A stretch of 64,000 bases of DNA from contig NZ_JALCYY010000016.1 of the NCBI RefSeq assembly GCF_022690685.1, forward strand, positions 1-64,000. Reading direction: 5' to 3'. The DNA is from Anaeromyxobacter terrae. GTDB taxonomy: Bacteria > Myxococcota > Myxococcia > Myxococcales > Anaeromyxobacteraceae. The notes below the pieces were generated by a model. That model had not been told where the DNA came from and did not search any database. It was given only the letters and a program-made list of their open reading frames with translations. Made by a program: the position numbers and the translations under genes. Of the stretch, positions 1 to 64,000 are shown piece after piece. The stretch's first letter is position 1. Each line of letters begins with the position of its first letter.

Positions 1-140
1 AGCCCCGCGTTGCCGGCGGCGTCTGGCGGACGGCACCGCCCCCCGTACCTTGTCCCCGTCCATCGTGGCCCGCCGAGGACGTGAGGTCCCGTCCCGGCGG
101 CGCGCCAAGGTGACCTCGACCGCGGCGGTGTCGGCCAGAA

Positions 141-163
141 CGACCCCGACCCCGACCCCGACC
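141..163. repeat. Short GACCCC hexamer run
   Basis: Nearly four copies of the 6-bp unit CGACCC stand in tandem. The same unit, read on the other strand as GGGGTC, makes up the long repeat at 3543-3690 and a degenerate copy occurs at 22081-22110. This suggests a hexamer microsatellite family scattered through this genome. Confidence 0.7.
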
Positions 164-261
164 GGGAGTCCGCGCCGAGTCCGTGCGCGTCCGCGCGACG
201 TACCTCCGCCGCGAAGAGTCCCGCACGATCCGCGGTCCTTAGCAGGCACCGGCCGTGCATC

Positions 262-291
262 TTCGCGCGCCCGCGCGCGCGGGCGCGCGAA
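262..291. repeat. Perfect 30-bp palindrome before a start codon
   Basis: The 30 bases from 262 to 291 are identical to their own reverse complement, with arms beginning TTCGCGCGCCCGCG. As RNA it would fold into a stem of about 13 GC-rich pairs. Its last base is the first base of the ribosome-binding sequence AGAGGG (291-296) of the gene starting at 302. No T-run follows, so it is not a standard intrinsic terminator. It could limit translation, protect the mRNA end or bind a dimeric regulator. Confidence 0.8.
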
Positions 292-301
292 GAGGGTCAC
301 G

Positions 302-901
302 ATGAAGGTCACCGAGAAGGGCAAGGCGGACGGCGGCTCGAGGCCCGCCCCCGGGCAGAGGTTCGACGAGGTGCTCCGCAACGCACGCCGGGGCGGGCGG
401 GCTCCGCACCGGTCGAGCCCGGGCGCGGCGAGCGCGGATCGGAACGCCGCTCCGGCTCAGATCCTCGGCGCGCGACGCACGAGCGCGGAGCGGGCGCGCT
501 GCGTGCTGCGCGAGCGGCGCGCGGACTCCGTCGAGGGGGAGCGGCAGGCGCAGGTACCGCCGCCGCCGATGGCGCCGGCGCAGACGCAGCCCGCGCGCGT
601 CGAGGGGACCGCCGAGCTGCGCGCGATCGTCCGCGCGCTGCCCATCGCCATCGAGGCGGCCCGGGTCCGCGAGGGCGAGCCGCTGTCCCTGTCGCTCGGT
701 CGCGCGCTCTCGGTCGATCTCCGCCGCAGCGCGGGGGGCCTCGAGCTCGTCCTCCGGCCGGACGCCGCGCTGCAGCGCGCGGCCGCCGCCGAGCTGCCCG
801 GGCTCGTCGAGACTCTGCGCGCCCGAGGCATCACCGTCGCGTGCGCGGAGGTGCGCGCGCAGCCGAACGGCGGCCCGCCAGCCGGGCGCTCCGCGCGTTG
901 A
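302..901 (+). CDS. FliK/HrpP-like C-terminal domain protein (hypothetical)
   Basis: Predicted 199-residue protein. The first half is Arg/Ala/Pro-rich and looks disordered. The last ~85 residues have the pattern seen in FliK hook-length and HrpP/YscP needle-length regulators: a stretch beginning LSLSLGRALSVDL, then a beta-rich GLELVLRPD segment, then a helix of the form AAAAELPGLVETLRARGI ending in a short strand. The start at 302 was chosen because AGAGGG lies five bases upstream; the longer upstream frame is low complexity. No flagellar or type III secretion neighbours are in the window, so the assignment rests only on the C-terminal pattern. It could equally be an orphan protein of unknown role. 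Confidence 0.5.
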   Translation: MKVTEKGKADGGSRPAPGQRFDEVLRNARRGGRAPHRSSPGAASADRNAAPAQILGARRTSAERARCVLRERRADSVEGERQAQVPPPPMAPAQTQPARVEGTAELRAIVRALPIAIEAARVREGEPLSLSLGRALSVDLRRSAGGLELVLRPDAALQRAAAAELPGLVETLRARGITVACAEVRAQPNGGPPAGRSAR

Positions 902-940
902 CGCCGTCCCGGCCCTCCGCTACAAAGGGCGCCTCGGTAC

Positions 941-1012
941 GGCACCGTCGCCAAGTGGTAAGGCAAAGGTCTGCAAAACCTTTATTCCCCGGTTCGAATC
1001 CGGGCGGTGCCT
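941..1012 (+). tRNA. tRNA-Cys (anticodon GCA)
   Basis: A full cloverleaf can be drawn by hand. The acceptor stem pairs GGCACCG (941-947) with CGGTGCC (1005-1011). The D arm lies at 950-964. The anticodon stem AAGGT/ACCTT (966-970/978-982) encloses the loop CTGCAAA with GCA at 973-975. The T stem CCCGG/CCGGG (988-992/1000-1004) encloses TTCGAAT. The discriminator base is T1012, the U73 expected for cysteine tRNA. CCA is not encoded. It stands alone, with a hairpin terminator directly downstream. Confidence 0.97.
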
Positions 1013-1017
1013 CTCCC

Positions 1018-1060
1018 CGAAGGGCTCGAAGCCGCTCAGGTTTCGGGCCCTTCGTGTTTT
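1018..1060 (+). terminator. Terminator of tRNA-Cys
   Basis: CGAAGGGC (1018-1025) pairs with GCCCTTCG (1047-1054) and is followed by TGTTTT. It begins six bases after the tRNA discriminator base. Confidence 0.75.
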
Positions 1061-1242
1061 CGCACGGTGAACGAGCGCCGCGCCCGCCGCTCGGGGTCGC
1101 AGGTGCCCGCCCCGCCCGCGACTCCCACCGGGCAGCTCGGGCACAGCCCCTCGACGATCTGCTGGCCGTCGTCCTTGACGAGGACGGCGACGGTGGCGCC
1201 CTGGCCGATGCACGCGTTCGCGGCGCTCGGATCGCAGACCAC
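1036..1242 (-). CDS. Small Cys-containing hypothetical protein
   Basis: A 68-residue frame with a GTG start at 1242. It reads like real protein (segments such as ATVAVLVKDDGQQIVEG) and has five cysteines, including a CPSC pair near residue 35 and a later CD. No signal peptide or membrane segment is obvious and no family was recognised. Its 3' end runs into the tRNA-Cys terminator on the opposite strand. A weak or absent ribosome-binding site and short length leave real doubt. Confidence 0.4.
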   Translation of the reverse strand: MVCDPSAANACIGQGATVAVLVKDDGQQIVEGLCPSCPVGVAGGAGTCDPERRARRSFTVRKHEGPET

Positions 1243-1325
1243 CGCCCGGTCAGCGCGGCAGGGTGCACGTTCGCGTCAGGGCGGGTATCAAGGGGTCAGG
1301 GAGGAAGCGCGAGGTGCTCCGAGGC

Positions 1326-1979
1326 ATGGACGATGGAGGCGGCGAATCGAGCGGTGCGATCGCGCCCCGTCGCCGGATCGCGGCGAAGGGCCGGCCGCTC
1401 GAGGACCCCCGCTGCGCGGGCTGCCGGCAGCTCGCGATGCTGCGGGCGCTGCGGCGCGCCGGGCTCGTCGTCGCGGGCGGGCTGGGGTGCGAGCCGCCGA
1501 ACCCGGTCGATCCGGACGGGCCGCCCAGCCGCGTCGTGCGGGTGGCGGGCGCGGTCGAGGCGCTCGTCCGTCCCGGCGCGCTCGTCGCGGAGTCGCGCGC
1601 CCTCGCGCTGCTCGCGGTCGTCGATCGCGGCCCGCACCGCGCCGCCGCCGTGGAGGGCGCGCTCGCCGCGGCGGGCGCCCGCGTCGTACGCGTCCCCGCC
1701 GGCGTGAGCGCGGCGGACGCCGAGAAGATCGTCTCGGAGGCGCTCGCGCGCGGGGCCGTGGCGCTCGTCGCGCTCGCCGAGTGCGCGCGGCGCGAGGCGG
1801 TGAGCCCGCCGCTCACGATCGAGCCGGCCCGCTGCAACCGCTGCGGCGCCTGCCTCGGCCTCGGCTGCGTCGCGCTCTCCGATCCCGGGGGCGACGCAAT
1901 GTCGATCGACCCGGCGCGCTGCGTCGGCTGCGGCCAGTGCGCCCCGCTCTGCCGCGGTGGCGCCATCCATCGCCTCTGA
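1326..1979 (+). CDS. IorA C-terminal-like iron-sulfur protein
   Basis: Predicted 217-residue cytosolic protein. Near residues 30-55 it has CAGC followed by a GGLGC stretch, resembling the thiamine-domain pattern CPGC...GDIGC of indolepyruvate:ferredoxin oxidoreductase alpha subunit (IorA). Residues from about 169 carry two 4Fe-4S clusters: CNRCGACLGLGC, the unusual spacing with GC instead of CP that is typical of IorA, and then CVGCGQCAPLC. The pyrimidine-binding and most of the TPP-binding regions of IorA (normally ~600 residues) are absent. It is therefore a reduced relative or an electron-transfer stub, not a full oxidoreductase. The start at 1326 has GAGGTG nine bases upstream; a GTG at 1263 in frame is the alternative. 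No iorB partner lies nearby. Confidence 0.6.
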   Translation: MDDGGGESSGAIAPRRRIAAKGRPLEDPRCAGCRQLAMLRALRRAGLVVAGGLGCEPPNPVDPDGPPSRVVRVAGAVEALVRPGALVAESRALALLAVVDRGPHRAAAVEGALAAAGARVVRVPAGVSAADAEKIVSEALARGAVALVALAECARREAVSPPLTIEPARCNRCGACLGLGCVALSDPGGDAMSIDPARCVGCGQCAPLCRGGAIHRL

Positions 1980-2122
1980 CCAGCGTGAGGACGGCCTCGC
2001 GCGACCCGACCGCACGCCCGGAGGCGACCTCCTGCCCTCCCCGGGACGCCAGCTCGCCCACGCGCAGGGCGCCCGGGCGACGCGGCGCGGCCTGGGCGAC
2101 GGCGGCGTGTTAGACGAGGAGC

Positions 2123-2437
2123 GTGGCGACCGAGATCTGCCAGTACTGCGGCGTGGACCTCGACGCGGTCGAGCCGCGGCGCGAGACGGGGTGGACGTAC
2201 GGCGTCGAGTGCAGCCGCTGCACGCCGGAGCAGCGCCGCTCGCAGGTGCTCGCGCGGGCGGTGCGGGTGTCGGAGCTCGCGTGCCCGCAGTGCGGCGCGC
2301 GGATGGCGCCGGCGGAGGAGCACCCCGACGTGCTCGTCGTGAAGGAGCTCACCTACGAGGTGTGCACGGCGTGCGGCGAGCGCTGCGGGGTCGCGTCGGT
2401 GCGGAAGGTGCGCGACGTGTCGGGCGGGACGATGTAG
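2123..2437 (+). CDS. Zinc-ribbon protein, four CxxC knuckles
   Basis: A 104-residue protein with four regularly spaced CxxC pairs at residues 6/9, 30/33, 54/57 and 81/84 plus C88. This implies two zinc-ribbon folds, each built from two knuckles. The GTG start follows GAGGAG by a few bases. There is no signal peptide, membrane segment or catalytic motif. Such proteins often bind nucleic acid or another protein, but nothing here shows the partner. It is the last + strand gene before the convergent lipid operon, whose 3' end is only five bases away. Confidence 0.7.
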   Translation: MATEICQYCGVDLDAVEPRRETGWTYGVECSRCTPEQRRSQVLARAVRVSELACPQCGARMAPAEEHPDVLVVKELTYEVCTACGERCGVASVRKVRDVSGGTM

Positions 2438-2441
2438 GGCG

Positions 2442-3472
2442 TCAGCGCGGCGGCCGCGAGGGCGCGCCGAGGTCCGCGACGGTGCGCGGTCGCCGCCGGT
2501 CCCGCACGTGCTCGTCGAGCCAGCGCACGGTGTCGAAGAGCGTCTCCTGCGCGTCGCGCGCGGCGAAGCCGAGCTCGGCCTCGGCCTTGTCGGACGCGCA
2601 GTACCAGTAGTGCTCGCCCATCTCGACCGAGCGCGGATCGAGCGGCGTCTCGGTGCCGCGCCATGCGTGGAACTTCTCGAGGAGCCGCGCGCCGGCGAGG
2701 TTCACGTCGGGCGGGAGCCGCACGCGGGGCGCCTGCACGCCGGTGAGCCGCTCGAGCCGGCCGAAGAAGTCGCGGAACGTCATGTTGGCGCCGCCGAGCA
2801 GGTAGCGCTCCCCCGGTCGCCCGCGCGTGAGCGCGGCGGCGAACGCGCGCGCGGCGTCGCGCACGTCCACGAACGAGAGGCCGCCCGAGGGCATCGCGGG
2901 GATGCGGCGCTCCATGAACTTGAACACGACGTCGGTCGAGGAGAGGCGCGCGTCGCCGGGCCCGAGGAGCAGGGACGGGTTCAGCACGACGAGCGGCAGC
3001 CCGCTCTCGGCGTGGATCCGGAGCGCGGCCTTCTCCTGGTAGATCTTGGACAGGTAGTACGGCCACCGCGCGACGACGGCGATGGGGTGGTGGTCCGCCT
3101 CGGTCGCGACGCGCTCCTCGCGCGAGACCGCGATGGTGCCCGACGAGGAGGCGAGCACGACCCGCTTCACGCCGGCCGCGACGCAGGCCTCGAGGAGCCG
3201 GCGGGTGCCCTGGACGTGCAGCTCGTAGAGGGCGCGCGGCTCCGCCGGATCGAAGTCCACCTGCCCCGCGAGGTGGTACACGGCGTCGATCCCGCGGACC
3301 GCCTCGCGCACCGCGCCCTCGTCCGTCAGCGACGCGCGCACGACCTCCGCTCCGAGCCGCTCCGCGTCCGGCGCGTCCGAGCGCTGCAGGAGCCGCAGCC
3401 GGTGGCCCTCGCCGGCGAGGAGCGGCACGAGGGCCGAGCCGAGGAAGCCGGTCGCGCCAGTGACGAGGACGT

Positions 3473-3476
<4 letters not shown>
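2442..3476 (-). CDS. NAD-dependent epimerase/dehydratase (extended SDR)
   Basis: A 344-residue extended short-chain dehydrogenase. The Rossmann motif GATGFLG is at residues ~7-13, the active-site Ser lies in ASSSGT, and YYLSK supplies the Tyr-Lys pair. The pattern is closest to dihydroflavonol 4-reductase/3-beta-hydroxysteroid dehydrogenase-like SDRs. Its ATG overlaps the stop of the upstream ElbD-like gene by four bases (3473-3476), so the two are translationally coupled. As last gene of the lipid operon it probably reduces or oxidises a lipid intermediate (inference). Myxobacterial ether-lipid loci are reported to hold a similar oxidoreductase next to ElbD. Confidence 0.85.
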
Positions 3477-8214
<4,738 letters not shown>

Positions 8215-8218
<4 letters not shown>

Positions 8219-9828
8219 CCGAGGTTCTGCGTCATGACGATCGGCGGGTGGTGGAGGAGCGCGATGGACGCGCTGCGTCCGTGGATCGCGCGCGCCATGT
8301 CGATGGCCTCCGAGAGCGTCTCCGCGTGGTCCCAGCCCATCATGCGCGGGACGTGCGCGTTGTCCGCCCCGGCGGCGATGACCTTGCCGACGTGCTGGCG
8401 CCCGTTCTCGCCCCAGTACCACATGAAGAAGGGGTGCGCGCCGTGGTACGCGTGGCCGGTCCGGTACATGTGCACGTAGGTCGGGTTCTCGGCGAGCTCG
8501 CGCTCGTAGCGGGCCTCGAGCACCTGCGCGTCGCGGGTCTCCGGCAGGAGCCGATGGAAGAACTCGATGTAGCTCGGGTGGTGCTCGGGGTCGAACGCGT
8601 CGGAGCAGGGGTGCGTCACGATGAGCGTACCGCCCTTCTTCACGAGCGGCTTGCCCCGGTAGAAGTTGAAGAAGTACCCGCAGGCCATCACCTGCACGAG
8701 CAGCGGGTTCAGGATCGAGTTCACGTTGTACGGCGAGACGTACGGGATGCCGTAGATGAGCACGTCGGCCTGGAAGTCCACGTCGACCGCGTACTGCGCC
8801 CAGCTCTTCTCGAGGATCTTCGCGTGCGTGGGCTCGGTCATCCCCGCGTGCACCGCGATCACGTCGTACGGTGCCGGCACGGCCTGGAAGAGCTTGCGCT
8901 TCGCCGCGGGGGGAAGCCGCTTCAGGGTCGCGCGCATGCCGGCGAGCTTCAGCCGGTCGAGCTCGGTGTAGTCCTCCTCCCGCTTCATGAGGAACTCGAG
9001 CGGTCCATCGAACATCCGGTTGTTGATGGTCGTCTCGATGTGGAAGACCTGGAGGTGCTCGTCGACGTAGCGGCCGATCCGGTCCACGGAGCGGTGCATC
9101 TCCGAGCGCTCCGGGTCCATGTACGAGTGGCTCTTGCGGATGTGGTGCGGCGTGTGGTGCGCCTTCACGCCCTCGTAGTTCGTGAGCCCGGTCGCGACCG
9201 ACTTGTGGCCGCCGTCCATCGGGACGAGGTTCAGGTTCACGTAGATGAGGAGGTCCGACTCCGCCGCGCGGCGGTTCACGATGACCTTCTCGCCGTGCGC
9301 GGTGGTGCCGAGGACGACGCAGCCGTCGGGGTCCTCGGCGTCGTGGTTGTAGTAGCGGTCGGGGTAGTAGGCGTCGAAGATCCGGTCGCCCACCATCCGC
9401 CGCATCTCCGCCTCGGTCATCCGGCGATGGAGCGCGATGGCGATGACGAGGTGCACGTCCTCGACGCCCGACTCCTCGAGGAGCGGCAGGATCACCTCGA
9501 GCACCTGCTGGCGCACGTCGGGCGTCCGCATCGGGGGCAGGGGCAGCGAGATGTCGTCGATCGCGACCGTCACCCGCATCCCGGGCTTGAGCAGCGCGTG
9601 CAGCGGATCGCAGCCCTCCGGCCGGTTGATCGCGCTCCGGATCGCCGCCTTCACGTTCGGCAACCCCTCGAGCGGCGGCTTCGGGTAGATGACGCGGGTG
9701 CCGACCGGCAGGTCCTCGAGGAGCAGGTCCTCGCCGGAGAAGAGGACGCGCGGCGGCGAGTCCTTGTCGATCGTGACGATCTGCTCGGTGGTCTCGTAGA
9801 ACCGCGCGAGGCTCTTCGGGTCACGCAT
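8215..9828 (-). CDS. LarA/DUF2088 lactate racemase-like protein
   Basis: A 537-residue protein of the nickel-dependent racemase-like (LarA, DUF2088) superfamily. DDISLPLPP at residues 91-99 matches the family's N-domain DDxTRP-like motif, H134 in IALHRRMTE matches the LarA active-site His, and NHDAEDPDG continues the second His region. LarA itself is ~425 residues, so this is a long variant with an extended C-terminal domain rich in His/Tyr. No larBCE cofactor-maturation genes are in the window, so racemase activity is not shown. It lies between the HAD phosphatase (3-bp gap) and the ElbD-like gene (4-bp overlap), so it very likely works on the same lipid pathway; its reaction is unknown. Confidence 0.85.
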
Positions 9829-9831
9829 GCG

Positions 9832-10509
9832 TCACGCCTCCGTGGTCCTGAGGATGGGCCACTCGTAAGCCCGCGCGACGCGCGCGAGCCGCACGTCGGG
9901 GTTCACCGCGGCGGGGTGGCCCACGACCGCGAGCATCGGGTAGTCGGAGAAAGAGTCGGAGTAGGCGAAGCTCTTCTCGAGCGCGAGCCCCTCCCGCACG
10001 CAGTAGTCCCGCATCGCGAGCGCCTTGTGCGCCCCCTCGATGATGGGCGGGACGACGCGGCCGGTGGCGACGCCTTGCACGAAGCGCATCCGGTTCGCGA
10101 TGAGATCGTCGGCCCCGAGGTGCTCGGCGAGCCGCCGCACCGTGAAGTCGAGGGCGCCGGTCACGAGGACGACCCGGCAGCCGGCGCGGCGCGTCTCCTC
10201 GATGAGGCGCGGGGTGCCGGGAAAGATCGCCGGCCGGAGCACGTCCTCGAAGAGCTCGCCGGCGAGGGTCTCCAGCCGGTCCTCGCTCTGCCCGGCGTAG
10301 TACCGGTAGAAGACCTCGTTGAAGAGCTTGCGGTTCATCCGGTCTGCCGCGGCGAAGAGCGGCACCGACAGCACCGTCCTCGCGGTCTGCCAGGCCGTTC
10401 CGAGGATGGAACCCTGGTTCATCGCGTAGAACGCGAACGCGTGCACGATGTTCGTGCGCACGAGCGTGCCGTCCACGTCGAAGAAGGCGGCCCTCTCCGT
10501 TCCCGCCAT
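9832..10509 (-). CDS. HAD-IB family phosphatase (lipid operon)
   Basis: A 225-residue haloacid-dehalogenase-type phosphatase of the SerB-like IB group. Motif I is FFDVDGTL (nucleophile D11, acid D13), motif II is the Thr in LVTGALD, motif III is the Lys in GAHKAL, and motif IV is DSFSDYPML. HAD-IB proteins often accompany PlsC acyltransferases in bacterial lipid loci and probably remove a phosphate from a lipid or glycerol intermediate here (inference). The start at 10509 has AGAGG about ten bases upstream; a frame extension to 10548 lacks a comparable site. It leads the tight operon 10509-2442. Confidence 0.85.
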   Translation of the reverse strand: MAGTERAAFFDVDGTLVRTNIVHAFAFYAMNQGSILGTAWQTARTVLSVPLFAAADRMNRKLFNEVFYRYYAGQSEDRLETLAGELFEDVLRPAIFPGTPRLIEETRRAGCRVVLVTGALDFTVRRLAEHLGADDLIANRMRFVQGVATGRVVPPIIEGAHKALAMRDYCVREGLALEKSFAYSDSFSDYPMLAVVGHPAAVNPDVRLARVARAYEWPILRTTEA

Positions 10510-10650
10510 AGGTGAGCCTCTGTAGACTGCGAAGGTGTGGCTTGGCAAGCGCGGCGAGGGGCCCCTCGGTCGCGCGCCGCGGCGGGATGCGTCACGGCGT
10601 CGTTCGCTGGGAAGATCCCGTCGCGAGTCGCACGATGGCGGACGGCGCCA

Positions 10651-11622
10651 TCAGAGCCACCCGCGGTCGCGGTACCAGGCGGCGGCGCGGGCGATCGACT
10701 CGCAGAGCGGGGTCCTCGCCTCGAAGCCGAGCCGGGCGCGCGCCTTCTCCGGATCGCACACCCAGCCCGGCGCGAGGACCTGCGCCGCGAGCTTGCGGTT
10801 CAGCGGGAGGCGGCGCCCGCTCACGCTCGTGACGAGCTCCGCGAGCGCGGCCGCGCCGCGCACGGCCGCGGGCGGGACGAGCACCGCGCGGGCGCGGACG
10901 CCCAGCGCGCGGGCGGCCTCGAGCTGGATCGAGAGCGCGTCGGTCGTCGCCGGGGAGGCGAGGAAGAATGCCTCGCCCCGGGCCTCCGGCTTCTCGGCGA
11001 GCAGCACGAGCCCCCGCGCGCAGTCGTCCACGTCGATCCAGGAGAGCGGCCGCTCGGGGCCGCGGAGGCCGATCGCCAGCCCGGATCGCGCGAGCCGGAA
11101 GAAGAAGAGGTTCTCGCGATCGCCCGGCCCCATGATCCGCGGCGGCCGCGCGACCGCCACGGGCAGGCGATCCGCGTAGGCGAGGGTGATCCGCTCCGCC
11201 TCGGCCTTCGACGCGCCGTAGGGCTCGACGGGCTCGAGCGGCTCGTCCTCCCGGCGCGGCGTCCGCGACGGCCCCGCCGCGGCGATCGAGCCGGCGAGCA
11301 CGAACCGCGAGAGCCCCGGCGCCTCGGCGAGGCAGGCGTCGAGCGCGAGCCGGGTCGAGCCGGCGTTCACCCGGAGGAACTCGGCGGGATCGGTCGCGCG
11401 CCGCACGCCCGCGAGGTGGAAGACGACGTCGCAGCCGCGCACCGCCGCGCGCAGCGACGCCGCGCTCGTGGCGTCGCCGGAGACCACGTCCACGCCGGGG
11501 AGGCCCTCGAGGGCGGGCGCGGGGCTGCGGACGAGGGCGCGCACGCGCTCGCCGCGCGCGGAGAGCCGGCGCACGAGCGCCGACCCGAGGAACCCGCCGG
11601 CACCGGTCACGAGCGCGCGCAT
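10651..11622 (-). CDS. NAD-dependent epimerase/dehydratase (extended SDR)
   Basis: A 323-residue extended SDR with GAGGFLG at residues 7-13, a catalytic Ser in AGSIAA and YGASK as the Tyr-Lys pair. It is probably NAD(P)-dependent and acts on a sugar nucleotide or lipid-linked substrate. It precedes the HAD phosphatase on the same strand, separated by ~140 bases, so it may belong to the lipid operon or have its own transcript. Related SDRs occur at 2442, 29560, 30592 and 31602. Confidence 0.83.
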   Translation of the reverse strand: MRALVTGAGGFLGSALVRRLSARGERVRALVRSPAPALEGLPGVDVVSGDATSAASLRAAVRGCDVVFHLAGVRRATDPAEFLRVNAGSTRLALDACLAEAPGLSRFVLAGSIAAAGPSRTPRREDEPLEPVEPYGASKAEAERITLAYADRLPVAVARPPRIMGPGDRENLFFFRLARSGLAIGLRGPERPLSWIDVDDCARGLVLLAEKPEARGEAFFLASPATTDALSIQLEAARALGVRARAVLVPPAAVRGAAALAELVTSVSGRRLPLNRKLAAQVLAPGWVCDPEKARARLGFEARTPLCESIARAAAWYRDRGWL

Positions 11623-11820
11623 GGCCGGCGGACGGAACCATGCAGCCGGGCCCCCGTCAATCCCTCGCGACGCCCGGCGCCCCCGGTGCGTGCGTGCGTG
11701 CGCTGGGGTCCCTTGTCGCTCTCGGAGGGGCGTCCTTACAGTTTTTTACGAGGACGGGCCGGGGAGGCCCGGAAGGACGGGCCGGAGGGGCCCGGGGAAA
11801 CGACACGAGGGGGGAACGGG

Positions 11821-12225
11821 ATGCGAATTGCGAAGGCATGGGTGGTCGCGGTGATGCTGCTCGGGTTCGGGGTCGCGCACGCCGACGAGGTCGTTCGGGT
11901 CGAGCGGCGGCACAGCACCGCGGGCATCGTCCTCAAGGACACCGTCGCCGGCGGGCTCGTCGGCTCGGCCGTCGCGGGAGGCGTGATCCTCTACAACATG
12001 GGGATCCAGGGCGAGGACAACTACGACTGGGGCCGCACGCTCGCGTGGGGCGCCGTGATCGGCCTCGGCGCCGGCCTCGTGTGGGGCGTCGTGGACGCCG
12101 CGTCGGCCTCCGACAACACGTACGCGGCACGCGCGCCGGTGCGCGACGGGCAGTCGCTCACGATGAACCGCGGCAGGGACCAGAGCGGCAAGACGACGAT
12201 GGCCCTCCTGTCCGGCCACTTCTGA
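11821..12225 (+). CDS. Small exported/membrane hypothetical protein
   Basis: A 134-residue protein. MRIAKAWVVAVMLLGFGVAHA is a clear Sec signal peptide with cleavage expected after AHA near residue 21. Two Gly/Ala-rich hydrophobic stretches follow (~40-60 and ~72-94), resembling the glycine-zipper hairpins of small outer-membrane or periplasmic proteins. The C-terminal ~35 residues are polar. The start has GGGGGGAAC upstream. A weak promoter-like TTGTCG lies at 11713 and a strong terminator follows at 12249, so it is probably a single-gene transcript. No family was recognised. Confidence 0.75.
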   Translation: MRIAKAWVVAVMLLGFGVAHADEVVRVERRHSTAGIVLKDTVAGGLVGSAVAGGVILYNMGIQGEDNYDWGRTLAWGAVIGLGAGLVWGVVDAASASDNTYAARAPVRDGQSLTMNRGRDQSGKTTMALLSGHF

Positions 12226-12248
12226 CGCGGCTGCCGCGGGGCGGAGCG

Positions 12249-12283
12249 GGGCGGGGTCGGCCGGGAGCCGGCCCCGCCCTTTT
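12249..12283 (+). terminator. Strong intrinsic terminator
   Basis: GGGCGGGG-T-CGGC pairs with GCCG-G-CCCCGCCC around a short loop, followed directly by TTTT (12280-12283). It closes the transcript of the small exported protein. Confidence 0.9.
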
Positions 12284-12297
12284 GCTATCCTCCCCGG

Positions 12298-14298
12298 ATG
12301 ACCGCGCTCCGCTCCGTGTGCCCTTTCGACTGCCCCGACGCCTGCGGGCTCCTCGTCGAGGTGCAGGATGGACGTGCAGTCAAGGTGCGCGGCGACCCGG
12401 AGCACCCGTACAGCCAGGGCACCCTCTGCCCGAAGATGAACGGCTACGAGCGCAGCGTGGGCTCGCCCGATCGGCTGCTGCACCCGCTCGTCCGCACCGG
12501 CGCGAAGGGGGAGGCCCGGTTCCGCCGCGCGAGCTGGGACGAGGCGATCGCGCTCGTCGCCGCCCGCTGGAAGGAGCTCGTCCGCGAGCACGGCGGCGAG
12601 GCGATCCTCCCGTACTCCTACGCGGGGACGATGGGCGTCGTGCAGCGGAACGCGGGGCACGCGTTCTTCCACCGGCTCGGCGCGTCGCGGCTCGACCGAA
12701 CCATCTGCTCGCCCGCGAAGGGCGCCGGCTGGAGCCAGGTGATGGGCGCCACGGCGGGACCCGATCCGGACGAGGTGCTCGACTCGGACCTCGTCGTCCT
12801 GTGGGGCATCCACGCGGTCGCGACGAACCTGCACTTCGTGCAGCGCGTGAAGGAGGCGCGGCGGCGCGGCGCGAAGGTGCTGCTCGTCGAGGTCTGGCCG
12901 AGCGAGACGGCCGCCGTCGCCGACCGGACGATCCTGGTCCGGCCCGGGTCTGACGGCGCGCTCGCGCTCGGGCTCGTCCACGTCCTCGCGCGAGACGGCC
13001 TCGCGGACGAGGCGTTCCTCGCCGCCGAGACGGTCGGGTGGCCGGAGCTGCGCGCGCGGGCGCTCGCCGAGTACACGCCCGAGGCGGTGAGCCGGCTGAC
13101 CGGCCTCGCACCGGCGGAGATCGAGGAGCTCGCCCGGGAGCTCGCGGGCGCGCGGGCGCCGTTCCTGCGGGTGGGGAGCGGGCTGTCGCGCTACGCGAAC
13201 GGCGCGATGACGGTCCGCTGCATCGTCGCGCTGGCGGCCGTGCTGGGCGCGTTCGGGAGGAAGGGCGGGGGCTGCTTCTCCGACGCGAGCTCGTCCCAGG
13301 CGTTCGATCTCTCGCCCGTGACGCGCGAGGACCTCCTCGCGAGGCCCACGCGCGTCGTGAACATGAACCAGCTCGGCCGGGCGCTCGCCGAGCTCCGCGA
13401 TCCGCCCATCCGCTCGATGATGGTCTACGCCGCGAACCCGGCGGCGGTCGCGCCGGATCAGAACGCGGTGCTCGCCCGGCTCGCGCGCGAGGATCTGTTC
13501 CTCGTCGTGCACGAGCGGTTCATGACCGACACCGCGCGCTTCGCCGACGTGGTGCTCCCCGCGACGTACTCGCTCGAGCACGCGGACCTGTACCGCTCCT
13601 ACGGCCAGTACTGCCTGCAGCGCGCGCGGCCGGTCGCGCCTCCGCCCGGAGAGGCGAAGGCGAACTGGGAGGTGTTCCGGCTCCTCGCCGCCGCGATGGG
13701 CTTCGAGGAGCCGGTGTTCCGGATGACGGAGGACGCGCTCATCGACGCCGTGCTCGAGCGGCTCTCACCGGCCTGGCGCGCGGGGCTCGACGTGGAGCGG
13801 CTCGCCGCCGGGGGCGCGGTGACCCTCCGGCCGCCGGCGGGGCCGCGCTGGCGCACCCGCTCCGGGAAGATCGAGCTCCGGAACGAGGCGCTCGCCGAGC
13901 CGCTCCCGCGGCATCTCCCGACGCACGAGGATCAGGGCCTGCCGCTCCGGCTCGTCACCGCGCCGGCGATCCACACGCTCAACTCCACCTTCATGGAGCG
14001 GCCCGAGCTGCGGGAGCGGAACGGCGGCATGAGCCTGCGGCTCTCGCCCGCCGAGGCGTCGGCGCGGGGCCTCGCCGACGGCGCCGCGGTCGTCGCCTGG
14101 AACGCGCTCGGCGAGGCGACGTTCGCGCTGCGCGTCACGCCCGGGCTGCCCGACGGGATCGCGGTGGCCGAGGGCGTGTGGTGGCTCGCGCACGCGCCCG
14201 GCGCGCGGAACGTGAACGCGCTCACGTCGCAGCGGCTCACCGACGCCGCCGGCGGGTCGACGTTCTACGACAACCGGGTGGACGTGCGCGGCGCGTAG
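12298..14298 (+). CDS. Molybdopterin oxidoreductase (DMSO reductase family)
   Basis: A 666-residue catalytic subunit with bis-molybdopterin-guanine-dinucleotide fold. The N-terminal 4Fe-4S motif is C8, C12, C16, C44. The metal-ligand region reads DRTICSPAKGAG, with C137/S138 as possible Mo/W ligand. The C-terminal dinucleotide-binding domain (~545-666) ends with the usual NVNALTSQRLTD...FYDNRV pattern. There is no Tat signal, so it should be cytosolic. No FeS or membrane subunit genes adjoin, as in the stand-alone YoaE-type formate-dehydrogenase-like group. The substrate cannot be told from sequence. It starts 15 bases after the preceding terminator. Confidence 0.88.
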   Translation: MTALRSVCPFDCPDACGLLVEVQDGRAVKVRGDPEHPYSQGTLCPKMNGYERSVGSPDRLLHPLVRTGAKGEARFRRASWDEAIALVAARWKELVREHGGEAILPYSYAGTMGVVQRNAGHAFFHRLGASRLDRTICSPAKGAGWSQVMGATAGPDPDEVLDSDLVVLWGIHAVATNLHFVQRVKEARRRGAKVLLVEVWPSETAAVADRTILVRPGSDGALALGLVHVLARDGLADEAFLAAETVGWPELRARALAEYTPEAVSRLTGLAPAEIEELARELAGARAPFLRVGSGLSRYANGAMTVRCIVALAAVLGAFGRKGGGCFSDASSSQAFDLSPVTREDLLARPTRVVNMNQLGRALAELRDPPIRSMMVYAANPAAVAPDQNAVLARLAREDLFLVVHERFMTDTARFADVVLPATYSLEHADLYRSYGQYCLQRARPVAPPPGEAKANWEVFRLLAAAMGFEEPVFRMTEDALIDAVLERLSPAWRAGLDVERLAAGGAVTLRPPAGPRWRTRSGKIELRNEALAEPLPRHLPTHEDQGLPLRLVTAPAIHTLNSTFMERPELRERNGGMSLRLSPAEASARGLADGAAVVAWNALGEATFALRVTPGLPDGIAVAEGVWWLAHAPGARNVNALTSQRLTDAAGGSTFYDNRVDVRGA

Positions 14299-14624
14299 GC
14301 CCGCGCCTCGCCGTCCAGTCGCGGGGAACACGCCGAAAGCTCCCAGGGGGCGTGGGGAGCGCGCCCGGGCGGGCGCCTCGACGCCCGCCGGAGGCTCCAC
14401 GCTCACGTTGCGGGGGTCACCGAACGCTGACGCCCATCAAGGCGGGCAACGTGTCGCAGTATTTGCGCAGCAGGATCTGCGCGTTTCGGTGCGGCGGCTA
14501 TCACCCCGAATTCAGGGCGTTATAATCGAGAGGCGATAGCCCGAAAGGGTGCTCTACGGGCCTCTACTCGGAGGGCCGGAGGTCCTGTATTCTTGCGCAC
14601 GATCAACCCATAGGGGACGTGCAA
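14299..14624. other. Intergenic region upstream of the cbb3 operon
   Basis: A hairpin GGCGGGCG/CGCCCGCC (14368-14375/14382-14389) without T-run may mark the end of the upstream transcript. GCGCAG-N6-CTGCGC (14465-14482) is a dyad that could bind a regulator. TATAAT at 14521-14526 is a perfect -10 hexamer but has no good -35 partner at 17 bases. An FNR-like dyad lies at 14593-14606. Together these make 14460-14610 the likely control region of the oxidase operon. Confidence 0.5.
14593..14606 (+). promoter_or_regulatory. FNR/CRP-like dyad before ccoN
   Basis: TTGCG-CACG-ATCAA matches the FNR consensus TTGAT-N4-ATCAA at 8 of 10 specified bases with exact spacing. It ends 18 bases before the ccoN ATG. 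cbb3 operons are commonly controlled by FNR-family regulators. Lying downstream of the TATAAT at 14521 it would suggest repression from that promoter, or activation of an unseen one. Confidence 0.4.
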
Positions 14625-16058
14625 ATGAACGAGTATCGCTACGACCACCGGACGGTCCAGGGGTTCATCCTCTCGGCCATCTTCTGGGGGGTCGTCGGCA
14701 TCGTCATCGGGCTGCTCATCTCGGTTCAGATGTGGCTGCCCGCGGCGAACTTCCCGCCGTACCTCACCTTCGGGCGCCTCCGGCCCGTGCACACGAACGG
14801 CCTCGCCTTCGGGCTCGGCGTCGGCGCGATCTTCGGGCTGAGCTACTGGATCGTGATGCGGCTCTGCAAGCGGCCGCTCCTGTTCCCGAGGCTCGCCCGC
14901 GTCCAGCTCTGGCTCTTCAACGCCGGCATCGCGCTCGCCGCGATCTCCCTCATGGCCGGTCACACGCAGTCGCTCGAGTACGCCGAGCTCGAGTGGCCGC
15001 TCGACGTCGCGATCGTCGTCCTGTGGGTGATGTTCGCGGTGAACGTCTTCGGGACGGTGCTGAAGCGGCGCGAGGAGCAGATGTACGTGTCGCTCTGGTA
15101 CGTCATCGCGACCGTCATCGCCGTCGCCGTCCTCTACCTCGTGAACAACCTCGCCCTGCCGGTGAGCCTCACGAAGAGCTACCCGGTCTTCGCGGGCGTG
15201 AACTCCGCGAACGTGCAGTGGTGGTACGGGCACAACGCGGTCGGGTTCGTGTTCACGACCCCGATCCTGGCGATGTTCTACTACTTCCTCCCGAAGGCGA
15301 CCGGGCTGCCGATCTGGAGCCACCGCCTCTCGATCGTGGCGTTCTGGTCGCTCGTGTTCGCGTACCTCTGGACCGGCGCGCACCACCTCGTCTACACGCC
15401 GCTGCCGGACTGGATCCAGACGCTCGCCATCGTCTTCACCCTGTTCCTCATCGCGCCGAGCTGGGGCTCGGTCGTGAACGGCTACTACACCGTGGGTCAG
15501 GACTGGTCGAAGATGCGGTCGAACTACCTGACCAAGTTCTTCATCCTCGGCATCACCTTCTACGGCCTGCAGACGGTGCAGGGCCCGACCCAGGCGCTCC
15601 GCGTCGTCTCGCAGCTCATCCACTTCACCGACTGGGTCCCCGGCCACGTGCACATGGGCACGATGGGCTGGGTGACGATGGTGATCACGGCGTCGGTCTA
15701 CTACGTCATCCCGAAGATCTACGGGACCGAGATCCACTCGGTGAAGCTCGCGAACGTCCACTTCTGGCTGGTCCTCGTCGGCCAGCTCCTGTTCTCGATC
15801 ACGATGTGGATCACCGGCATCCGGCAGGGCTGGATGTGGAAGGCGACGGACGCGCAGGGGAAGCTCGTCTATCGCAACTTCGTGGACACCGTCGCGGGCA
15901 ACTACCCGTACTGGCAGACGCGCACGCTCGCCGGGATCGTCTTCACCGTGGGCATGCTGTTCTTCGTCTACAACGTCCTCATGACCATCCGTAAAGGCAG
16001 GGCGCTCGAGCGGCAGGCCGCGCCCGCGGCGCCGGCGGCCAGCGTCACGGCGGCGTAG
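14625..16058 (+). CDS. ccoN: cbb3 cytochrome c oxidase subunit I
   Basis: A 477-residue, ~12-helix inner-membrane subunit that reduces O2 to water at the haem b3/CuB centre. Ligands visible by alignment to the family: H56 (HTNG) and H343 for low-spin haem b, H341 for haem b3, H203 and H253/H254 (GAHH) for CuB, and Y247, six before H253, as the cross-linked Tyr of cbb3 enzymes. The ATG at 14625 was preferred over the in-frame GTG at 14619 because AGGGGA (14612-14617) is correctly placed only for the former. It is the first gene of a long operon and the likely target of oxygen control. Confidence 0.97.
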   Translation: MNEYRYDHRTVQGFILSAIFWGVVGIVIGLLISVQMWLPAANFPPYLTFGRLRPVHTNGLAFGLGVGAIFGLSYWIVMRLCKRPLLFPRLARVQLWLFNAGIALAAISLMAGHTQSLEYAELEWPLDVAIVVLWVMFAVNVFGTVLKRREEQMYVSLWYVIATVIAVAVLYLVNNLALPVSLTKSYPVFAGVNSANVQWWYGHNAVGFVFTTPILAMFYYFLPKATGLPIWSHRLSIVAFWSLVFAYLWTGAHHLVYTPLPDWIQTLAIVFTLFLIAPSWGSVVNGYYTVGQDWSKMRSNYLTKFFILGITFYGLQTVQGPTQALRVVSQLIHFTDWVPGHVHMGTMGWVTMVITASVYYVIPKIYGTEIHSVKLANVHFWLVLVGQLLFSITMWITGIRQGWMWKATDAQGKLVYRNFVDTVAGNYPYWQTRTLAGIVFTVGMLFFVYNVLMTIRKGRALERQAAPAAPAASVTAA

Positions 16059-16072
16059 GAGCGGAGACGACC

Positions 16073-17104
16073 ATGGCCGGAAAGATCTACTCGAAGCCGA
16101 TCGCCTTCTCGATCGCCGCCACCCTCGCCGTGCTCGCCGGCTCGATCGCGATGATGGCGTACCCGATGCTCCGCGCGGAGATGCACCCGAAGGTCGAGGG
16201 GCTCGCGCCGCTCACGGCGCTCGAGCTCGCGGGCCGCGCCATCTACCAGCGCGAGGGCTGCGTGAACTGCCACACGCAGACCGTCCGCCCGCTCCAGAGC
16301 GAGGTGGTGCGCTACAAGGGCAACCGCGCCGCGGAGCCGTCGGGGCGCTACTCGCTCGCCGGCGAGTTCGCCTACGACCACCCGTTCCTGTGGGGGTCGA
16401 AGCGCACCGGCCCGGACCTCGCGTTCGAGGGCTGGCTGAAGAGCGCCGCCTGGCACCACGCGCACTTCGAGGATCCGCAGGCGGTCGTGCCGCGGTCGAA
16501 CATGCCAGCGTACGCCTTCCTGAAGGCGGCGGCGGTGGACGGGGACGACATCGGCGCCCACATGCGGACGCTCCGGCGTCTCGGGGTGCCGTACACCGAC
16601 GCGGACCTCGCCGGCGCGGCCGCTGCGCTCCAGGGCAAGACCGAGATGGACGCGATCGTCGCGTACATGCTGTCGCTCGGGAAGGCGGTCGACCGCGGCG
16701 GCAAGGGCGGGCTCGAGCTCGACCTCGAGGAGAAGAACCCGCTCGCCGCCGACACCGCCGCGATCGCGAAGGGGCGCCAGCTCTTCGACGCCCAGGGGTG
16801 CGGCGCGTGCCACGGCGACGAGGCGCACGGCCAGGAGGGCGTCGCGCCGAGCCTCGTGGACGACGAGTTCCTGGGAGAGAAGGGCGATCTGCCGGACGCC
16901 GCGTACTTCGGGATGATCAAGGGCGGCAGCGACGTGAAGAAGCAGCTCGGCCGGCCCGGCCTGGCCGACGGGGGCATGCAGCCGTTCGGCAGCGAGCTCT
17001 CGGACGAGGACATCTGGTCGATCGTCGCGTGGCTCCGCAACCAGAAGGGCCACGAGGCGGCCGAGCCGCCGCACGAGGAAGCCGCCGAGCACGGGAATCG
17101 CTAG
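16073..17104 (+). CDS. ccoO: cbb3 oxidase subunit II fused to a second cytochrome c domain
   Basis: 343 residues, against ~200-240 for usual CcoO. One N-terminal membrane anchor (~10-32) is followed by the CcoO cytochrome c domain (C63-x-x-C66-H67, likely Met ligand in NMPAY). After a Gly/Lys/Glu linker (~208-222) comes a second cytochrome c domain (C243-x-x-C246-H247, likely Met ligand in GGMQPFG). The second domain resembles one of the two that CcoP normally carries. As the next gene encodes a haem-less CcoP, electron entry appears to have been moved onto CcoO. The enzyme as encoded would have two c-type haems instead of three. Confidence 0.95.
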   Translation: MAGKIYSKPIAFSIAATLAVLAGSIAMMAYPMLRAEMHPKVEGLAPLTALELAGRAIYQREGCVNCHTQTVRPLQSEVVRYKGNRAAEPSGRYSLAGEFAYDHPFLWGSKRTGPDLAFEGWLKSAAWHHAHFEDPQAVVPRSNMPAYAFLKAAAVDGDDIGAHMRTLRRLGVPYTDADLAGAAAALQGKTEMDAIVAYMLSLGKAVDRGGKGGLELDLEEKNPLAADTAAIAKGRQLFDAQGCGACHGDEAHGQEGVAPSLVDDEFLGEKGDLPDAAYFGMIKGGSDVKKQLGRPGLADGGMQPFGSELSDEDIWSIVAWLRNQKGHEAAEPPHEEAAEHGNR

Positions 17105-17115
17105 GGAGACGCGCC

Positions 17116-17424
17116 ATGGCCGAACAGCAGCAGCTCGATCCACAGCTCGACGACCTCTCGAAGCTCGAGTCTCCGAAGGAGACCGCGAACGAGCTCCCCG
17201 TCGGCTGGCTCATCCTGTTCTGGGGGCTCATCGTCTGGGGCGTCTGGTACGCGTGGGCGTTCACCCCCGGGCTCGGTGGCTGGTCGCAGACGCAGGACCT
17301 CGAGGGCGGCGGGGCGTCGATGGGCACGAACGTGCTCGCCACCCTCGCCTTCACGGTGATCCCCGCCACCGCGGCGATCCTCCTCATCGCCGCGCAGCGC
17401 AGGAAGGGGAAGAAGCAGGCATGA
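17116..17424 (+). CDS. ccoP: Haem-less CcoP N-terminal anchor protein
   Basis: A 102-residue protein. LPVGWLILFWGLIVWGVWYA followed by PGLGGWSQ is the characteristic N-terminal helix and loop of CcoP (FixP N-domain). A second helix (~75-95) follows, and the protein ends in a basic tail with no CxxCH at all. Normal CcoP is ~300 residues with two haem c domains. The missing function is probably supplied by the second cytochrome domain on the neighbouring CcoO. Its stop overlaps the next ATG (ATGA at 17421-17424). Confidence 0.88.
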   Translation: MAEQQQLDPQLDDLSKLESPKETANELPVGWLILFWGLIVWGVWYAWAFTPGLGGWSQTQDLEGGGASMGTNVLATLAFTVIPATAAILLIAAQRRKGKKQA

Positions 17425-17567
17425 GCCCCGAGACCGCCTACTTCGTCTTCGGCCTCACGCTCTGCGCCGCGCTCGCGGGGATCGCGCTCTTCTACTACTC
17501 GCGCAAGCGCAAGCACACGGTGGAGCAGGCGAAGTACCGGATGCTGGAGGATGACGACGAGCGGTAG
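17421..17567 (+). CDS. ccoQ: CcoQ-position small membrane protein with CcoS-like tail
   Basis: 48 residues: one hydrophobic helix (residues ~5-25), a basic RKRKH stop-transfer, and a C-terminal acidic tail KYRMLEDDDE. By position and size it is CcoQ, the non-essential cbb3 subunit. The tail, however, is nearly identical to KYRMLDDDE in the CcoS protein at 22805, where it corresponds to a family-typical motif. It may therefore be a second CcoS-like protein. Start overlaps the ccoP stop; its 3' end overlaps ccoG by 17 bases. Confidence 0.75.
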   Translation: MSPETAYFVFGLTLCAALAGIALFYYSRKRKHTVEQAKYRMLEDDDER

Positions 17568-18777
17568 CTTCCAGCGCTGGCGCCGGCTCGCAGGGGCAGC
17601 CCAGGGTCTCCTCTGGCTCGGGCTGCCCTTCGTGTCCGTCGGAGGCGAGAGCGCGCTGCGCCTCGACGTGCCGGCCGGGCGGCTGCACGCGTTCGGCGCG
17701 TCGTTCGCGATCGACGAGGCGTTCGTGGTGCTCGCCGCGACGCTCCTCGTCACGGCCGCGTTCCTGCTCGTGACGCTCGTCCTCGGGCGCGTGTGGTGCG
17801 GCTGGTCCTGCCCGCAGACGCTCCTCGGGGATCTCACCCGCCTCGTCGAGCCCGGCCGGGGGAGGATCCCGCGGCGCTGGCGGCGGCCGGCGGGCCTCGC
17901 GCTCGTCGCGCTCGTGTCCGCCCTCGTCGCGGCGAACCTCCTCTGGTACTTCGTGCCGCCCTGGGAGTTCTTCCGGCGGCTCGGGGCGGGGACGCTCGGG
18001 CCGGTGCTCGGCGGGGCGTGGCTCGCGATGGGGGCCCTGCTGTTCGCGGACCTCGCCCTCGTGCGCCAGACCTTCTGCGCCACGGTCTGCCCGTACGCGA
18101 AGCTGCAGGGCGTCCTGTTCGACCGGCACACGCTCGTCGTGGCGTACGACCGGCGCCGCGCGCGGGACTGCGTCGACTGCGGGGCGTGCGTGCGGGTCTG
18201 CCCGACCGGCATCGACATCCGCGACGGCCTGCAGATGGAGTGCATCGCCTGCGCGGCGTGCGTGGACGCGTGCGCCCCCATCATGGCGAAGCTCCGCCGC
18301 CCGCCGGACCTGGTCGGCTACTTCCTCGGCGAGCCCGGCACCCCGCGCAGGCTCGCGCGCCCCGGCGTCCTCGCGCTGGCAGGCGCGACCGCCGCCGCGC
18401 TCGCGCTCCTCGTCTCGGTCGTCGCGGGCCGGGCGCTCGTCGACATGAACGCGCTCGCCGAGGCGGCGTTCACTCCGCGCCGCGCCGCCGACGGGCAGGT
18501 CGTGAACGCCTTCAGCGTCGCGCTCGAGAACCACGGCCGCGCGCCCGTGACCGTCCGCCTCGCGCTCCGCGCCGGCGGCGCCGACGTCACCGTCCGGCCG
18601 GACGTCGTGGAGCTCGGCCCGGGCGCGCGGCGCCAGGTCCGGCTCGTCGCCGCCGCGCGCGGGCTCGACCGCGCGGGGCGGGTGACGGCCGAGCTCGTCG
18701 GCGAGGTGCGCCGCGGCGGCGCGGTGCTCGAGCGCCGAAGCCAGGAGGTCTCCATCGTGGTCCCGGAGGTCAGGTGA
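17551..18777 (+). CDS. ccoG: CcoG polyferredoxin, cbb3 assembly
   Basis: A 408-residue membrane protein. It has the early WCGWSCPQT motif (~82-90), several helices up to ~185, and a cytoplasmic double 4Fe-4S ferredoxin region (CVDCGACVRVCP and CIACAACVDAC, ~205-250). A C-terminal helix and an Ig-like domain (~325-408) follow. CcoG (RdxA/FixG) is known as a cupric reductase needed for copper delivery to the cbb3 CuB site. It follows ccoQ by overlap and precedes ccoH by overlap, consistent with one operon. Confidence 0.93.
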   Translation: MTTSGSFQRWRRLAGAAQGLLWLGLPFVSVGGESALRLDVPAGRLHAFGASFAIDEAFVVLAATLLVTAAFLLVTLVLGRVWCGWSCPQTLLGDLTRLVEPGRGRIPRRWRRPAGLALVALVSALVAANLLWYFVPPWEFFRRLGAGTLGPVLGGAWLAMGALLFADLALVRQTFCATVCPYAKLQGVLFDRHTLVVAYDRRRARDCVDCGACVRVCPTGIDIRDGLQMECIACAACVDACAPIMAKLRRPPDLVGYFLGEPGTPRRLARPGVLALAGATAAALALLVSVVAGRALVDMNALAEAAFTPRRAADGQVVNAFSVALENHGRAPVTVRLALRAGGADVTVRPDVVELGPGARRQVRLVAAARGLDRAGRVTAELVGEVRRGGAVLERRSQEVSIVVPEVR

Positions 18778-19625
18778 CGCATCAGGCAACGAAGCTCGCG
18801 TTCGCGGCGGCGGTGGTCGCCGGGATCGGCGCCGTCGTCGGGACGGTGTGGATCGGCTCGAACGTGAAGGAGGAGACGATCGTCGCCGATCCCTACGAGG
18901 AAGGGCTCCGCTACGACGCCGAGCGCCACGCGCGCGCCGCGCTCGGCTGGGACGTGGCCCTCCCCGCGCCGCCGGCGTCGCCTGGCGAGCTCACGCTCCC
19001 GTTCGCGGTGGCGGACGGCCAGGGCAGGCCCGTCACCGGGGCCGTGATCGCGGTGAGCGTGGCGCGGCTCGACACGAGCCGCGGCGTGGCGACGGTGGCG
19101 GCGCGGCCGGACGGGGCGGGGCGCTACGCGGCGGAGGTGGACCTCCCCGCCGCCGGCCCGTGGCTGCTCCGCTTCGACGTGCGGCGCGGCGACGATCGGG
19201 TGCGGATCGAGAAGGTCGTCCACGTCGGGACGCCGGCGGCCGGCCGGCGCTCCGCCGCGGGAGACGTCGCGGCCCCCTGCGATCTGGGCCAGGGTCCCTG
19301 CACGCGCCCGCTCGACGGCGGCGGCGAGGTGACGCTCGAGCTCGGCCCGCGCCCGCTCCGCACGATGCGGACGCTCGCGGTCGCCGCCGAGGTGCGCGGC
19401 GCGCCGCTCGCCGGCACGACCGTGGCGGTCTCCTTCGCGATGAAGGGGATGCAGATGGGCGAGAACACGAGCGCGCTCGCGGCGGCGGGGGAGGGACGCC
19501 ACGCGGGGAAGGCGGTGCTCGTGCGCTGCCCGAGCGGGCGGAAGGACTGGACGGCGGACGTGACGGTGGCGTCGCCCGGCGCGGCGCCGCGCAGCGCGCG
19601 CTTCGAGCTCACGGTGGCCGAGTGA
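18774..19625 (+). CDS. ccoH: CcoH/FixH-like assembly protein, enlarged
   Basis: 283 residues with a GTG start overlapping the ccoG stop; GGAGG lies five bases upstream. It has one N-terminal membrane helix (~9-27), then a FixH-type periplasmic domain (~30-150) containing PYEEGLRYD, the usual hallmark. A second beta-rich domain (~185-283) contains a Met-rich stretch MKGMQMGENT and resembles YtkA/FixH folds. Usual CcoH is ~160 residues, so this seems to be a tandem fusion. The methionines may bind copper (inference). It would act in cbb3 oxidase assembly at the periplasmic face. Confidence 0.83.
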   Translation: MTHQATKLAFAAAVVAGIGAVVGTVWIGSNVKEETIVADPYEEGLRYDAERHARAALGWDVALPAPPASPGELTLPFAVADGQGRPVTGAVIAVSVARLDTSRGVATVAARPDGAGRYAAEVDLPAAGPWLLRFDVRRGDDRVRIEKVVHVGTPAAGRRSAAGDVAAPCDLGQGPCTRPLDGGGEVTLELGPRPLRTMRTLAVAAEVRGAPLAGTTVAVSFAMKGMQMGENTSALAAAGEGRHAGKAVLVRCPSGRKDWTADVTVASPGAAPRSARFELTVAE

Positions 19626-20284
19626 CCGACGCGGTCGCGATGGCGTTCGTGACGGGCCTCCTCGGCGGGTTCGGCCACTGCATCGGCATGTGCGGGCCGC
19701 TCGTCGGCTCTTTCGCGCTCGCGAGCGGTGCGCTCGGCCCGCGCCGCTCGCTCGCGGGGCAGCTCGCCTACCACGCCGGCCGCGTCACCACCTACGCGAC
19801 GCTCGGCGCGGCGATGGGGCTCACCGGCTCGTTCGTGAACGTGGCGGGCCGGCTCGCCGGGCTGCAGGACGTCGTCGCGGTCGCCGCCGGCGTGCTCATG
19901 ATCCTGCTCGGCCTCGGCGCGGCGGGCGTCTCCGGCGCGCTGAAGCGGCTCGAGGCGCGCGCTTCGGCCCGCGTCGTGCGCCTCGTGCGCGGGCTCCTCT
20001 CCGGCGGCGGTCCCGGGCGGCTCTACCCGACGGGCCTCGCGCTCGGGCTCCTCCCCTGCGGCCTCTCGTGGACGATGTTCCTCGGCGCGGCGGCCACCGG
20101 CAGCCTGCCCGAGGGACTCCTCCTCGCGCTCGCGTTCGGGCTCGGCACCGTCCCGGCCCTCCTCCTCGCCGGCGCCCTCGGGGCGCTCCTCGGCGCGCGC
20201 GCGCGCGGCGTCCTCTACCGGGCGGGCGGGATCCTCGTCGCCGTCCTCGGCGGCGTGTTCGTCGCCCGGGGGCTCCGCCTGTGA
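19622..20284 (+). CDS. DsbD/SafE-like membrane protein of the cbb3 operon
   Basis: A 220-residue protein with about six membrane helices. GHCIGMCGP near residue 20 and LPCGLSW near residue 145 are the two conserved cysteine-containing motifs of the DsbD-like "sulfite exporter TauE/SafE" family regularly encoded next to ccoI and ccoS. It likely moves electrons or copper for oxidase maturation. The GTG start overlaps the ccoH stop (GTGA) and its own stop overlaps the ccoI start. Confidence 0.87.
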   Translation: MTDAVAMAFVTGLLGGFGHCIGMCGPLVGSFALASGALGPRRSLAGQLAYHAGRVTTYATLGAAMGLTGSFVNVAGRLAGLQDVVAVAAGVLMILLGLGAAGVSGALKRLEARASARVVRLVRGLLSGGGPGRLYPTGLALGLLPCGLSWTMFLGAAATGSLPEGLLLALAFGLGTVPALLLAGALGALLGARARGVLYRAGGILVAVLGGVFVARGLRL

Positions 20285-22797
20285 CGGCGACGGCTCCCCG
20301 CGAGCGGGACGCCACGATGCCCGCCTGCGACCACTGCCTCCTCGCGTTCCCCGCACGAGAGGCGGTCCGGGCCGAGATCGCCGGGGAGGCGCACGTGTTC
20401 TGCTGCGTCGGCTGCCGCGGCGTCTTCGAGCTCGTGCACGCCGAGGGGCTCGGCGCCTACTACGACACGCGCCGCTGGGACGGGCCCGGCGCGCCGGTGA
20501 GGCCGGACGGGCTCGAGGCCGACCTGCCCGCGTTCCGCGAGGCCGTGCGCCACGGCGAGGCGGGCGACGAGATCGAGGTCTACGTCGACGGCATCCGCTG
20601 CGCGTCGTGCGTCTGGCTGAACGAGCGGCTCCTCTCGCGAACCCCGGGCGTCACCTTCGCCCGCGTGAACTACGCGACGCACCGCGCGCGGGTGCGCTGG
20701 GATCCGGCGCGCGCCGGGCTCGAGACCGTGCTCGCGCGGATCCGCGCCGCGGGCTACGTCCCGAAGCCGTGGTCCGACACCGAGCAGGCGGCGGCGCGGC
20801 GAGCGGAGGCGCGGGACCTGCTCGTCCGCCTCGGCACCGCCGGGTTCCTCGCCTCGCAGCTCATGATCTACCAGGCAGCGCTCTACGCCGGGTACTTCCA
20901 GGGGATCGACGCGGGGACGCGCCGGCTCATGGAGTGGATCTCGCTCGGGCTCACGCTGCCCGTGTTCTTCTACGCGGGCGCGCCGTTCCTCCGCGCGACC
21001 GCGAGCGGCCTCAGGCACCTGCGCTTCAACATGGACTCGCTCGTCGTGTTCGGGTCCGGCGCGGCGCTCGTCTACTCCGTCTACGAGATGCTCCGTGGCG
21101 GCGAGGTCTACTTCGACACCGCCGCCATGATCCCGACGCTCGTCCTCGTCGGCCGGTTCGTCGAGGCGAGCGCCAAGGGCCGGGCCTCCGAGGCGGTGGC
21201 GCGGCTCGCGCGCCTCGCCCCCCGCGAGGCGCGCCGGCTCGAGCGCGGCGCGGACGGGCGGGAGACGCGGCGCAGCGTGCCGGTCGCGGAGATCCGCCCG
21301 GGCGATCGCGTCGCGGTGGTGCCCGGCGAGCGGATCCCGCTCGACGGCACGGTCCTGGACGGCGCGTCGGAGGTGGACGAGTCGCTCGTCACGGGAGAGT
21401 CGCGGCCGGTCGCGAAGGCGCCGGGCGCGGCGGTGATCGGCGGGACCGTGAACGGGACGGGCGCGCTCGTCGTGGAGGTCGCGCGCGTCGGGAAGGACAC
21501 CGTGCTCGCCGGGATCGTCCGGGCCGTCGAGGAGGCGCAGGGCGCGAAGCCGCGCATCCAGGCGGTCGCGGACCGGGTCGTCGGCGTGTTCGTGCCGGCG
21601 ATGCTCGTCCTCGCGGCCGGGACGCTCCTCTTCTGGCTCGCGCGCGGCGCCCCGCTCGATCGGGCGCTCATGACCGGCATCTCGGTGGTGGTGATCGCGT
21701 GCCCGTGCGCGCTCGGGCTCGCGACGCCCATCGCCGTGATCGTCTCGACCGGTCTCGCGACGCAGCGCGGGCTCCTCGTGAAGGGCGGGGACGTGGTCGA
21801 GCGCGCCGGGCGCGCGACGGACGTGCTGCTCGACAAGACGGGCACCGTCACGCGCGGCAGGCCGGTCGTGCGCGAGGTGGTGTCGTTCGATCCGGCCGTC
21901 GCGCCGGACGACGCGCTCTCGCTGGCGGCGGCGGTGGAGTCGCGCAGCGAGCATCACGTCGGTCGGGCGATCGTCGAGGCGGCGCGGGCGCTGCCCGAGG
22001 CGGCGGCGGTCGAGGTGGAGGGGTTCCGGGCGGTGCCGGGGAGGGGAGTGGTGGCGCGGGTGCGGGGGATGGGCGGGGGGCCGACCCCGACGTCGACCTC
22101 GACCGACTCCGTCCCCATCCTCATCGGCAACCGCGCTCTCCTCGCTGACCACGGCGTCCCGCTCCCGTCCGACACCGACGCCCGCGCCCGCGCGCTCGAG
22201 GCGCGTGGCGAGACGGTGGCATTCCTCGCGGTGAATGGCGCGCTCGCCGCGCTCTTCTCGATCGCCGACGTGGTGCGCGACGAGGCGCCGGAGGCGATCG
22301 CGCGCCTCCGCGCGCTCGGCCTCCGCGTCGCCATCGTGAGCGGCGACACGCAGGTCACGACCGGCGCCGTCGCCGCCGCGCTCGGGGTGGAGGCGGTGGC
22401 CGAGGCGAGCCCGGTGGAGAAGCGCGCCGTGGTCGCGCGCCGCCAGGCGGAGGGCCGGCGCGTGCTCTTCGCGGGTGACGGCATCAACGACGCCCCCGCG
22501 CTCACGCAGGCCGATGTCGGGGCGGCGATGGGGCGAGGTACGGACGTGACGATGGAGAGCGCGGACGCGGTGCTCGTGCGCGACGACCTCCGGCTCCTCG
22601 CGGACCTCGTCCGGCTGTCGCGCCGGACCTACGCCGTCATCCGCCAGAACGTGTTCTGGGCCTTCTTCTACAACGCGGTCGCGATCCCGCTCGCGATGGC
22701 GGGCCTGCTCCATCCCATCGTCGCCGCCGGCGCGATGGCTGCGAGCTCGCTCTTCGTCGTCCTGAACTCGCTGCGCCTGCGCGGCGCGCTCGGCTGA
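20281..22797 (+). CDS. ccoI: CcoI copper-transporting P1B-type ATPase
   Basis: An 838-residue copper pump for cbb3 oxidase assembly. In order: an N-terminal Cys-rich metal-binding domain (CDHC at ~18-21, CCVGC at ~40-45), an HMA domain with CASC (~107-110), eight membrane helices, the intramembrane CPC (~474), the phosphorylation loop DKTGT (D518) and the hinge GDGIND (~733). GTG start overlaps the previous stop. A low-complexity insert PTPTSTSTDS at ~600-610 interrupts the nucleotide-binding domain and is coded by a degenerate GACCCC/GACCTC hexamer run. Confidence 0.95.
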   Translation: MTATAPRERDATMPACDHCLLAFPAREAVRAEIAGEAHVFCCVGCRGVFELVHAEGLGAYYDTRRWDGPGAPVRPDGLEADLPAFREAVRHGEAGDEIEVYVDGIRCASCVWLNERLLSRTPGVTFARVNYATHRARVRWDPARAGLETVLARIRAAGYVPKPWSDTEQAAARRAEARDLLVRLGTAGFLASQLMIYQAALYAGYFQGIDAGTRRLMEWISLGLTLPVFFYAGAPFLRATASGLRHLRFNMDSLVVFGSGAALVYSVYEMLRGGEVYFDTAAMIPTLVLVGRFVEASAKGRASEAVARLARLAPREARRLERGADGRETRRSVPVAEIRPGDRVAVVPGERIPLDGTVLDGASEVDESLVTGESRPVAKAPGAAVIGGTVNGTGALVVEVARVGKDTVLAGIVRAVEEAQGAKPRIQAVADRVVGVFVPAMLVLAAGTLLFWLARGAPLDRALMTGISVVVIACPCALGLATPIAVIVSTGLATQRGLLVKGGDVVERAGRATDVLLDKTGTVTRGRPVVREVVSFDPAVAPDDALSLAAAVESRSEHHVGRAIVEAARALPEAAAVEVEGFRAVPGRGVVARVRGMGGGPTPTSTSTDSVPILIGNRALLADHGVPLPSDTDARARALEARGETVAFLAVNGALAALFSIADVVRDEAPEAIARLRALGLRVAIVSGDTQVTTGAVAAALGVEAVAEASPVEKRAVVARRQAEGRRVLFAGDGINDAPALTQADVGAAMGRGTDVTMESADAVLVRDDLRLLADLVRLSRRTYAVIRQNVFWAFFYNAVAIPLAMAGLLHPIVAAGAMAASSLFVVLNSLRLRGALG
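22081..22110. repeat. Degenerate hexamer repeat inside ccoI
   Basis: Units of the form CGACCCC, CGACGTC, CGACCTC and CGACCGAC in a row code PTPTSTSTDS within the ATP-binding domain, between the strand ending in VVARV and the strand PILIGNR. The unit type matches 141-163 and 3543-3690. Confidence 0.6.
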
Positions 22798-22804
22798 GGG
22801 CCAC

Positions 22805-22993
22805 ATGTCCATCGGCTTCCTCATCGTCCTGTCGCTCGCGCTCGGCGTCGTCGCCTGGCTCTTCTTCCTGTGGACGGTGAAGAGCGGACAGTACGACGAT
22901 CCGGAAGGGCCGAAGTACCGGATGCTCGACGACGACGAGGGGGAGGCGAAGCCGCGGGGTGAGCGCGGGGGACCGCGCGGGGAGCGGCGATAG
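22805..22993 (+). CDS. ccoS: CcoS, cbb3 oxidase maturation protein
   Basis: A 62-residue protein with one N-terminal membrane helix (~4-26), then SGQYDDPEGPKYRMLDDDE, the CcoS family signature (SGQ.DD.EGP..R.L.DDE), and a basic Gly/Arg tail. It is needed for cofactor insertion into cbb3 oxidases in studied species. It starts eight bases after ccoI and is the last gene of the operon. The tail of the convergent endonuclease-like gene overlaps it on the other strand. Confidence 0.92.
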   Translation: MSIGFLIVLSLALGVVAWLFFLWTVKSGQYDDPEGPKYRMLDDDEGEAKPRGERGGPRGERR

Positions 22994-24107
22994 ACTGGCG
23001 ACCTCTGCCGGCCACCTGGCGGCGATTCGCGTCAGGCGGTGCCTCGAGTACTCGATGGTTCACGAGGCCCCGCACACCCCGGGCGGCCGGTCGATGGTCG
23101 TTAGCGGTGACGTTCGAACGACCGACCCCGGCTCGGATCGCGAGCTCCGCGAAGACCGGACGGTGGTCGGAGCCCCCAGAGTCGTCGATGGTCCCTGCCC
23201 GCACGGCGACGAAGTGACTCGTGAAGAAGATGTGGTCGATGCGCACGAGCGGTATGGCGGGAACTGCGCCGAAGGGCGACCCGATGCGCGCGGGATAGGT
23301 GAAGCCAAACCCGAATCCACGCTCCCCGTGCGCGTTGGCGAGCTCGCTCGACACCATTCCGTATAGCTGGGACCAATCGGGCGCGTTGAAGTCTCCTCCG
23401 AGGATCACCGGTCCGTTCTCCGGGAGCACGTCCTCCTCCAGGAGCGCAGCGATCTCGGAGTACGGGCCCCGCCACCCGCCATGCCGCAGCGGATGCACGT
23501 TGAAGATGGTGATGGGACCGACGGGCGAGCGGAGCACCGCCTTCTGCGCATTTCCCTTCCGCGCGAGGCTCGCCCTCGACTCGATGGGGTAACGGCTCAC
23601 GATCGCCTGCAGGAGCGCAGGGTCGTAGACGACGTGAATGGGGGACTCGTGGTAGAGCCCGCCAACGGCGTCGATGAGCCGAGCGAGGACCTCCGCCCGG
23701 ATCTCCTGCAGGAGGAGGACGTACGGGCGTTGTCGCAGGACCACGCTCGCGATCCTCGTCGCGTCCATGTTCTTCGACCACGTGTTGTAGCTGATGACCC
23801 TGAGTGCGACGGTCGGGGCTGGCGAGAGGGGCGGGTGCGATCGAAACATCGGCGCGGTGATGACGATGATCATCGTCGCCGAGGCGCCCAGGACCGCGGC
23901 GAGCGGCCTGCGTCGCCTCACCCACGCCCAGGCCGCGCCGGGCACGAGCCCGAGGAGCAGCCAGGGCAGGACGTAACCTGTGTACCGCGTCACGAAGAGC
24001 TGGTCGCCAAACCAGCGATGCAGGACGACGCCGGCAAGGACCGTCGATCCGAAGAGCCACCATGCCGAGGCGAGGAGGCGGGCCATCACGCTGCGCACGT
24101 TATCCAT
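22821..24107 (-). CDS. Endonuclease/exonuclease/phosphatase (EEP) membrane protein
   Basis: 428 residues as an open frame. Three N-terminal helices (~10-85) anchor it. The EEP hydrolase domain (~98-335) has YNTW, LLLQEI (metal-binding Glu), NVHPLRH, GGDFNA and, at its end, SDHRPV. The fold covers Mg2+-dependent phosphodiesterases, sphingomyelinases and nucleases; a membrane-facing phosphodiesterase is plausible. The last ~90 residues are Arg/Pro-rich and lie antisense to ccoS; they are probably read-through beyond a lost or absent nearer stop. Start ATG at 24107 was taken for its good signal-anchor. Confidence 0.82.
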   Translation of the reverse strand: MDNVRSVMARLLASAWWLFGSTVLAGVVLHRWFGDQLFVTRYTGYVLPWLLLGLVPGAAWAWVRRRRPLAAVLGASATMIIVITAPMFRSHPPLSPAPTVALRVISYNTWSKNMDATRIASVVLRQRPYVLLLQEIRAEVLARLIDAVGGLYHESPIHVVYDPALLQAIVSRYPIESRASLARKGNAQKAVLRSPVGPITIFNVHPLRHGGWRGPYSEIAALLEEDVLPENGPVILGGDFNAPDWSQLYGMVSSELANAHGERGFGFGFTYPARIGSPFGAVPAIPLVRIDHIFFTSHFVAVRAGTIDDSGGSDHRPVFAELAIRAGVGRSNVTANDHRPAARGVRGLVNHRVLEAPPDANRRQVAGRGRQSIAAPRAVPRAHPAASPPPRRRRASGTSALPDRRTVRSSPSTGRRARRRRRARATGR

Positions 24108-24468
24108 CGGCACCCCGCGAGGCGCTCCCACGAGGCCTCGGCGACGACGTCTCGACGCGTCCATGGTGGGGGCATGTCCCGCGTGCAGGTAACCGGCGCC
24201 CGCCCGGCGGCGCGCCGGACGTGCGCTGCGCATGGCCCAGGTCCGCGGCCGGCGCTTCGGGCACGACGTGGAGACTGTCGTGGGCGTGGGCGACGAACGG
24301 AACACGATCCGGACGGGGCTCGGGTCGCGCCGATACCTGGAGGCGTCGTCTGGCCGACGCGCACGCGTCACGGGCGACGGGCTCGCGGGGGCGCTGAGTA
24401 CCCTCCAGTGAGCGCCAGTCCCGTCGGGCACGCGGCCTGGGGCGCGGAGCGCTGCTACGCTGTGGTCC
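24108..24468. other. Divergent intergenic region
   Basis: This separates the EEP gene (minus) from the epimerase gene (plus) and should hold both promoters, but no clear -35/-10 pair was found. A 59-codon frame at 24232-24411 is listed separately. Confidence 0.4.
24232..24411 (+). CDS. Possible 59-residue ORF
   Basis: An ATG-to-TGA frame whose third codon positions are almost all G or C, as in real genes of this genome. The peptide starts MAQVRGRRFGHDVETVVGVG and ends GDGLAGALSTLQ. No ribosome-binding site, family or motif was recognised. It could be a small gene, the remnant of a larger one, or chance. Confidence 0.25.
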   Translation: MAQVRGRRFGHDVETVVGVGDERNTIRTGLGSRRYLEASSGRRARVTGDGLAGALSTLQ

Positions 24469-25512
24469 ATGAGCGTGTACGAGGCGGCACTCGCCGGCAT
24501 CGCCGCAGCGCGGCGGCGCTGGGTGATCACCGGCGGGGCGGGCTTCATCGGCTCGCACCTCGTGGAGGCGCTCCTCGCGCGCGGACAGGACGTCGTCGTC
24601 CTCGACGACTTTTCCACCGGACGCGAGGCGAACCTCGACGCGGTCCGTGCCGCGGTGGGCGAGGAGGCCGCGCGCAGACTCGCGGTGATGAGCGGCGACG
24701 TCCGGGACCCGGAGGCGTGCGCGAGAGCGCTGCACGGCGCCGAGATCGTCTTGCACGAGGCCGCCCGCGGCTCGGTCCCGCGGTCGATCGCGCACCCGCT
24801 CGCCACGCACGAGGTGAACGTCACGGGGTTCCTGAACGTCCTCGAGGCGGCGCGCGCGGCCCGGGTCCGCCGCGTGGTGTTCGCGAGCTCGAGCTCGGTG
24901 TACGGGGATCACCCCGCGCTTCCGAAGAAGGAGGACGTGATCGGCGACGCGCTCTCGCCCTACGCCGCATCCAAGCGGAGCGACGAGATCTACGCGGCGG
25001 CCTACGCGCGCTGCTACGGGCTCGAGCTCGTGGGGCTTCGATACTTCAACGTGTTCGGGCCGAGGCAGGATCCGCAGGGGCCGTACGCGGCGGTGCTGCC
25101 GCGCTGGTTCTCGGCCCTGCTCGCCGGCCGCGAGGTCGCGATCTACGGGGACGGCGAGACGAGCCGGGACTTCTGCTACGTCGCGAACGTGGTCCAGGCG
25201 AACCTGCTCGCGGCGGTTACCACGCGCAGGGAGGCGCTCGGGACCGTCTACAACGTCGCGTACGGCGTGCGGACGACGCTGAACGAGCTGTTCCGGCTCG
25301 TCCAAGCACAGGTGGCGCGGTACCGCCCCGAGTCGGCGGAGGCGCTCCCCGTCTACCGCGAGTTCCGTCCCGGGGACGTGCGACACTCGCTCGCGGACGT
25401 GTCGCGCGCGGTGGAGTTGCTCGGGTACCGGCCGACGCACTCGGTGCACCAGGGGCTCGTGGAGGCGGCCGAGTGGTACGCAGGCGCCGCCGCCGGCGCC
25501 CTGGCGAGCTAG
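24469..25512 (+). CDS. wbpP: WbpP-like UDP-GlcNAc (UDP-GlcNAcA) 4-epimerase
   Basis: A 347-residue extended SDR. An N-terminal extension of ~17 residues precedes the Rossmann motif GGAGFIGSHLVE. The active site has ASSSSVYG and YAASK. The sequence DDFSTGREANLD and the leading extension resemble Pseudomonas WbpP/Vi TviC, which interconvert UDP-GlcNAc/GalNAc or their uronic acids. It fits a pathway with the WbpA-like dehydrogenase at 58942. A GalE-type UDP-glucose epimerase is the alternative. Confidence 0.85.
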   Translation: MSVYEAALAGIAAARRRWVITGGAGFIGSHLVEALLARGQDVVVLDDFSTGREANLDAVRAAVGEEAARRLAVMSGDVRDPEACARALHGAEIVLHEAARGSVPRSIAHPLATHEVNVTGFLNVLEAARAARVRRVVFASSSSVYGDHPALPKKEDVIGDALSPYAASKRSDEIYAAAYARCYGLELVGLRYFNVFGPRQDPQGPYAAVLPRWFSALLAGREVAIYGDGETSRDFCYVANVVQANLLAAVTTRREALGTVYNVAYGVRTTLNELFRLVQAQVARYRPESAEALPVYREFRPGDVRHSLADVSRAVELLGYRPTHSVHQGLVEAAEWYAGAAAGALAS

Positions 25513-25833
25513 CTGCGGCCGGGCGTGTCCGCGGCGCGTGAAAGGGCGTTTCGACATCGTGGCGGCGGACCCGAGGGCGGTGGCGCTGAGGGGGCGCCCC
25601 GCAGCAGGTCCCGTCAGTCTGGGACCGATGTCTGATTCGCGCCTGGGGATGGGGTATTGACCCATGTGAGAGGCTGAATGTCTCCACCTCGTGCTCATTG
25701 ATTCACCTACCGGCAATCCGTATTCGGGTCGCCACCGGAATCTCTGAGCCGCTAAGGAGCGTGCGCGCCGCCGGACGCTCCCCGTCGAGTTCTGTGCTGG
25801 ACGCAGTCGCGTTGCGGCGGGGTGGGAGGGGAC
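25513..25833. other. Intergenic region before the GT2/radical-SAM operon
   Basis: About 320 bases without a supported gene and with lower GC than its flanks. TTGACC at 25657-25662 could be a -35 element but no fitting -10 follows. It presumably contains the promoter of the operon that begins at 25834. Confidence 0.4.
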
Positions 25834-26769
25834 GTGGGGCGCGACGAACTGACACGACCGCTCTCCTGCTCGGTCGGGATCATGGCCCACAACGAGGAGG
25901 CGAACATCGGCCACCTCCTCGAGGCGGTCCTCGCTCAGCGGACGCCGACGGTACGGATCGCCGAGATCGTCGTGGTCGCGAGCGGCTGCACGGACGGCAC
26001 CGTGGGGATCTGCCGCGAGTGGCAGGGGCGCGATCCGCGCGTCGACGTGCTCGTGCAGCCCCGGCGCGAGGGCAAGGCGTCCGCGGTCAACCTGTTCCTC
26101 TCGCGCGCGAGAGCGCCGGTGCTCGTCCTGTGCAGCGCCGATCTCCTGCCCGCCCCGGACACCATCGAGCAGGTCGTCGCCCCGTTCGCCGATCCGGACA
26201 TCGGGATGACGACGTGCCGGCCCGTCCCGGTGGACGCCCCCGATCGCTTCATGGGCTTCGCCGCCCACCTGCTCTGGAACCTGCACCACGAGATCAACCT
26301 CAAGGGCTTCAAGGCCGGCGAGCTCGTCGCGTTCCGGAAGATCTTCGAGCGCATCCCGTACCGGACCAGCGTCGACGAGGCGCGGATCGAGCCGGTGATC
26401 CGGGGCCAGGGGTATGGCGTGCGGTACGTCCCCACGGCGGTGACGTACAACAAGGGCCCGGAGACCGTGCACGACTTCCTGAGCCAGCGCCGCCGCATCT
26501 TCGCCGGCCACCTCGCGATGCGCGACGAGCTCGGGTATCGCGTGCGGACGCTGAGCAGCGCGAGGATCCTCGCCCTGCTCGTGCGGCACATGGACTGGCG
26601 GCCGCGGGCGTTCTGCTGGACCGTCGCGGTCGCCGCGCTCGAGGCGTACGGCCGCCTCCTCGGCCGTCGCGACTACCGGGCTAAGCGCGAGCACGTCGTC
26701 TGGGAGATCGCGACGACGACGAAGCGGCTCGAGGCCGCCGCCGCGCGCGAGGCCGAGGGCGTTCGATGA
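25834..26769 (+). CDS. Family 2 glycosyltransferase
   Basis: A 311-residue GT-A fold protein. SCSVGIMAHNEEANIG opens the nucleotide-binding domain, VVVASGCTDGT is the first Asp motif region, and CSADLLPAPD holds the metal-binding region (SAD in place of DxD). FLSQRRRIFAGH corresponds to the QRxRW-like acceptor region of processive GT2 enzymes. A single hydrophobic stretch near residue 250 may tether it. The GTG at 25834 has GGAGG four bases upstream; GTG at 25822 is also in frame. Stop and next start overlap (ATGA), pairing it with the radical SAM gene. Confidence 0.83.
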   Translation: MGRDELTRPLSCSVGIMAHNEEANIGHLLEAVLAQRTPTVRIAEIVVVASGCTDGTVGICREWQGRDPRVDVLVQPRREGKASAVNLFLSRARAPVLVLCSADLLPAPDTIEQVVAPFADPDIGMTTCRPVPVDAPDRFMGFAAHLLWNLHHEINLKGFKAGELVAFRKIFERIPYRTSVDEARIEPVIRGQGYGVRYVPTAVTYNKGPETVHDFLSQRRRIFAGHLAMRDELGYRVRTLSSARILALLVRHMDWRPRAFCWTVAVAALEAYGRLLGRRDYRAKREHVVWEIATTTKRLEAAAAREAEGVR

Positions 26770-27962
26770 GATCGATGGTCGGCGTCCTCGGTCGCGTCCC
26801 GCTCTTCAAGCTCTCGCGGCGGACCGGCTGGCCGAGGCTCCTGCCCGCGAACCTCACGATCTCGCCGTCGCCGAAGTGCAACTCCCGCTGCCTCACCTGC
26901 AACATCTGGATGAAGCGCGAGAACGAGCTCACCATCGACGAATGGGATCGCGTCCTCGCGTCGCTCGGCCACGCGCCGTACTGGGTGACGATCAGCGGCG
27001 GCGAGCCGCTCATGTACCCGCACGTCGTCGAGCTCGCGCAGGCGGTCTACGCGCGCTGCCGGCCCGGGATCATCAACATCCCGACGAACGCCATCCTGCC
27101 GACGATCCCGGACCGGGTGGAGCGCATCGCGCGCGCTTGCCCGGACACGCGGCTCATCGTGAACCTGTCGCTCGACGGGATCGGTGAGAAGCACGACCGC
27201 ATCCGCGGCGTGCCCGGCAACTTCGAGAAGTTCGAGGAGCGACTCCGTCAGCTCCTCGCGCTGCGCGCCCGGCTGCCCAACCTGACCGTCGGGATCCACT
27301 CCGTCGTGTCCGTGTTCAGCGTCGAGCACCTCGACGAGCTCATCGCGTACGCCGCGCGCTCTGGCGCCGACCAGTTCATCACCGAGATCGCCGAGCCGCG
27401 GGTGGAGCTCGACACGGTCGGCCTCCCGATCACGCCCAGCCCGGAGGCGTACGCCCGGGCCGTCGATCGCCTCGTCGCGTTCGTCGAGGCGAGCAGCTTC
27501 CGCGGGATGGCGCGCGTCACGGAGGCGTTCCGCGTCGAGTACTACAAGCTCGTCCGCCGCATCCTCCAGGAGCAGGACCAGGTGATCGACTGCTACGCGG
27601 GCTGGGCGAGCGCGCAGATCTACGCGGACGGCACGGTGTGGCCGTGCTGCGTCCGGGCGGACGATCTCGGGAACCTGCGCGAGCACGGGTACGACTTCGG
27701 GCGCATCTGGTTCGGCCCGCGGATGGCCGAGGTGCGGCGCAGCATCGCCGCGCGGGAGTGCCACTGCCCGCTGGCGAACGCCGCCTACACGAACATGCTT
27801 CACGACGTGCCCACCCTTGCGCGCGTCGTGGCGAAGCTGCTGCGGCCCACGGGCGGCCGGAGCGCGCCGTCGTCGAGGCCCGGCGGCGGGCTCGTCGAGA
27901 TCGGTCGGCCCGCGCCCGGCGCCGCATCCTCGGCAGGACCTGCCGCGCGGATGGGAGGGTGA
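26766..27962 (+). CDS. Radical SAM protein with SPASM-like C-terminus
   Basis: A 398-residue enzyme. C38-NSR-C42-LT-C45 binds the SAM-reducing 4Fe-4S cluster, ISGGEPL is the GGE motif, and NLSLDG is the usual later strand. The C-terminal region has DCYAG, YADGTVWPCC and CHCPLAN, a Cys arrangement like SPASM/twitch auxiliary-cluster domains. Substrate unknown; relatives act on peptides, sugars or lipids. Flanked by a GT2 gene (4-bp overlap) and a small Cys-containing protein (3-bp gap), so substrate may be the small protein or the glycan. The last ~55 residues are low complexity. Confidence 0.87.
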   Translation: MRSMVGVLGRVPLFKLSRRTGWPRLLPANLTISPSPKCNSRCLTCNIWMKRENELTIDEWDRVLASLGHAPYWVTISGGEPLMYPHVVELAQAVYARCRPGIINIPTNAILPTIPDRVERIARACPDTRLIVNLSLDGIGEKHDRIRGVPGNFEKFEERLRQLLALRARLPNLTVGIHSVVSVFSVEHLDELIAYAARSGADQFITEIAEPRVELDTVGLPITPSPEAYARAVDRLVAFVEASSFRGMARVTEAFRVEYYKLVRRILQEQDQVIDCYAGWASAQIYADGTVWPCCVRADDLGNLREHGYDFGRIWFGPRMAEVRRSIAARECHCPLANAAYTNMLHDVPTLARVVAKLLRPTGGRSAPSSRPGGGLVEIGRPAPGAASSAGPAARMGG

Positions 27963-27965
27963 GGC

Positions 27966-28253
27966 ATGGCGCTCGAGTGGCTCGATGGGTTTCAGCGGCG
28001 CACGGCCAAGCCGCCCGGCTATGCCGAGAAGACGCTCGCGGCGTACGCGCTCGGGATGAAGGGGAAGGGCGCGATCGTCGGCGTGCGGATCCGGGCGGGA
28101 GAAGGGTGCTGCGCGGCGGCGCGCGCGCTCCCGGCGGGCGCGGTGTACGACCCGGCCGCGGCGCCGCGTCTGCCGCTCCCCGGTTGTCCGCTCGGCGAGC
28201 GCTGCCCCTGCGTGTACCGTCCCGCCATGGCTTACGAGCCCACGGAGCGATGA
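27966..28253 (+). CDS. Small protein with C-terminal CPxxxxCxC motif
   Basis: 95 residues, soluble. The N-terminal half is helical and basic, the middle contains GEGCCAAARALPAGAVYD, and the end carries LPLPGCPLGERCPCVYRP, a compact Cys cluster suggesting metal binding. Short proteins with this type of tail occur widely, without known role. It sits between the radical SAM gene and the flippase, three bases after one and overlapping the other (ATGA), so it is clearly part of the operon. It could be a substrate, chaperone or accessory subunit of the radical SAM enzyme. Confidence 0.75.
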   Translation: MALEWLDGFQRRTAKPPGYAEKTLAAYALGMKGKGAIVGVRIRAGEGCCAAARALPAGAVYDPAAAPRLPLPGCPLGERCPCVYRPAMAYEPTER

Positions 28254-29563
28254 GCGCGATCGGGCCGAGGTGGAGCGCCTGGCGCTCGGGCGGCGCGCGG
28301 GACGGGCTCGTCCTGTCGTCCGCGATGGTCCTCGCCGGCGCCCTCGACTACGCGACGAACGTCGTCGCGGGACGCCGGCTCGCGCCCGTCGAGTTCGGCG
28401 TCTTCATCACCGTGATGGCCATCGTGCAGGTGGTCACCCTGCTGTCGATCGCCGTCCGCATGGTCGTGGCGTTCTACACGGCGGGGCTCACGGTGCTGCC
28501 CGGGGGCGCGCCCCACGGCGGCGCGTTCCTGCGCGACGCGTGGCGCTGGGCGTGGCGCTGGGGCGCGGTGGCGACGGCCCTCATGGCGGCCGCGAGCCCG
28601 CTCATCGCGCACGCGGTGCGCCTCCCCGACGCGTGGCCGCTCTGGGCCGCGACGCCGATCGTCCTGCTCCTCTTCCTGCGCGAGACGGCGTTCGGCTCCC
28701 TCCAGGGCGTCCAGGCGTTCGGCGTGCTCGGGGGCGTGCAGGTGATCCAGGCCTTGCTGCGCGTGCTCGCGACGGCGGCGCTGGTCGCCGCGGTCGGCAC
28801 GGCGAGCGCCGCCATCGTGGCGCAGCCGATCTCGGCGGTGGTATGCGTCGCGCTCGCGCTCGCGTGGCTGCGCGCGCGCGTGCCGCCCGCTCCCGCGCGC
28901 CTCTCCGGGACCGCGCGGACCGCCGCGCGGCGCGTCAGCTGGAAGTACTCCGCCTCCACGCTCGTGGGGCTCGCGATCTTCGGCCTGCTCACGAACGTGG
29001 ACGCGCTCTTCGTGAGGCGCTACTACAGCCCGGAGGTCGCCGGCCACTACGGCCCGGTCGTCGCGCTCGCCAAGATCAGCCTGTTCCTGCCGTGGGCGAT
29101 CGGGCTCGTGCTGTTCCCCAAGGTGGCCCGGCGCCGCGCGGCCGGACTCGATCCCCGCGGGCTCCTCGTGCTCGCGCTCCTGGCGGCGCTCGCGCCCGGG
29201 CTCGCGCTCACCGGAGCGTACTTCCTCCTGCCCGGCGCGCTCGTGCGGACAGTCTTCACGGGCGCCTACGCGGATCCGGGCGTGGTGCTCGGCCTCGCGA
29301 GCCTCGCCGCGACGCTCTACGCCGGGATCCACATCTGGCTGAACTACGCGCTCTCGCTCGAGCGGCACGCCTACGTGTACGTCCTCGCGGGCGTCGTCGC
29401 GGCCCAGCTCGCCGGCATGTACGCGCTCGGACGCGACGGGCTCGTGGGGATGGCGGTCGTCATGATCGCCGGCGCCGGTGCCGGGAACGTGGCCGGGTAC
29501 CTGACCACGTGGTCCGTGGCGCCTGCGGCGAGGTCCTCGCCCGCGGAGGCGGCCACGTCGTGA
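28250..29563 (+). CDS. Polysaccharide flippase (Wzx/MOP superfamily)
   Basis: A 437-residue membrane protein with about 12 predicted helices of the polysaccharide-transport (MATE/MOP) fold. LAPVEFGVF in the first loop and NVDALFVRRYYSPEVAGHY in the middle are typical of Wzx-type lipid-linked oligosaccharide flippases. It would move undecaprenyl-linked sugars from the inner to the outer face of the cytoplasmic membrane. It overlaps the small Cys protein upstream and the SDR gene downstream (GTGA). A second flippase lies at 45698. Confidence 0.87.
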   Translation: MSAIGPRWSAWRSGGARDGLVLSSAMVLAGALDYATNVVAGRRLAPVEFGVFITVMAIVQVVTLLSIAVRMVVAFYTAGLTVLPGGAPHGGAFLRDAWRWAWRWGAVATALMAAASPLIAHAVRLPDAWPLWAATPIVLLLFLRETAFGSLQGVQAFGVLGGVQVIQALLRVLATAALVAAVGTASAAIVAQPISAVVCVALALAWLRARVPPAPARLSGTARTAARRVSWKYSASTLVGLAIFGLLTNVDALFVRRYYSPEVAGHYGPVVALAKISLFLPWAIGLVLFPKVARRRAAGLDPRGLLVLALLAALAPGLALTGAYFLLPGALVRTVFTGAYADPGVVLGLASLAATLYAGIHIWLNYALSLERHAYVYVLAGVVAAQLAGMYALGRDGLVGMAVVMIAGAGAGNVAGYLTTWSVAPAARSSPAEAATS

Positions 29564-30549
29564 GCGCCGGGCCGCGCGTCCTCGTCACCGGGGCGACGGG
29601 CTTCCTCGGCGCAGCGCTCGCGCGGGCGCTCGCACGCGAGGGCGCGCGGGTGCACGCGCTCAGCCGGCCCGGCTCGGATCGGCGCGCGCTCGAGGGGGTC
29701 CCCGTGATCTGGCACACGGGCGACGTCGGCGACCGCGAGACGCTCCGCGCCGCGATCGAGGGCTCGACGGCGATCGTCCACGCCGCCGGGCGGCTCGGCG
29801 AGGCGGGTGTCCCGGAGGACGCGTACCGGCGCGTCAACGTCGATGGAACTCGGAACGTGCTCGCCGCGGCGCTGGCGTGGAGCCCCGGCGCGCGCGTGCT
29901 GCACCTCAGCAGCCCGGGCGTGCTCGGGCCGACCCGGACCGGGCCCGCGACGGAGGACGCCCCGTACGCGCCGGCCACGCCGTACGAGCGGAGCAAGGCC
30001 GAGGCGGAAGAGGTCGCGCGCGAGCTCGCCGGGCGCGGGCTCGCGGTCGTCATCGCCCGGCCCGGGTTCATCTACGGCCCCGGCGACCGCCACGTGCTCG
30101 GGCTGTTCCGCGCCGTGGGCCGGGGCCGGTACTTCCACGTCGACGGCGGGCGCGCCCTCTGCCAGCCGACCTTCGTGGACGACGCGGTCGCGGGGATGCT
30201 GGCGTGCCTCCGCAGCGGCCGCCCCGGGCGCGCCTACCACGTCGCCGGCCCGCGCGCGGTCACGTTCCGAGAGCTCGCGGACACGATCGCCGCTGCGCTG
30301 GGCGTTCGCCCTCCGGGGCTGAGCCTCCCGCGCCCCGCGGCGATGGTGGGCGCGGCGGCGCTGGAGGTCGCGGGGAGGGTGACCGGGCGGCGCCCTCCGC
30401 TCAGCCGCGCCGGCGTCGCGTTCTTCTCCGAGGATCGCGTGTTCTCGTGCGAGCGCGCCCGCGCGGAGCTGGGCTGGGCGCCCGAGCACGACCTCGCGTC
30501 CGGCGTCGCGAGGACGGTCGCCTGGTATCGCGCGCAGCGCCTGCTGTGA
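29560..30549 (+). CDS. NAD-dependent epimerase/dehydratase (extended SDR)
   Basis: A 329-residue extended SDR: GATGFLG near residue 10, Ser in LSSPGVLG and YERSK as Tyr-Lys pair. Probably modifies a nucleotide sugar or lipid-linked sugar in the same operon as GT2, radical SAM and flippase. The GTG start overlaps the flippase stop. It ends 42 bases from the convergent SDR at 30592, with which it shares overall layout (FIYGPGDR versus MFGPGDR). Confidence 0.83.
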   Translation: MSAGPRVLVTGATGFLGAALARALAREGARVHALSRPGSDRRALEGVPVIWHTGDVGDRETLRAAIEGSTAIVHAAGRLGEAGVPEDAYRRVNVDGTRNVLAAALAWSPGARVLHLSSPGVLGPTRTGPATEDAPYAPATPYERSKAEAEEVARELAGRGLAVVIARPGFIYGPGDRHVLGLFRAVGRGRYFHVDGGRALCQPTFVDDAVAGMLACLRSGRPGRAYHVAGPRAVTFRELADTIAAALGVRPPGLSLPRPAAMVGAAALEVAGRVTGRRPPLSRAGVAFFSEDRVFSCERARAELGWAPEHDLASGVARTVAWYRAQRLL

Positions 30550-30591
30550 CCGCGGCGGGAGCTCGCGCCGGGGCGATCGTCGCGGCGAGGC

Positions 30592-31605
30592 TCAGGACGC
30601 GGCCGCCGCGGCCGTGGTCGCCGCGCCCGCCGAGTCCTCGCGGTACCAGGCCGCCGCGAGCCGGACGCCCTCGCGCACGGGGACGCGCGGCGCGTACCCG
30701 AGCTCGCTCCGAGCCTTGTCGATCGCGTGCGCGTTCTCGCTGCCGAACAGCTTGACGCCGAGCCGGGTGAGGAGCGGCTGGCGGCCGGGCAGGACCGCCT
30801 TCTCGGCGCCCCAGGCGAGCGCGTACAGGAGCGGGTAGGGCGCTCGCGCGCGCGGCGGCGGCGCGCCGAGCTCCTCGGCGAGCGCGACCCACATCTCGCG
30901 CTGCGAGATCGGCCGGTCCGTGCACAGGTTGTACGCCTCGCCGGGCTTGCCCCTCTCGGCCGCCCGGATCATGCCGTCCACGACGTCCGTCACGTAGACG
31001 AACGGCAGCACGTTCCGGCCGGAGCCGATCACGATCACCTTGCCCGAGCGGAGCCGGTCCGCCATGCGTCCGAAGTTCACCCGATCGCCCGGGCCGAACA
31101 TGGTGCCGGGCCGGACGACGACCGCGGGGAGGCCCTGCTCCTTCGCGAGCCTCCGCACCGCCGCATCAGCGCGCGCCTTCGTCACGGCGTACGCGTCGAG
31201 GATGGGCCGGAGCGGCGCGTCCTCGCGCACCGCGCCGGGGAGCCCCATGCCGTAGACCGTCCAGGAGCTCACGTGGACCAGCCGCGCGACGCGCGCGGCG
31301 AGCGCGGCGCGGCACACGTTGTCGGCGCCGCGCACGTTCACGTCCTCGTACTCCTGCCGCGGCCGCCAGAGCCCGTGGACTGCGGCGAGGTGGAACACGA
31401 CGTCCGCGCCGCGCATCGCGGCGGGGAGCGCGCCGGCGTCGCGCACGTCGCCGCGGTGCACGACGACTCCGTGCTCCCGCTCGAGGGCCGAGGTGTCCTC
31501 GCCGGGGAGGGCCAGCACGCGAACGGAGAAGCCACGCTGCCGCAGCGCCGCGACGAGGTGGTGGCCCACGAAGCCTGTTGCTCCCGTGACGAGCGCCGCG
31601 GTCAT
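30592..31605 (-). CDS. NAD-dependent epimerase/dehydratase (extended SDR)
   Basis: A 337-residue extended SDR: GATGFVG at residues 8-14, VSSWTVYG, and YAVTK as Tyr-Lys pair. The C-terminus is an alanine-rich tail. The ATG overlaps the stop of the upstream SDR (31602-31605), so the pair is coupled. The two share a similar plan (HLAAVHGLWRPRQEYEDVNVRG here, HCAARTGPWGPRSEY there) and look like products of a tandem duplication. Confidence 0.85.
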   Translation of the reverse strand: MTAALVTGATGFVGHHLVAALRQRGFSVRVLALPGEDTSALEREHGVVVHRGDVRDAGALPAAMRGADVVFHLAAVHGLWRPRQEYEDVNVRGADNVCRAALAARVARLVHVSSWTVYGMGLPGAVREDAPLRPILDAYAVTKARADAAVRRLAKEQGLPAVVVRPGTMFGPGDRVNFGRMADRLRSGKVIVIGSGRNVLPFVYVTDVVDGMIRAAERGKPGEAYNLCTDRPISQREMWVALAEELGAPPPRARAPYPLLYALAWGAEKAVLPGRQPLLTRLGVKLFGSENAHAIDKARSELGYAPRVPVREGVRLAAAWYREDSAGAATTAAAAAS

Positions 31606-32636
31606 GACACCCCTCCTGCCGCGCGCGAGGCGCGGTCTCCTGCGCGCGGCGCCCCCTGCGCGGCGCGGTACCAGGCGACGCTCCGCCGGACTCCCTCGCG
31701 CAGGTCCGTCTCCGGCACGAAGCCGAGCTCCTCGCGCGCCCTGCGGATGACGATGCGGCTCTCGCCTCCGAGGAGCCTCACCCCGAATCGCGTGAGCGGC
31801 GGCGGTCCCGCGCCGCGCGTGAGGCTCACGGCGCGCTCGGCGATCGCGGCCAGCGCCTGGGCCGCGAGGTACGGAACGTGGCGCGTCGGCGGCGGCACCC
31901 CGAGCTCGGCCGCGATCGCCTCGAGGTACTCGCGCTGCGTGACCGGCTCGTCGTTCACGAGGAAGTAGGTCCGGCCGATCGCGGCCGGCACCTCGCTCGC
32001 GAGGACGATCCCCCGGGCGACGTCGCCCACGTACACGAGCGGGAGGTGGTTGTCGCCGCGGCCCATGAGCGGCATCCGGCGGCGCTCGAGGAGCGCCGCG
32101 AACCGGCCGAAGCTCGCCGCGTCGCGTGGACCGTAGACGAGGCCGGGGCGGACCACCGTGATCGGCGCGCGCCGCTCGCGCACGACGCGCTCGATCAGGC
32201 GCTCGGCCATGATCTTGGACCAGCTGTAGGGATTCGGCTCCAGACGCAGCGGTGCGCTCTCGTCCACCGTCCCGCCGACGTCGGTCCCCACCACGATCGC
32301 GGAGCTCACGTGCACGATCCGCTTCACGCCGGCGGCGAGCGCCGAGTCGATGAGCAGCTCGACCCCGCGAACGTTGGCGGCCTCGTACTCGCTTCTCGGG
32401 CCCCAGGGGCCGGTGCGGGCGGCGCAGTGAAGCACCCGATCGACCCCCCTCACGGCCGTCATGAGCGACGGTCCGTCCTCGAGATCGCCCCGGACGATCT
32501 CGACGCCGGCGCTCGCGAGCGCGCCCGTCGGCTCGTCGGGCCGGACGAGGGCGCGGACGGCCACCTGGCGATCGCGGAGCGTGTCCACCACGTGTCCGCC
32601 GATGAAGCCGGTCGCGCCCGTCACGAGCACCGTCAT
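31602..32636 (-). CDS. NAD-dependent epimerase/dehydratase (extended SDR)
   Basis: A 344-residue extended SDR: GATGFIGGHVVD from residue 7, VSSAIVVG, and YSWSK as Tyr-Lys pair. First gene of a two-gene unit with its paralogue at 30592. The start follows AGGGGGCG. Substrate is unknown; the family includes 3-beta-HSD-like and sugar-nucleotide enzymes. It is divergent from the PHP gene at 32890, with ~250 bases between for both promoters. Confidence 0.85.
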   Translation of the reverse strand: MTVLVTGATGFIGGHVVDTLRDRQVAVRALVRPDEPTGALASAGVEIVRGDLEDGPSLMTAVRGVDRVLHCAARTGPWGPRSEYEAANVRGVELLIDSALAAGVKRIVHVSSAIVVGTDVGGTVDESAPLRLEPNPYSWSKIMAERLIERVVRERRAPITVVRPGLVYGPRDAASFGRFAALLERRRMPLMGRGDNHLPLVYVGDVARGIVLASEVPAAIGRTYFLVNDEPVTQREYLEAIAAELGVPPPTRHVPYLAAQALAAIAERAVSLTRGAGPPPLTRFGVRLLGGESRIVIRRAREELGFVPETDLREGVRRSVAWYRAAQGAPRAGDRASRAAGGVS

Positions 32637-32889
32637 CTTCGCCCCCTGGTTCAACGCCACCGCGGTGCCGAATCTTAGGGTCTCGCCGTCGCCGGCGAGG
32701 CCGACCATTGGGGAGGTCCGGGGCACATGGGACAGGACGCGGCACCGCCCCGGCCGGTTTGATGCCACGAGCACGCCTCGACGGAGGCGCAACTCGACCG
32801 CGAGGCCCCGCGCCCGAGTTGCCCCTTCTGGCACTGAGCGAACGCGAAGTTGCGAACGTATCCTCCTTGCAGAAATGGGGGATGGCCGC

Positions 32890-33756
32890 GTGAATCGGGC
32901 GACGACCCAAGCCGTCACCGTCGCTCCGGGGCACGACGACGTCGCGGCTCGACCGCGCAGCGTGCGCGCCGCGTATCACGTCCATACGAGCTTCTCCTAC
33001 GACTCGAGGGTCCCTCCGGAAGCTGTCCTCGAGCAGGCGGTCGCTGCGAGCATCGACGTCCTGTGCGTGACGGATCACGACACCATCGACGGGGCCGTGA
33101 AGCTCCAGAGCGGACGCTGCCCCGAGGTGAAGGTGGTCGTCGGATGCGAGCTCACGTCCGAGGACGGGTCGCACGTCATCGGGCTGAACCTGCGCGACAT
33201 GATCCCGGAGAAGGAGCTCTTCGCGATCCTGGAGGGCATCAAGCTGCAGGGCGGCCTGGTGCTGCTCCCGCATCCGTTCCGGCGAGGCAGCGGCATCTTT
33301 CGGAGCGACGCGAGACGCCCCGACCAGCTCGTGAAGGACGTGCTCACTTACGTCGACATCGTGGAGTGCTTCAACGGGAGGGACAGCTACGAGAACAACC
33401 AGCGGAGCTACCGGTTCGCCCTGACGCACGATCTGCCGGCGGTGGCGGGGAGCGACGCCCACTTCCCGGGCGAGGTCGGCTCGGTGTTCGTGGAGTACTT
33501 CGCTGACGACTTCGTGCACGGCGTTTCGCCGCACCGCGTCTGGTTCCCCTCCCAGGCACCGAGGAGGGAGAACCCGGCGAAGAGAAAGCTCATGGAGCTC
33601 TATCACGGACGCAAGGACAGCCTCCCGCCGGTCGTCACGACCGCGTACCGCGCCTTGAAGAGGTGGACGAGACGCGACTCCCCGCGGACGCCGGGAGTGT
33701 CTGCGCCGCAGTACGAGTTCCCGGTCGCCGGGGCTCGGCATCATCCCCCCGGCTAA
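32890..33756 (+). CDS. PHP-domain metal-dependent phosphoesterase
   Basis: A 288-residue protein. The trinuclear-metal PHP motifs are in order: YHVHTSFSYDS (H30, H32), CVTDHDT, GCELTSEDG, LPHPFRRG and GSDAHFP. PHP proteins hydrolyse phosphate esters, and in capsule loci the CpsB/Wzb type acts as protein-tyrosine phosphatase on the Wzc-like kinase. Here it precedes the phosphoglycosyl transferase by 14 bases. The GTG at 32890 was chosen because GGGGGA is eight bases upstream; ATG 32875 lacks a Shine-Dalgarno sequence. Its substrate is not determined. Confidence 0.83.
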   Translation: MNRATTQAVTVAPGHDDVAARPRSVRAAYHVHTSFSYDSRVPPEAVLEQAVAASIDVLCVTDHDTIDGAVKLQSGRCPEVKVVVGCELTSEDGSHVIGLNLRDMIPEKELFAILEGIKLQGGLVLLPHPFRRGSGIFRSDARRPDQLVKDVLTYVDIVECFNGRDSYENNQRSYRFALTHDLPAVAGSDAHFPGEVGSVFVEYFADDFVHGVSPHRVWFPSQAPRRENPAKRKLMELYHGRKDSLPPVVTTAYRALKRWTRRDSPRTPGVSAPQYEFPVAGARHHPPG

Positions 33757-33770
33757 CGCTGGACTCCTCG

Positions 33771-34361
33771 ATGCAGCTCTTCCTCAAGCGATCGATCGAT
33801 CTTCTACTGGCAGCGTCGTTGCTGCCGGTCCTGTCGCCGCTCATGGGCGCGATCGCGCTGCTCGTGAAGGCGACGTCCCCTGGAGACGCTCTCTTCAGGC
33901 AGACGCGAGTGGGCAAGGACGGTCGACCTTTCACGATCTACAAGTTCAGGACGATGGTCAACGCGGCTCCGCCGCCCGAGCTCGATCCACATCCGACGCG
34001 ACTCGGGGCACTCCTTCGGAGGTCCAGCCTCGACGAGCTGCCTCAGCTCTTCAACATCGTGAAGGGCGACATGAGCTTCGTCGGCCCGCGCCCGGATCTG
34101 CCGCGCCACGTGGAGAAATACACCCCGTTCCAGCGGCAGCGACTCCAGATGCGGCCCGGCATCACCGGCTGGGCGCAGGTCAACGGCCGGAACCAGATCC
34201 CTTGGGAGGAGCGGATCGAGCTGGACGTCGACTATGTCCGGAGTTGGTCCTTGCTCCGCGATCTCGGGATCGTCTTCAGCACGATCGGCGTCGTCCTGGC
34301 GGGTAGAGGGGCTGACAGTGGGCGAAAGGGGAGCGGGTCATGGGAAAAGCGCAGCATCTGA
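33771..34361 (+). CDS. Initiating phosphoglycosyl transferase, PglC-type
   Basis: A 196-residue monotopic phosphoglycosyl transferase of the bacterial sugar transferase family. KRSIDLLLAA begins a re-entrant membrane helix, YKFRTM follows, and RSSLDELPQLFNI carries the catalytic Asp-Glu pair, then DMSFVGPRP and GITGWAQVNGRN. It transfers a sugar-1-phosphate from UDP-sugar to undecaprenyl phosphate, starting a repeat unit. It is the small PglC size rather than the WbaP type. Its end overlaps the ATP-grasp gene by 22 bases. A second such enzyme lies at 55924. Confidence 0.92.
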   Translation: MQLFLKRSIDLLLAASLLPVLSPLMGAIALLVKATSPGDALFRQTRVGKDGRPFTIYKFRTMVNAAPPPELDPHPTRLGALLRRSSLDELPQLFNIVKGDMSFVGPRPDLPRHVEKYTPFQRQRLQMRPGITGWAQVNGRNQIPWEERIELDVDYVRSWSLLRDLGIVFSTIGVVLAGRGADSGRKGSGSWEKRSI

Positions 34362-35395
34362 CCGTCCTGGTCACCGGGACCGGCTCCGCCCTGGGTGTCT
34401 CCATCTTCAAGGCGTTTCGCCAGTCCAGGCTCCGCCCTCGGATCGTCGCGACGGACGCGGATCCCAGGTCTGCGGGGCTGTTCCGAGCGGACGCCGCCTA
34501 CGTGCTGCCCAGGGTCGCCGAGGTCGAGGACCTCTATCTCCGCCGCCTCGAGGAGATCTGCCTCCGAGAGCGCGTCTCGACGGTGTGCTTCGGCTCCGAG
34601 ATCGAGATGAGGCGCATGGCGCCACGCATCCAGGACTTCGAGCGGGCGACGGGGGCCAGGCTCGTCCTCAACGAGCCGCGGTTCCTCGATGCGCTGCTGG
34701 ACAAGTGGCACATGACGTGCCGCCTGCGTGAGCGGGACCTTCCGGTCCCGGATACCGTTCCGGTCGCCGACGCGGAGGCGGTCCGCTCCTTCGTCACGCG
34801 CAACGCCTTCCCTTATGTACTCAAGCCCAGGGATGGCTCCGGGTCGAAGGGCAAGTTCGTCCTGCGGAGCCAGGCGGAGCTGGAGTTCTTCTCCCGCTAC
34901 GTGCCGAACGCCGTCCTGCAGGAGTACCTGTTCCCCGACGACGAGGAGTACACGGTCGGCATCTACAAGAGCCCGCGAACCGGGTACGTGGGCCAGATCG
35001 TCTTCCGGCGAGCGCTCGGAGCCGGGCTGACGTACAAGGCCGAGGTCGTCTTCGACGACGAGATCGAGGCGGTCTGCAGGCGGGTCGTGGAGTCGTTCGA
35101 CATCTGGGGCCCCATCAACATCCAGCTGCGGAAGACCGCCGCCGGCGTTCGCATCTTCGAGATCAACCTCCGGTTCTCCAGCTCGACGGTGATGAGGGCG
35201 TCGTTCGGCTTCAACGAAGCCGAGCTGTGCCTTCGTGACCTCGTTCTCGGTGAGGCGATCGCCCGCCCGGCCGTCCGTCCGGGGTTGTGCCTGCGCTACT
35301 GGGACGAGGTGTACGTCGCGCCCGAAGATCACCTCCGCCTTCGGGAGACGGGGCACGCGCCGGAGCCGCGCGGAGTGAAGCTCGACGATTTCTGA
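34340..35395 (+). CDS. ATP-grasp ligase (carbamoyl-phosphate synthase-like)
   Basis: A 351-residue ATP-grasp protein. TVLVTGTGSALGVSIFKAF is the N-terminal preATP-grasp region. FPYVLKPRDGSGSKG provides the ATP-binding Lys and Gly-rich loop, and EINLRFSSST holds the metal-binding Glu/Asn. ATP-grasp proteins in polysaccharide loci often join an amino or carboxylic acid to a sugar through an acyl phosphate. The neighbours (PGT upstream, FemAB/GNAT-like acyltransferase downstream) fit glycan decoration. The parallel pair at 54290/55924 repeats this arrangement. Confidence 0.87.
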   Translation: MGKAQHLTVLVTGTGSALGVSIFKAFRQSRLRPRIVATDADPRSAGLFRADAAYVLPRVAEVEDLYLRRLEEICLRERVSTVCFGSEIEMRRMAPRIQDFERATGARLVLNEPRFLDALLDKWHMTCRLRERDLPVPDTVPVADAEAVRSFVTRNAFPYVLKPRDGSGSKGKFVLRSQAELEFFSRYVPNAVLQEYLFPDDEEYTVGIYKSPRTGYVGQIVFRRALGAGLTYKAEVVFDDEIEAVCRRVVESFDIWGPINIQLRKTAAGVRIFEINLRFSSSTVMRASFGFNEAELCLRDLVLGEAIARPAVRPGLCLRYWDEVYVAPEDHLRLRETGHAPEPRGVKLDDF

Positions 35396-35419
35396 CGTGA
35401 TGCGCGAGGTAGGGCGGCC

Positions 35420-36505
35420 GTGGAGACGATCCTGCGGAGAGAGGATGCGGCCGCGTGGTCCGCGCTCCTCGCGAAGGCCGGGGTCACCGACGTGTTCTTC
35501 ACGCCGGGATACGTGGCCGCGAACGAGCCCGCCTTCGGTGGGGTCGCGGAGTGCTTCGCCTACGAGGAGCGCGACGCCGTCGTGGTCTATCCGTACGTCA
35601 GGCGACCGATCGAAGAATCCGGGTACTGGGACATCACCTCGGTCTACGGGTTCGGAGGCTACGTCAAATCCCCTCGCGATGCCCCCATCCCGCGATTCGC
35701 CGCGGTCTTCGCGGAATACTGCCGCGAGGCGGGCATCGTGAGCGAGTTCGTTCGGTTCCACCCGCTGCTCGGCAACCACCGGGACATCGAGCCGCCGCCG
35801 GTGGACGTGCGCCTCCATCAGCAGGTCGTGTGCATCGACTTCAGGGCCGACGGAGGGGACCTCCACCCACTCGGGGACAAGGACGTCCGGAGGAGGGTCA
35901 GGAGGGCGCGGGAAGCGGGCCTCGAGGTGATCGACGATCTCGGCGGTCGGTTCTTTGGCGAGTTCGTCGCGCAATATCGAGCGACCATGGCGCTCCGGGG
36001 CGCGGAACGGTTCTACTTCTTCCCCGATCCGTTCTTCCGGTCCATCCGGGAGCTTCTGGGGCGAGGAGCGCGTCTCCTGGTCGCGGTCCTCGACGGCCGC
36101 GTGCTGGGAGGGCTGCTGATGCTGTACGGCGAGGAGTTCGCGTACTACCACCTCGCTTGCTCCGACCCTCAATCGCGTACGCTGGGCACGAACGATCTCC
36201 TGCTGGTCGCGGCGATCGAATGGGCCCATCGAATCGGCAAGAGACGCTTCCTGCTCGGCGGCGGGCTCAACGGCGAGGACTCGCTCTTCCGCTACAAGGC
36301 CAGGTTCTCTCCTGGCCGGGCGGATTACTTCCTGGGACGTCGTATCCACCTGCCCGAGATCTACGAGCGGCTCTGCGCGGAGAAGATGCGGCGGGACGGG
36401 AGCGATCCGGAGAAGTTCCGCTCGCGCCCGTGGTTCCCGCTGTATCGCAGCGCCGCCGCGGACGAGGTAGGGGACCGGAGCGTTCCCATGGGGTCGCCGC
36501 CCTAG
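35420..36505 (+). CDS. FemAB/GNAT-like acyltransferase
   Basis: A 361-residue protein with the double-GNAT layout of FemAB-type enzymes. Features seen: DVFFTPGYVAANEP near the start, VRRRVRRAREAGLEV in the middle, and then a GNAT-like acceptor region ending in GGGLNGEDSLFRYKARFSPGR. In surface-polysaccharide loci these transfer an acyl or aminoacyl group to a sugar amine. GTG start, 25 bases after the ATP-grasp stop. A relative lies at 47102. Confidence 0.8.
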   Translation: METILRREDAAAWSALLAKAGVTDVFFTPGYVAANEPAFGGVAECFAYEERDAVVVYPYVRRPIEESGYWDITSVYGFGGYVKSPRDAPIPRFAAVFAEYCREAGIVSEFVRFHPLLGNHRDIEPPPVDVRLHQQVVCIDFRADGGDLHPLGDKDVRRRVRRAREAGLEVIDDLGGRFFGEFVAQYRATMALRGAERFYFFPDPFFRSIRELLGRGARLLVAVLDGRVLGGLLMLYGEEFAYYHLACSDPQSRTLGTNDLLLVAAIEWAHRIGKRRFLLGGGLNGEDSLFRYKARFSPGRADYFLGRRIHLPEIYERLCAEKMRRDGSDPEKFRSRPWFPLYRSAAADEVGDRSVPMGSPP

Positions 36506-36525
36506 GCCGCGGGCGCGAGCATGCG

Positions 36526-38079
36526 ATGTTACGTCGAGTGTTCACGGTGGAGCGCGGCGAAGTCGAGTGGCGTGCGTCCCCAGAGCGGCCGCGGAGCCAG
36601 CGCACCCTTCTCGAGGTCCTGGCGGTCGCCGTCGCGCTGCTGTCGGCTGGGTACCTGCTCCTGCTCTGGTCGCTCGACGCCCTACCGATACAGGACCTCC
36701 CCAACCACCTCGCCCGAGCGACCGTCGAGGCCGACCTGCTGTTCCATGACGGGAGGCGGTTCGGCTCGATGTTCGCGGTGGACCTCGAGCTCTGGCCGTT
36801 CGTGGGAGGGGATCTGGCGCTCGCCGGGCTCGTGGCGGTCTTCGGCTCCGACGTCGCCGGACGGCTCTGGCTGATGGCGGTCGCCGCGTCGCTGCCGCTG
36901 TCGCTCGCCGCCTATCTTCGGACGACTGGTCACTCGGCGTACGGCGTCCTGCTGTCGTTCCCGCTGTCGCTGTACCTGACCACCGACTGGGCGCTCCTGA
37001 GCGGTCTCCACCACTACCGCCTGGGACTGGCGTTCGTCCTGCTCGCCCTCGCCGCGGGGCACGTGTGGTTACGAAGCGGCTCGGTCGGTGCCTACGTCGC
37101 GTGGGCAGGGCTCCTCGCCGTCTCGTACCTGCTGCACCTCTCGGCGCTCGTCCTCGGTGCCATGGGAGCGGCAAGCATCGCGCTCGTCTCGCTCGCCATG
37201 CGGACGACGACGTGGCGGAGGGTCGTCGCCGGTACGCTTCCCGTGGTCGCGCTCGCCGTCTGGCAAGCGAGCTACGCCGGTGGGGCGCCCGACGGCGACT
37301 GGAGCTGGGGAGGACTCAGGAAGATCGTCCGGCTCGTCTCCCCGTACTACCGCTATGATCGGCTCGGCGACGCGGCGCTGTTCCTGCTGTTCGCGGCCGT
37401 GTGCGTGCTGCTGCTCGTCCGCGGGAGGGCCCTGAGATCGGACCCACGCTTCGTGAACGCCGCGGCGCTGGCGCTGGTGTTCCTCGGCACCTACGCGGCG
37501 CTGCCGTTCGAGAGCGGCCGCGTCTACTACATCGACAGCCGCGCGTTGCCGCTCGTCGCGATCTTCGTGCTCGTCGCGTCGCTCGCGGCGGTGGAGCACG
37601 CTCCTCGGCGGAGCACGATCGCGGTCGTGCTCGCCGTCCTGCTCGCCGCGGCCAACCTGGCCGCGATCTCCACGCCGCTCATTCGGCACAACGCGGTCAT
37701 GCGACAGTACAGGGCGGTCGCCGCCGAGATCCCCGCGGGCGCTCGCGTCCTGCCCGTCGCCACGGCGCCTCACGTGGGTCACGTCGACATGTACCTCCAC
37801 GCCGGGGCGTTCGCCACGCTCGAGGCCGGCGCCATGACGCCCTATCTCTTCAGCGGCGGACCGAACAGGTTCTTCCGTTACCTGGCGCGGCCGAAGGGCA
37901 TCGTCGACGAGTTCTGGTACCAGGCGGGAACGACGCTCGACCCGCACATGCGGTCGGCGATCGTCGATCAGTTCGATTATCTGCTCGTGAAGAAGCCGTA
38001 CGATCCGGGGCGCCTGCCGCTTCCCGTGCAGGAGGTCGTCGGTTCCGAGTCCGCCGCGCTCCTGAAGATCATCCGTTGA
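36526..38079 (+). CDS. Multi-spanning membrane protein, GT-C-like
   Basis: A 517-residue protein with ~11 hydrophobic helices and a soluble C-terminal ~130 residues. The first loop contains IQDLPNHLARATVE and the region as a whole resembles GT-C glycosyltransferases using polyprenyl-phosphate sugars, but the diagnostic loop motif is not clear enough to name a family. It sits between the acyltransferase and a GT87-like gene on the same strand, so a transfer step at the outer face of the membrane is likely. The ATG at 36526 gives an N-terminal cytoplasmic stretch of ~27 residues before the first helix. Confidence 0.7.
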   Translation: MLRRVFTVERGEVEWRASPERPRSQRTLLEVLAVAVALLSAGYLLLLWSLDALPIQDLPNHLARATVEADLLFHDGRRFGSMFAVDLELWPFVGGDLALAGLVAVFGSDVAGRLWLMAVAASLPLSLAAYLRTTGHSAYGVLLSFPLSLYLTTDWALLSGLHHYRLGLAFVLLALAAGHVWLRSGSVGAYVAWAGLLAVSYLLHLSALVLGAMGAASIALVSLAMRTTTWRRVVAGTLPVVALAVWQASYAGGAPDGDWSWGGLRKIVRLVSPYYRYDRLGDAALFLLFAAVCVLLLVRGRALRSDPRFVNAAALALVFLGTYAALPFESGRVYYIDSRALPLVAIFVLVASLAAVEHAPRRSTIAVVLAVLLAAANLAAISTPLIRHNAVMRQYRAVAAEIPAGARVLPVATAPHVGHVDMYLHAGAFATLEAGAMTPYLFSGGPNRFFRYLARPKGIVDEFWYQAGTTLDPHMRSAIVDQFDYLLVKKPYDPGRLPLPVQEVVGSESAALLKIIR

Positions 38080-38088
38080 GAGGAGAAC

Positions 38089-39432
38089 GTGGAGCACACG
38101 TTCGATGGCGAGGGGACTGGCGGCCGCGGGATGCGGCTGTCGGGCATTCGCCGCGCCCTGCACCGGCCCTGGCACTGGGCCGTGGCGGCGCTCATTCTCG
38201 CCGAGCTCGTGGTCCGAGGACCGGTCCGGGCCCTCCAGGAGAGCCGCGATCTGACGGTTCACTTCGGCGCGGCGCGCGTCTGGGTGGAGGGGGGAAACCC
38301 CTACGACATGCGCCAGGTCGGCGATGCGTTCGAGGCGGGCGGCGGTCCGCGCGAGACGAGGCCGACGCGCGAGTACATGCCCTCCGTCTATCCGCCCGTG
38401 ACGTTCGCGGTCGAGGCTCCGCTGGCGCTCCTGGGCTGGCGGACCGCCGTCGCCGTCTTCGCGGCGGGCGCTCTCGCGCTGGTCCTCCTCGCCCTGTCGC
38501 GGTTCGTTCGCGATGCGGGGCTGTCCGGCGGACGCGCGGCGGTCGCCGTGCTCGGTTCGCTCGCACTGGCGCCGCTGCACACCGGGCTCGGCGCGGGACA
38601 GGTCGCGATCCCCAGCGCCGCGTTCCTCCTCCTCGGGTGGGCGCTGCGGCAGGAGAGGCCCGCGGCTGCCGGCGTGCTCCTCGCCATCGGCACCGCCCTG
38701 AAGCCGCCCCTCGCCATCCCGTTCCTGCTCGCCTGCGCCGTGAGGCCTGCGCTCCCGCTCGTCGCCGTGGGCACAGCCACGCTCGGCGGCCTCTTCGTCG
38801 CCGCCGTGGCGCGCCTTCACGCGGGAGGGCACGATTGGGTGAGCGACTGGCTCGGCCTGGTCCGCGAGGCGGCTGCGCCCTCCGGGATGAATGACGTCCG
38901 GCCGGAGGCGGGCGGCAGCATCCCGATGATCCACCTGGAGATGCTCCTGTGGCGGATCACGTCCAGCCCTGCGGCGATCACCGTGCTGACGCTCGCCGCC
39001 ACGCTCCCGGTGGCCGCCTTCGCCTCGTGGCGCCTGCGCGTCGCGCGAGATCGCCGAACCGAGCTGCTCGCGCTCGCCGCGCTGGTCGTCGCGTCTCTCC
39101 TCGCGACGTATCACCGAACGTATGACGCCTTCCTGCTCGCGGTGCCGCTCGTCGCAGTGCTGGCCGCTGGCGATGGCCTGTCGAGGCCGCTTCGCTACGC
39201 GCTCGGTGCCTGCTTCGCGCCGTTCCTGCTGCCCGGGGCGCCGACGCTGCACGTCCTCGTGAGCGCGGGGAAGGTGCCTGCGTGGCTCTCCGGCTCCGCC
39301 GTGTGGCGGATCCTGCTCGTGCCGCACCAGATCTGGGCGCTGCTCGCGCTCGAGGTCCTCCTCGTGGTGCTGCTCGCGCGACACTCCGCCCCGGCAGGCG
39401 CCCGCGTCGCGCCGGCGCGCGCAGAACGGTAG
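38089..39432 (+). CDS. GT87-like polyprenol-phosphate-dependent glycosyltransferase
   Basis: A 447-residue membrane protein with about ten helices. After the first helix, DLTVHFGAARVWVEGGNPYD and SVYPPVTF match the GT87 (DUF2029) pattern of alpha-mannosyltransferases acting with polyprenyl-phosphate mannose; GTALKPPLAIP lies in a later helix-loop. GTG start with AGGAGAAC upstream. It ends the operon 33771-39432 and is followed by a long leader region. Confidence 0.8.
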   Translation: MEHTFDGEGTGGRGMRLSGIRRALHRPWHWAVAALILAELVVRGPVRALQESRDLTVHFGAARVWVEGGNPYDMRQVGDAFEAGGGPRETRPTREYMPSVYPPVTFAVEAPLALLGWRTAVAVFAAGALALVLLALSRFVRDAGLSGGRAAVAVLGSLALAPLHTGLGAGQVAIPSAAFLLLGWALRQERPAAAGVLLAIGTALKPPLAIPFLLACAVRPALPLVAVGTATLGGLFVAAVARLHAGGHDWVSDWLGLVREAAAPSGMNDVRPEAGGSIPMIHLEMLLWRITSSPAAITVLTLAATLPVAAFASWRLRVARDRRTELLALAALVVASLLATYHRTYDAFLLAVPLVAVLAAGDGLSRPLRYALGACFAPFLLPGAPTLHVLVSAGKVPAWLSGSAVWRILLVPHQIWALLALEVLLVVLLARHSAPAGARVAPARAER

Positions 39433-39594
39433 ATCCGCGTCGCCCGCGCGTCCTTGCAGCCGAGCGGCAGTCATCGCCGCGTCCCGAGCACGCGTCGGGC
39501 GCCGTGATCGCCTGTGGGTGAATCCGCCTCACGCGCGCGATCGCCACCCGGAGGTTGCTCGCGCCGCGATCGGGCAAGCCCGAGGCTCCTGCGC

Positions 39595-39651
39595 GTTCGA
39601 TCCTCGATGATCGAACCCCCGATAAGGGGGAAACGGCAACCGACCGGTCGG
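39595..39651. repeat. Cluster of three adjacent dyads
   Basis: GTTCGATC-N6-GATCGAAC (39595-39616) is followed at once by CCCCC-GATAA-GGGGG (39616-39630) and then the perfect palindrome CCGACCGGTCGG (39640-39651). No T-run follows. It could be part of an RNA leader, a transcript end of the upstream operon, or operator sites. Confidence 0.65.
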
Positions 39652-39696
39652 AATGTCGGCTGGCGCCCAGCTCCCGGCCGCACAGGCGAGGAGCCG

Positions 39697-39775
39697 CTCA
39701 CTCAAAGCAAACGCCGCCGCCGACGGGCCCAACCGCAAGGGCCTAGGATGCTTGCCTAATTGCCGGGTCAGGCCG
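39697..39775 (+). ncRNA. Possible structured RNA element (weak GEMM-like resemblance)
   Basis: GGCCC(39726-39730)/GGGCC(39739-39743) encloses AACCGCAA, and TAGG(39744-39747)/CCTA(39755-39758) follows. Pieces such as AAAGCAAAC, CCGCAAGG and GCCGGGTCAGG recall in order the conserved blocks of the c-di-GMP-I (GEMM) riboswitch, but none matches fully and the first hairpin would trap one block in a loop. Noted as a candidate only; it precedes a surface lipoprotein, a common GEMM target in related bacteria. Confidence 0.2.
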
Positions 39776-40015
39776 CACTCCAGGTGTCGTTCGACCCGTG
39801 CGGCTCCTTAGGGGTATGACATCCAGATCGCAGTCGAACGCCAGAAAACTCAGTAATATCGGATGGTTCTTACCTTGGGTGCTTTCCCACCTACCCACTG
39901 GGTGTGGTCGTCTCCCTTCGTCGGAGTCCCGCAAACGGATGTCGTGGAGTCGCGGGATATCGCGCTGGACCCTCAGTCAAGTCGACCGGAGGGGGGATGA
40001 AAGGGAAACGCCTCA

Positions 40016-42919
40016 ATGTACAGGGTTCCACACGGAAGTGCCGCCGTGCTGTCGATCGCTGGATTGGTTGCCCTCTTCGCGTGCGGCGGTGGCGCATCGT
40101 CACCGTCGCTGGTCGCGTCTCCTTCTGACGTCGCCTTCGGGGACGTGTCCCTCGGGGGCAGCACCTCTCGTACGATCACGCTGACCAACACGTCGGGGAA
40201 GCCCCTGACGATCACGGACGTGAACTCCACGGGCTCCGCGCTCGTCACCTCGGGTGCGGCCCTCCCGCTGACGCTCACGCCCGGCGAGAGCACGAGGCTG
40301 GCGGTCGAGCTCGTCCCCGCGGCGAGCGGCAACGTCGCCGGTGCGGTGACCGTCACCAGCAGCGACCCCGTGAACCCCACGATCGTGAATCACCTCGGCA
40401 AGGGGGTCCTCCCCTCGTCCTCCGTGACCGCAGCGCCTGCGGCGATCGCGTTCGGCCAGGTCGCCGTCGGCGACCGAGCCGTCCAGAACGTGACGCTCAC
40501 GAACCTCTCCGGGCGCGACGTGACGATCACGAACATGGTCGCGACCGGCAGCGGCGTCGCCGCCTCCGTCCCGGCGCTGCCGTTCACGATCCGCAGCGGC
40601 GCGAGCGCGAGCGTCGCCGTGGCGTTCGCTCCCACCGTCGTCGGTGCGGTGACGGGTGACATCGCCCTGAGAAGCGACCAGCCGCACCCGGAGGCGGTCA
40701 TCGAGCTCAGCGGGAGCGGCGTCGTGTCCGCTCCGCCCGTCTCGGTCATCGCGAATCCGACCACGCTGCCCTTCGGAGACGTCACCGTCGGGAGCTTCAG
40801 CGCTCGGACCGTGACGCTCACGAACCTGTCGGCGGAGCCGGTCGCGATCTCGGCCGTCGACGCGACGGGCGCAGGCTTCAGCGCGTCCGGGCTGTCGCTG
40901 CCTGCCACGCTCTCTCCCGGCACGTCCGCGACGCTCACGGTGAGGTTCACCCCCACGGCGGCGGGCGCGACCAGCGGGACCCTCTCCGTGCGGAGCCCGT
41001 CCAGCGCCGACCCGCTGGCCGTCGTCGACTTCAGCGCCAACGGCGTCCCCTTCGCGGGCATCACCAGCGTGACCGTCCGTGACGCCACGGTGATGGCGAA
41101 CGGAACGGTGCAGATGGCAGCGGACGTCGCCGCGACGGGTACGATCGACAAGTCCGTCACGTGGTCGCTGGACAGCGGCTCCCCGGGCAGCATCGACGCG
41201 ACGACGGGCATCTACACCGCGCCCGCCACCCCGGGCTCCTATCGCGTGCTGGCTACGAGCAAGGCCGATCCCTCCAAGGCGGGCTACGGCACCGTCACCG
41301 TCTCGGCGCCGGCGCAGTCCGTGAGCATCTCGGTGAGCCCGACGACCGCCTCGCTCGTCGGCGGCGCCACGCAGGCCTTCACCGCAACGGTGACCGGTAC
41401 GACGAACGCGGCGGTCACCTGGTCGATCCAGGAGGGAGCCGCGGGCGGCTCGATCACGGCGTCCGGCGTCTACACCGCGCCCGCGACCGCCGGCACGTAT
41501 CACGTCGTCGCGACGAGCGGCGCGGATCGGTCGAAGACCGCCACGGCCACGGTCACGGTGACCGCGCCCATCCCGCTCCCTCCGAGCTCCCCCTCGCCCT
41601 CGCCCTCGCCCTCCGGTCCCCAGTTCTACGTGGCGACGACCGGCAACGACGCGAATCCGGGGACGGAGGCCCAGCCCTGGCGGACGATCCAAAAGGCCAT
41701 GAACTCCGCAACGGCCGGCTCGACCGTCAACATCAAGGGTGGGACCTATCCGGAGCGGCTCACGGTCAACGTGTCCGGCACCGCCGGCAGCTACATCACC
41801 TTCCAGCCCTACGGGTACGCCGGCTCCGGCACCGGCGACTCGGTCGTACTTGACTACTCCTCGTTCGGCCTCGTGACGGACGGCGTGCCGTTCCTTGCGG
41901 TCTCGAACCGAAGCTACGTCCGGATTCAGGGGCTCACGTTCCAGAATTACCAGGTGCGGGGCGCCATGCAGCGCGGCGTGAACATCTCCGGGTCATCGAG
42001 TTACGTGGAGTTCAAGTCCAACAAGGTGCTGAACATCCAGAACAACGGCGCCTGGGACGGGACCAATGCCCTGCTGGACTTCTGGGTGACCGCTCCAGCG
42101 AACCACGTCTGGATTTACGGAAACGAGTTTGGCCACATCGTCTCCAACTATGGCGAGACGTTGTCGGTCACGGGCAGCTACGTCACCATCGAGAACAACT
42201 GGATTCACGACACCGACGCGATCGCCATCGACCTCGGGCAGAACTCATCGAACAACATCGTCCGCGGCAACACCCTGGAATGGATCAGCAAGAGGCGGGA
42301 CGGCTCATACTGGTACACCGGGAGCGGGGCAAACGCGATCTATGTGACCGGAGGAAACACCGCCACCATCGAGCGCAACACGGTCAGGGACTCTGGGTGG
42401 GCGTACGGAGTCGTGAGTGAGCCCGGATATCCCATGTCTCACGATGTCGTCATTCGTAACAATGTCGCGGAGCGGAACTATGCCGGGATCATGCTCGGCA
42501 ACTGGTACAGCACTACGGATGGCTCGTCCGTCTACAACATCCAGGTGCTCAACAACACGCTGTACAGTTGCGCCAATGGGCTCGTCATCCGGCCATACAC
42601 GAGCGCGACCGTGGTTTGGAAGAACAACATCGTCGCGAATAGCTCCGCCTCGGTGGTGAACGGGCTCGGATGGCCTGTTGGGACCATGGATTACAACCTC
42701 TACGTGGGCGGCGGAACGGGCCCCGACGTGCACAAGGTGACCGCGGACCCCCAATTCACGAACGCAGGTGCAGGCGATTTCTCGCTCCGGAGCACGTCGC
42801 CCGCGATCAACTCCGGAGACGCCAGCGTCTGGTCGAGCGTATCGGGGGCGGTGGACTTCGTCGGGAACCCCCGCGTCATGAACGGAGGGGTCGAGATCGG
42901 CGCCTACGAGGTGCAGTAG
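40016..42919 (+). CDS. Large surface lipoprotein: ASH, Ig-like and beta-helix domains
   Basis: A 967-residue exported protein. GLVALFACGG near residue 23 is a lipobox-like cleavage site. Three ASH/choice-of-anchor-D repeats follow (~32-135, 138-240, 243-345), each with VAFGDV/IAFGQV/LPFGDV openings. Then come two Ig-like repeats (~350-515), a Pro-Ser linker, and a right-handed beta-helix domain (~535-967) opening with FYVATTGNDANPGTEAQPWRTIQKAM. Such beta-helices bind or cut polysaccharides. Its place within the polysaccharide locus suggests a matrix or glycan-modifying role. AAGGG precedes ATG 40016, but a stronger ribosome site serves the out-of-frame ATG 39997. Confidence 0.87.
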   Translation: MYRVPHGSAAVLSIAGLVALFACGGGASSPSLVASPSDVAFGDVSLGGSTSRTITLTNTSGKPLTITDVNSTGSALVTSGAALPLTLTPGESTRLAVELVPAASGNVAGAVTVTSSDPVNPTIVNHLGKGVLPSSSVTAAPAAIAFGQVAVGDRAVQNVTLTNLSGRDVTITNMVATGSGVAASVPALPFTIRSGASASVAVAFAPTVVGAVTGDIALRSDQPHPEAVIELSGSGVVSAPPVSVIANPTTLPFGDVTVGSFSARTVTLTNLSAEPVAISAVDATGAGFSASGLSLPATLSPGTSATLTVRFTPTAAGATSGTLSVRSPSSADPLAVVDFSANGVPFAGITSVTVRDATVMANGTVQMAADVAATGTIDKSVTWSLDSGSPGSIDATTGIYTAPATPGSYRVLATSKADPSKAGYGTVTVSAPAQSVSISVSPTTASLVGGATQAFTATVTGTTNAAVTWSIQEGAAGGSITASGVYTAPATAGTYHVVATSGADRSKTATATVTVTAPIPLPPSSPSPSPSPSGPQFYVATTGNDANPGTEAQPWRTIQKAMNSATAGSTVNIKGGTYPERLTVNVSGTAGSYITFQPYGYAGSGTGDSVVLDYSSFGLVTDGVPFLAVSNRSYVRIQGLTFQNYQVRGAMQRGVNISGSSSYVEFKSNKVLNIQNNGAWDGTNALLDFWVTAPANHVWIYGNEFGHIVSNYGETLSVTGSYVTIENNWIHDTDAIAIDLGQNSSNNIVRGNTLEWISKRRDGSYWYTGSGANAIYVTGGNTATIERNTVRDSGWAYGVVSEPGYPMSHDVVIRNNVAERNYAGIMLGNWYSTTDGSSVYNIQVLNNTLYSCANGLVIRPYTSATVVWKNNIVANSSASVVNGLGWPVGTMDYNLYVGGGTGPDVHKVTADPQFTNAGAGDFSLRSTSPAINSGDASVWSSVSGAVDFVGNPRVMNGGVEIGAYEVQ

Positions 42920-42936
42920 CGAGGCCGGCAGGGGCC

Positions 42937-42960
42937 GCCGGGGGCTCATCGCCCGGCTTT
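42937..42960 (+). terminator. Possible terminator after the beta-helix gene
   Basis: GCCGGG (42937-42942) and CCCGGC (42952-42957) form a six-pair stem with a nine-base loop, followed by TTT. It starts 18 bases after the stop codon. The short T-run makes it weak. Confidence 0.45.
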
Positions 42961-43136
42961 CCCCGGAGATCGAGTAGTTCCCACAAGGCGCGGGCTTCTT
43001 CGCGAGACACCGTCCTCGCGAGGAAGTCCGCGCCTCTTCGCGCTGAGCTTGCCTCGAAGGCGGCATCGAGCCCAGCAAGATTGGGGAATGCGGGTGCGCA
43101 TGGGCCCACGACGCGCGACCGGCGGGTCGCCGAGGG

Positions 43137-44285
43137 TCATCCAGCGATCCTGGTCGCGGAGCTCGTGACCCCGTAGACCTCGAGGAGCCGGGGGAGAGAC
43201 CGCGACAGCGAGTACTCGCTCCGTTCGAGCGTCGCCGCCGCGTCCGCGCGCGAAACGCCGCCCCGCGCCGCCGAGAGCGCTGCCTCTGCCCATGACTCGG
43301 GAGAATCCGTCGGCGCCCGCCACGTGAACAGGCTCGGGATAACGACGAGCTCGCGGGTGATGATGTCGGAAAGCACGATTGGCAAGCCCGCCGCCTGTGC
43401 CTCCAGCCCGACGAGCGGAAGCCCCTCGCGAACGGACGGCAACACGAACACGTCGAACGAGGCCAGGACGCGTGGGACGTCGGCCCGGACGCCGGCGAAG
43501 ACGACGCGTTCCCGGATCCCGAGGCGCGTCGCATCCGCCTCGACCGAAGCGCGCAATGGTCCATCTCCAACCAGGACGAGAAATGTCGATGGCTCGAGCT
43601 TCAATGCTGCCATCGCAATACGGACGAGGAATGCCTGGTTCTTGCAGCCATCGAACCGCCCGACGTGGCCGAGCACGAGCGCACGCGGCGGAACACCGAG
43701 ATCGGCACGCGCCGACGCGGACTCCGCGATCGGCTTGCGAAACGCCGAGAAGTCGAGCCCGCAACGGACGACCTCGTAGCGCCCGACGTCAGGCCACCGC
43801 GGCCCGAAGAGCGATGTCGCGGCGGCGCTGCTCGCGGCGAGCCCGTGCGTCGCGTAGCGGCGCACCGCGGCCTTCATGAGCCGGAGGTAGATTCGTCGCC
43901 ACGGGCTCGCGCGCGCGTCGAGGTGAGACGTGTCCGAGTGGGCGTGGGCGATCCGGACCGGGACCGACGCGCGGTGCGCAAGCGCGAGGGTGAACCCGCT
44001 GAAGTGGTGCACATGGCTGTGAACCACGTGGTAAGGCCCGCGCTCCCGCAGTACGGCGAGGAACTGCCGCGCGAAGCGCGTCGGACTCGACGGCGACTCG
44101 CACGGGATCACCGCGGACCCGAGCGCATCAATCTCGGCATCGAAATGGCCGGGGTCGCCGCGGGTGACCAGAAAGTCCATGCGAACGCACGCTGGGTCGA
44201 GGGTGCGAAGCACCTGCATGAGCCAGGTTTCGACCCCCCCCCGGTTCATCTGTCCCACGACGTGGAGCACCCGGACCGCGGTCAT
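43137..44285 (-). CDS. Family 4 glycosyltransferase (EpsF-like)
   Basis: A 382-residue GT-B enzyme. VRVLHVVGQMNRGGVETW is the N-terminal acceptor-domain signature seen in EpsF-type exopolysaccharide transferases. LGHVGRFDGCKNQAFL starts the donor domain, and EGLPLVGLE is the EX7E catalytic/nucleotide-binding motif. It would act in the cytoplasm on a lipid-linked sugar with a retaining mechanism. Convergent with the beta-helix gene, divergent from the GT4 gene at 44450. The ATG at 44285 was chosen because the family sequence begins there. Confidence 0.88.
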   Translation of the reverse strand: MTAVRVLHVVGQMNRGGVETWLMQVLRTLDPACVRMDFLVTRGDPGHFDAEIDALGSAVIPCESPSSPTRFARQFLAVLRERGPYHVVHSHVHHFSGFTLALAHRASVPVRIAHAHSDTSHLDARASPWRRIYLRLMKAAVRRYATHGLAASSAAATSLFGPRWPDVGRYEVVRCGLDFSAFRKPIAESASARADLGVPPRALVLGHVGRFDGCKNQAFLVRIAMAALKLEPSTFLVLVGDGPLRASVEADATRLGIRERVVFAGVRADVPRVLASFDVFVLPSVREGLPLVGLEAQAAGLPIVLSDIITRELVVIPSLFTWRAPTDSPESWAEAALSAARGGVSRADAAATLERSEYSLSRSLPRLLEVYGVTSSATRIAG

Positions 44286-44429
44286 GGCTCGTAAGGTTGG
44301 ACATGGGTGCCATCCGGGGCAGCGCCCGCTCGGGGAGCCCACATGCCCGCGTAGGGGGGGCCTGACCCCTGCAGCCGTGCAGCGCTTACGCTTGGTCGAC
44401 GTATATTGGGAGCGGTCCAGTCGGTCGAT

Positions 44430-44442
44430 CTATCAGTGATAG
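44430..44442. promoter_or_regulatory. 13-bp palindrome identical to a tet-operator core
   Basis: CTATCAGTGATAG is a perfect dyad seven bases before the ATG at 44450. It equals the core of the Tn10 tetO2 operator (TCCCTATCAGTGATAGAGA). TetR-family regulators bind such short dyads, but no TetR gene is in the window. It could also be chance in a locally AT-rich region, which includes TATATT at 44402-44407. Confidence 0.4.
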
Positions 44443-44449
44443 TGAATCC

Positions 44450-45664
44450 ATGATCGCAGCGTTCTTCTACGATGAACGCTTCACGCGGGACGCCTCAGGC
44501 ACCTACTACAGCACTGGGGCGGTGCCGTACGGGGCGCTCGCCCGCTACCTCGAGCACTTCGACCGGGTCGTCGTGGTCGGCCGCCTGGGGAAGTCGAGCG
44601 GGGCGACGCGAACCGTCGCGAGCGGCGAGGGCGTCGAGTGGGCGTGCATCGACACGTCGACGCTGTCGGCCGCGCGCTATGTCAGCGTCGTCTCGCGTCG
44701 CGCTCGCGAGGTGCTCGCCAGGGTAGATTGCGCGATCGTCCGGATGCCTGGAATCATCGGCCCGATCGCCTCCAGGGAAGCACTTCGTATCGGCATGCCA
44801 TTCCTGGCCGAGGTGGCGGGGGACGCGTTCGACGCATTGTGGAATCACGGGTCGTGGAAGGGGAAGGTGGCTGCGGTCCCGATGGCACTCCTCAACCGGC
44901 ACTACATCGGGCGCGCGCTCTTCGCGACCTACGTCACGAGCGCGGCGCTGCAACGGCGGTATCCGCCGGGCGGGAAGTGGGTCGCGGCGTCGAACGTCGT
45001 CATCGGCATGCCGAGCACGGACGTGCTGCATCGGCGGATTGCAAGGATCGACTCGCGTGTCCACGGTGCCACGGCAACGCTCGGGCTCGTCGGCTCCTAC
45101 GCCGTGGATTACAAGGGACACGAGACCGCACTGCGCGCGCTCGCGCTCCTCTTGCGGTCGGGGCGGCCGGTGACTCTCCGGTGCATCGGCGTGGGGGACC
45201 CTTCGCGCTGGCGCGCGCGGGCCGAGGCGCTCGGGGTCGAGCGGAATGTCGCGTTCGACGGCGCGCTACCGCACGGCGCGCCGGTGCTCGAGTGGATGGA
45301 CGGCCTCGACGTGTGTGTGGTTCCGAGCCTCACGGAGGGGCTCCCGCGCAGCCTCGTCGAGGCGATGAGCCGCGCCCTGCCCGCTGTCGGCTCCCGCGTG
45401 GGCGGTATCCCCGAGCTGCTCCACCCGCGCTGGCTCCATCGACCCGGAGACCACCGCGACCTCGCGCGACTCGTCGACGCACTCCTCGCAGATCGCGAGG
45501 AGATGAAGGAGCAGGCGCGCCGGAACTGGCGAGCTGCCTCGGACTACGCAGCGGATGTCGTCGATGCGCGTCGTGGCTCGCTCGTGCGAGAGTTCAAGGC
45601 GGCGATCGTCGACCAGGCCCGAGCAGCGCGATCGCGGCTTCCGAATGCGGCCAGGACCTCGTGA
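44450..45664 (+). CDS. Family 4 glycosyltransferase
   Basis: A 404-residue GT-B protein. The N-terminal domain is less typical (MIAAFFYDERFTRDASGTYYS). The C-terminal donor domain is clear: LGLVGSYAVDYKGHETALRA, then EGLPRSLVE (EX7E), and AVGSRVGGIPELL. Single gene on + between two minus-strand units, with the tetO-like palindrome at its start. It is presumably one of the transferases that build the repeat unit. Confidence 0.87.
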   Translation: MIAAFFYDERFTRDASGTYYSTGAVPYGALARYLEHFDRVVVVGRLGKSSGATRTVASGEGVEWACIDTSTLSAARYVSVVSRRAREVLARVDCAIVRMPGIIGPIASREALRIGMPFLAEVAGDAFDALWNHGSWKGKVAAVPMALLNRHYIGRALFATYVTSAALQRRYPPGGKWVAASNVVIGMPSTDVLHRRIARIDSRVHGATATLGLVGSYAVDYKGHETALRALALLLRSGRPVTLRCIGVGDPSRWRARAEALGVERNVAFDGALPHGAPVLEWMDGLDVCVVPSLTEGLPRSLVEAMSRALPAVGSRVGGIPELLHPRWLHRPGDHRDLARLVDALLADREEMKEQARRNWRAASDYAADVVDARRGSLVREFKAAIVDQARAARSRLPNAARTS

Positions 45665-45697
45665 CGGCGGATGCAGCGGATCGCCCGCGTCGGATGG

Positions 45698-46996
45698 TCA
45701 CGGCTGACCGGAACGAGCCCTCACCGCGAGGGCCAGGATCACGGCGGCCGCGATGCTCTCGAGCATGAGTGTCGCTCCCCAGGCCCACGCGGCACCGATG
45801 AGCCCATACCTGGGCACCAGCCAGGCGGACGCTCCCGCGCACGCGACTGCGGTGACCGCGAAGAGAGGCAGCTGAATCTTGAACCGGCGCGCTGCGGTCA
45901 GTGCGCAGCCGAGGAACGAGTCGGCGTACGCGATGAGCCCAGCAACCATGAGCCATACCAGGACATCCGCGCGCCCGGCATAGACCGGGCCGAACAGCAC
46001 CCGCAGCAGCGGCTTGCCGGCGAAGATCGCCAGAGCCACCCCGGCGCATCCGACGAACCCCGCAACCAGGAGGAGCTGAGCCATCAGGCGGCGGAACGCG
46101 CGCAACTTCACTGCGAAGTAATGATGGGCCAACCGTGGAGTGGCCGCTTGACCGAGGGCGGCGATGACCAGGTTTCCGGCGGCCACCAACGACGAAACGG
46201 CCGCGTACACGCCCAGCTCCGAGGCGCCGAGTTGGTTCTCGATGAAGTAGCGTGGAAGGTTCGTGCGGAGCGACACGAGCATCAACACGACAGCAATCGG
46301 AGCGGATGTCGCCGCGATGTGACGGAAGGTACGCCAGCGAGGACGTTGGAGGGGGTGTCGTGCGGTGGCCCGCATGAGGGAGGCGACGGCTCGCCAATCG
46401 TGCGCAACGAGCACGGCAAGCCATGAGGCGCCCATGGCGACGACGGCGAGCAGAAGCCCCCCGCCGGCCCACAGGACGGAACACACGGCCAGCACGCCCA
46501 AGGTCCCGCGCCACATCAGCGACGCCGCCATGGGTCGCATGCGCTCGTTCTGCTGCAGGAACCCGTAGTGGATGTCGCTGACCCCCTCGATGGCCTTCGT
46601 CATGCCGACGGCGAGCGCGACGAGGCGCATCTGGCGGTCATAGGGGGACAGCGATACGATGACGGCCACCGCGACGAGAGCCGCCAGCATGCCGGCGAGT
46701 CTCACGCCTAGATAATCGGAGAAGGCAAAGCGGCGTTCCGTGTCGGTCACCTGCACCGCGTTCAGGTTCAGGCCCGCGAACAGGAATATGGGAGCGGTCA
46801 CCGCCGTGCCCAGGGCGAACCGCCCGACCGCATCCGGAGATGCGAGCTTCGCCATTGCGACGAGGGTTGCCCACTGGCATCCGGCGTAGACGACGTACCC
46901 GGCGAGCGTCCAGCTGAAGTTGACTCGTAGAGATAGTACACGACCGCCGGGCTCGCCGGGCTCGCGCGAAGGTGGCTGGGAGTGAGGCGGGCGCAC
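45698..46996 (-). CDS. Polysaccharide flippase (Wzx/MOP superfamily)
   Basis: A 432-residue membrane protein with ~12 helices. After a Pro-rich cytoplasmic start, VNFSWTLAGYVVYAGCQWATL begins the first helix, and LPRYFIENQLGASELGVYAA is the mid-protein signature of Wzx/RfbX flippases. It would export undecaprenyl-linked repeat units. Last gene of the minus-strand unit 52684-45698 with polymerase, deacetylase and acyltransferase. The GTG start at 46996 is uncertain because no nearer start codon lies before the first helix. Confidence 0.86.
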   Translation of the reverse strand: MRPPHSQPPSREPGEPGGRVLSLRVNFSWTLAGYVVYAGCQWATLVAMAKLASPDAVGRFALGTAVTAPIFLFAGLNLNAVQVTDTERRFAFSDYLGVRLAGMLAALVAVAVIVSLSPYDRQMRLVALAVGMTKAIEGVSDIHYGFLQQNERMRPMAASLMWRGTLGVLAVCSVLWAGGGLLLAVVAMGASWLAVLVAHDWRAVASLMRATARHPLQRPRWRTFRHIAATSAPIAVVLMLVSLRTNLPRYFIENQLGASELGVYAAVSSLVAAGNLVIAALGQAATPRLAHHYFAVKLRAFRRLMAQLLLVAGFVGCAGVALAIFAGKPLLRVLFGPVYAGRADVLVWLMVAGLIAYADSFLGCALTAARRFKIQLPLFAVTAVACAGASAWLVPRYGLIGAAWAWGATLMLESIAAAVILALAVRARSGQP

Positions 46997-47101
46997 CTGA
47001 TCTGGTAGACCGGCGGTCGGAATCTGGACGCTCTTCGAGGGAAGACGATTTGGGGGTGCAATGACCTCGACGACGCCGGGGGGGGCGTGATCGCCGTGAC
47101 C

Positions 47102-48142
47102 TCAGATCCGCGTCTCCCTGTGACGATGTGCGTGTGCTCTGATGCTCGAGTAGGCCGAGACGGCGCGAGCTCCGAGCCCAGCGAGGAGCGGCGGCGATCC
47201 CAGATCGAACTCTCCGAGAAGGTCGATACGCTCGCCTCCGAACCCGCGCTTGAAGAGATAGACGCCATAGAGCGGGTGCGCTTTGTCCGGATTCGAAGGG
47301 ATCCCTTGGAAGTCGTACGTGCGGACGCCCGCCGCCTTCGCCTCCCGTATGGCCGTCCAATGCAGGAGCTCCGCCCCCGTGTGCTTGACGCCCCGGCGAG
47401 ACCCGCCGAGGAGGTACCAGGCGCTCTCTCCATGCCGGAGCATCAAGGCGCCGCTCACTGGATCACCTTGGGAGTAGGAGACGTAGATGGAGGCGATCCC
47501 GGTCTCGACCATGGCCGCCATCAGGTGGACCGGCATGGCGCTGATTCCGGCCCGCGCGCACGTCTGCCGATACAGAGCGCAGAAGTCATCGAGGAGATTG
47601 CGGTCGGCGCCTGCCCTGACGTCGACCCCGGCCTCCTCGGCCTTGCGGATGGCGTACCGAGTCCGACTCTCCATCTGGGCAAGAAGCTGCGCCTCGTCCG
47701 GCTCCAGGTTGAGGCGGAGCGTCGAGGTATGCCCAGTGGGCACGGTGGATCGCCGTGCGCCGGCTGCGCGGAAGATCGGCTCCGCCCACGTCTCGTGTCG
47801 AACGAGATCCGGCACTGTCTTGACGAACGCTGCTAGGCGGCTGCGCGCCAGCGACCGCACGACGTTCAGGGTTGCGTCGAGGGCCTGCGGGCGTCCGCTC
47901 CCGCTGCGCAGGATGGGTCCCCGCGGCACGTTCATCACGGATACGCCGTACTTGCACCTCTCCAGGCAAAGAAGCGCCGCTTCCCACCGTTCCTCTCCCG
48001 CAATGCCGAAGAAGTGAGGACGCCAGCCGGACAGCTCCCTCACGCGTGCCCAGGCGGCGGTTTGAAAAACATGCGCGGGACCGACCTGCCGAGCCACTTC
48101 CTCGAACGCGGCAGCATCGAGCCGCTTCGGTTCCCATTTCAC
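47102..48142 (-). CDS. FemAB-like acyltransferase
   Basis: A 346-residue double-GNAT protein of the FemABX/XrtA-associated type. Visible are VFQTAAWARVRE near residue 25, RTRYAIRKAEEAGVDVR in the middle, WYLLGGSRRG and the conserved end FDFQGIPSNPDKAHPLYGVYLFKRGFGG-like pattern (YDFQGI here). FemAB-type proteins transfer an aminoacyl group from tRNA, or a related acyl group, to amino sugars. The GTG start overlaps the deacetylase stop (GTGA), so the two products probably act on the same glycan: deacetylation frees an amine that this enzyme can acylate (inference). Confidence 0.85.
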   Translation of the reverse strand: MKWEPKRLDAAAFEEVARQVGPAHVFQTAAWARVRELSGWRPHFFGIAGEERWEAALLCLERCKYGVSVMNVPRGPILRSGSGRPQALDATLNVVRSLARSRLAAFVKTVPDLVRHETWAEPIFRAAGARRSTVPTGHTSTLRLNLEPDEAQLLAQMESRTRYAIRKAEEAGVDVRAGADRNLLDDFCALYRQTCARAGISAMPVHLMAAMVETGIASIYVSYSQGDPVSGALMLRHGESAWYLLGGSRRGVKHTGAELLHWTAIREAKAAGVRTYDFQGIPSNPDKAHPLYGVYLFKRGFGGERIDLLGEFDLGSPPLLAGLGARAVSAYSSIRAHAHRHRETRI

Positions 48143-49020
48143 GCCAACACCTCCAGGGCTCCCCCGGGTCGCTCGTTGCCTCCAGGCTCACGGGTCCGCT
48201 GGATATGGTGTCGCGCGACGGGGGTCGAGGATTGGGTAAATGGGATACTGCGTCTCTCCTTCCATTCCCAGATGATCCCCCGGACCCGCGAGTACAGTGG
48301 ATTGAGCCTCAGCCGGAGCCGGGGAAGCGTCGTGCCGTGATACACACCCACCCGCTTCAACGTGAACAGTGTCTCGGGGATCCCCGGGCGAGGGGGCGTC
48401 ACCACGCCAGCGACGTAGCCAGCTCGCGCGACGCAGGCCACCACGCCATCGTTCAAGCTGCCGGCGGGGTAGCAGAACGTCCGTACGGACACCCCGAAAC
48501 GGCGCTCGAGCGTTACCTTGGACTGTTCAACCTCGTGCCACACGCGCGGCGCGTCCAGGGTGGCCAGCAGGGGATGGGAACAGGTATGGGAACCGAGTGA
48601 CATACCTGCATCCACGAGCGCCCCGACTTCTCGTTCGTCCATGGCGTAGTCGGCGGGTCCCACCCACGCGAACCTTCCGACGTCCCACGGGAACGGCCTG
48701 TTGGCCCCGATGTAGTCCGCAGCGAGAAAGAAGGTTGCCTGACAACCCAGGTCTTTCAAGACCGGCAGGGCATCGGTGTAGTTGTCCCGGTACCCGTCAT
48801 CGAATGTCAGGGCGAAGCACCTCCCGGGAGAAGGCTCCTTGCATCGAATGCGCGCCGCAACCTCCTCCAGCGTCACGTTCCGATACCCCGTCTCCAGCAG
48901 ATGCTCCAGATGCCGACGGAACAGGCGGGTGTTGACGCTCAGTGCATCCTGCCGGGACTCGTTGATGCGGTGGTAAGCAAGGATGAGGCACTCGTGCGGC
49001 TTGCGAACTTCCGGAATCAC
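48139..49020 (-). CDS. Polysaccharide deacetylase (CE4, NodB fold)
   Basis: A 293-residue NodB-type enzyme. CLILAYHRINESR opens the domain, ALTFDDGYRDNY has the catalytic Asp and metal-binding Asp, SLGSHTCSHP supplies the two metal His, and FCYPAG follows. It removes acetyl from an N-acetyl sugar. No signal peptide is evident with this start, so the substrate may be cytoplasmic or lipid-linked. GTG at 49020 has GAGGG six bases upstream. A stronger AAGGAGGAG (49093-49101) lies further up without a proper start codon after it, so the true start is not settled. Confidence 0.85.
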   Translation of the reverse strand: MIPEVRKPHECLILAYHRINESRQDALSVNTRLFRRHLEHLLETGYRNVTLEEVAARIRCKEPSPGRCFALTFDDGYRDNYTDALPVLKDLGCQATFFLAADYIGANRPFPWDVGRFAWVGPADYAMDEREVGALVDAGMSLGSHTCSHPLLATLDAPRVWHEVEQSKVTLERRFGVSVRTFCYPAGSLNDGVVACVARAGYVAGVVTPPRPGIPETLFTLKRVGVYHGTTLPRLRLRLNPLYSRVRGIIWEWKERRSIPFTQSSTPVARHHIQRTREPGGNERPGGALEVLA

Positions 49021-49115
49021 GGTGTTCCCTCTGACGCGTACGCTCCCGGTGTTCGGAGGTTCGCGTGATGTGGTCAGCGTGTCGACCGTGGACTCCTCCT
49101 TCGCTGCAGGACGAG

Positions 49116-50435
49116 CTAGCGCCGCGCCCAAATTCGGGTGGCGAGCCACGCGGCGAGCACGGTAGCGCTCGCGAACACCAGGACCCGGAACAGCTCCATC
49201 GCGTCGTTCCGGACGGTCCACAGGACGGTCCCGAAGCTCGCGGCGCCGATCGCGGCGCGGAACGGGTCGCGCGCGAGCCAGCGGTCCCATCGCTGTATGA
49301 CGAAGCCGAGCAGGAGGAAGAAGATCACGACTCCGGCGACGCCGAAGTTCAGGTAGGGCTCGGCTACGCCGGAAAATCCGATCCCCCCGCCGTGCTCGTA
49401 CGCCCATGAATCCGCATGCATCGTGGCCCACGTGCTCGGCGTGAGCGTTCGTTGTCCGCTGGGTGGGGTCCAGCGCCGCGAAATATTGGGGACGATGCGC
49501 TGCACCGACATGAAGTAGGACCGGCCCATCCACGGCTTCTCCGACCCCAACCTCACGCGCTCCGTGGTCACCACGAGGGGGTACAGCGATCCGCCCGTTT
49601 CCCGCAGTACGGCCAAAGGACGGAACTTGGCGAGGCCTACGGACAAGCCTTCAGCCGCGTCGCGGGTCACGCCGATCGCAGGGATGAGGACGATCGCTAC
49701 GACCGTACCTGTGATCGCGAGGCGCCGGGCGATGCGGCGGTCCTTGCGCGCCCATACTGCGAGGAGCGCCGTCGCTTGGACGATTGCGGGACCGCGGAAG
49801 CCACCCAGGAAAAGTGGACCGAGGACGACCGCGAGCATGCCCCCCAGCGCTAGCATCTGCCGCTGGGTAGCGCCCACCGCTCCGACGAGAACCCCCATCG
49901 GGAACAGCATCAGCCCGAACCCGAAGAACCTGACATCCTCCATCATGGCGCGCTCGAAGTGCGCGCTGTACCCCAAGGAGAGGAGCCCAAGCTTGAGCAC
50001 TCCAGCCCAAAGCATGGCGGCGCCGCACACCGCGACGAGTACGCCCATCCAGAACAGCGCGCGCTGAGGCGGCAGCGGAGCTGCGTCCTCCTCCAGGGGC
50101 ACCCGCGTATACGCGCCGGCGCCCAGCGTAAATGCAATGCTCGCAATGGAGAACAGCCCGAGCGCGGCACCGAGCTGGGAGGAGTGGGCCCACTGGGGGG
50201 CGTCTTCGGTGGAGATGCCGAGGGCGTCCGGCACGATGAGCCCCAGGTGGAAGATGCCCAGCACCAAGAGGTAGAGCGACGCGAGCGAGAGCCAACCGCT
50301 CGGGCGCGAGCGCACGAGCATCGACAAGCACAGCGACCAGATGAGCGCCGCGCCGAGCGGCCCGCCCGCACTCGGCAGGACCAGAGTTGCGGCGAGGAGC
50401 ACGGTCAGCGCAAGAACGCGCAAGGGCGCCGTCAT
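49116..50435 (-). CDS. Wzy-like O-antigen/exopolysaccharide polymerase
   Basis: A 439-residue membrane protein with ~11 helices and a large periplasmic loop between about residues 265 and 345. The loop ends with WAYEHGGGIGFSGVAEPYLNFG, resembling the GGxGFS/xxxEPY pattern of oligosaccharide polymerases. It would join flipped repeat units at the periplasmic face. With the flippase at 45698 and the Wzz/Wzc protein at 62587 it completes a Wzx/Wzy-dependent pathway. Confidence 0.82.
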   Translation of the reverse strand: MTAPLRVLALTVLLAATLVLPSAGGPLGAALIWSLCLSMLVRSRPSGWLSLASLYLLVLGIFHLGLIVPDALGISTEDAPQWAHSSQLGAALGLFSIASIAFTLGAGAYTRVPLEEDAAPLPPQRALFWMGVLVAVCGAAMLWAGVLKLGLLSLGYSAHFERAMMEDVRFFGFGLMLFPMGVLVGAVGATQRQMLALGGMLAVVLGPLFLGGFRGPAIVQATALLAVWARKDRRIARRLAITGTVVAIVLIPAIGVTRDAAEGLSVGLAKFRPLAVLRETGGSLYPLVVTTERVRLGSEKPWMGRSYFMSVQRIVPNISRRWTPPSGQRTLTPSTWATMHADSWAYEHGGGIGFSGVAEPYLNFGVAGVVIFFLLLGFVIQRWDRWLARDPFRAAIGAASFGTVLWTVRNDAMELFRVLVFASATVLAAWLATRIWARR

Positions 50436-50725
50436 CTAGCCCCTCCGGGCGGCCCCTGCAGCCTCCGAGTCGCAGTCGCCAACTCGTGCCAGCGCGTCCG
50501 AGGCGACCCCTCGACGGGGTGGCACAACGTCCAACGGGCGAGCGTGATCCGGAGGGACATGTGCCTCCCTGAGGGGGGTGCGCCGTCCGGGCGCGGAGTC
50601 GGCCCCCTGTGGCTTCAGCTCGCACGGACGCGATCGCAACGCTAGTCAGCGCCCGTGGGGCCCGGCACGAGCCCGGATGGGAACGCGCCGCAAGAGCGCG
50701 CGCGATGGGCAGACGGACGACCGGC

Positions 50726-51412
50726 CTACTCCGCGACGACGATCAGACCGTATCCTCCCAACGCTCGAACGACGAGGTCAGGAGCAAAGACGAACCCTGC
50801 TCGGCGGATGCGGTTCGAGATCGCCGTCCTCCACTGGCGAGCGGGGAGCTTCGCCTTGGGCGTATAGAACCAGTCGATGACGCGATATCCGCAATCAGCG
50901 AATGCGGCCAGCGCGGTGTCTTTCATGAAGTAGTGGAGGTGATGGTCGTTGCGCCGGCTCGTGGCCGGAACCCGCCGAAGGACGCCGTGAGCGGACATGT
51001 CGAGCGGCAGGTGAGCGATCTTCGTTCGCGCCTTCGGCCGAAGCTCCCGCAGGAAGCCGAAGTAGTCCTCGACGTGCTCGATTACGTCGATCATCAGGAG
51101 GACGTCGAACTCGCCTGAGTGACACGCGGCTTGCCCAAGGATGAACTGCAGGCGATCGTTGGCGCGCTGCTGGCATAGTGCGATTGCATCCGGCGATACA
51201 TCGAAGCCGACGAAACGAGTCTCGGGAGGCATCTGGAGTTGCAGTCGCCTCAGGATCTCGCCGGCTCCGCAACCGACCTCCGCCACCGACCTCGGCGCGA
51301 TCCGATTCCGCCGTAGTGCCTCGAGCACCTGGCTGGCTTTCCATTCCGAGTCCTCGACGTGCCATCCCGGATGACCCGCGAGGTACCGTCCGCTTGCGTA
51401 TGCACCCTCCAT
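50726..51412 (-). CDS. SAM-dependent methyltransferase
   Basis: A 228-residue class I methyltransferase. VAEVGCGAGEIL is the SAM-binding motif I, FVGFDVSPDAIALC is motif II and LLMIDVIEHVEDY is the later Asp motif. The C-terminal half has HHLHYFMKDTA, seen in glycan-cluster methyltransferases. Target unknown; sugar O- or N-methylation is likely by context. It follows the GT4 gene at 51425 by 12 bases on the same strand. The 290 bases downstream before the polymerase gene hold no supported feature. Confidence 0.86.
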   Translation of the reverse strand: MEGAYASGRYLAGHPGWHVEDSEWKASQVLEALRRNRIAPRSVAEVGCGAGEILRRLQLQMPPETRFVGFDVSPDAIALCQQRANDRLQFILGQAACHSGEFDVLLMIDVIEHVEDYFGFLRELRPKARTKIAHLPLDMSAHGVLRRVPATSRRNDHHLHYFMKDTALAAFADCGYRVIDWFYTPKAKLPARQWRTAISNRIRRAGFVFAPDLVVRALGGYGLIVVAE

Positions 51413-51424
51413 GACGGTCAGTGA

Positions 51425-52684
51425 TTAACGGGCCCCGCCCGTCGGCGCTCGTTCAGGACCCCTGGCTCGGGCGCGCAGGATCAGGTCGCCGTACTCCTCC
51501 GCCAACGCGTTCCACATCGCGTCCGGGCTGAACTCCGCGAGGGCGCGCCGCCGCGCCGCGCTGCCGTGCTCCGCGCGGAGCGCCGGGTCCTCGAGGTATC
51601 TGCGCAGCGCGCCCACGAGACCCTCTATGTCGCGCGCGGGGACGAGAGTGCCCGTGACCGCGTCCCGGACCGCGTCGACGCAGCCGGACACCATAGTTGC
51701 CACGATCGGCAGCGCCATGGCAGCAGCCTCGAGCGCGACCTGCCCGAACCCCTCCCTGTAGGTGGGCAGGACCACCACGTCCATCGCTGCGTAGAGGGGA
51801 GGGGTGTCGGCGACGGGGACCTGTCCGGCCCGATGCACGCGCGGATCGGAGTGTAGTGCGGTCATGATCTCCGTCGGCGGCGCATCCGTCGAGTCCAGCG
51901 CTCCGACGAGCAACAGGTGAAGACGCGGGTTCGCCCGCAGCTGCCGCCACGCGCCTGCAAGCTCGACGATCCCCTTGTCGCGCGCGAGTCGCCCCACGAA
52001 CCCTACGACGAGCGCGTCCTGGGGGATCCCGTGCTTCGATCGCGCCGCGCTCCGCACCAATTCCATCTGCGGCTTGAACCGGCCGGTCGCGTCCACCCCG
52101 TTAACGCTCCCACGGAGGAGAACCTTGATCTTCTCGGGTGGGCACACCCCCTCCTCGATGGCGATCGCCCTGATCGAAGGGCTCACCGCGAGAACCCGGT
52201 CCGCGAGGGCGCACGCGGTCCGGTCGGCGAGAAGTAGCAGCCGCCGCTTCCACCCTGATGCAGTGACGAATCGAAGCCCATGAAGGTGGTAGACGCGCAC
52301 CGGAGTCCTGGCGAGCGTCGCGGCGATCATGCCGAGCAGCCCGGCTTTGGGCGTATGGGCATCCACGATGACCGGACGGACCCCGCGGAGCACTCCCCAC
52401 ACGCGCCACAACGCCAAGAGGTCCCGGAGCGGCGTGATCTGCCGGGCCATCTCCACGGCGTGAACCTGCACCTGCTCCTCCTGAGCGAAGCGCGCGAGCT
52501 CGGGCGCGGGCGACGAGATCGCGTGGACCCCGATGCTCTTCCTGCGGAGGAACGCGGCTTGTCCGCGCAGGAACCCGAGAGTCACCGGGATGGTGGTGAT
52601 GTGCACGAGCCGCTCGGTCTCCACGCCGATGGGCGAGCTCCCCGGCTCCGGGTCGTCTTCCGCGGATGCCACCGGTGGTCTCAT
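51425..52684 (-). CDS. Family 4 glycosyltransferase
   Basis: A 419-residue GT-B enzyme. The N-terminal domain has RLVHITTIPVTLGFLRGQ, like capsular/exopolysaccharide transferases of the CapM/WbpH type. VYHLHGLRF follows, the donor domain has VGFVGRLARDKGI, and EGFGQVALE is the EX7E motif. First gene of the minus-strand unit. ATG 52684 has no clear ribosome-binding site; an in-frame extension to 52738 exists. Confidence 0.88.
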   Translation of the reverse strand: MRPPVASAEDDPEPGSSPIGVETERLVHITTIPVTLGFLRGQAAFLRRKSIGVHAISSPAPELARFAQEEQVQVHAVEMARQITPLRDLLALWRVWGVLRGVRPVIVDAHTPKAGLLGMIAATLARTPVRVYHLHGLRFVTASGWKRRLLLLADRTACALADRVLAVSPSIRAIAIEEGVCPPEKIKVLLRGSVNGVDATGRFKPQMELVRSAARSKHGIPQDALVVGFVGRLARDKGIVELAGAWRQLRANPRLHLLLVGALDSTDAPPTEIMTALHSDPRVHRAGQVPVADTPPLYAAMDVVVLPTYREGFGQVALEAAAMALPIVATMVSGCVDAVRDAVTGTLVPARDIEGLVGALRRYLEDPALRAEHGSAARRRALAEFSPDAMWNALAEEYGDLILRARARGPERAPTGGAR

Positions 52685-53138
52685 ACCGGGCAACAGCTTC
52701 GCATTCCGCTCTCCGCAGCCTCGTGCCCGGAGGGGCATGGACCCGCCGAGACCTCGACCACCGGCTTCGCGCGTCTCGCCTGGCTTCTGGTGTCACAGGA
52801 GCTGCCGCCTCCCGGAGTGCTCTCGTTGGCTCCTCCGAACGAGGGCCGTCGTCCGAACGAGCGTGCCGCCGGCGTGCTCGTCGCACCCTCTTGGCGGCCC
52901 AGACGCCTGACGCGGTCCGAGCATATGTTTGCGCCGCCGGAGCCTGCGAGAGGGCGGGCACCACGAGTTGCGTACGAATCACGCATCGAGGACACGATGG
53001 CTCGCAGCGAGGGCAGGGTTCCTGGGCGTCACCGACTACGACAGCCTGAAGCGCCGAGGCGGAACATGGAAAGACGGGACGCGAGGGCGCGCTGACGTTG
53101 CCGTGGTCCGAGCCAGCGCAGCAGCCGTGAGGTGATGC
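52685..53138. other. Divergent intergenic region
   Basis: Some 450 bases between the GT4 gene (minus) and the aminotransferase gene (plus). Short frames here have no protein character. It should hold two promoters, but no convincing hexamers were found. GAGGTG just before 53139 is the aminotransferase ribosome-binding site. Confidence 0.45.
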
Positions 53139-54293
53139 ATGTCGCGTGTGTACCTCTCCGTGCCACACATGGGCGGCAACGAGGAGCGGTACGTTCGCGA
53201 GGCGTTCGCGTCGAACTGGCTCTCCACGGTCGGGCCCAACCTCGATGCGTTCGAACGCGCGTTCGCCGAGCGCCTCGGCCGTCCGGCGGTCGCGCTCGCC
53301 AGCGGGACGGCGGCGATGCACCTCGGCCTGAGGTTGCTCGGCGTCGGCCCCGGGGACGAGGTCCTGGTGTCCGATCTGACCTTCGTCGCGAGCGTGAACC
53401 CGATCCGCTACCTCGGCGCCGAGCCCGTGTTCGTCGACAGCGACGAGGACACTTGGATGATGAGCCCGGCGCTCCTCGCGGAGGCCCTCGAGGACCGCGC
53501 GGGCCGCGGCCGGCGGCCCCGCGCGGTGATCGTCGTCCACCTGTACGGGCAGAGCGCCGACATGGACCCCATCCTCGACGTCTGCCGACGACACGACGTG
53601 CCGGTGCTCGAGGACGCGGCCGAGGCGCTGGGGACGCTCTACAAGGGCAAGCCAGTGGGAGCGCTCGGCGAGGTCGGCGTCTTCTCGTTCAATGGCAACA
53701 AGATCATCACCACGACGGGCGGTGGAGTGCTCGTCGCGCAGCGGCAAGACTGGGTGGAGAAGGCGCGCTTCTGGTCCACGCAGGCGCGTGATCCGGGGCC
53801 CGCGTATCACCACACGGAGATGGGCTACAACTACCGGATGTCGAACGTGCTCGCGGGCATCGGCCGCGGGCAGCTCGAGGTGCTCGACGAGCGCGTGCGC
53901 CAGCGGCGGGCGGTCGCGTTCCGGTACCGCGACGCGTTCGCGGACCTCCCTGGGATCACGCTCATGCCGCAGGCGCCGTACGGCCTTCACACGAACTGGC
54001 TCTCCTGCTTCCTGGTCGATCCGGACCGCTTCGGCGCGACCCGCGACGACGTCCTGCGCGCGCTCGAGGCGCGCGACATCGAGGCGCGCCCGCTCTGGAA
54101 GCCGATGCACCTGCAGCCCCTGTACGCGGGGTGCGCCCGTCAGGGTGGTGAGGTCGCGGAGCGGCTGTACGAGCGCGGGATGTGCCTGCCGAGCTCGAGC
54201 AGCCTCTCTCCGGACGTGCAGGACGTCGTGATCGAGACAATCCGATCGGTGTCCCGGCGCGAGTCGCGATCCCGAGGAGCCCTGCAGCCGTGA
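53139..54293 (+). CDS. DegT/DnrJ/EryC1 PLP-dependent sugar aminotransferase
   Basis: A 384-residue fold-type I aminotransferase. ALASGTAAMHLGL binds cofactor phosphate, VLEDAAEALGT holds the PLP-binding Asp, and FSFNGNKIITTTGGG carries the PLP Lys (~K188). It transfers an amino group to a 4-keto nucleotide sugar; the PglE/EpsN group that works on UDP-4-keto-6-deoxy-GlcNAc is the closest match by eye (LHTNWLSCFLVD). The needed 4-keto sugar could come from the CapD/WbpM-like enzyme at 60552. It overlaps the ATP-grasp gene (GTGA). Confidence 0.9.
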   Translation: MSRVYLSVPHMGGNEERYVREAFASNWLSTVGPNLDAFERAFAERLGRPAVALASGTAAMHLGLRLLGVGPGDEVLVSDLTFVASVNPIRYLGAEPVFVDSDEDTWMMSPALLAEALEDRAGRGRRPRAVIVVHLYGQSADMDPILDVCRRHDVPVLEDAAEALGTLYKGKPVGALGEVGVFSFNGNKIITTTGGGVLVAQRQDWVEKARFWSTQARDPGPAYHHTEMGYNYRMSNVLAGIGRGQLEVLDERVRQRRAVAFRYRDAFADLPGITLMPQAPYGLHTNWLSCFLVDPDRFGATRDDVLRALEARDIEARPLWKPMHLQPLYAGCARQGGEVAERLYERGMCLPSSSSLSPDVQDVVIETIRSVSRRESRSRGALQP

Positions 54294-55258
54294 ACGTCCT
54301 GCTGACGAGCTCGGGCCGCCGCGTCGCCCTGGTACGCGCCTTCCGCCAGGCGCTCGATGACCTGCACCCGAGGTCGAAGGTGCTCACCGCCGACGTCTCT
54401 CCGCTGAGCGCGGCGCTGCGGGCCTCCGATGAAGGGGTGCTCCTGCCGCCCTGCGAGGACCCGGGGTACGCTCCCGCGCTGCTCGACCTCGTGCGCAGGC
54501 GCGACATTCGCGTCGTGATCCCGCTCATCGACACCGAGCTCCTGGTGCTCGCCCGCCGTCGCGAGGAGTTTCTCGCCGCGGGGTGTCACGTCATCGTGAG
54601 CGACCCGGCGGTGGTGGAGATGACGCGCGACAAGCGGCTCTCCGTCCAGCGCTTCCGCGAGCTCGGGTTCCGCGCACCGCGCGTGTTCGACGGCGAGGCG
54701 CTCGAGCACCCCGAGGAGCTCCCCTACCCCGTGTTCATGAAGCCCGCCGCGGGCTCGAGCAGCATCGACGCGATGCGCATCGATACACCGGAGGAGCTCC
54801 GGTTCTGGTCACGGCGCCTCAGGACGCCCGTCGTGCAGAGCCTCGAGCGCGGCCAGGAGTACACCATCGACGTGTTCGCCGACCTCGAGGGGCGCGCCCG
54901 CTGCGCCGTTCCGAGGCAGCGGTGGGAGGTGCGGGCCGGAGAGATCAGCAAGGGCCGAACGGCCAAGGACCGAAAGCTCATGGAGGCGGGGAAGCGCCTC
55001 GTGGAGGGCCTGGGAGGCTGCCGCGGCTGCGTGACGCTCCAGTGCTTCGACAGGGGCGGGCGCGAGGAGCCGGTCTTCTTCGAGGCGAACCTCAGGTTCG
55101 GCGGAGGGTTCCCGCTGTCTCACGCGGCGGGCGCGGACTACCCCCGCTGGATCCTCGAGATGTGCGCAGGCAAGCCGATCCGCGCGTTCGACGACTGGCG
55201 CGACGGCGTCGTCATGCTCCGGTACGACGACGCCGTGTACTTCGACTCGGGCAGCTGA
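54290..55258 (+). CDS. ATP-grasp ligase
   Basis: A 322-residue ATP-grasp protein. VNVLLTSSGRRVALVRAF is the N-terminal domain, YPVFMKPAAGSSSID has the ATP-binding Lys and Gly/Ser loop, EYTIDVFAD the next strand, and FFEANLRFGGGFPLS the metal-binding Glu/Asn. It presumably couples ATP to amide or ester formation on the sugar made by its neighbours. GTG start overlaps the aminotransferase stop; the HAD gene follows after six bases. Same overall type as the gene at 34340. Confidence 0.88.
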   Translation: MNVLLTSSGRRVALVRAFRQALDDLHPRSKVLTADVSPLSAALRASDEGVLLPPCEDPGYAPALLDLVRRRDIRVVIPLIDTELLVLARRREEFLAAGCHVIVSDPAVVEMTRDKRLSVQRFRELGFRAPRVFDGEALEHPEELPYPVFMKPAAGSSSIDAMRIDTPEELRFWSRRLRTPVVQSLERGQEYTIDVFADLEGRARCAVPRQRWEVRAGEISKGRTAKDRKLMEAGKRLVEGLGGCRGCVTLQCFDRGGREEPVFFEANLRFGGGFPLSHAAGADYPRWILEMCAGKPIRAFDDWRDGVVMLRYDDAVYFDSGS

Positions 55259-55264
55259 GCCGCC

Positions 55265-55927
55265 ATGCGAGTGTTCTGCTTCGACCTCGACGACACGCTC
55301 ATCTCCGAGTGCGAGTACGTCGAGTCGGGGCTGCGCGCCGTCGGCCGCAGGCTCGACGAGCTGTCACGGGCGCGACGCGGCGCGAGCGGCGAGTGGCTCG
55401 TGGCCGAGTGGCGCCGCGCGCGGCCGCGGGATCTCTTCCAGCGGCGCCTGGCGGAGCTCGGGCTCGACCCGGGGTGGCTGCCGCGGCTCGTCCAGGAATA
55501 CCGGACGCACGATCCGGTCATCGCGCTGCGTGAAGGTGCGCGCGACGTGCTGGCCGCGCTGTCGCGGCGTGGCGACCGGCTCGCGCTCGTTTCGGATGGT
55601 CACCTGGAGCCGCAGCGGAGGAAGTGGCGAGCGCTGCGGCTCGACGTGCCGTTCCACCCCGTGATCTTCACCGACGAGCGGGGGCGCGATCACTGGAAGC
55701 CGCACCCGTGGTCGTTCGAGAGCGTGATGAGGTCCGCTCCGGACGCGAAGGCCTTCGTCTACGTGGCGGACAACGAGCGCAAGGACTTCGTGGCGCCCAA
55801 TCGGCTGGGCTGGCTGACCGTGCAGCTCCGGCACCCCGAGAACCTGCGCCCGTGCCTCGAGGTGGGAGGGGACGCTCGTCCGACGCTCGAGGTCGATCGC
55901 TTCGGCGCGCTGCTGGAGATCGCGTGA
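55265..55927 (+). CDS. HAD-superfamily hydrolase
   Basis: A 220-residue HAD protein. CFDLDDTLI is motif I, LVSDGH motif II, WKPHPWSFE the motif III Lys, and YVADNERKDFVAPNRLGW motif IV. Cap helices lie between motifs I and II. Such hydrolases commonly stand between the ATP-grasp and sugar transferase genes in bacterial glycan loci, and may remove a phosphate from a sugar or amino-acid intermediate. Its stop overlaps the start of the PGT gene. Confidence 0.87.
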   Translation: MRVFCFDLDDTLISECEYVESGLRAVGRRLDELSRARRGASGEWLVAEWRRARPRDLFQRRLAELGLDPGWLPRLVQEYRTHDPVIALREGARDVLAALSRRGDRLALVSDGHLEPQRRKWRALRLDVPFHPVIFTDERGRDHWKPHPWSFESVMRSAPDAKAFVYVADNERKDFVAPNRLGWLTVQLRHPENLRPCLEVGGDARPTLEVDRFGALLEIA

Positions 55928-56619
55928 GCGCGGAGCGAGAGAGGACGCCGGGGACCGCTCGGGGAAAGGCGCTCGCCCTGAAGCGAGGCATGGACGTCGT
56001 CGGGGCCGCAGCCGGCCTGGTCCTGCTCTCGCCCGTCCTGGCGCTCACCGCGATCTCGGTGGCCGTGATCGACGGCCGGCCGGTCCTGTTCAGGCAGCGA
56101 CGCCCGGGACTGCGCGGCGAGCCGTTCACGATCCTGAAGTTCCGGACCATGCGCGAGCCCCTTCCCGCCGAGGTCTGGTATCGAACCGACGCGCGCCGGG
56201 TCTCACGGCTCGGCCGGCTCCTGCGCGCGACGAGCCTCGACGAGCTGCCGGAGCTCTGGAACGTGCTGCGTGGCGAGATGAGCCTCGTGGGGCCTCGCCC
56301 GCTCCTCATGGAATACCTGGACGTCTACACGCCAGAGGAGCGCCGCCGCCACGACATGCCGCCCGGCATCACGGGGTGGGCGGCGGTGAACGGCCGCCAC
56401 GCTCTCCCGTTTCACGATCGGGTGAAGCTCGACGTCTGGTACGTGGATCACTGGAGCCTCTGGCTGGACCTGAAGATCCTCGCGCTGACCGTGCAACACC
56501 TGATCAGCCGATCCAACGTCCTGACGACACAGGACGTCGACGTGCTCGGGGCTCCCCTGCCAGGGGGCCAGCGGGGGGGCGCGCAAACCGAGGAGGGCGG
56601 AGGCCGGGTCGGTGAGTGA
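55924..56619 (+). CDS. Initiating phosphoglycosyl transferase, PglC-type
   Basis: A 231-residue bacterial sugar transferase. ALKRGMDVVGAAAGLVLLSP is the re-entrant helix, FRTM follows, ATSLDELPELWN holds the catalytic Asp-Glu, then EMSLVGPRPLLMEYLDVYTPEE and PGITGWAAVNGRH. The pattern LMEYLxxY matches PglC of Campylobacter, which uses UDP-diNAc-bacillosamine; this fits the adjacent aminotransferase. GTG start overlaps the HAD stop. The tail after ~200 is Gly-rich. Confidence 0.92.
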   Translation: MSAERERTPGTARGKALALKRGMDVVGAAAGLVLLSPVLALTAISVAVIDGRPVLFRQRRPGLRGEPFTILKFRTMREPLPAEVWYRTDARRVSRLGRLLRATSLDELPELWNVLRGEMSLVGPRPLLMEYLDVYTPEERRRHDMPPGITGWAAVNGRHALPFHDRVKLDVWYVDHWSLWLDLKILALTVQHLISRSNVLTTQDVDVLGAPLPGGQRGGAQTEEGGGRVGE

Positions 56620-56730
56620 GCACCGATACCTGCCGAGCGGCGATCCCGCCACGGTGAGCGAGACCCCCGAGATCTGCCGCCCTCGCCGGTGATGCCGAGG
56701 CTCGCGGCGCGCGCTCATCCAGCGCTGCAA

Positions 56731-58428
56731 TCAATCGGCGTTCGAGGCGGGGCTCTCGCTCTTCGCGGGTTGCTCGCTCGCTCGTCGCCATACTCCCAGG
56801 CCGACGTGGTGATAGCCGGTGTCGCCCAGGACCCTCACCACGACCGAGGGAGGCTGGTAGGTGAAGACCACGTACACGTACTTGAGTGACTCGATCGCTT
56901 TCAACAGCAGCGCGAGCTCCCCCGGCATCGTCCACCAGTACCAAGTCGCCGTTCCCTTCCAGTACTCGTCCTGGGCGTAGTAGAGGGTGGCCGGGCTATC
57001 CGCCAGGATGGGAGCATGAGACGTGTTCAGGGAACGGACCATCCGCGCCGACGCGAAGGGTTCCTGCTGCGTGATCAGGTTGGCCGGCAGCTGGAGCCCC
57101 CAGCTCGACGAGAAATCCCTGTACCAGGAACCATAGTACTGGACGTAATCCGCGAGGCTCGCACCCAGGGCCACCGTGATCGACAGGGAGGCGGCCACGA
57201 CCGTCTTCCGATGGGAAGGCCTCAGCAGCTCCTGGAGGAGATGAGCGGCTCGCCGGATCACGAGCGCCATCAGGACCGCTAGTCCGTAGAGAGCCGGGTA
57301 CGAGTAGGAATCGTTCTGGTACCAGGACACCGGGTAGATCAGCAGCGCAAGCCACGGAAGGACGAGCAGCAGCGCTTCGACGTTCTGCTTGATGAAAGCC
57401 AGGCTCCGCCGGCCCGTCGAAGCGAGGACCACCGCGAGCACGAACGGGTACCACAGGAACTGGCCCACCTGCTGGCCCGTCCTGACCCAGGTCGCGTAGA
57501 TGGCCCGCATCCAGGACCTCAGCGCCCACTCGTTGGCGCGAACCAGATAGGTGGCCAGCGAGTTGCCGGCTTCGCCGGAGCCGGAGGACGCCAGCCAGCC
57601 TCTGGCCAGCCATGCGACGGCCGGAAGGCTCGCAGCCAGGAAATAGGCTCCAGGCAGCAGCCACGTGGACGGCTCTCGAGAGGCGCCGCCTCGTCCGATG
57701 GACCTCAACCAGATCCACCCGAGGAGCGGCACGAACAGGACGCCCGTGTACTTGATGAAGACGGCGATCCCGAGACACAGGGACGAAGCTGCGACCCACA
57801 TCCAGCCGCCACCGGGTGTGCGTCTGGCCCGCAACAGCGTCCAGACCGAAGCCAGTCCGAACGCGACCATCGGGCTGTCCAGGGCCACCTGACGTGACAT
57901 GAAGACCACGCCCGGCATGATGGCGGCCAGAAAGCTCGCGATCAGCGCGATCTCCGCGTCGTACAGCTCGCGAGCGATGAAGTAGATCGCCAGGAGCGAG
58001 AACAGTCCCAGGATCAGGATGGGCAGCCTCGCGGCAGCTTCGCTGTTTCCAAGGAGATGAGAGGAGAAATGGATCAGCCAGGGCACGAATGGAGAAGGCC
58101 CGTATCGCTGACCGAGGTCGGATCCTCCGCGCCAATCGTAATTGTACGAATGGAAGAGACCGAAATGATCGAAGTTGCGAGCGATGGTGGCGTAGTAGGC
58201 CTCATTCCACATGTGGTAGCCGTAGAAGGGCCGGTCGATGTCCACGAGCCGGAGGCACAATCCCAGGCCGAGCACGGCCATCAAGGCAAATGCGTTCAGC
58301 CTTGCGTCCTCACCGGTCGAGGCCGCGATCGTCTTTCGTCGAATGGCAGTCACTCTAAGGCTGTCCGGTTCCATCGCGGTCTCCATGCTTCCCGTTTCAA
58401 TCACGGACGACTTGTCGTCGGCACCCAT
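56731..58428 (-). CDS. GT39/ArnT-like membrane glycosyltransferase
   Basis: About 565 residues with ~11 helices. In the first periplasmic loop, DIDRPFYGYHMWNEAYYATIARN carries the acidic residue pattern of the GT39/PMT/ArnT superfamily, which use polyprenyl-phosphate sugars. LPILILGLFSLLAIYFIARELYD is the typical following helix. The last ~110 residues are a soluble periplasmic domain. It would add a sugar to the glycan or to a protein outside the membrane. Starts at 58488, 58428 and 58386 are all possible; none has a good ribosome-binding site. Confidence 0.83.
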   Translation of the reverse strand: MGADDKSSVIETGSMETAMEPDSLRVTAIRRKTIAASTGEDARLNAFALMAVLGLGLCLRLVDIDRPFYGYHMWNEAYYATIARNFDHFGLFHSYNYDWRGGSDLGQRYGPSPFVPWLIHFSSHLLGNSEAAARLPILILGLFSLLAIYFIARELYDAEIALIASFLAAIMPGVVFMSRQVALDSPMVAFGLASVWTLLRARRTPGGGWMWVAASSLCLGIAVFIKYTGVLFVPLLGWIWLRSIGRGGASREPSTWLLPGAYFLAASLPAVAWLARGWLASSGSGEAGNSLATYLVRANEWALRSWMRAIYATWVRTGQQVGQFLWYPFVLAVVLASTGRRSLAFIKQNVEALLLVLPWLALLIYPVSWYQNDSYSYPALYGLAVLMALVIRRAAHLLQELLRPSHRKTVVAASLSITVALGASLADYVQYYGSWYRDFSSSWGLQLPANLITQQEPFASARMVRSLNTSHAPILADSPATLYYAQDEYWKGTATWYWWTMPGELALLLKAIESLKYVYVVFTYQPPSVVVRVLGDTGYHHVGLGVWRRASEQPAKSESPASNAD

Positions 58429-58941
58429 CCGCGGACGTCGGCCCTCATCCCTGTGCTGGAAACGGCCCCTTTCCGGGACCGGCACCATGGTGGGAGGCTA
58501 GCTCTCGACGCAACGGTCGTCTCCGTGGCTCGCCGGGTGAGGAAGTGATCGGTCGCCGCCCTCCACGCGCGATTGCGGGCTCGGAACTCGTAGTAACGAG
58601 GTAACACGACCGCCAGAGCGACCAGGATCGCGACTGGCGCTGTTCGGAGCCCCCCTCGCGCGAGGCGCGCCCCCGTCGCTCGGGATCAGGTCGTTTCCGG
58701 AGGGTCGCGGAAGTTCGCGGGTACCGGTTTCAGCCGTGGCTCGGGCCGCGGAACGCAAGCTCTCGCTGCCCGGCGCAGGGCGTCCGGAAGATCGCGTCGC
58801 CAGCCTGCTCGGGCTTCATCGCGTATCCAGGTCGTGCAACCAGGGACAAGTGAGCCCTTCCCAGCCCGTGCGGGCTATTACGAATGGGAGGAGACGGACC
58901 GCCGCTCGATGAACAGCTTGTTACGTCCCGGGGGGACGGCG
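58429..58941. other. Divergent intergenic region
   Basis: About 500 bases between the GT39-like gene (minus) and the dehydrogenase gene (plus). AGCCCG-TG-CGGGCT (58863-58876) is a small hairpin. No gene was supported. It must hold the promoter of the 58942-64000 unit. Confidence 0.4.
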
Positions 58942-60258
58942 ATGCAGGCTCTTCGTGAACGGATCACGGCGCGAACCGCGTTCGTCGGCGTGGTCGGACA
59001 GGGGTACGTCGGCCTCCCGCTCGCGCTCGTGTTCAGCGAGGCCGGCTTTCGGGTGATCGGGTTCGACGTCGACGCCGCGAAGGTCGCGGCGCTCTCCCGA
59101 GGCGAGTGCTACATCCAGCACATCGGGCCGGAGCGCGTCGCGGCCGCCGTCGCGAGCGGGTTCACGCCGACGACCGACTTCGACCGGCTCGCCGAGTGCG
59201 ACGCGATCCTCATTTGCGTCCCCACCCCGCTCGGCCGGCATCGCGAGCCGGACAACTCGTACATTCACCAGACGGTCCGCCAGATCGCGCGCCGGCTCCG
59301 GCCGGGGCAGCTCGTCGTGCTCGAGTCCACCACGTACCCCGGCACCACCGACGAGGAAGTTCGCCCGATCCTGGAGGAAGGTGGGCTGCGAACTCCGGAG
59401 GACTTCCTGCTCGCGTTCTCGCCGGAGCGCGAGGACCCTGGGCGCACCGACTTCACCACGAAGAGCATCCCGAAGGTCGTGGGCGGCGTGAACACGGCCT
59501 CCACCGAGGTCGCATCCGCGCTCTACGCGGCCGCGCTCGATCATGTGGTGCCCGTGCGCGGCGCGAGCGTCGCCGAGTCGACGAAGCTCCTCGAGAACAT
59601 CTTCCGCTCGGTCAACATCGCGCTCGTGAACGAGCTCAAGGTCATCTTCGACCACATGGGGATCGACGTGTGGGAGGTGATCCGGGCCGCGTCCACGAAG
59701 CCGTTCGGGTACATGCCGTTCCATCCCGGTCCGGGCCTCGGAGGCCACTGCATCCCGCTCGACCCATTTTACCTGGCGTGGAAGGCGGCCGAGCACGGGG
59801 AGTGGGCGCGCTTCATCGAGCTCGCGGGCGAGATCAACGCACGCATGCCGCGGTACGTGGTCGAGAAGATCGCAGAGGGCCTGAACGAGGACGGCAAGCC
59901 GCTCAAGGGCTCGGCGGTCCTCGTTCTCGGGCTCGCGTACAAGGCGAACATCGACGACGACCGCGAGTCGCCCTCGTACGAGATCCTGGAGCTCCTCGAG
60001 GAGCGGGGCGCGCGCGTCGACTACTGCGATCCGCACTTCCCGGCGTCGCGGAAGGGGCGCAAGCACGATCTCCGTCTGCACTCGGTCGCGTGCGATGCCG
60101 AGACCTTCGCGCGCTACGACGCCGTCGTGGTCTCCACAGCCCATGACGTGTTCAAGGATGCGGCACTCTACGAGGGGGTCCGGCTCGTAGTGGACACCCG
60201 GAACGCCGTCGCGCCGCTGTTCAGCGGGGGCGATGGCCCGCGCATCGTGCGGGCCTGA
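58942..60258 (+). CDS. wbpA: UDP-N-acetylglucosamine 6-dehydrogenase (WbpA-like)
   Basis: A 438-residue UDP-sugar dehydrogenase. VGQGYVGLPLA is the NAD-binding motif (~18-28), FSPEREDPG and KLLENIFRSVNIALVNEL are typical of the UDP-HexNAc group (WbpA/WecC/TviB), and GGHCIPLDPFYL holds the catalytic Cys (~270). The C-terminal domain has LGLAYKANIDDDRESP. It oxidises C6 of a UDP-HexNAc to the uronic acid in two NAD+-dependent steps. With the WbpP-like epimerase it would yield UDP-GalNAcA. ATG 58942 follows a G-rich Shine-Dalgarno; longer frames lack one. Confidence 0.92.
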   Translation: MQALRERITARTAFVGVVGQGYVGLPLALVFSEAGFRVIGFDVDAAKVAALSRGECYIQHIGPERVAAAVASGFTPTTDFDRLAECDAILICVPTPLGRHREPDNSYIHQTVRQIARRLRPGQLVVLESTTYPGTTDEEVRPILEEGGLRTPEDFLLAFSPEREDPGRTDFTTKSIPKVVGGVNTASTEVASALYAAALDHVVPVRGASVAESTKLLENIFRSVNIALVNELKVIFDHMGIDVWEVIRAASTKPFGYMPFHPGPGLGGHCIPLDPFYLAWKAAEHGEWARFIELAGEINARMPRYVVEKIAEGLNEDGKPLKGSAVLVLGLAYKANIDDDRESPSYEILELLEERGARVDYCDPHFPASRKGRKHDLRLHSVACDAETFARYDAVVVSTAHDVFKDAALYEGVRLVVDTRNAVAPLFSGGDGPRIVRA

Positions 60259-60266
60259 AACGCTCA

Positions 60267-60280
60267 TGGGGGCGCCCCCA
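60267..60280. repeat. Perfect 14-bp GC palindrome after wbpA
   Basis: TGGGGGCGCCCCCA lies eight bases after the stop codon. It lacks a T-run. It could slow transcription or protect the 3' end between wbpA and the CapD-like gene. Confidence 0.45.
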
Positions 60281-60551
60281 CGTCGGCGGACTGAGCGTGC
60301 GGCGGCGTGAAAGACCGTGCACCGGATCCGCGGGACGCGCGAAGGGTACACGGATCGTCCGCGCTCGCACCGGGCCGCGCCGCCTGGGCGTGTTCGCAGG
60401 CACCTCGCCCGCGCGCGACCCGGCCAGATTGCGCCAGGTGGGCGACCCTCTCATGCCCGGGAGTCAGTGGACTCGCCGTGTGAGACAAGAGCACATACCT
60501 GTCACTGCACGATCCAGGGGGATGTCCGGGAGGCGGTTCGGGAGGGTAGTG

Positions 60552-62567
60552 ATGGCCCACGCTGGGTCCGTCGGCTGGGATGGGATGGGTAGTCTTCGCA
60601 GCCTGCGTGCCGTCGTTCAGGCCGCGGTGCGCGACGGAATCGACGCGTCGCCAGTTCCGCCGGCAATCCGATACGCGATCATCATCGCCTCGGACGGGGT
60701 CGCGTCGATCGTCGCCCTGGTCGTCGCGCTGTGGCTCAGGTTCGACGGTGAGATCCCGGCGGGGTACGCGCGCCTGATCCCGGCCGCGGCAGGCACGCTG
60801 GTCGTGGTGCGGCTTGCGTGCAACGCCTCCGCGCGCCTGCACCGCTGGTCGTTTCGTCTCGCCGGCCTCGCGGAGGGGATCCGCGTCGCCGCGGCGGCAG
60901 TCGCCGGGACGGTCCTGTTCGTGGCCGCGTCCTGGGTGCTCGGGCTCCACCTCCCGCGGACCGTGTACGCGCTCGAGCTCTTCCTGTCGGCGACCGCGTT
61001 CGGAGTGGTTCGCTTCCTGCCGCGCGCCGCGTTCCGGTGGGCCGGCATGTGGTCCCAGACCCTCGCCGGCGCGCCGCGCGCGCTCATCATCGGCGCGGGG
61101 CACGCGACCGAGCTGCTCGCGCGCGATCTCCGCCGCGCCTCGGAGGCGCAGTACCAGCTCGTCGGCTTCATCGACGAGAACCCGCACATGGTGCGCTGCC
61201 GCATCGATGGGATCCCGATCCTGGGCGGGATCCACGATCTCCCGATGCTCATCCGGCGTCACCGGATCGCGGTGATCCTCCTCGCCGATCCCAGGATGCC
61301 CGCGGCGCGGATCCGCGAGGTCGTCGCGCTGTGCGCCAGGTCGAGGGTCCGGTTCAAGATCACCCCGGCGTCGTGGGCGCACCTCGAGCGCCGTCTCTCC
61401 GGCGCGATGCTCGAGGACATGTCGCCGGAGGACCTCATGCCGCGCGCCGCGATCGCGTTCGACGAGCTCGAGATCCGTCGCCTCGTCGCCGGTCGCCGGG
61501 CACTGGTGACCGGAGCGGGCGGCAGCATCGGCGGCGAGCTCGCTCGGCAGCTCGCGCGAAACGGCGTTCGACAGCTCGTCATGGTCGACATGAACGAGAA
61601 CGAGCTCTATCTGCGCCGCCTCGCGCTCGCGGAGGACCACCCCGAGGTGGACATCCGGTGCGAGGTCGCCGACGTGCGGGAGCCGGAGCCCCTGCGCCGC
61701 CTGGGCGAGCGCTACCGGCCGCAGGACGTCTTCCATGCCGCGGCGCACAAGCACGTCCCGCTCATGGAGGACGCGCCCGCCGAGGCAGTGAAGAACAACG
61801 TCTTCGGCACCATGAACGCGGCGCGGATGGCCGACGAGTGCGGCGCCGAGCGGTTCGTCCTCATCTCGACGGACAAGGCGGTGAACCCGACCTCCGTGAT
61901 GGGGGCGACCAAGCGCGTGGCGGAGCTGATCGTCCGCAACATCGCCCGCCGGTCGGGGATGCGCGTCACCGCCGTCCGGTTCGGCAACGTGCTCGGCTCC
62001 TCGGGAAGCATCATCCCGATCTTCAAGCACCAGATCGCGCGCGGCGGCCCGGTGACGGTCACGCACCCGGATTGCATGCGCTACTTCATGACGATCCCGG
62101 AGGCGGTCGGGCTCGTGTTGCTCGCCGGGCTCGGCGGCCACGGCGAGCTCTGCGTGCTCGACATGGGCGAGCCGGTCCGGATCGCGGACATCGCGGGCAG
62201 CATGATCACCCTCTCCGGCCACGTCCCAGGCGAGGACGTCGAGATCGTCTACACGGGGCTGCGGCCCGGCGAGAAGCTCAACGAAGAGGTGCTCACCGAG
62301 CAGGAGGAGCGCTCGCTCGTCGTGCGGGACGGCATCCGCGTCACGCAGAGCCCGCCGCCGCCGCACGATCTCGACGCCCGGCTCGAGGAGCTGAGGCGAT
62401 TCGCGAACGACGGGAACCGCGAGGCGATCCTGGCGGCGCTGAGATCGCTCGTCCCCACGTACTGCGCCCGGCCAGGTCTGCAGGACGAGCAGGGCTCGCC
62501 GTACACGACGCGGAAGCACGGCCCGCGCGAGCGGATCGCCGGAGCCGGTTGGCCGGCGACGCTGTGA
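60552..62567 (+). CDS. CapD/WbpM-like nucleotide-sugar 4,6-dehydratase
   Basis: A 671-residue protein. Four membrane helices (~35-140) are followed by an NAD-binding-like domain (~165-290) and the catalytic SDR domain from ~318 with GAGGSIGGELARQL. The active site reads LISTDKAVNPTSVMGATKR: Met replaces the usual Tyr, giving the Ser-Met-Lys arrangement known for WbpM-type large dehydratases, with Asp and Lys of TDKA as extra catalytic residues. It converts UDP-GlcNAc to UDP-4-keto-6-deoxy-HexNAc, the substrate for the DegT aminotransferase. GGGAGGG lies six bases before ATG 60552. Confidence 0.92.
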   Translation: MAHAGSVGWDGMGSLRSLRAVVQAAVRDGIDASPVPPAIRYAIIIASDGVASIVALVVALWLRFDGEIPAGYARLIPAAAGTLVVVRLACNASARLHRWSFRLAGLAEGIRVAAAAVAGTVLFVAASWVLGLHLPRTVYALELFLSATAFGVVRFLPRAAFRWAGMWSQTLAGAPRALIIGAGHATELLARDLRRASEAQYQLVGFIDENPHMVRCRIDGIPILGGIHDLPMLIRRHRIAVILLADPRMPAARIREVVALCARSRVRFKITPASWAHLERRLSGAMLEDMSPEDLMPRAAIAFDELEIRRLVAGRRALVTGAGGSIGGELARQLARNGVRQLVMVDMNENELYLRRLALAEDHPEVDIRCEVADVREPEPLRRLGERYRPQDVFHAAAHKHVPLMEDAPAEAVKNNVFGTMNAARMADECGAERFVLISTDKAVNPTSVMGATKRVAELIVRNIARRSGMRVTAVRFGNVLGSSGSIIPIFKHQIARGGPVTVTHPDCMRYFMTIPEAVGLVLLAGLGGHGELCVLDMGEPVRIADIAGSMITLSGHVPGEDVEIVYTGLRPGEKLNEEVLTEQEERSLVVRDGIRVTQSPPPPHDLDARLEELRRFANDGNREAILAALRSLVPTYCARPGLQDEQGSPYTTRKHGPRERIAGAGWPATL

Positions 62568-62586
62568 GCATTGCAGGGGAGGCGGA

Positions 62587-64000
62587 ATGTCGAACGACCG
62601 GGCGAAGGGCGACGCGGTCGTAGAGGTGAACTTCGGAGCTGCGACGCTGCGCGATCTGCCGCCGCCCCAGTCGGCGCTGGCGCCGCGGAGCCCGCCCTCT
62701 CTCGTCGAGGTGCTCCACACGCTCGCCGCCGAGCGCTGGCTCATCGCGGGCGTCCTGCTCGCGGCCCTCGCGCTCTCGGTCGCGTACCTGTTCGTCGCGA
62801 CGCCGATCTACGAGTCGAACCTCGTCCTGCAGATCGAGGAGCGCTCCAAGAAGCTGACCGGCCTCGAGGATCTCTCGGACTTCATGGCCGCCGCCGCGTC
62901 GCCCGCGGAGACGGAGATCGAGATCATCCGCTCCCGCTCGCTCATCGGCGGGGTCGTCGACGAGCTCGGGCTCGACGTGGAGGCGACGCCGCGCCGTGCG
63001 CCGCTCTTGGGCGCGGCGCTCGCCCGCCGGTGGCGGGGTGCAGGACCCGCCCCGGCGCGCTTCGGGCTCGAGCGCTACGGCTGGGGTGGCGAGCGGATCG
63101 ATCTCAGCCGGCTCGAGGTTGGCGAGGACCTCGTCGACGACACCCTCGTGCTCACCGCGCTCGAGGGCGGTCGCTACCGGATCGGCAGCGCCGACGAGCC
63201 GAGGCTCCTCGAGGCGGCCGTCGGTTCTCGCGCCTCGGGCGGGGAGGGGGCGCGCTCGGTCGAGATCGTCGTCCACGAGCTCGTCGCTCGCCCGGGCACG
63301 CAGTTCCTCGTGACGAAGCACGATCGCGCCGGCCTGGTGTCCCGCATCCGCCGCGCGCTGGGCGTGCAGGAGAGCGGGAGGAAGACCGGCATCCTCGTCG
63401 CGACGCTCGAGGGCCCCGAGCCGCAGCGGGTCACGTTCCTGCTGAACGCGATCGGTCGCGCGTACCTGCGCCGAAACGTGGAGCGGAAGTCCGCGGAGGC
63501 GGCGCAGATGCTGAGCTTCCTCGAGTCGCAGCTGCCGGTGCTGAAGTCGGGCGTCGACGCTGCCGAGGTGGCCCTGAACGCGTTCCAGAAGGAGAACCGC
63601 CTGGTGGACATCTCGCAGGAGGCGGAGGCGATGCTCGAGCGCGCCGTGAGGATCGAGGGGGCGCTGCAGGAGCTGCAGCTCCAGGCCACCGACCTGCGCC
63701 AGCGCTTCACGGAGAATCACCCGGCCATCGTCGCCATCCAGCAGAAGATCGCGCGCATGCAGGGCGAGCGCGCCGCGCTCGACCAGCAGATGCGGGCGCT
63801 CCCCGGGCGCGAGCTCGACTCCGTTCGCCTCGCCCGCGACGTCAAGGTCGCGTCCGAGCTGTACGTCCTCGTCCTCAACAAGGCGCAGGAGCTCAAGGTC
63901 GCGCGCTCGGGCGTCGTCGGGAACGTCGCGGTGCTGGACGCGGCGGAGGTGCCGAGGCGGCCGAGCAGCCCGCAGCGCGGGCAGGTCCTGTCCCTGGCGC
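62587..64000 (+). CDS. Wzz/Wzc-like polysaccharide co-polymerase (partial)
   Basis: 471 codons seen; the gene runs off the window. After a Pro-rich cytoplasmic start, a first membrane helix (~52-73) leads into VATPIYESNLVLQIEE, the Wzz domain opening. A long coiled-coil periplasmic region follows (~290-420). Near the end, AEVPRRPSSPQR is the Pro-rich motif before the second helix. The size and the fused outlook suggest a Wzc/ExoP-type protein with a C-terminal tyrosine kinase beyond the window, but the kinase is not visible. GGGGAGG precedes the start. It sets chain length and helps export. Confidence 0.87.
   Translation, partial: MSNDRAKGDAVVEVNFGAATLRDLPPPQSALAPRSPPSLVEVLHTLAAERWLIAGVLLAALALSVAYLFVATPIYESNLVLQIEERSKKLTGLEDLSDFMAAAASPAETEIEIIRSRSLIGGVVDELGLDVEATPRRAPLLGAALARRWRGAGPAPARFGLERYGWGGERIDLSRLEVGEDLVDDTLVLTALEGGRYRIGSADEPRLLEAAVGSRASGGEGARSVEIVVHELVARPGTQFLVTKHDRAGLVSRIRRALGVQESGRKTGILVATLEGPEPQRVTFLLNAIGRAYLRRNVERKSAEAAQMLSFLESQLPVLKSGVDAAEVALNAFQKENRLVDISQEAEAMLERAVRIEGALQELQLQATDLRQRFTENHPAIVAIQQKIARMQGERAALDQQMRALPGRELDSVRLARDVKVASELYVLVLNKAQELKVARSGVVGNVAVLDAAEVPRRPSSPQRGQVLSLA

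Follow-up and report, generated by a model that had tools for sequence, protein, structure and literature searches.

A cbb3 oxidase operon of Anaeromyxobacter terrae with two cytochrome c domains on CcoO and a CcoP-like anchor lacking a haem site

In this study, we found a complete cbb3 oxidase operon of a soil bacterium whose CcoO bears both c-type cytochrome domains, the CcoP-like protein being a bare membrane anchor. We consider it likely, at about 75% with the inferred electron route and history included, that this operon belongs to a distinct and ancient lineage. The cbb3 oxidase is a high-affinity oxygen-respiring enzyme, and its electron-entry cytochromes are normally on CcoP. On sequence comparison, the design is real, ancient and common to several bacterial phyla. 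The operon lies in a window of 64,000 nucleotides, meaning the whole stretch of DNA that was analysed, on a 97-kb contig of a 5.65-Mb genome. The features were as follows.

14625..16058, forward strand: ccoN, catalytic subunit of the cbb3 oxidase, 477 aa from ATG (PF00115, 358.9 bits)
16073..17104, forward strand: ccoO fused to a cytochrome c domain, 343 aa (PF02433 and PF00034; NF011054)
17116..17424, forward strand: haem-less CcoP remnant, 102 aa (PF14715, 30.7 bits, cut-off 24.9)
17317..17424, forward strand: C-terminal part of the anchor ORF, a free-standing ORF of about 30 aa elsewhere (pattern survey of loci)
17421..17567, forward strand: CcoQ-like small subunit, 48 aa, one TM segment, C-terminal KYRMLEDDDE (PF05545; position kept)
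17551..18777, forward strand: ccoG, assembly/accessory ferredoxin-like membrane protein (TIGR02745, PF13746, PF11614)
18774..19625, forward strand: putative ccoH-like assembly protein, about 283 aa (ORF and position only)
19622..20284, forward strand: putative sulfite-exporter/urease-accessory-like (TauE-like) membrane protein of cco clusters (ORF, sequence)
20317..22797, forward strand: putative ccoI-like P-type copper ATPase, start approximate (ORF and sequence)
22805..22993, forward strand: ccoS (PF03597 FixS, 70.1 bits)

The ccoN gene has a GTG at 14619 as an alternative to the ATG. The best NCBIfam models for CcoN were of the ccoN type (TIGR00780, 533 bits; PRK14485, 560 bits), both scores being under the models' own cut-offs. 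CcoG scored 254.9 bits against TIGR02745, under its cut-off of 316.7. The CcoQ-like protein matched FixQ (PF05545) at 6.1e-5 and 23.3 bits, below the cut-off of 29, and is CcoQ-like in size, position and topology. The genome also has other haem-copper subunits I; the strongest, at 466.8 bits, is on contig C83, and two score lower. With its CcoN-type subunit I and membrane-anchored FixO-type CcoO, the operon is assigned by sequence to the cbb3-type (C-type) haem-copper oxidases. By sequence, it shares CcoN, FixO, FixP_N and ccoG/S with the classical CcoNOQP enzymes of P. stutzeri (3MK7), P. aeruginosa (8SMR) and R. capsulatus (6XKW), and it has a candidate FixQ-like protein. However, the classical CcoO has one haem domain and the classical CcoP has two, whereas here CcoO has two and CcoP none, so that neither the mono-haem CcoO nor the haem-bearing CcoP of that type is present.

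The two-domain CcoO and the CcoP-like anchor

Profile searches matched residues 6-187 of CcoO to FixO (PF02433, 212.8 bits) and residues 231-324 to Cytochrom_C (PF00034, 55 bits) and Cytochrome_CBB3 (PF13442, 50 bits). There are two CxxCH motifs, beginning at residues 63 and 243, as the original prediction of two such domains had claimed. A TM helix (9-33) is followed by the FixO haem domain (C63xxCH, Met144), a linker at about 205-226 and a second class-I cytochrome c domain at 227-330 (C243xxCH, Met302). Both CxxCH sites and the presumed distal axial residues, Met144 and Met302, were invariant in 37 relatives. CcoO also matched NF011054/PRK14486 over profile positions 2-294 of 294 with 478.7 bits, above the cut-off of 447, and the fused CcoO thus belongs to an already named protein family. 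NF011054 is an NCBIfam equivalog named "subunit II/cytochrome c". The name appears without analysis in work on Occallatibacter (PMC12935467) and in a CDD hit list (PMC8756737). The family is restricted to CcoO, and its entry is silent on the haem-less anchor, the micro-ORF described below and how the second domain arose. In the literature searched, which left the cbb3-cluster survey of Ducluzeau et al. 2008 outside it, we found no account of the layout, of a haem-less CcoP or of the domain origin. The finding is therefore partly known: the fused CcoO has a database name, and the whole design is apparently undescribed in that literature.

An AlphaFold model of CcoO (pLDDT 76, 37 sequences) contained the helix at 9-33, the FixO part and the second domain. 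The second domain was mostly at pLDDT 80-97, and the region of the first haem was of low confidence. In a structure search, CcoO chains were the top PDB matches of the FixO part, with Z scores of 14-16. Residues 220-327 aligned with class-I cytochromes c, and the second domain matched the P. aeruginosa CcoP chain with a Z score of 10.9 over 99 residues (rmsd 2.6 Å), in a tie with cytochromes c552 and cL. When the sequence profile of this domain was searched against solved structures, the best matches were CcoP chains, and one of the nine profile rows was the CcoP of Caldimicrobium. By profile, the second domain is CcoP-like, although it belongs to an old family that is specific to CcoO.

The second domain could also be a fused mobile carrier, like a tethered cytochrome c6 or c552, with the true CcoP haems on an unlinked protein. 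The linker before the domain, about 20 residues modelled at low confidence and weak near 209-212, agrees with this reading. So do the structural matches to c552, cL and c6, which are as good as those to CcoP, and the tri- and tetra-haem CcoO proteins of other lineages. However, the top sequence-profile matches are CcoP chains and the genome has no unlinked full-length CcoP, and we regard a fused carrier as unlikely.

The ORF at 17116-17424 matched FixP_N at residues 21-55 with 30.7 bits against a cut-off of 24.9, and no CxxCH was present in its 102 aa. The predicted CcoP-like membrane anchor without a haem site was thus borne out. A second TM segment is predicted after the FixP_N membrane helix. 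The start of the CcoQ-like gene at 17421 overlaps the stop of the anchor ORF by ATGA, which leaves no room for a hidden haem domain between the two. The anchor sequence is conserved in the family alignment, and the ORF lies directly after CcoO in all Anaeromyxobacteraceae loci listed.

In Nitrospirota, the anchor is a single-helix protein of 61-65 aa, which is followed by a separate ORF of about 30 aa before ccoQ in about 20 loci. The sequence of this small ORF in Nitrospirota is MDISIIATIGFT..., and examples among loci L086-L120 are L097:6858-6950 and L087:6215-6307. The single-TM pattern MDIS[IV]xATI[AG]FT... was found in Nitrospirota, one Spirochaetota MAG and Caldimicrobium. In the window, the same segment forms the C-terminal half of the 102-aa anchor ORF, at about 17317-17424, and it is a separate ORF again in L080, L082 and L083. 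In one sister genus, the two-helix anchor is split into overlapping ORFs of 65 and 39 aa (L029:2513-2826, L023, L082). The small ORF may be an unannotated micro-subunit of the cbb3 oxidase; CcoM of P. stutzeri has a comparable size of 36 aa (PMC10433244). The small ORF had no sequence match to any solved chain in the PDB, and the anchor and micro-ORF together gave nothing useful there beyond weak CcoP matches.

Distribution and copy number

As proposed with the original prediction, relatives were surveyed, and the layout was found in 20 of 24 Anaeromyxobacteraceae genomes and also in Nitrospirota, Deferribacterota and others. The fused CcoO was in one piece in 19 of the family genomes and split over two contig ends in one (G013); FixO was absent from the remaining four. 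Outside the family, FixP_N was surveyed in 20 genomes reached through named loci. Of the 18 with a fused CcoO, 17 had the anchor layout, with a single FixP_N per genome and open frames of 62-159 aa around it; the eighteenth, a Rokuibacteriota MAG (G213), gave no FixP_N match. The two Caldimicrobium genomes had FixP_N in a frame of 181-189 aa with a haem domain. Fused CcoO occurred in about 25 of 245 Nitrospirota genomes, with mono-haem CcoO in others. The fused loci were from Anaeromyxobacteraceae (L072-L085), Nitrospirota (mostly L086-L111, plus L115, L120 and L122), Deferribacterota (L116, L117, L124 and L140) and one Spirochaetota MAG (L112). Two loci, L121 and L105, were considered as exceptions to the layout and rejected, as both stop at contig edges.

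Thermodesulfobacteriota showed every combination. The classical di-haem CcoP was found in L179, L180 and L183, and a mono-haem CcoO with a mono-haem CcoP in L181, L182 and L184. A di-haem CcoO was accompanied by a mono-haem CcoP in L187, L189, L190, L191, L193 and L185, and by an anchor-sized open frame in L188 and L192. CcoO with three CxxCH sites was seen in Rokuibacteriota (L113:794-3268) and with four in Nitrospirota (L114:307-1716), and these proteins appear to be the product of further serial addition of cytochrome domains. One Nitrospirota locus (L220:1465-2289) combines a mono-haem CcoO with a haem-less anchor and apparently lacks any second c-haem, although the fused CcoO domain is present in L104, its nearest relative.

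The other Myxococcota examined had a ccoNO fusion with a mono-haem CcoP. In M. xanthus, the CcoP of a ccoNO-fusion operon is a mono-haem protein of 176 aa (PMC2129111). These operons therefore also have two c-haems, the same total as the window operon in the same phylum, but their second haem is on CcoP, their CcoN is fused to CcoO, and their CcoN and FixO belong to a different deep clade. The clear departure from classical CcoNOQP that had been claimed thus holds for the placement of the domains, but is smaller than claimed in the number of haems.

We investigated whether a full-length ccoP elsewhere in the genome, or a sequencing error, could account for the layout, the two findings named beforehand as refuting it. 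FixP_N was present once, in the anchor ORF of the cco operon. A full FixO was also present once, and the only other match was a fragment of 28.6 bits, below the cut-off. The CcoP model TIGR00782 gave no match in the genome near its 180-bit cut-off, the best being a lone small cytochrome of 48.9 bits. Across the 99.98%-complete genome, we found no CcoP-type gene outside the cco operon. The genome is a draft in 142 contigs, and a frameshift, an assembly error or a pseudogene might be suspected of splitting a normal ccoP. However, several phyla have the same layout with intact frames, in dozens of independent genomes, and a sequencing error cannot cause this; moreover, the anchor ORF is conserved in sequence and ATGA-coupled to the next gene. 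We give an artefact almost no credence; sequencing error and pseudogene formation were excluded as sources of the layout by this conservation. Annotation that seeks ccoP will score such operons as incomplete, though they are conserved over several phyla.

Origin of the second cytochrome domain

A tree of FixO (84 rows, 214 columns) separated the classical operons from the fused-CcoO lineage as two deep clades with support of 99 each. The first to branch in the fused-CcoO clade were Thermodesulfobacteriota that bear haem on CcoP as well as on CcoO, and Caldimicrobium was nested beside a di-haem CcoO (support 92). In the CcoN tree, the window CcoN clustered with the CcoN of the fused-CcoO clade (100), its closest relative being that of Anaeromyxobacter soli (99% identity). 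Anaeromyxobacteraceae were far from other Myxococcota in this tree, and Caldimicrobium grouped with L100 (99), inside the di-haem CcoO group. Since the FixO, CcoN and domain trees are unrooted (midpoint), the order of gain on CcoO and then loss on CcoP is one of parsimony, not proof.

The phylogeny of the second domain against CcoP domains, suggested earlier as a check, placed CcoO second domains and classical CcoP domains on two sides of a deep branch, although trees of so short a domain (about 100 columns) are weak and do not fix the direction of the change by themselves. Support for the branch was SH-aLRT 99 in a large quick tree and 93/77 in a smaller balanced tree. The large tree was poorly searched, with AU tests giving equal or better constrained trees, and the smaller one was therefore used. 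The CcoO side also included the CcoP domains of Caldimicrobium and of four Nitrospirota with one haem on each subunit. The CcoP domains of di-haem-CcoO lineages were on the classical side, except that of L185. Other cytochromes of the genome, used as an outgroup, gave long branches only. An NP[L/F/Y/I/V/T] linker preceded the second domain in 53 of 57 CcoO proteins and both Caldimicrobium CcoP domains. It was absent from all 24 CcoP domains of proteobacteria and present in 3 of the 32 others.

Grouping the Anaeromyxobacteraceae CcoO domain with the CcoP of other Myxococcota was rejected by the AU test (p=0.005), and the domain is thus not derived from the CcoP of its own phylum. Grouping the second domain of the window family with all classical CcoP domains was not rejected (p=0.19), nor was the corresponding grouping for the CcoP domain of Caldimicrobium (p=0.27). 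The former value is compatible with an early CcoP domain having been copied onto CcoO, as may have happened.

The original prediction was that the cytochrome domain had moved from CcoP to CcoO. In such a direct transfer, the CcoP haem domain itself would have passed to the end of CcoO, and only the anchor would have stayed in place. The domain is indeed CcoP-like by profile, that part of the prediction being upheld, a transfer would leave just such a haem-less anchor, and the p value of 0.19 is in keeping with it. However, a simple move fits poorly with the deep branch and the linker, which mark the CcoO domains as a family of their own, with the rejected grouping within Myxococcota, with the lineages in which a haem-bearing CcoP accompanies the CcoO domain, and with the reverse arrangement in Caldimicrobium. 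We regard a direct transfer as improbable.

As the CcoO domain occurs beside a haem-bearing CcoP in Thermodesulfobacteriota, the best history is a gain or copy onto CcoO followed by loss of the CcoP haem. CcoO would have gained, or received a copy of, a CcoP-like cytochrome domain a single time, at the base of the lineage, and the CcoP haem domain, kept in some Thermodesulfobacteriota, would have been lost later. Anaeromyxobacteraceae would then hold the operon of this lineage in place of the ccoNO-fusion type of the other Myxococcota examined.

In Caldimicrobium (L118, L119), CcoO and CcoP have one haem each, and the haem domain of CcoP carries the linker typical of CcoO. By CcoN and FixO, Caldimicrobium falls within the clade of the window operon, but its second haem domain is on the anchor protein, whereas that of the window operon is on CcoO. 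We considered Caldimicrobium as the un-rearranged ancestor and rejected this, given that CcoN and FixO both place it deep inside the di-haem CcoO clade. It probably represents a reverse relocation, of a CcoO-type domain onto the CcoP anchor. A broader reading, which we put forward tentatively and at somewhat less than even odds, is that of a modular entry arm. The CcoP-like domain would have been copied onto CcoO, CcoP would be an anchor with, or fused to, the subunit of about 30 aa, and in Caldimicrobium the domain would be back on the anchor. If so, one haem could be served from either of two subunits. Either way, these loci point to the exchange of domains among the subunits of a respiratory enzyme.

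Electron entry and the anchor

In the classical cbb3 oxidase, electrons pass from the donor to cp2, cp1, co, b and b3 (PMC7876108). The architecture of the window operon agrees with the earlier proposal of two c haems in the complex and both entry domains on one polypeptide, and from it we infer that electrons would enter through CcoO alone. A soluble or complex-bound cytochrome would donate to the second, C-terminal haem of CcoO in place of the CcoP haems. From there, the electron would pass along the same polypeptide to the FixO haem and enter CcoN, first at haem b and then at the b3-CuB site. Packing or assembly of the complex may depend on the helix of the haem-less anchor, which would explain why this protein is retained. 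Such operons would provide natural cbb3 oxidases with entry on one chain and the CcoP anchor apart from the haems, and this separation makes the structural and redox roles of CcoP testable apart.

The CcoQ-like protein (17421-17567) and CcoS (22805-22993) carry near-identical motifs, AKYRMLEDDDE and PKYRMLDDDE, a likeness that suggests a common origin or a common partner.
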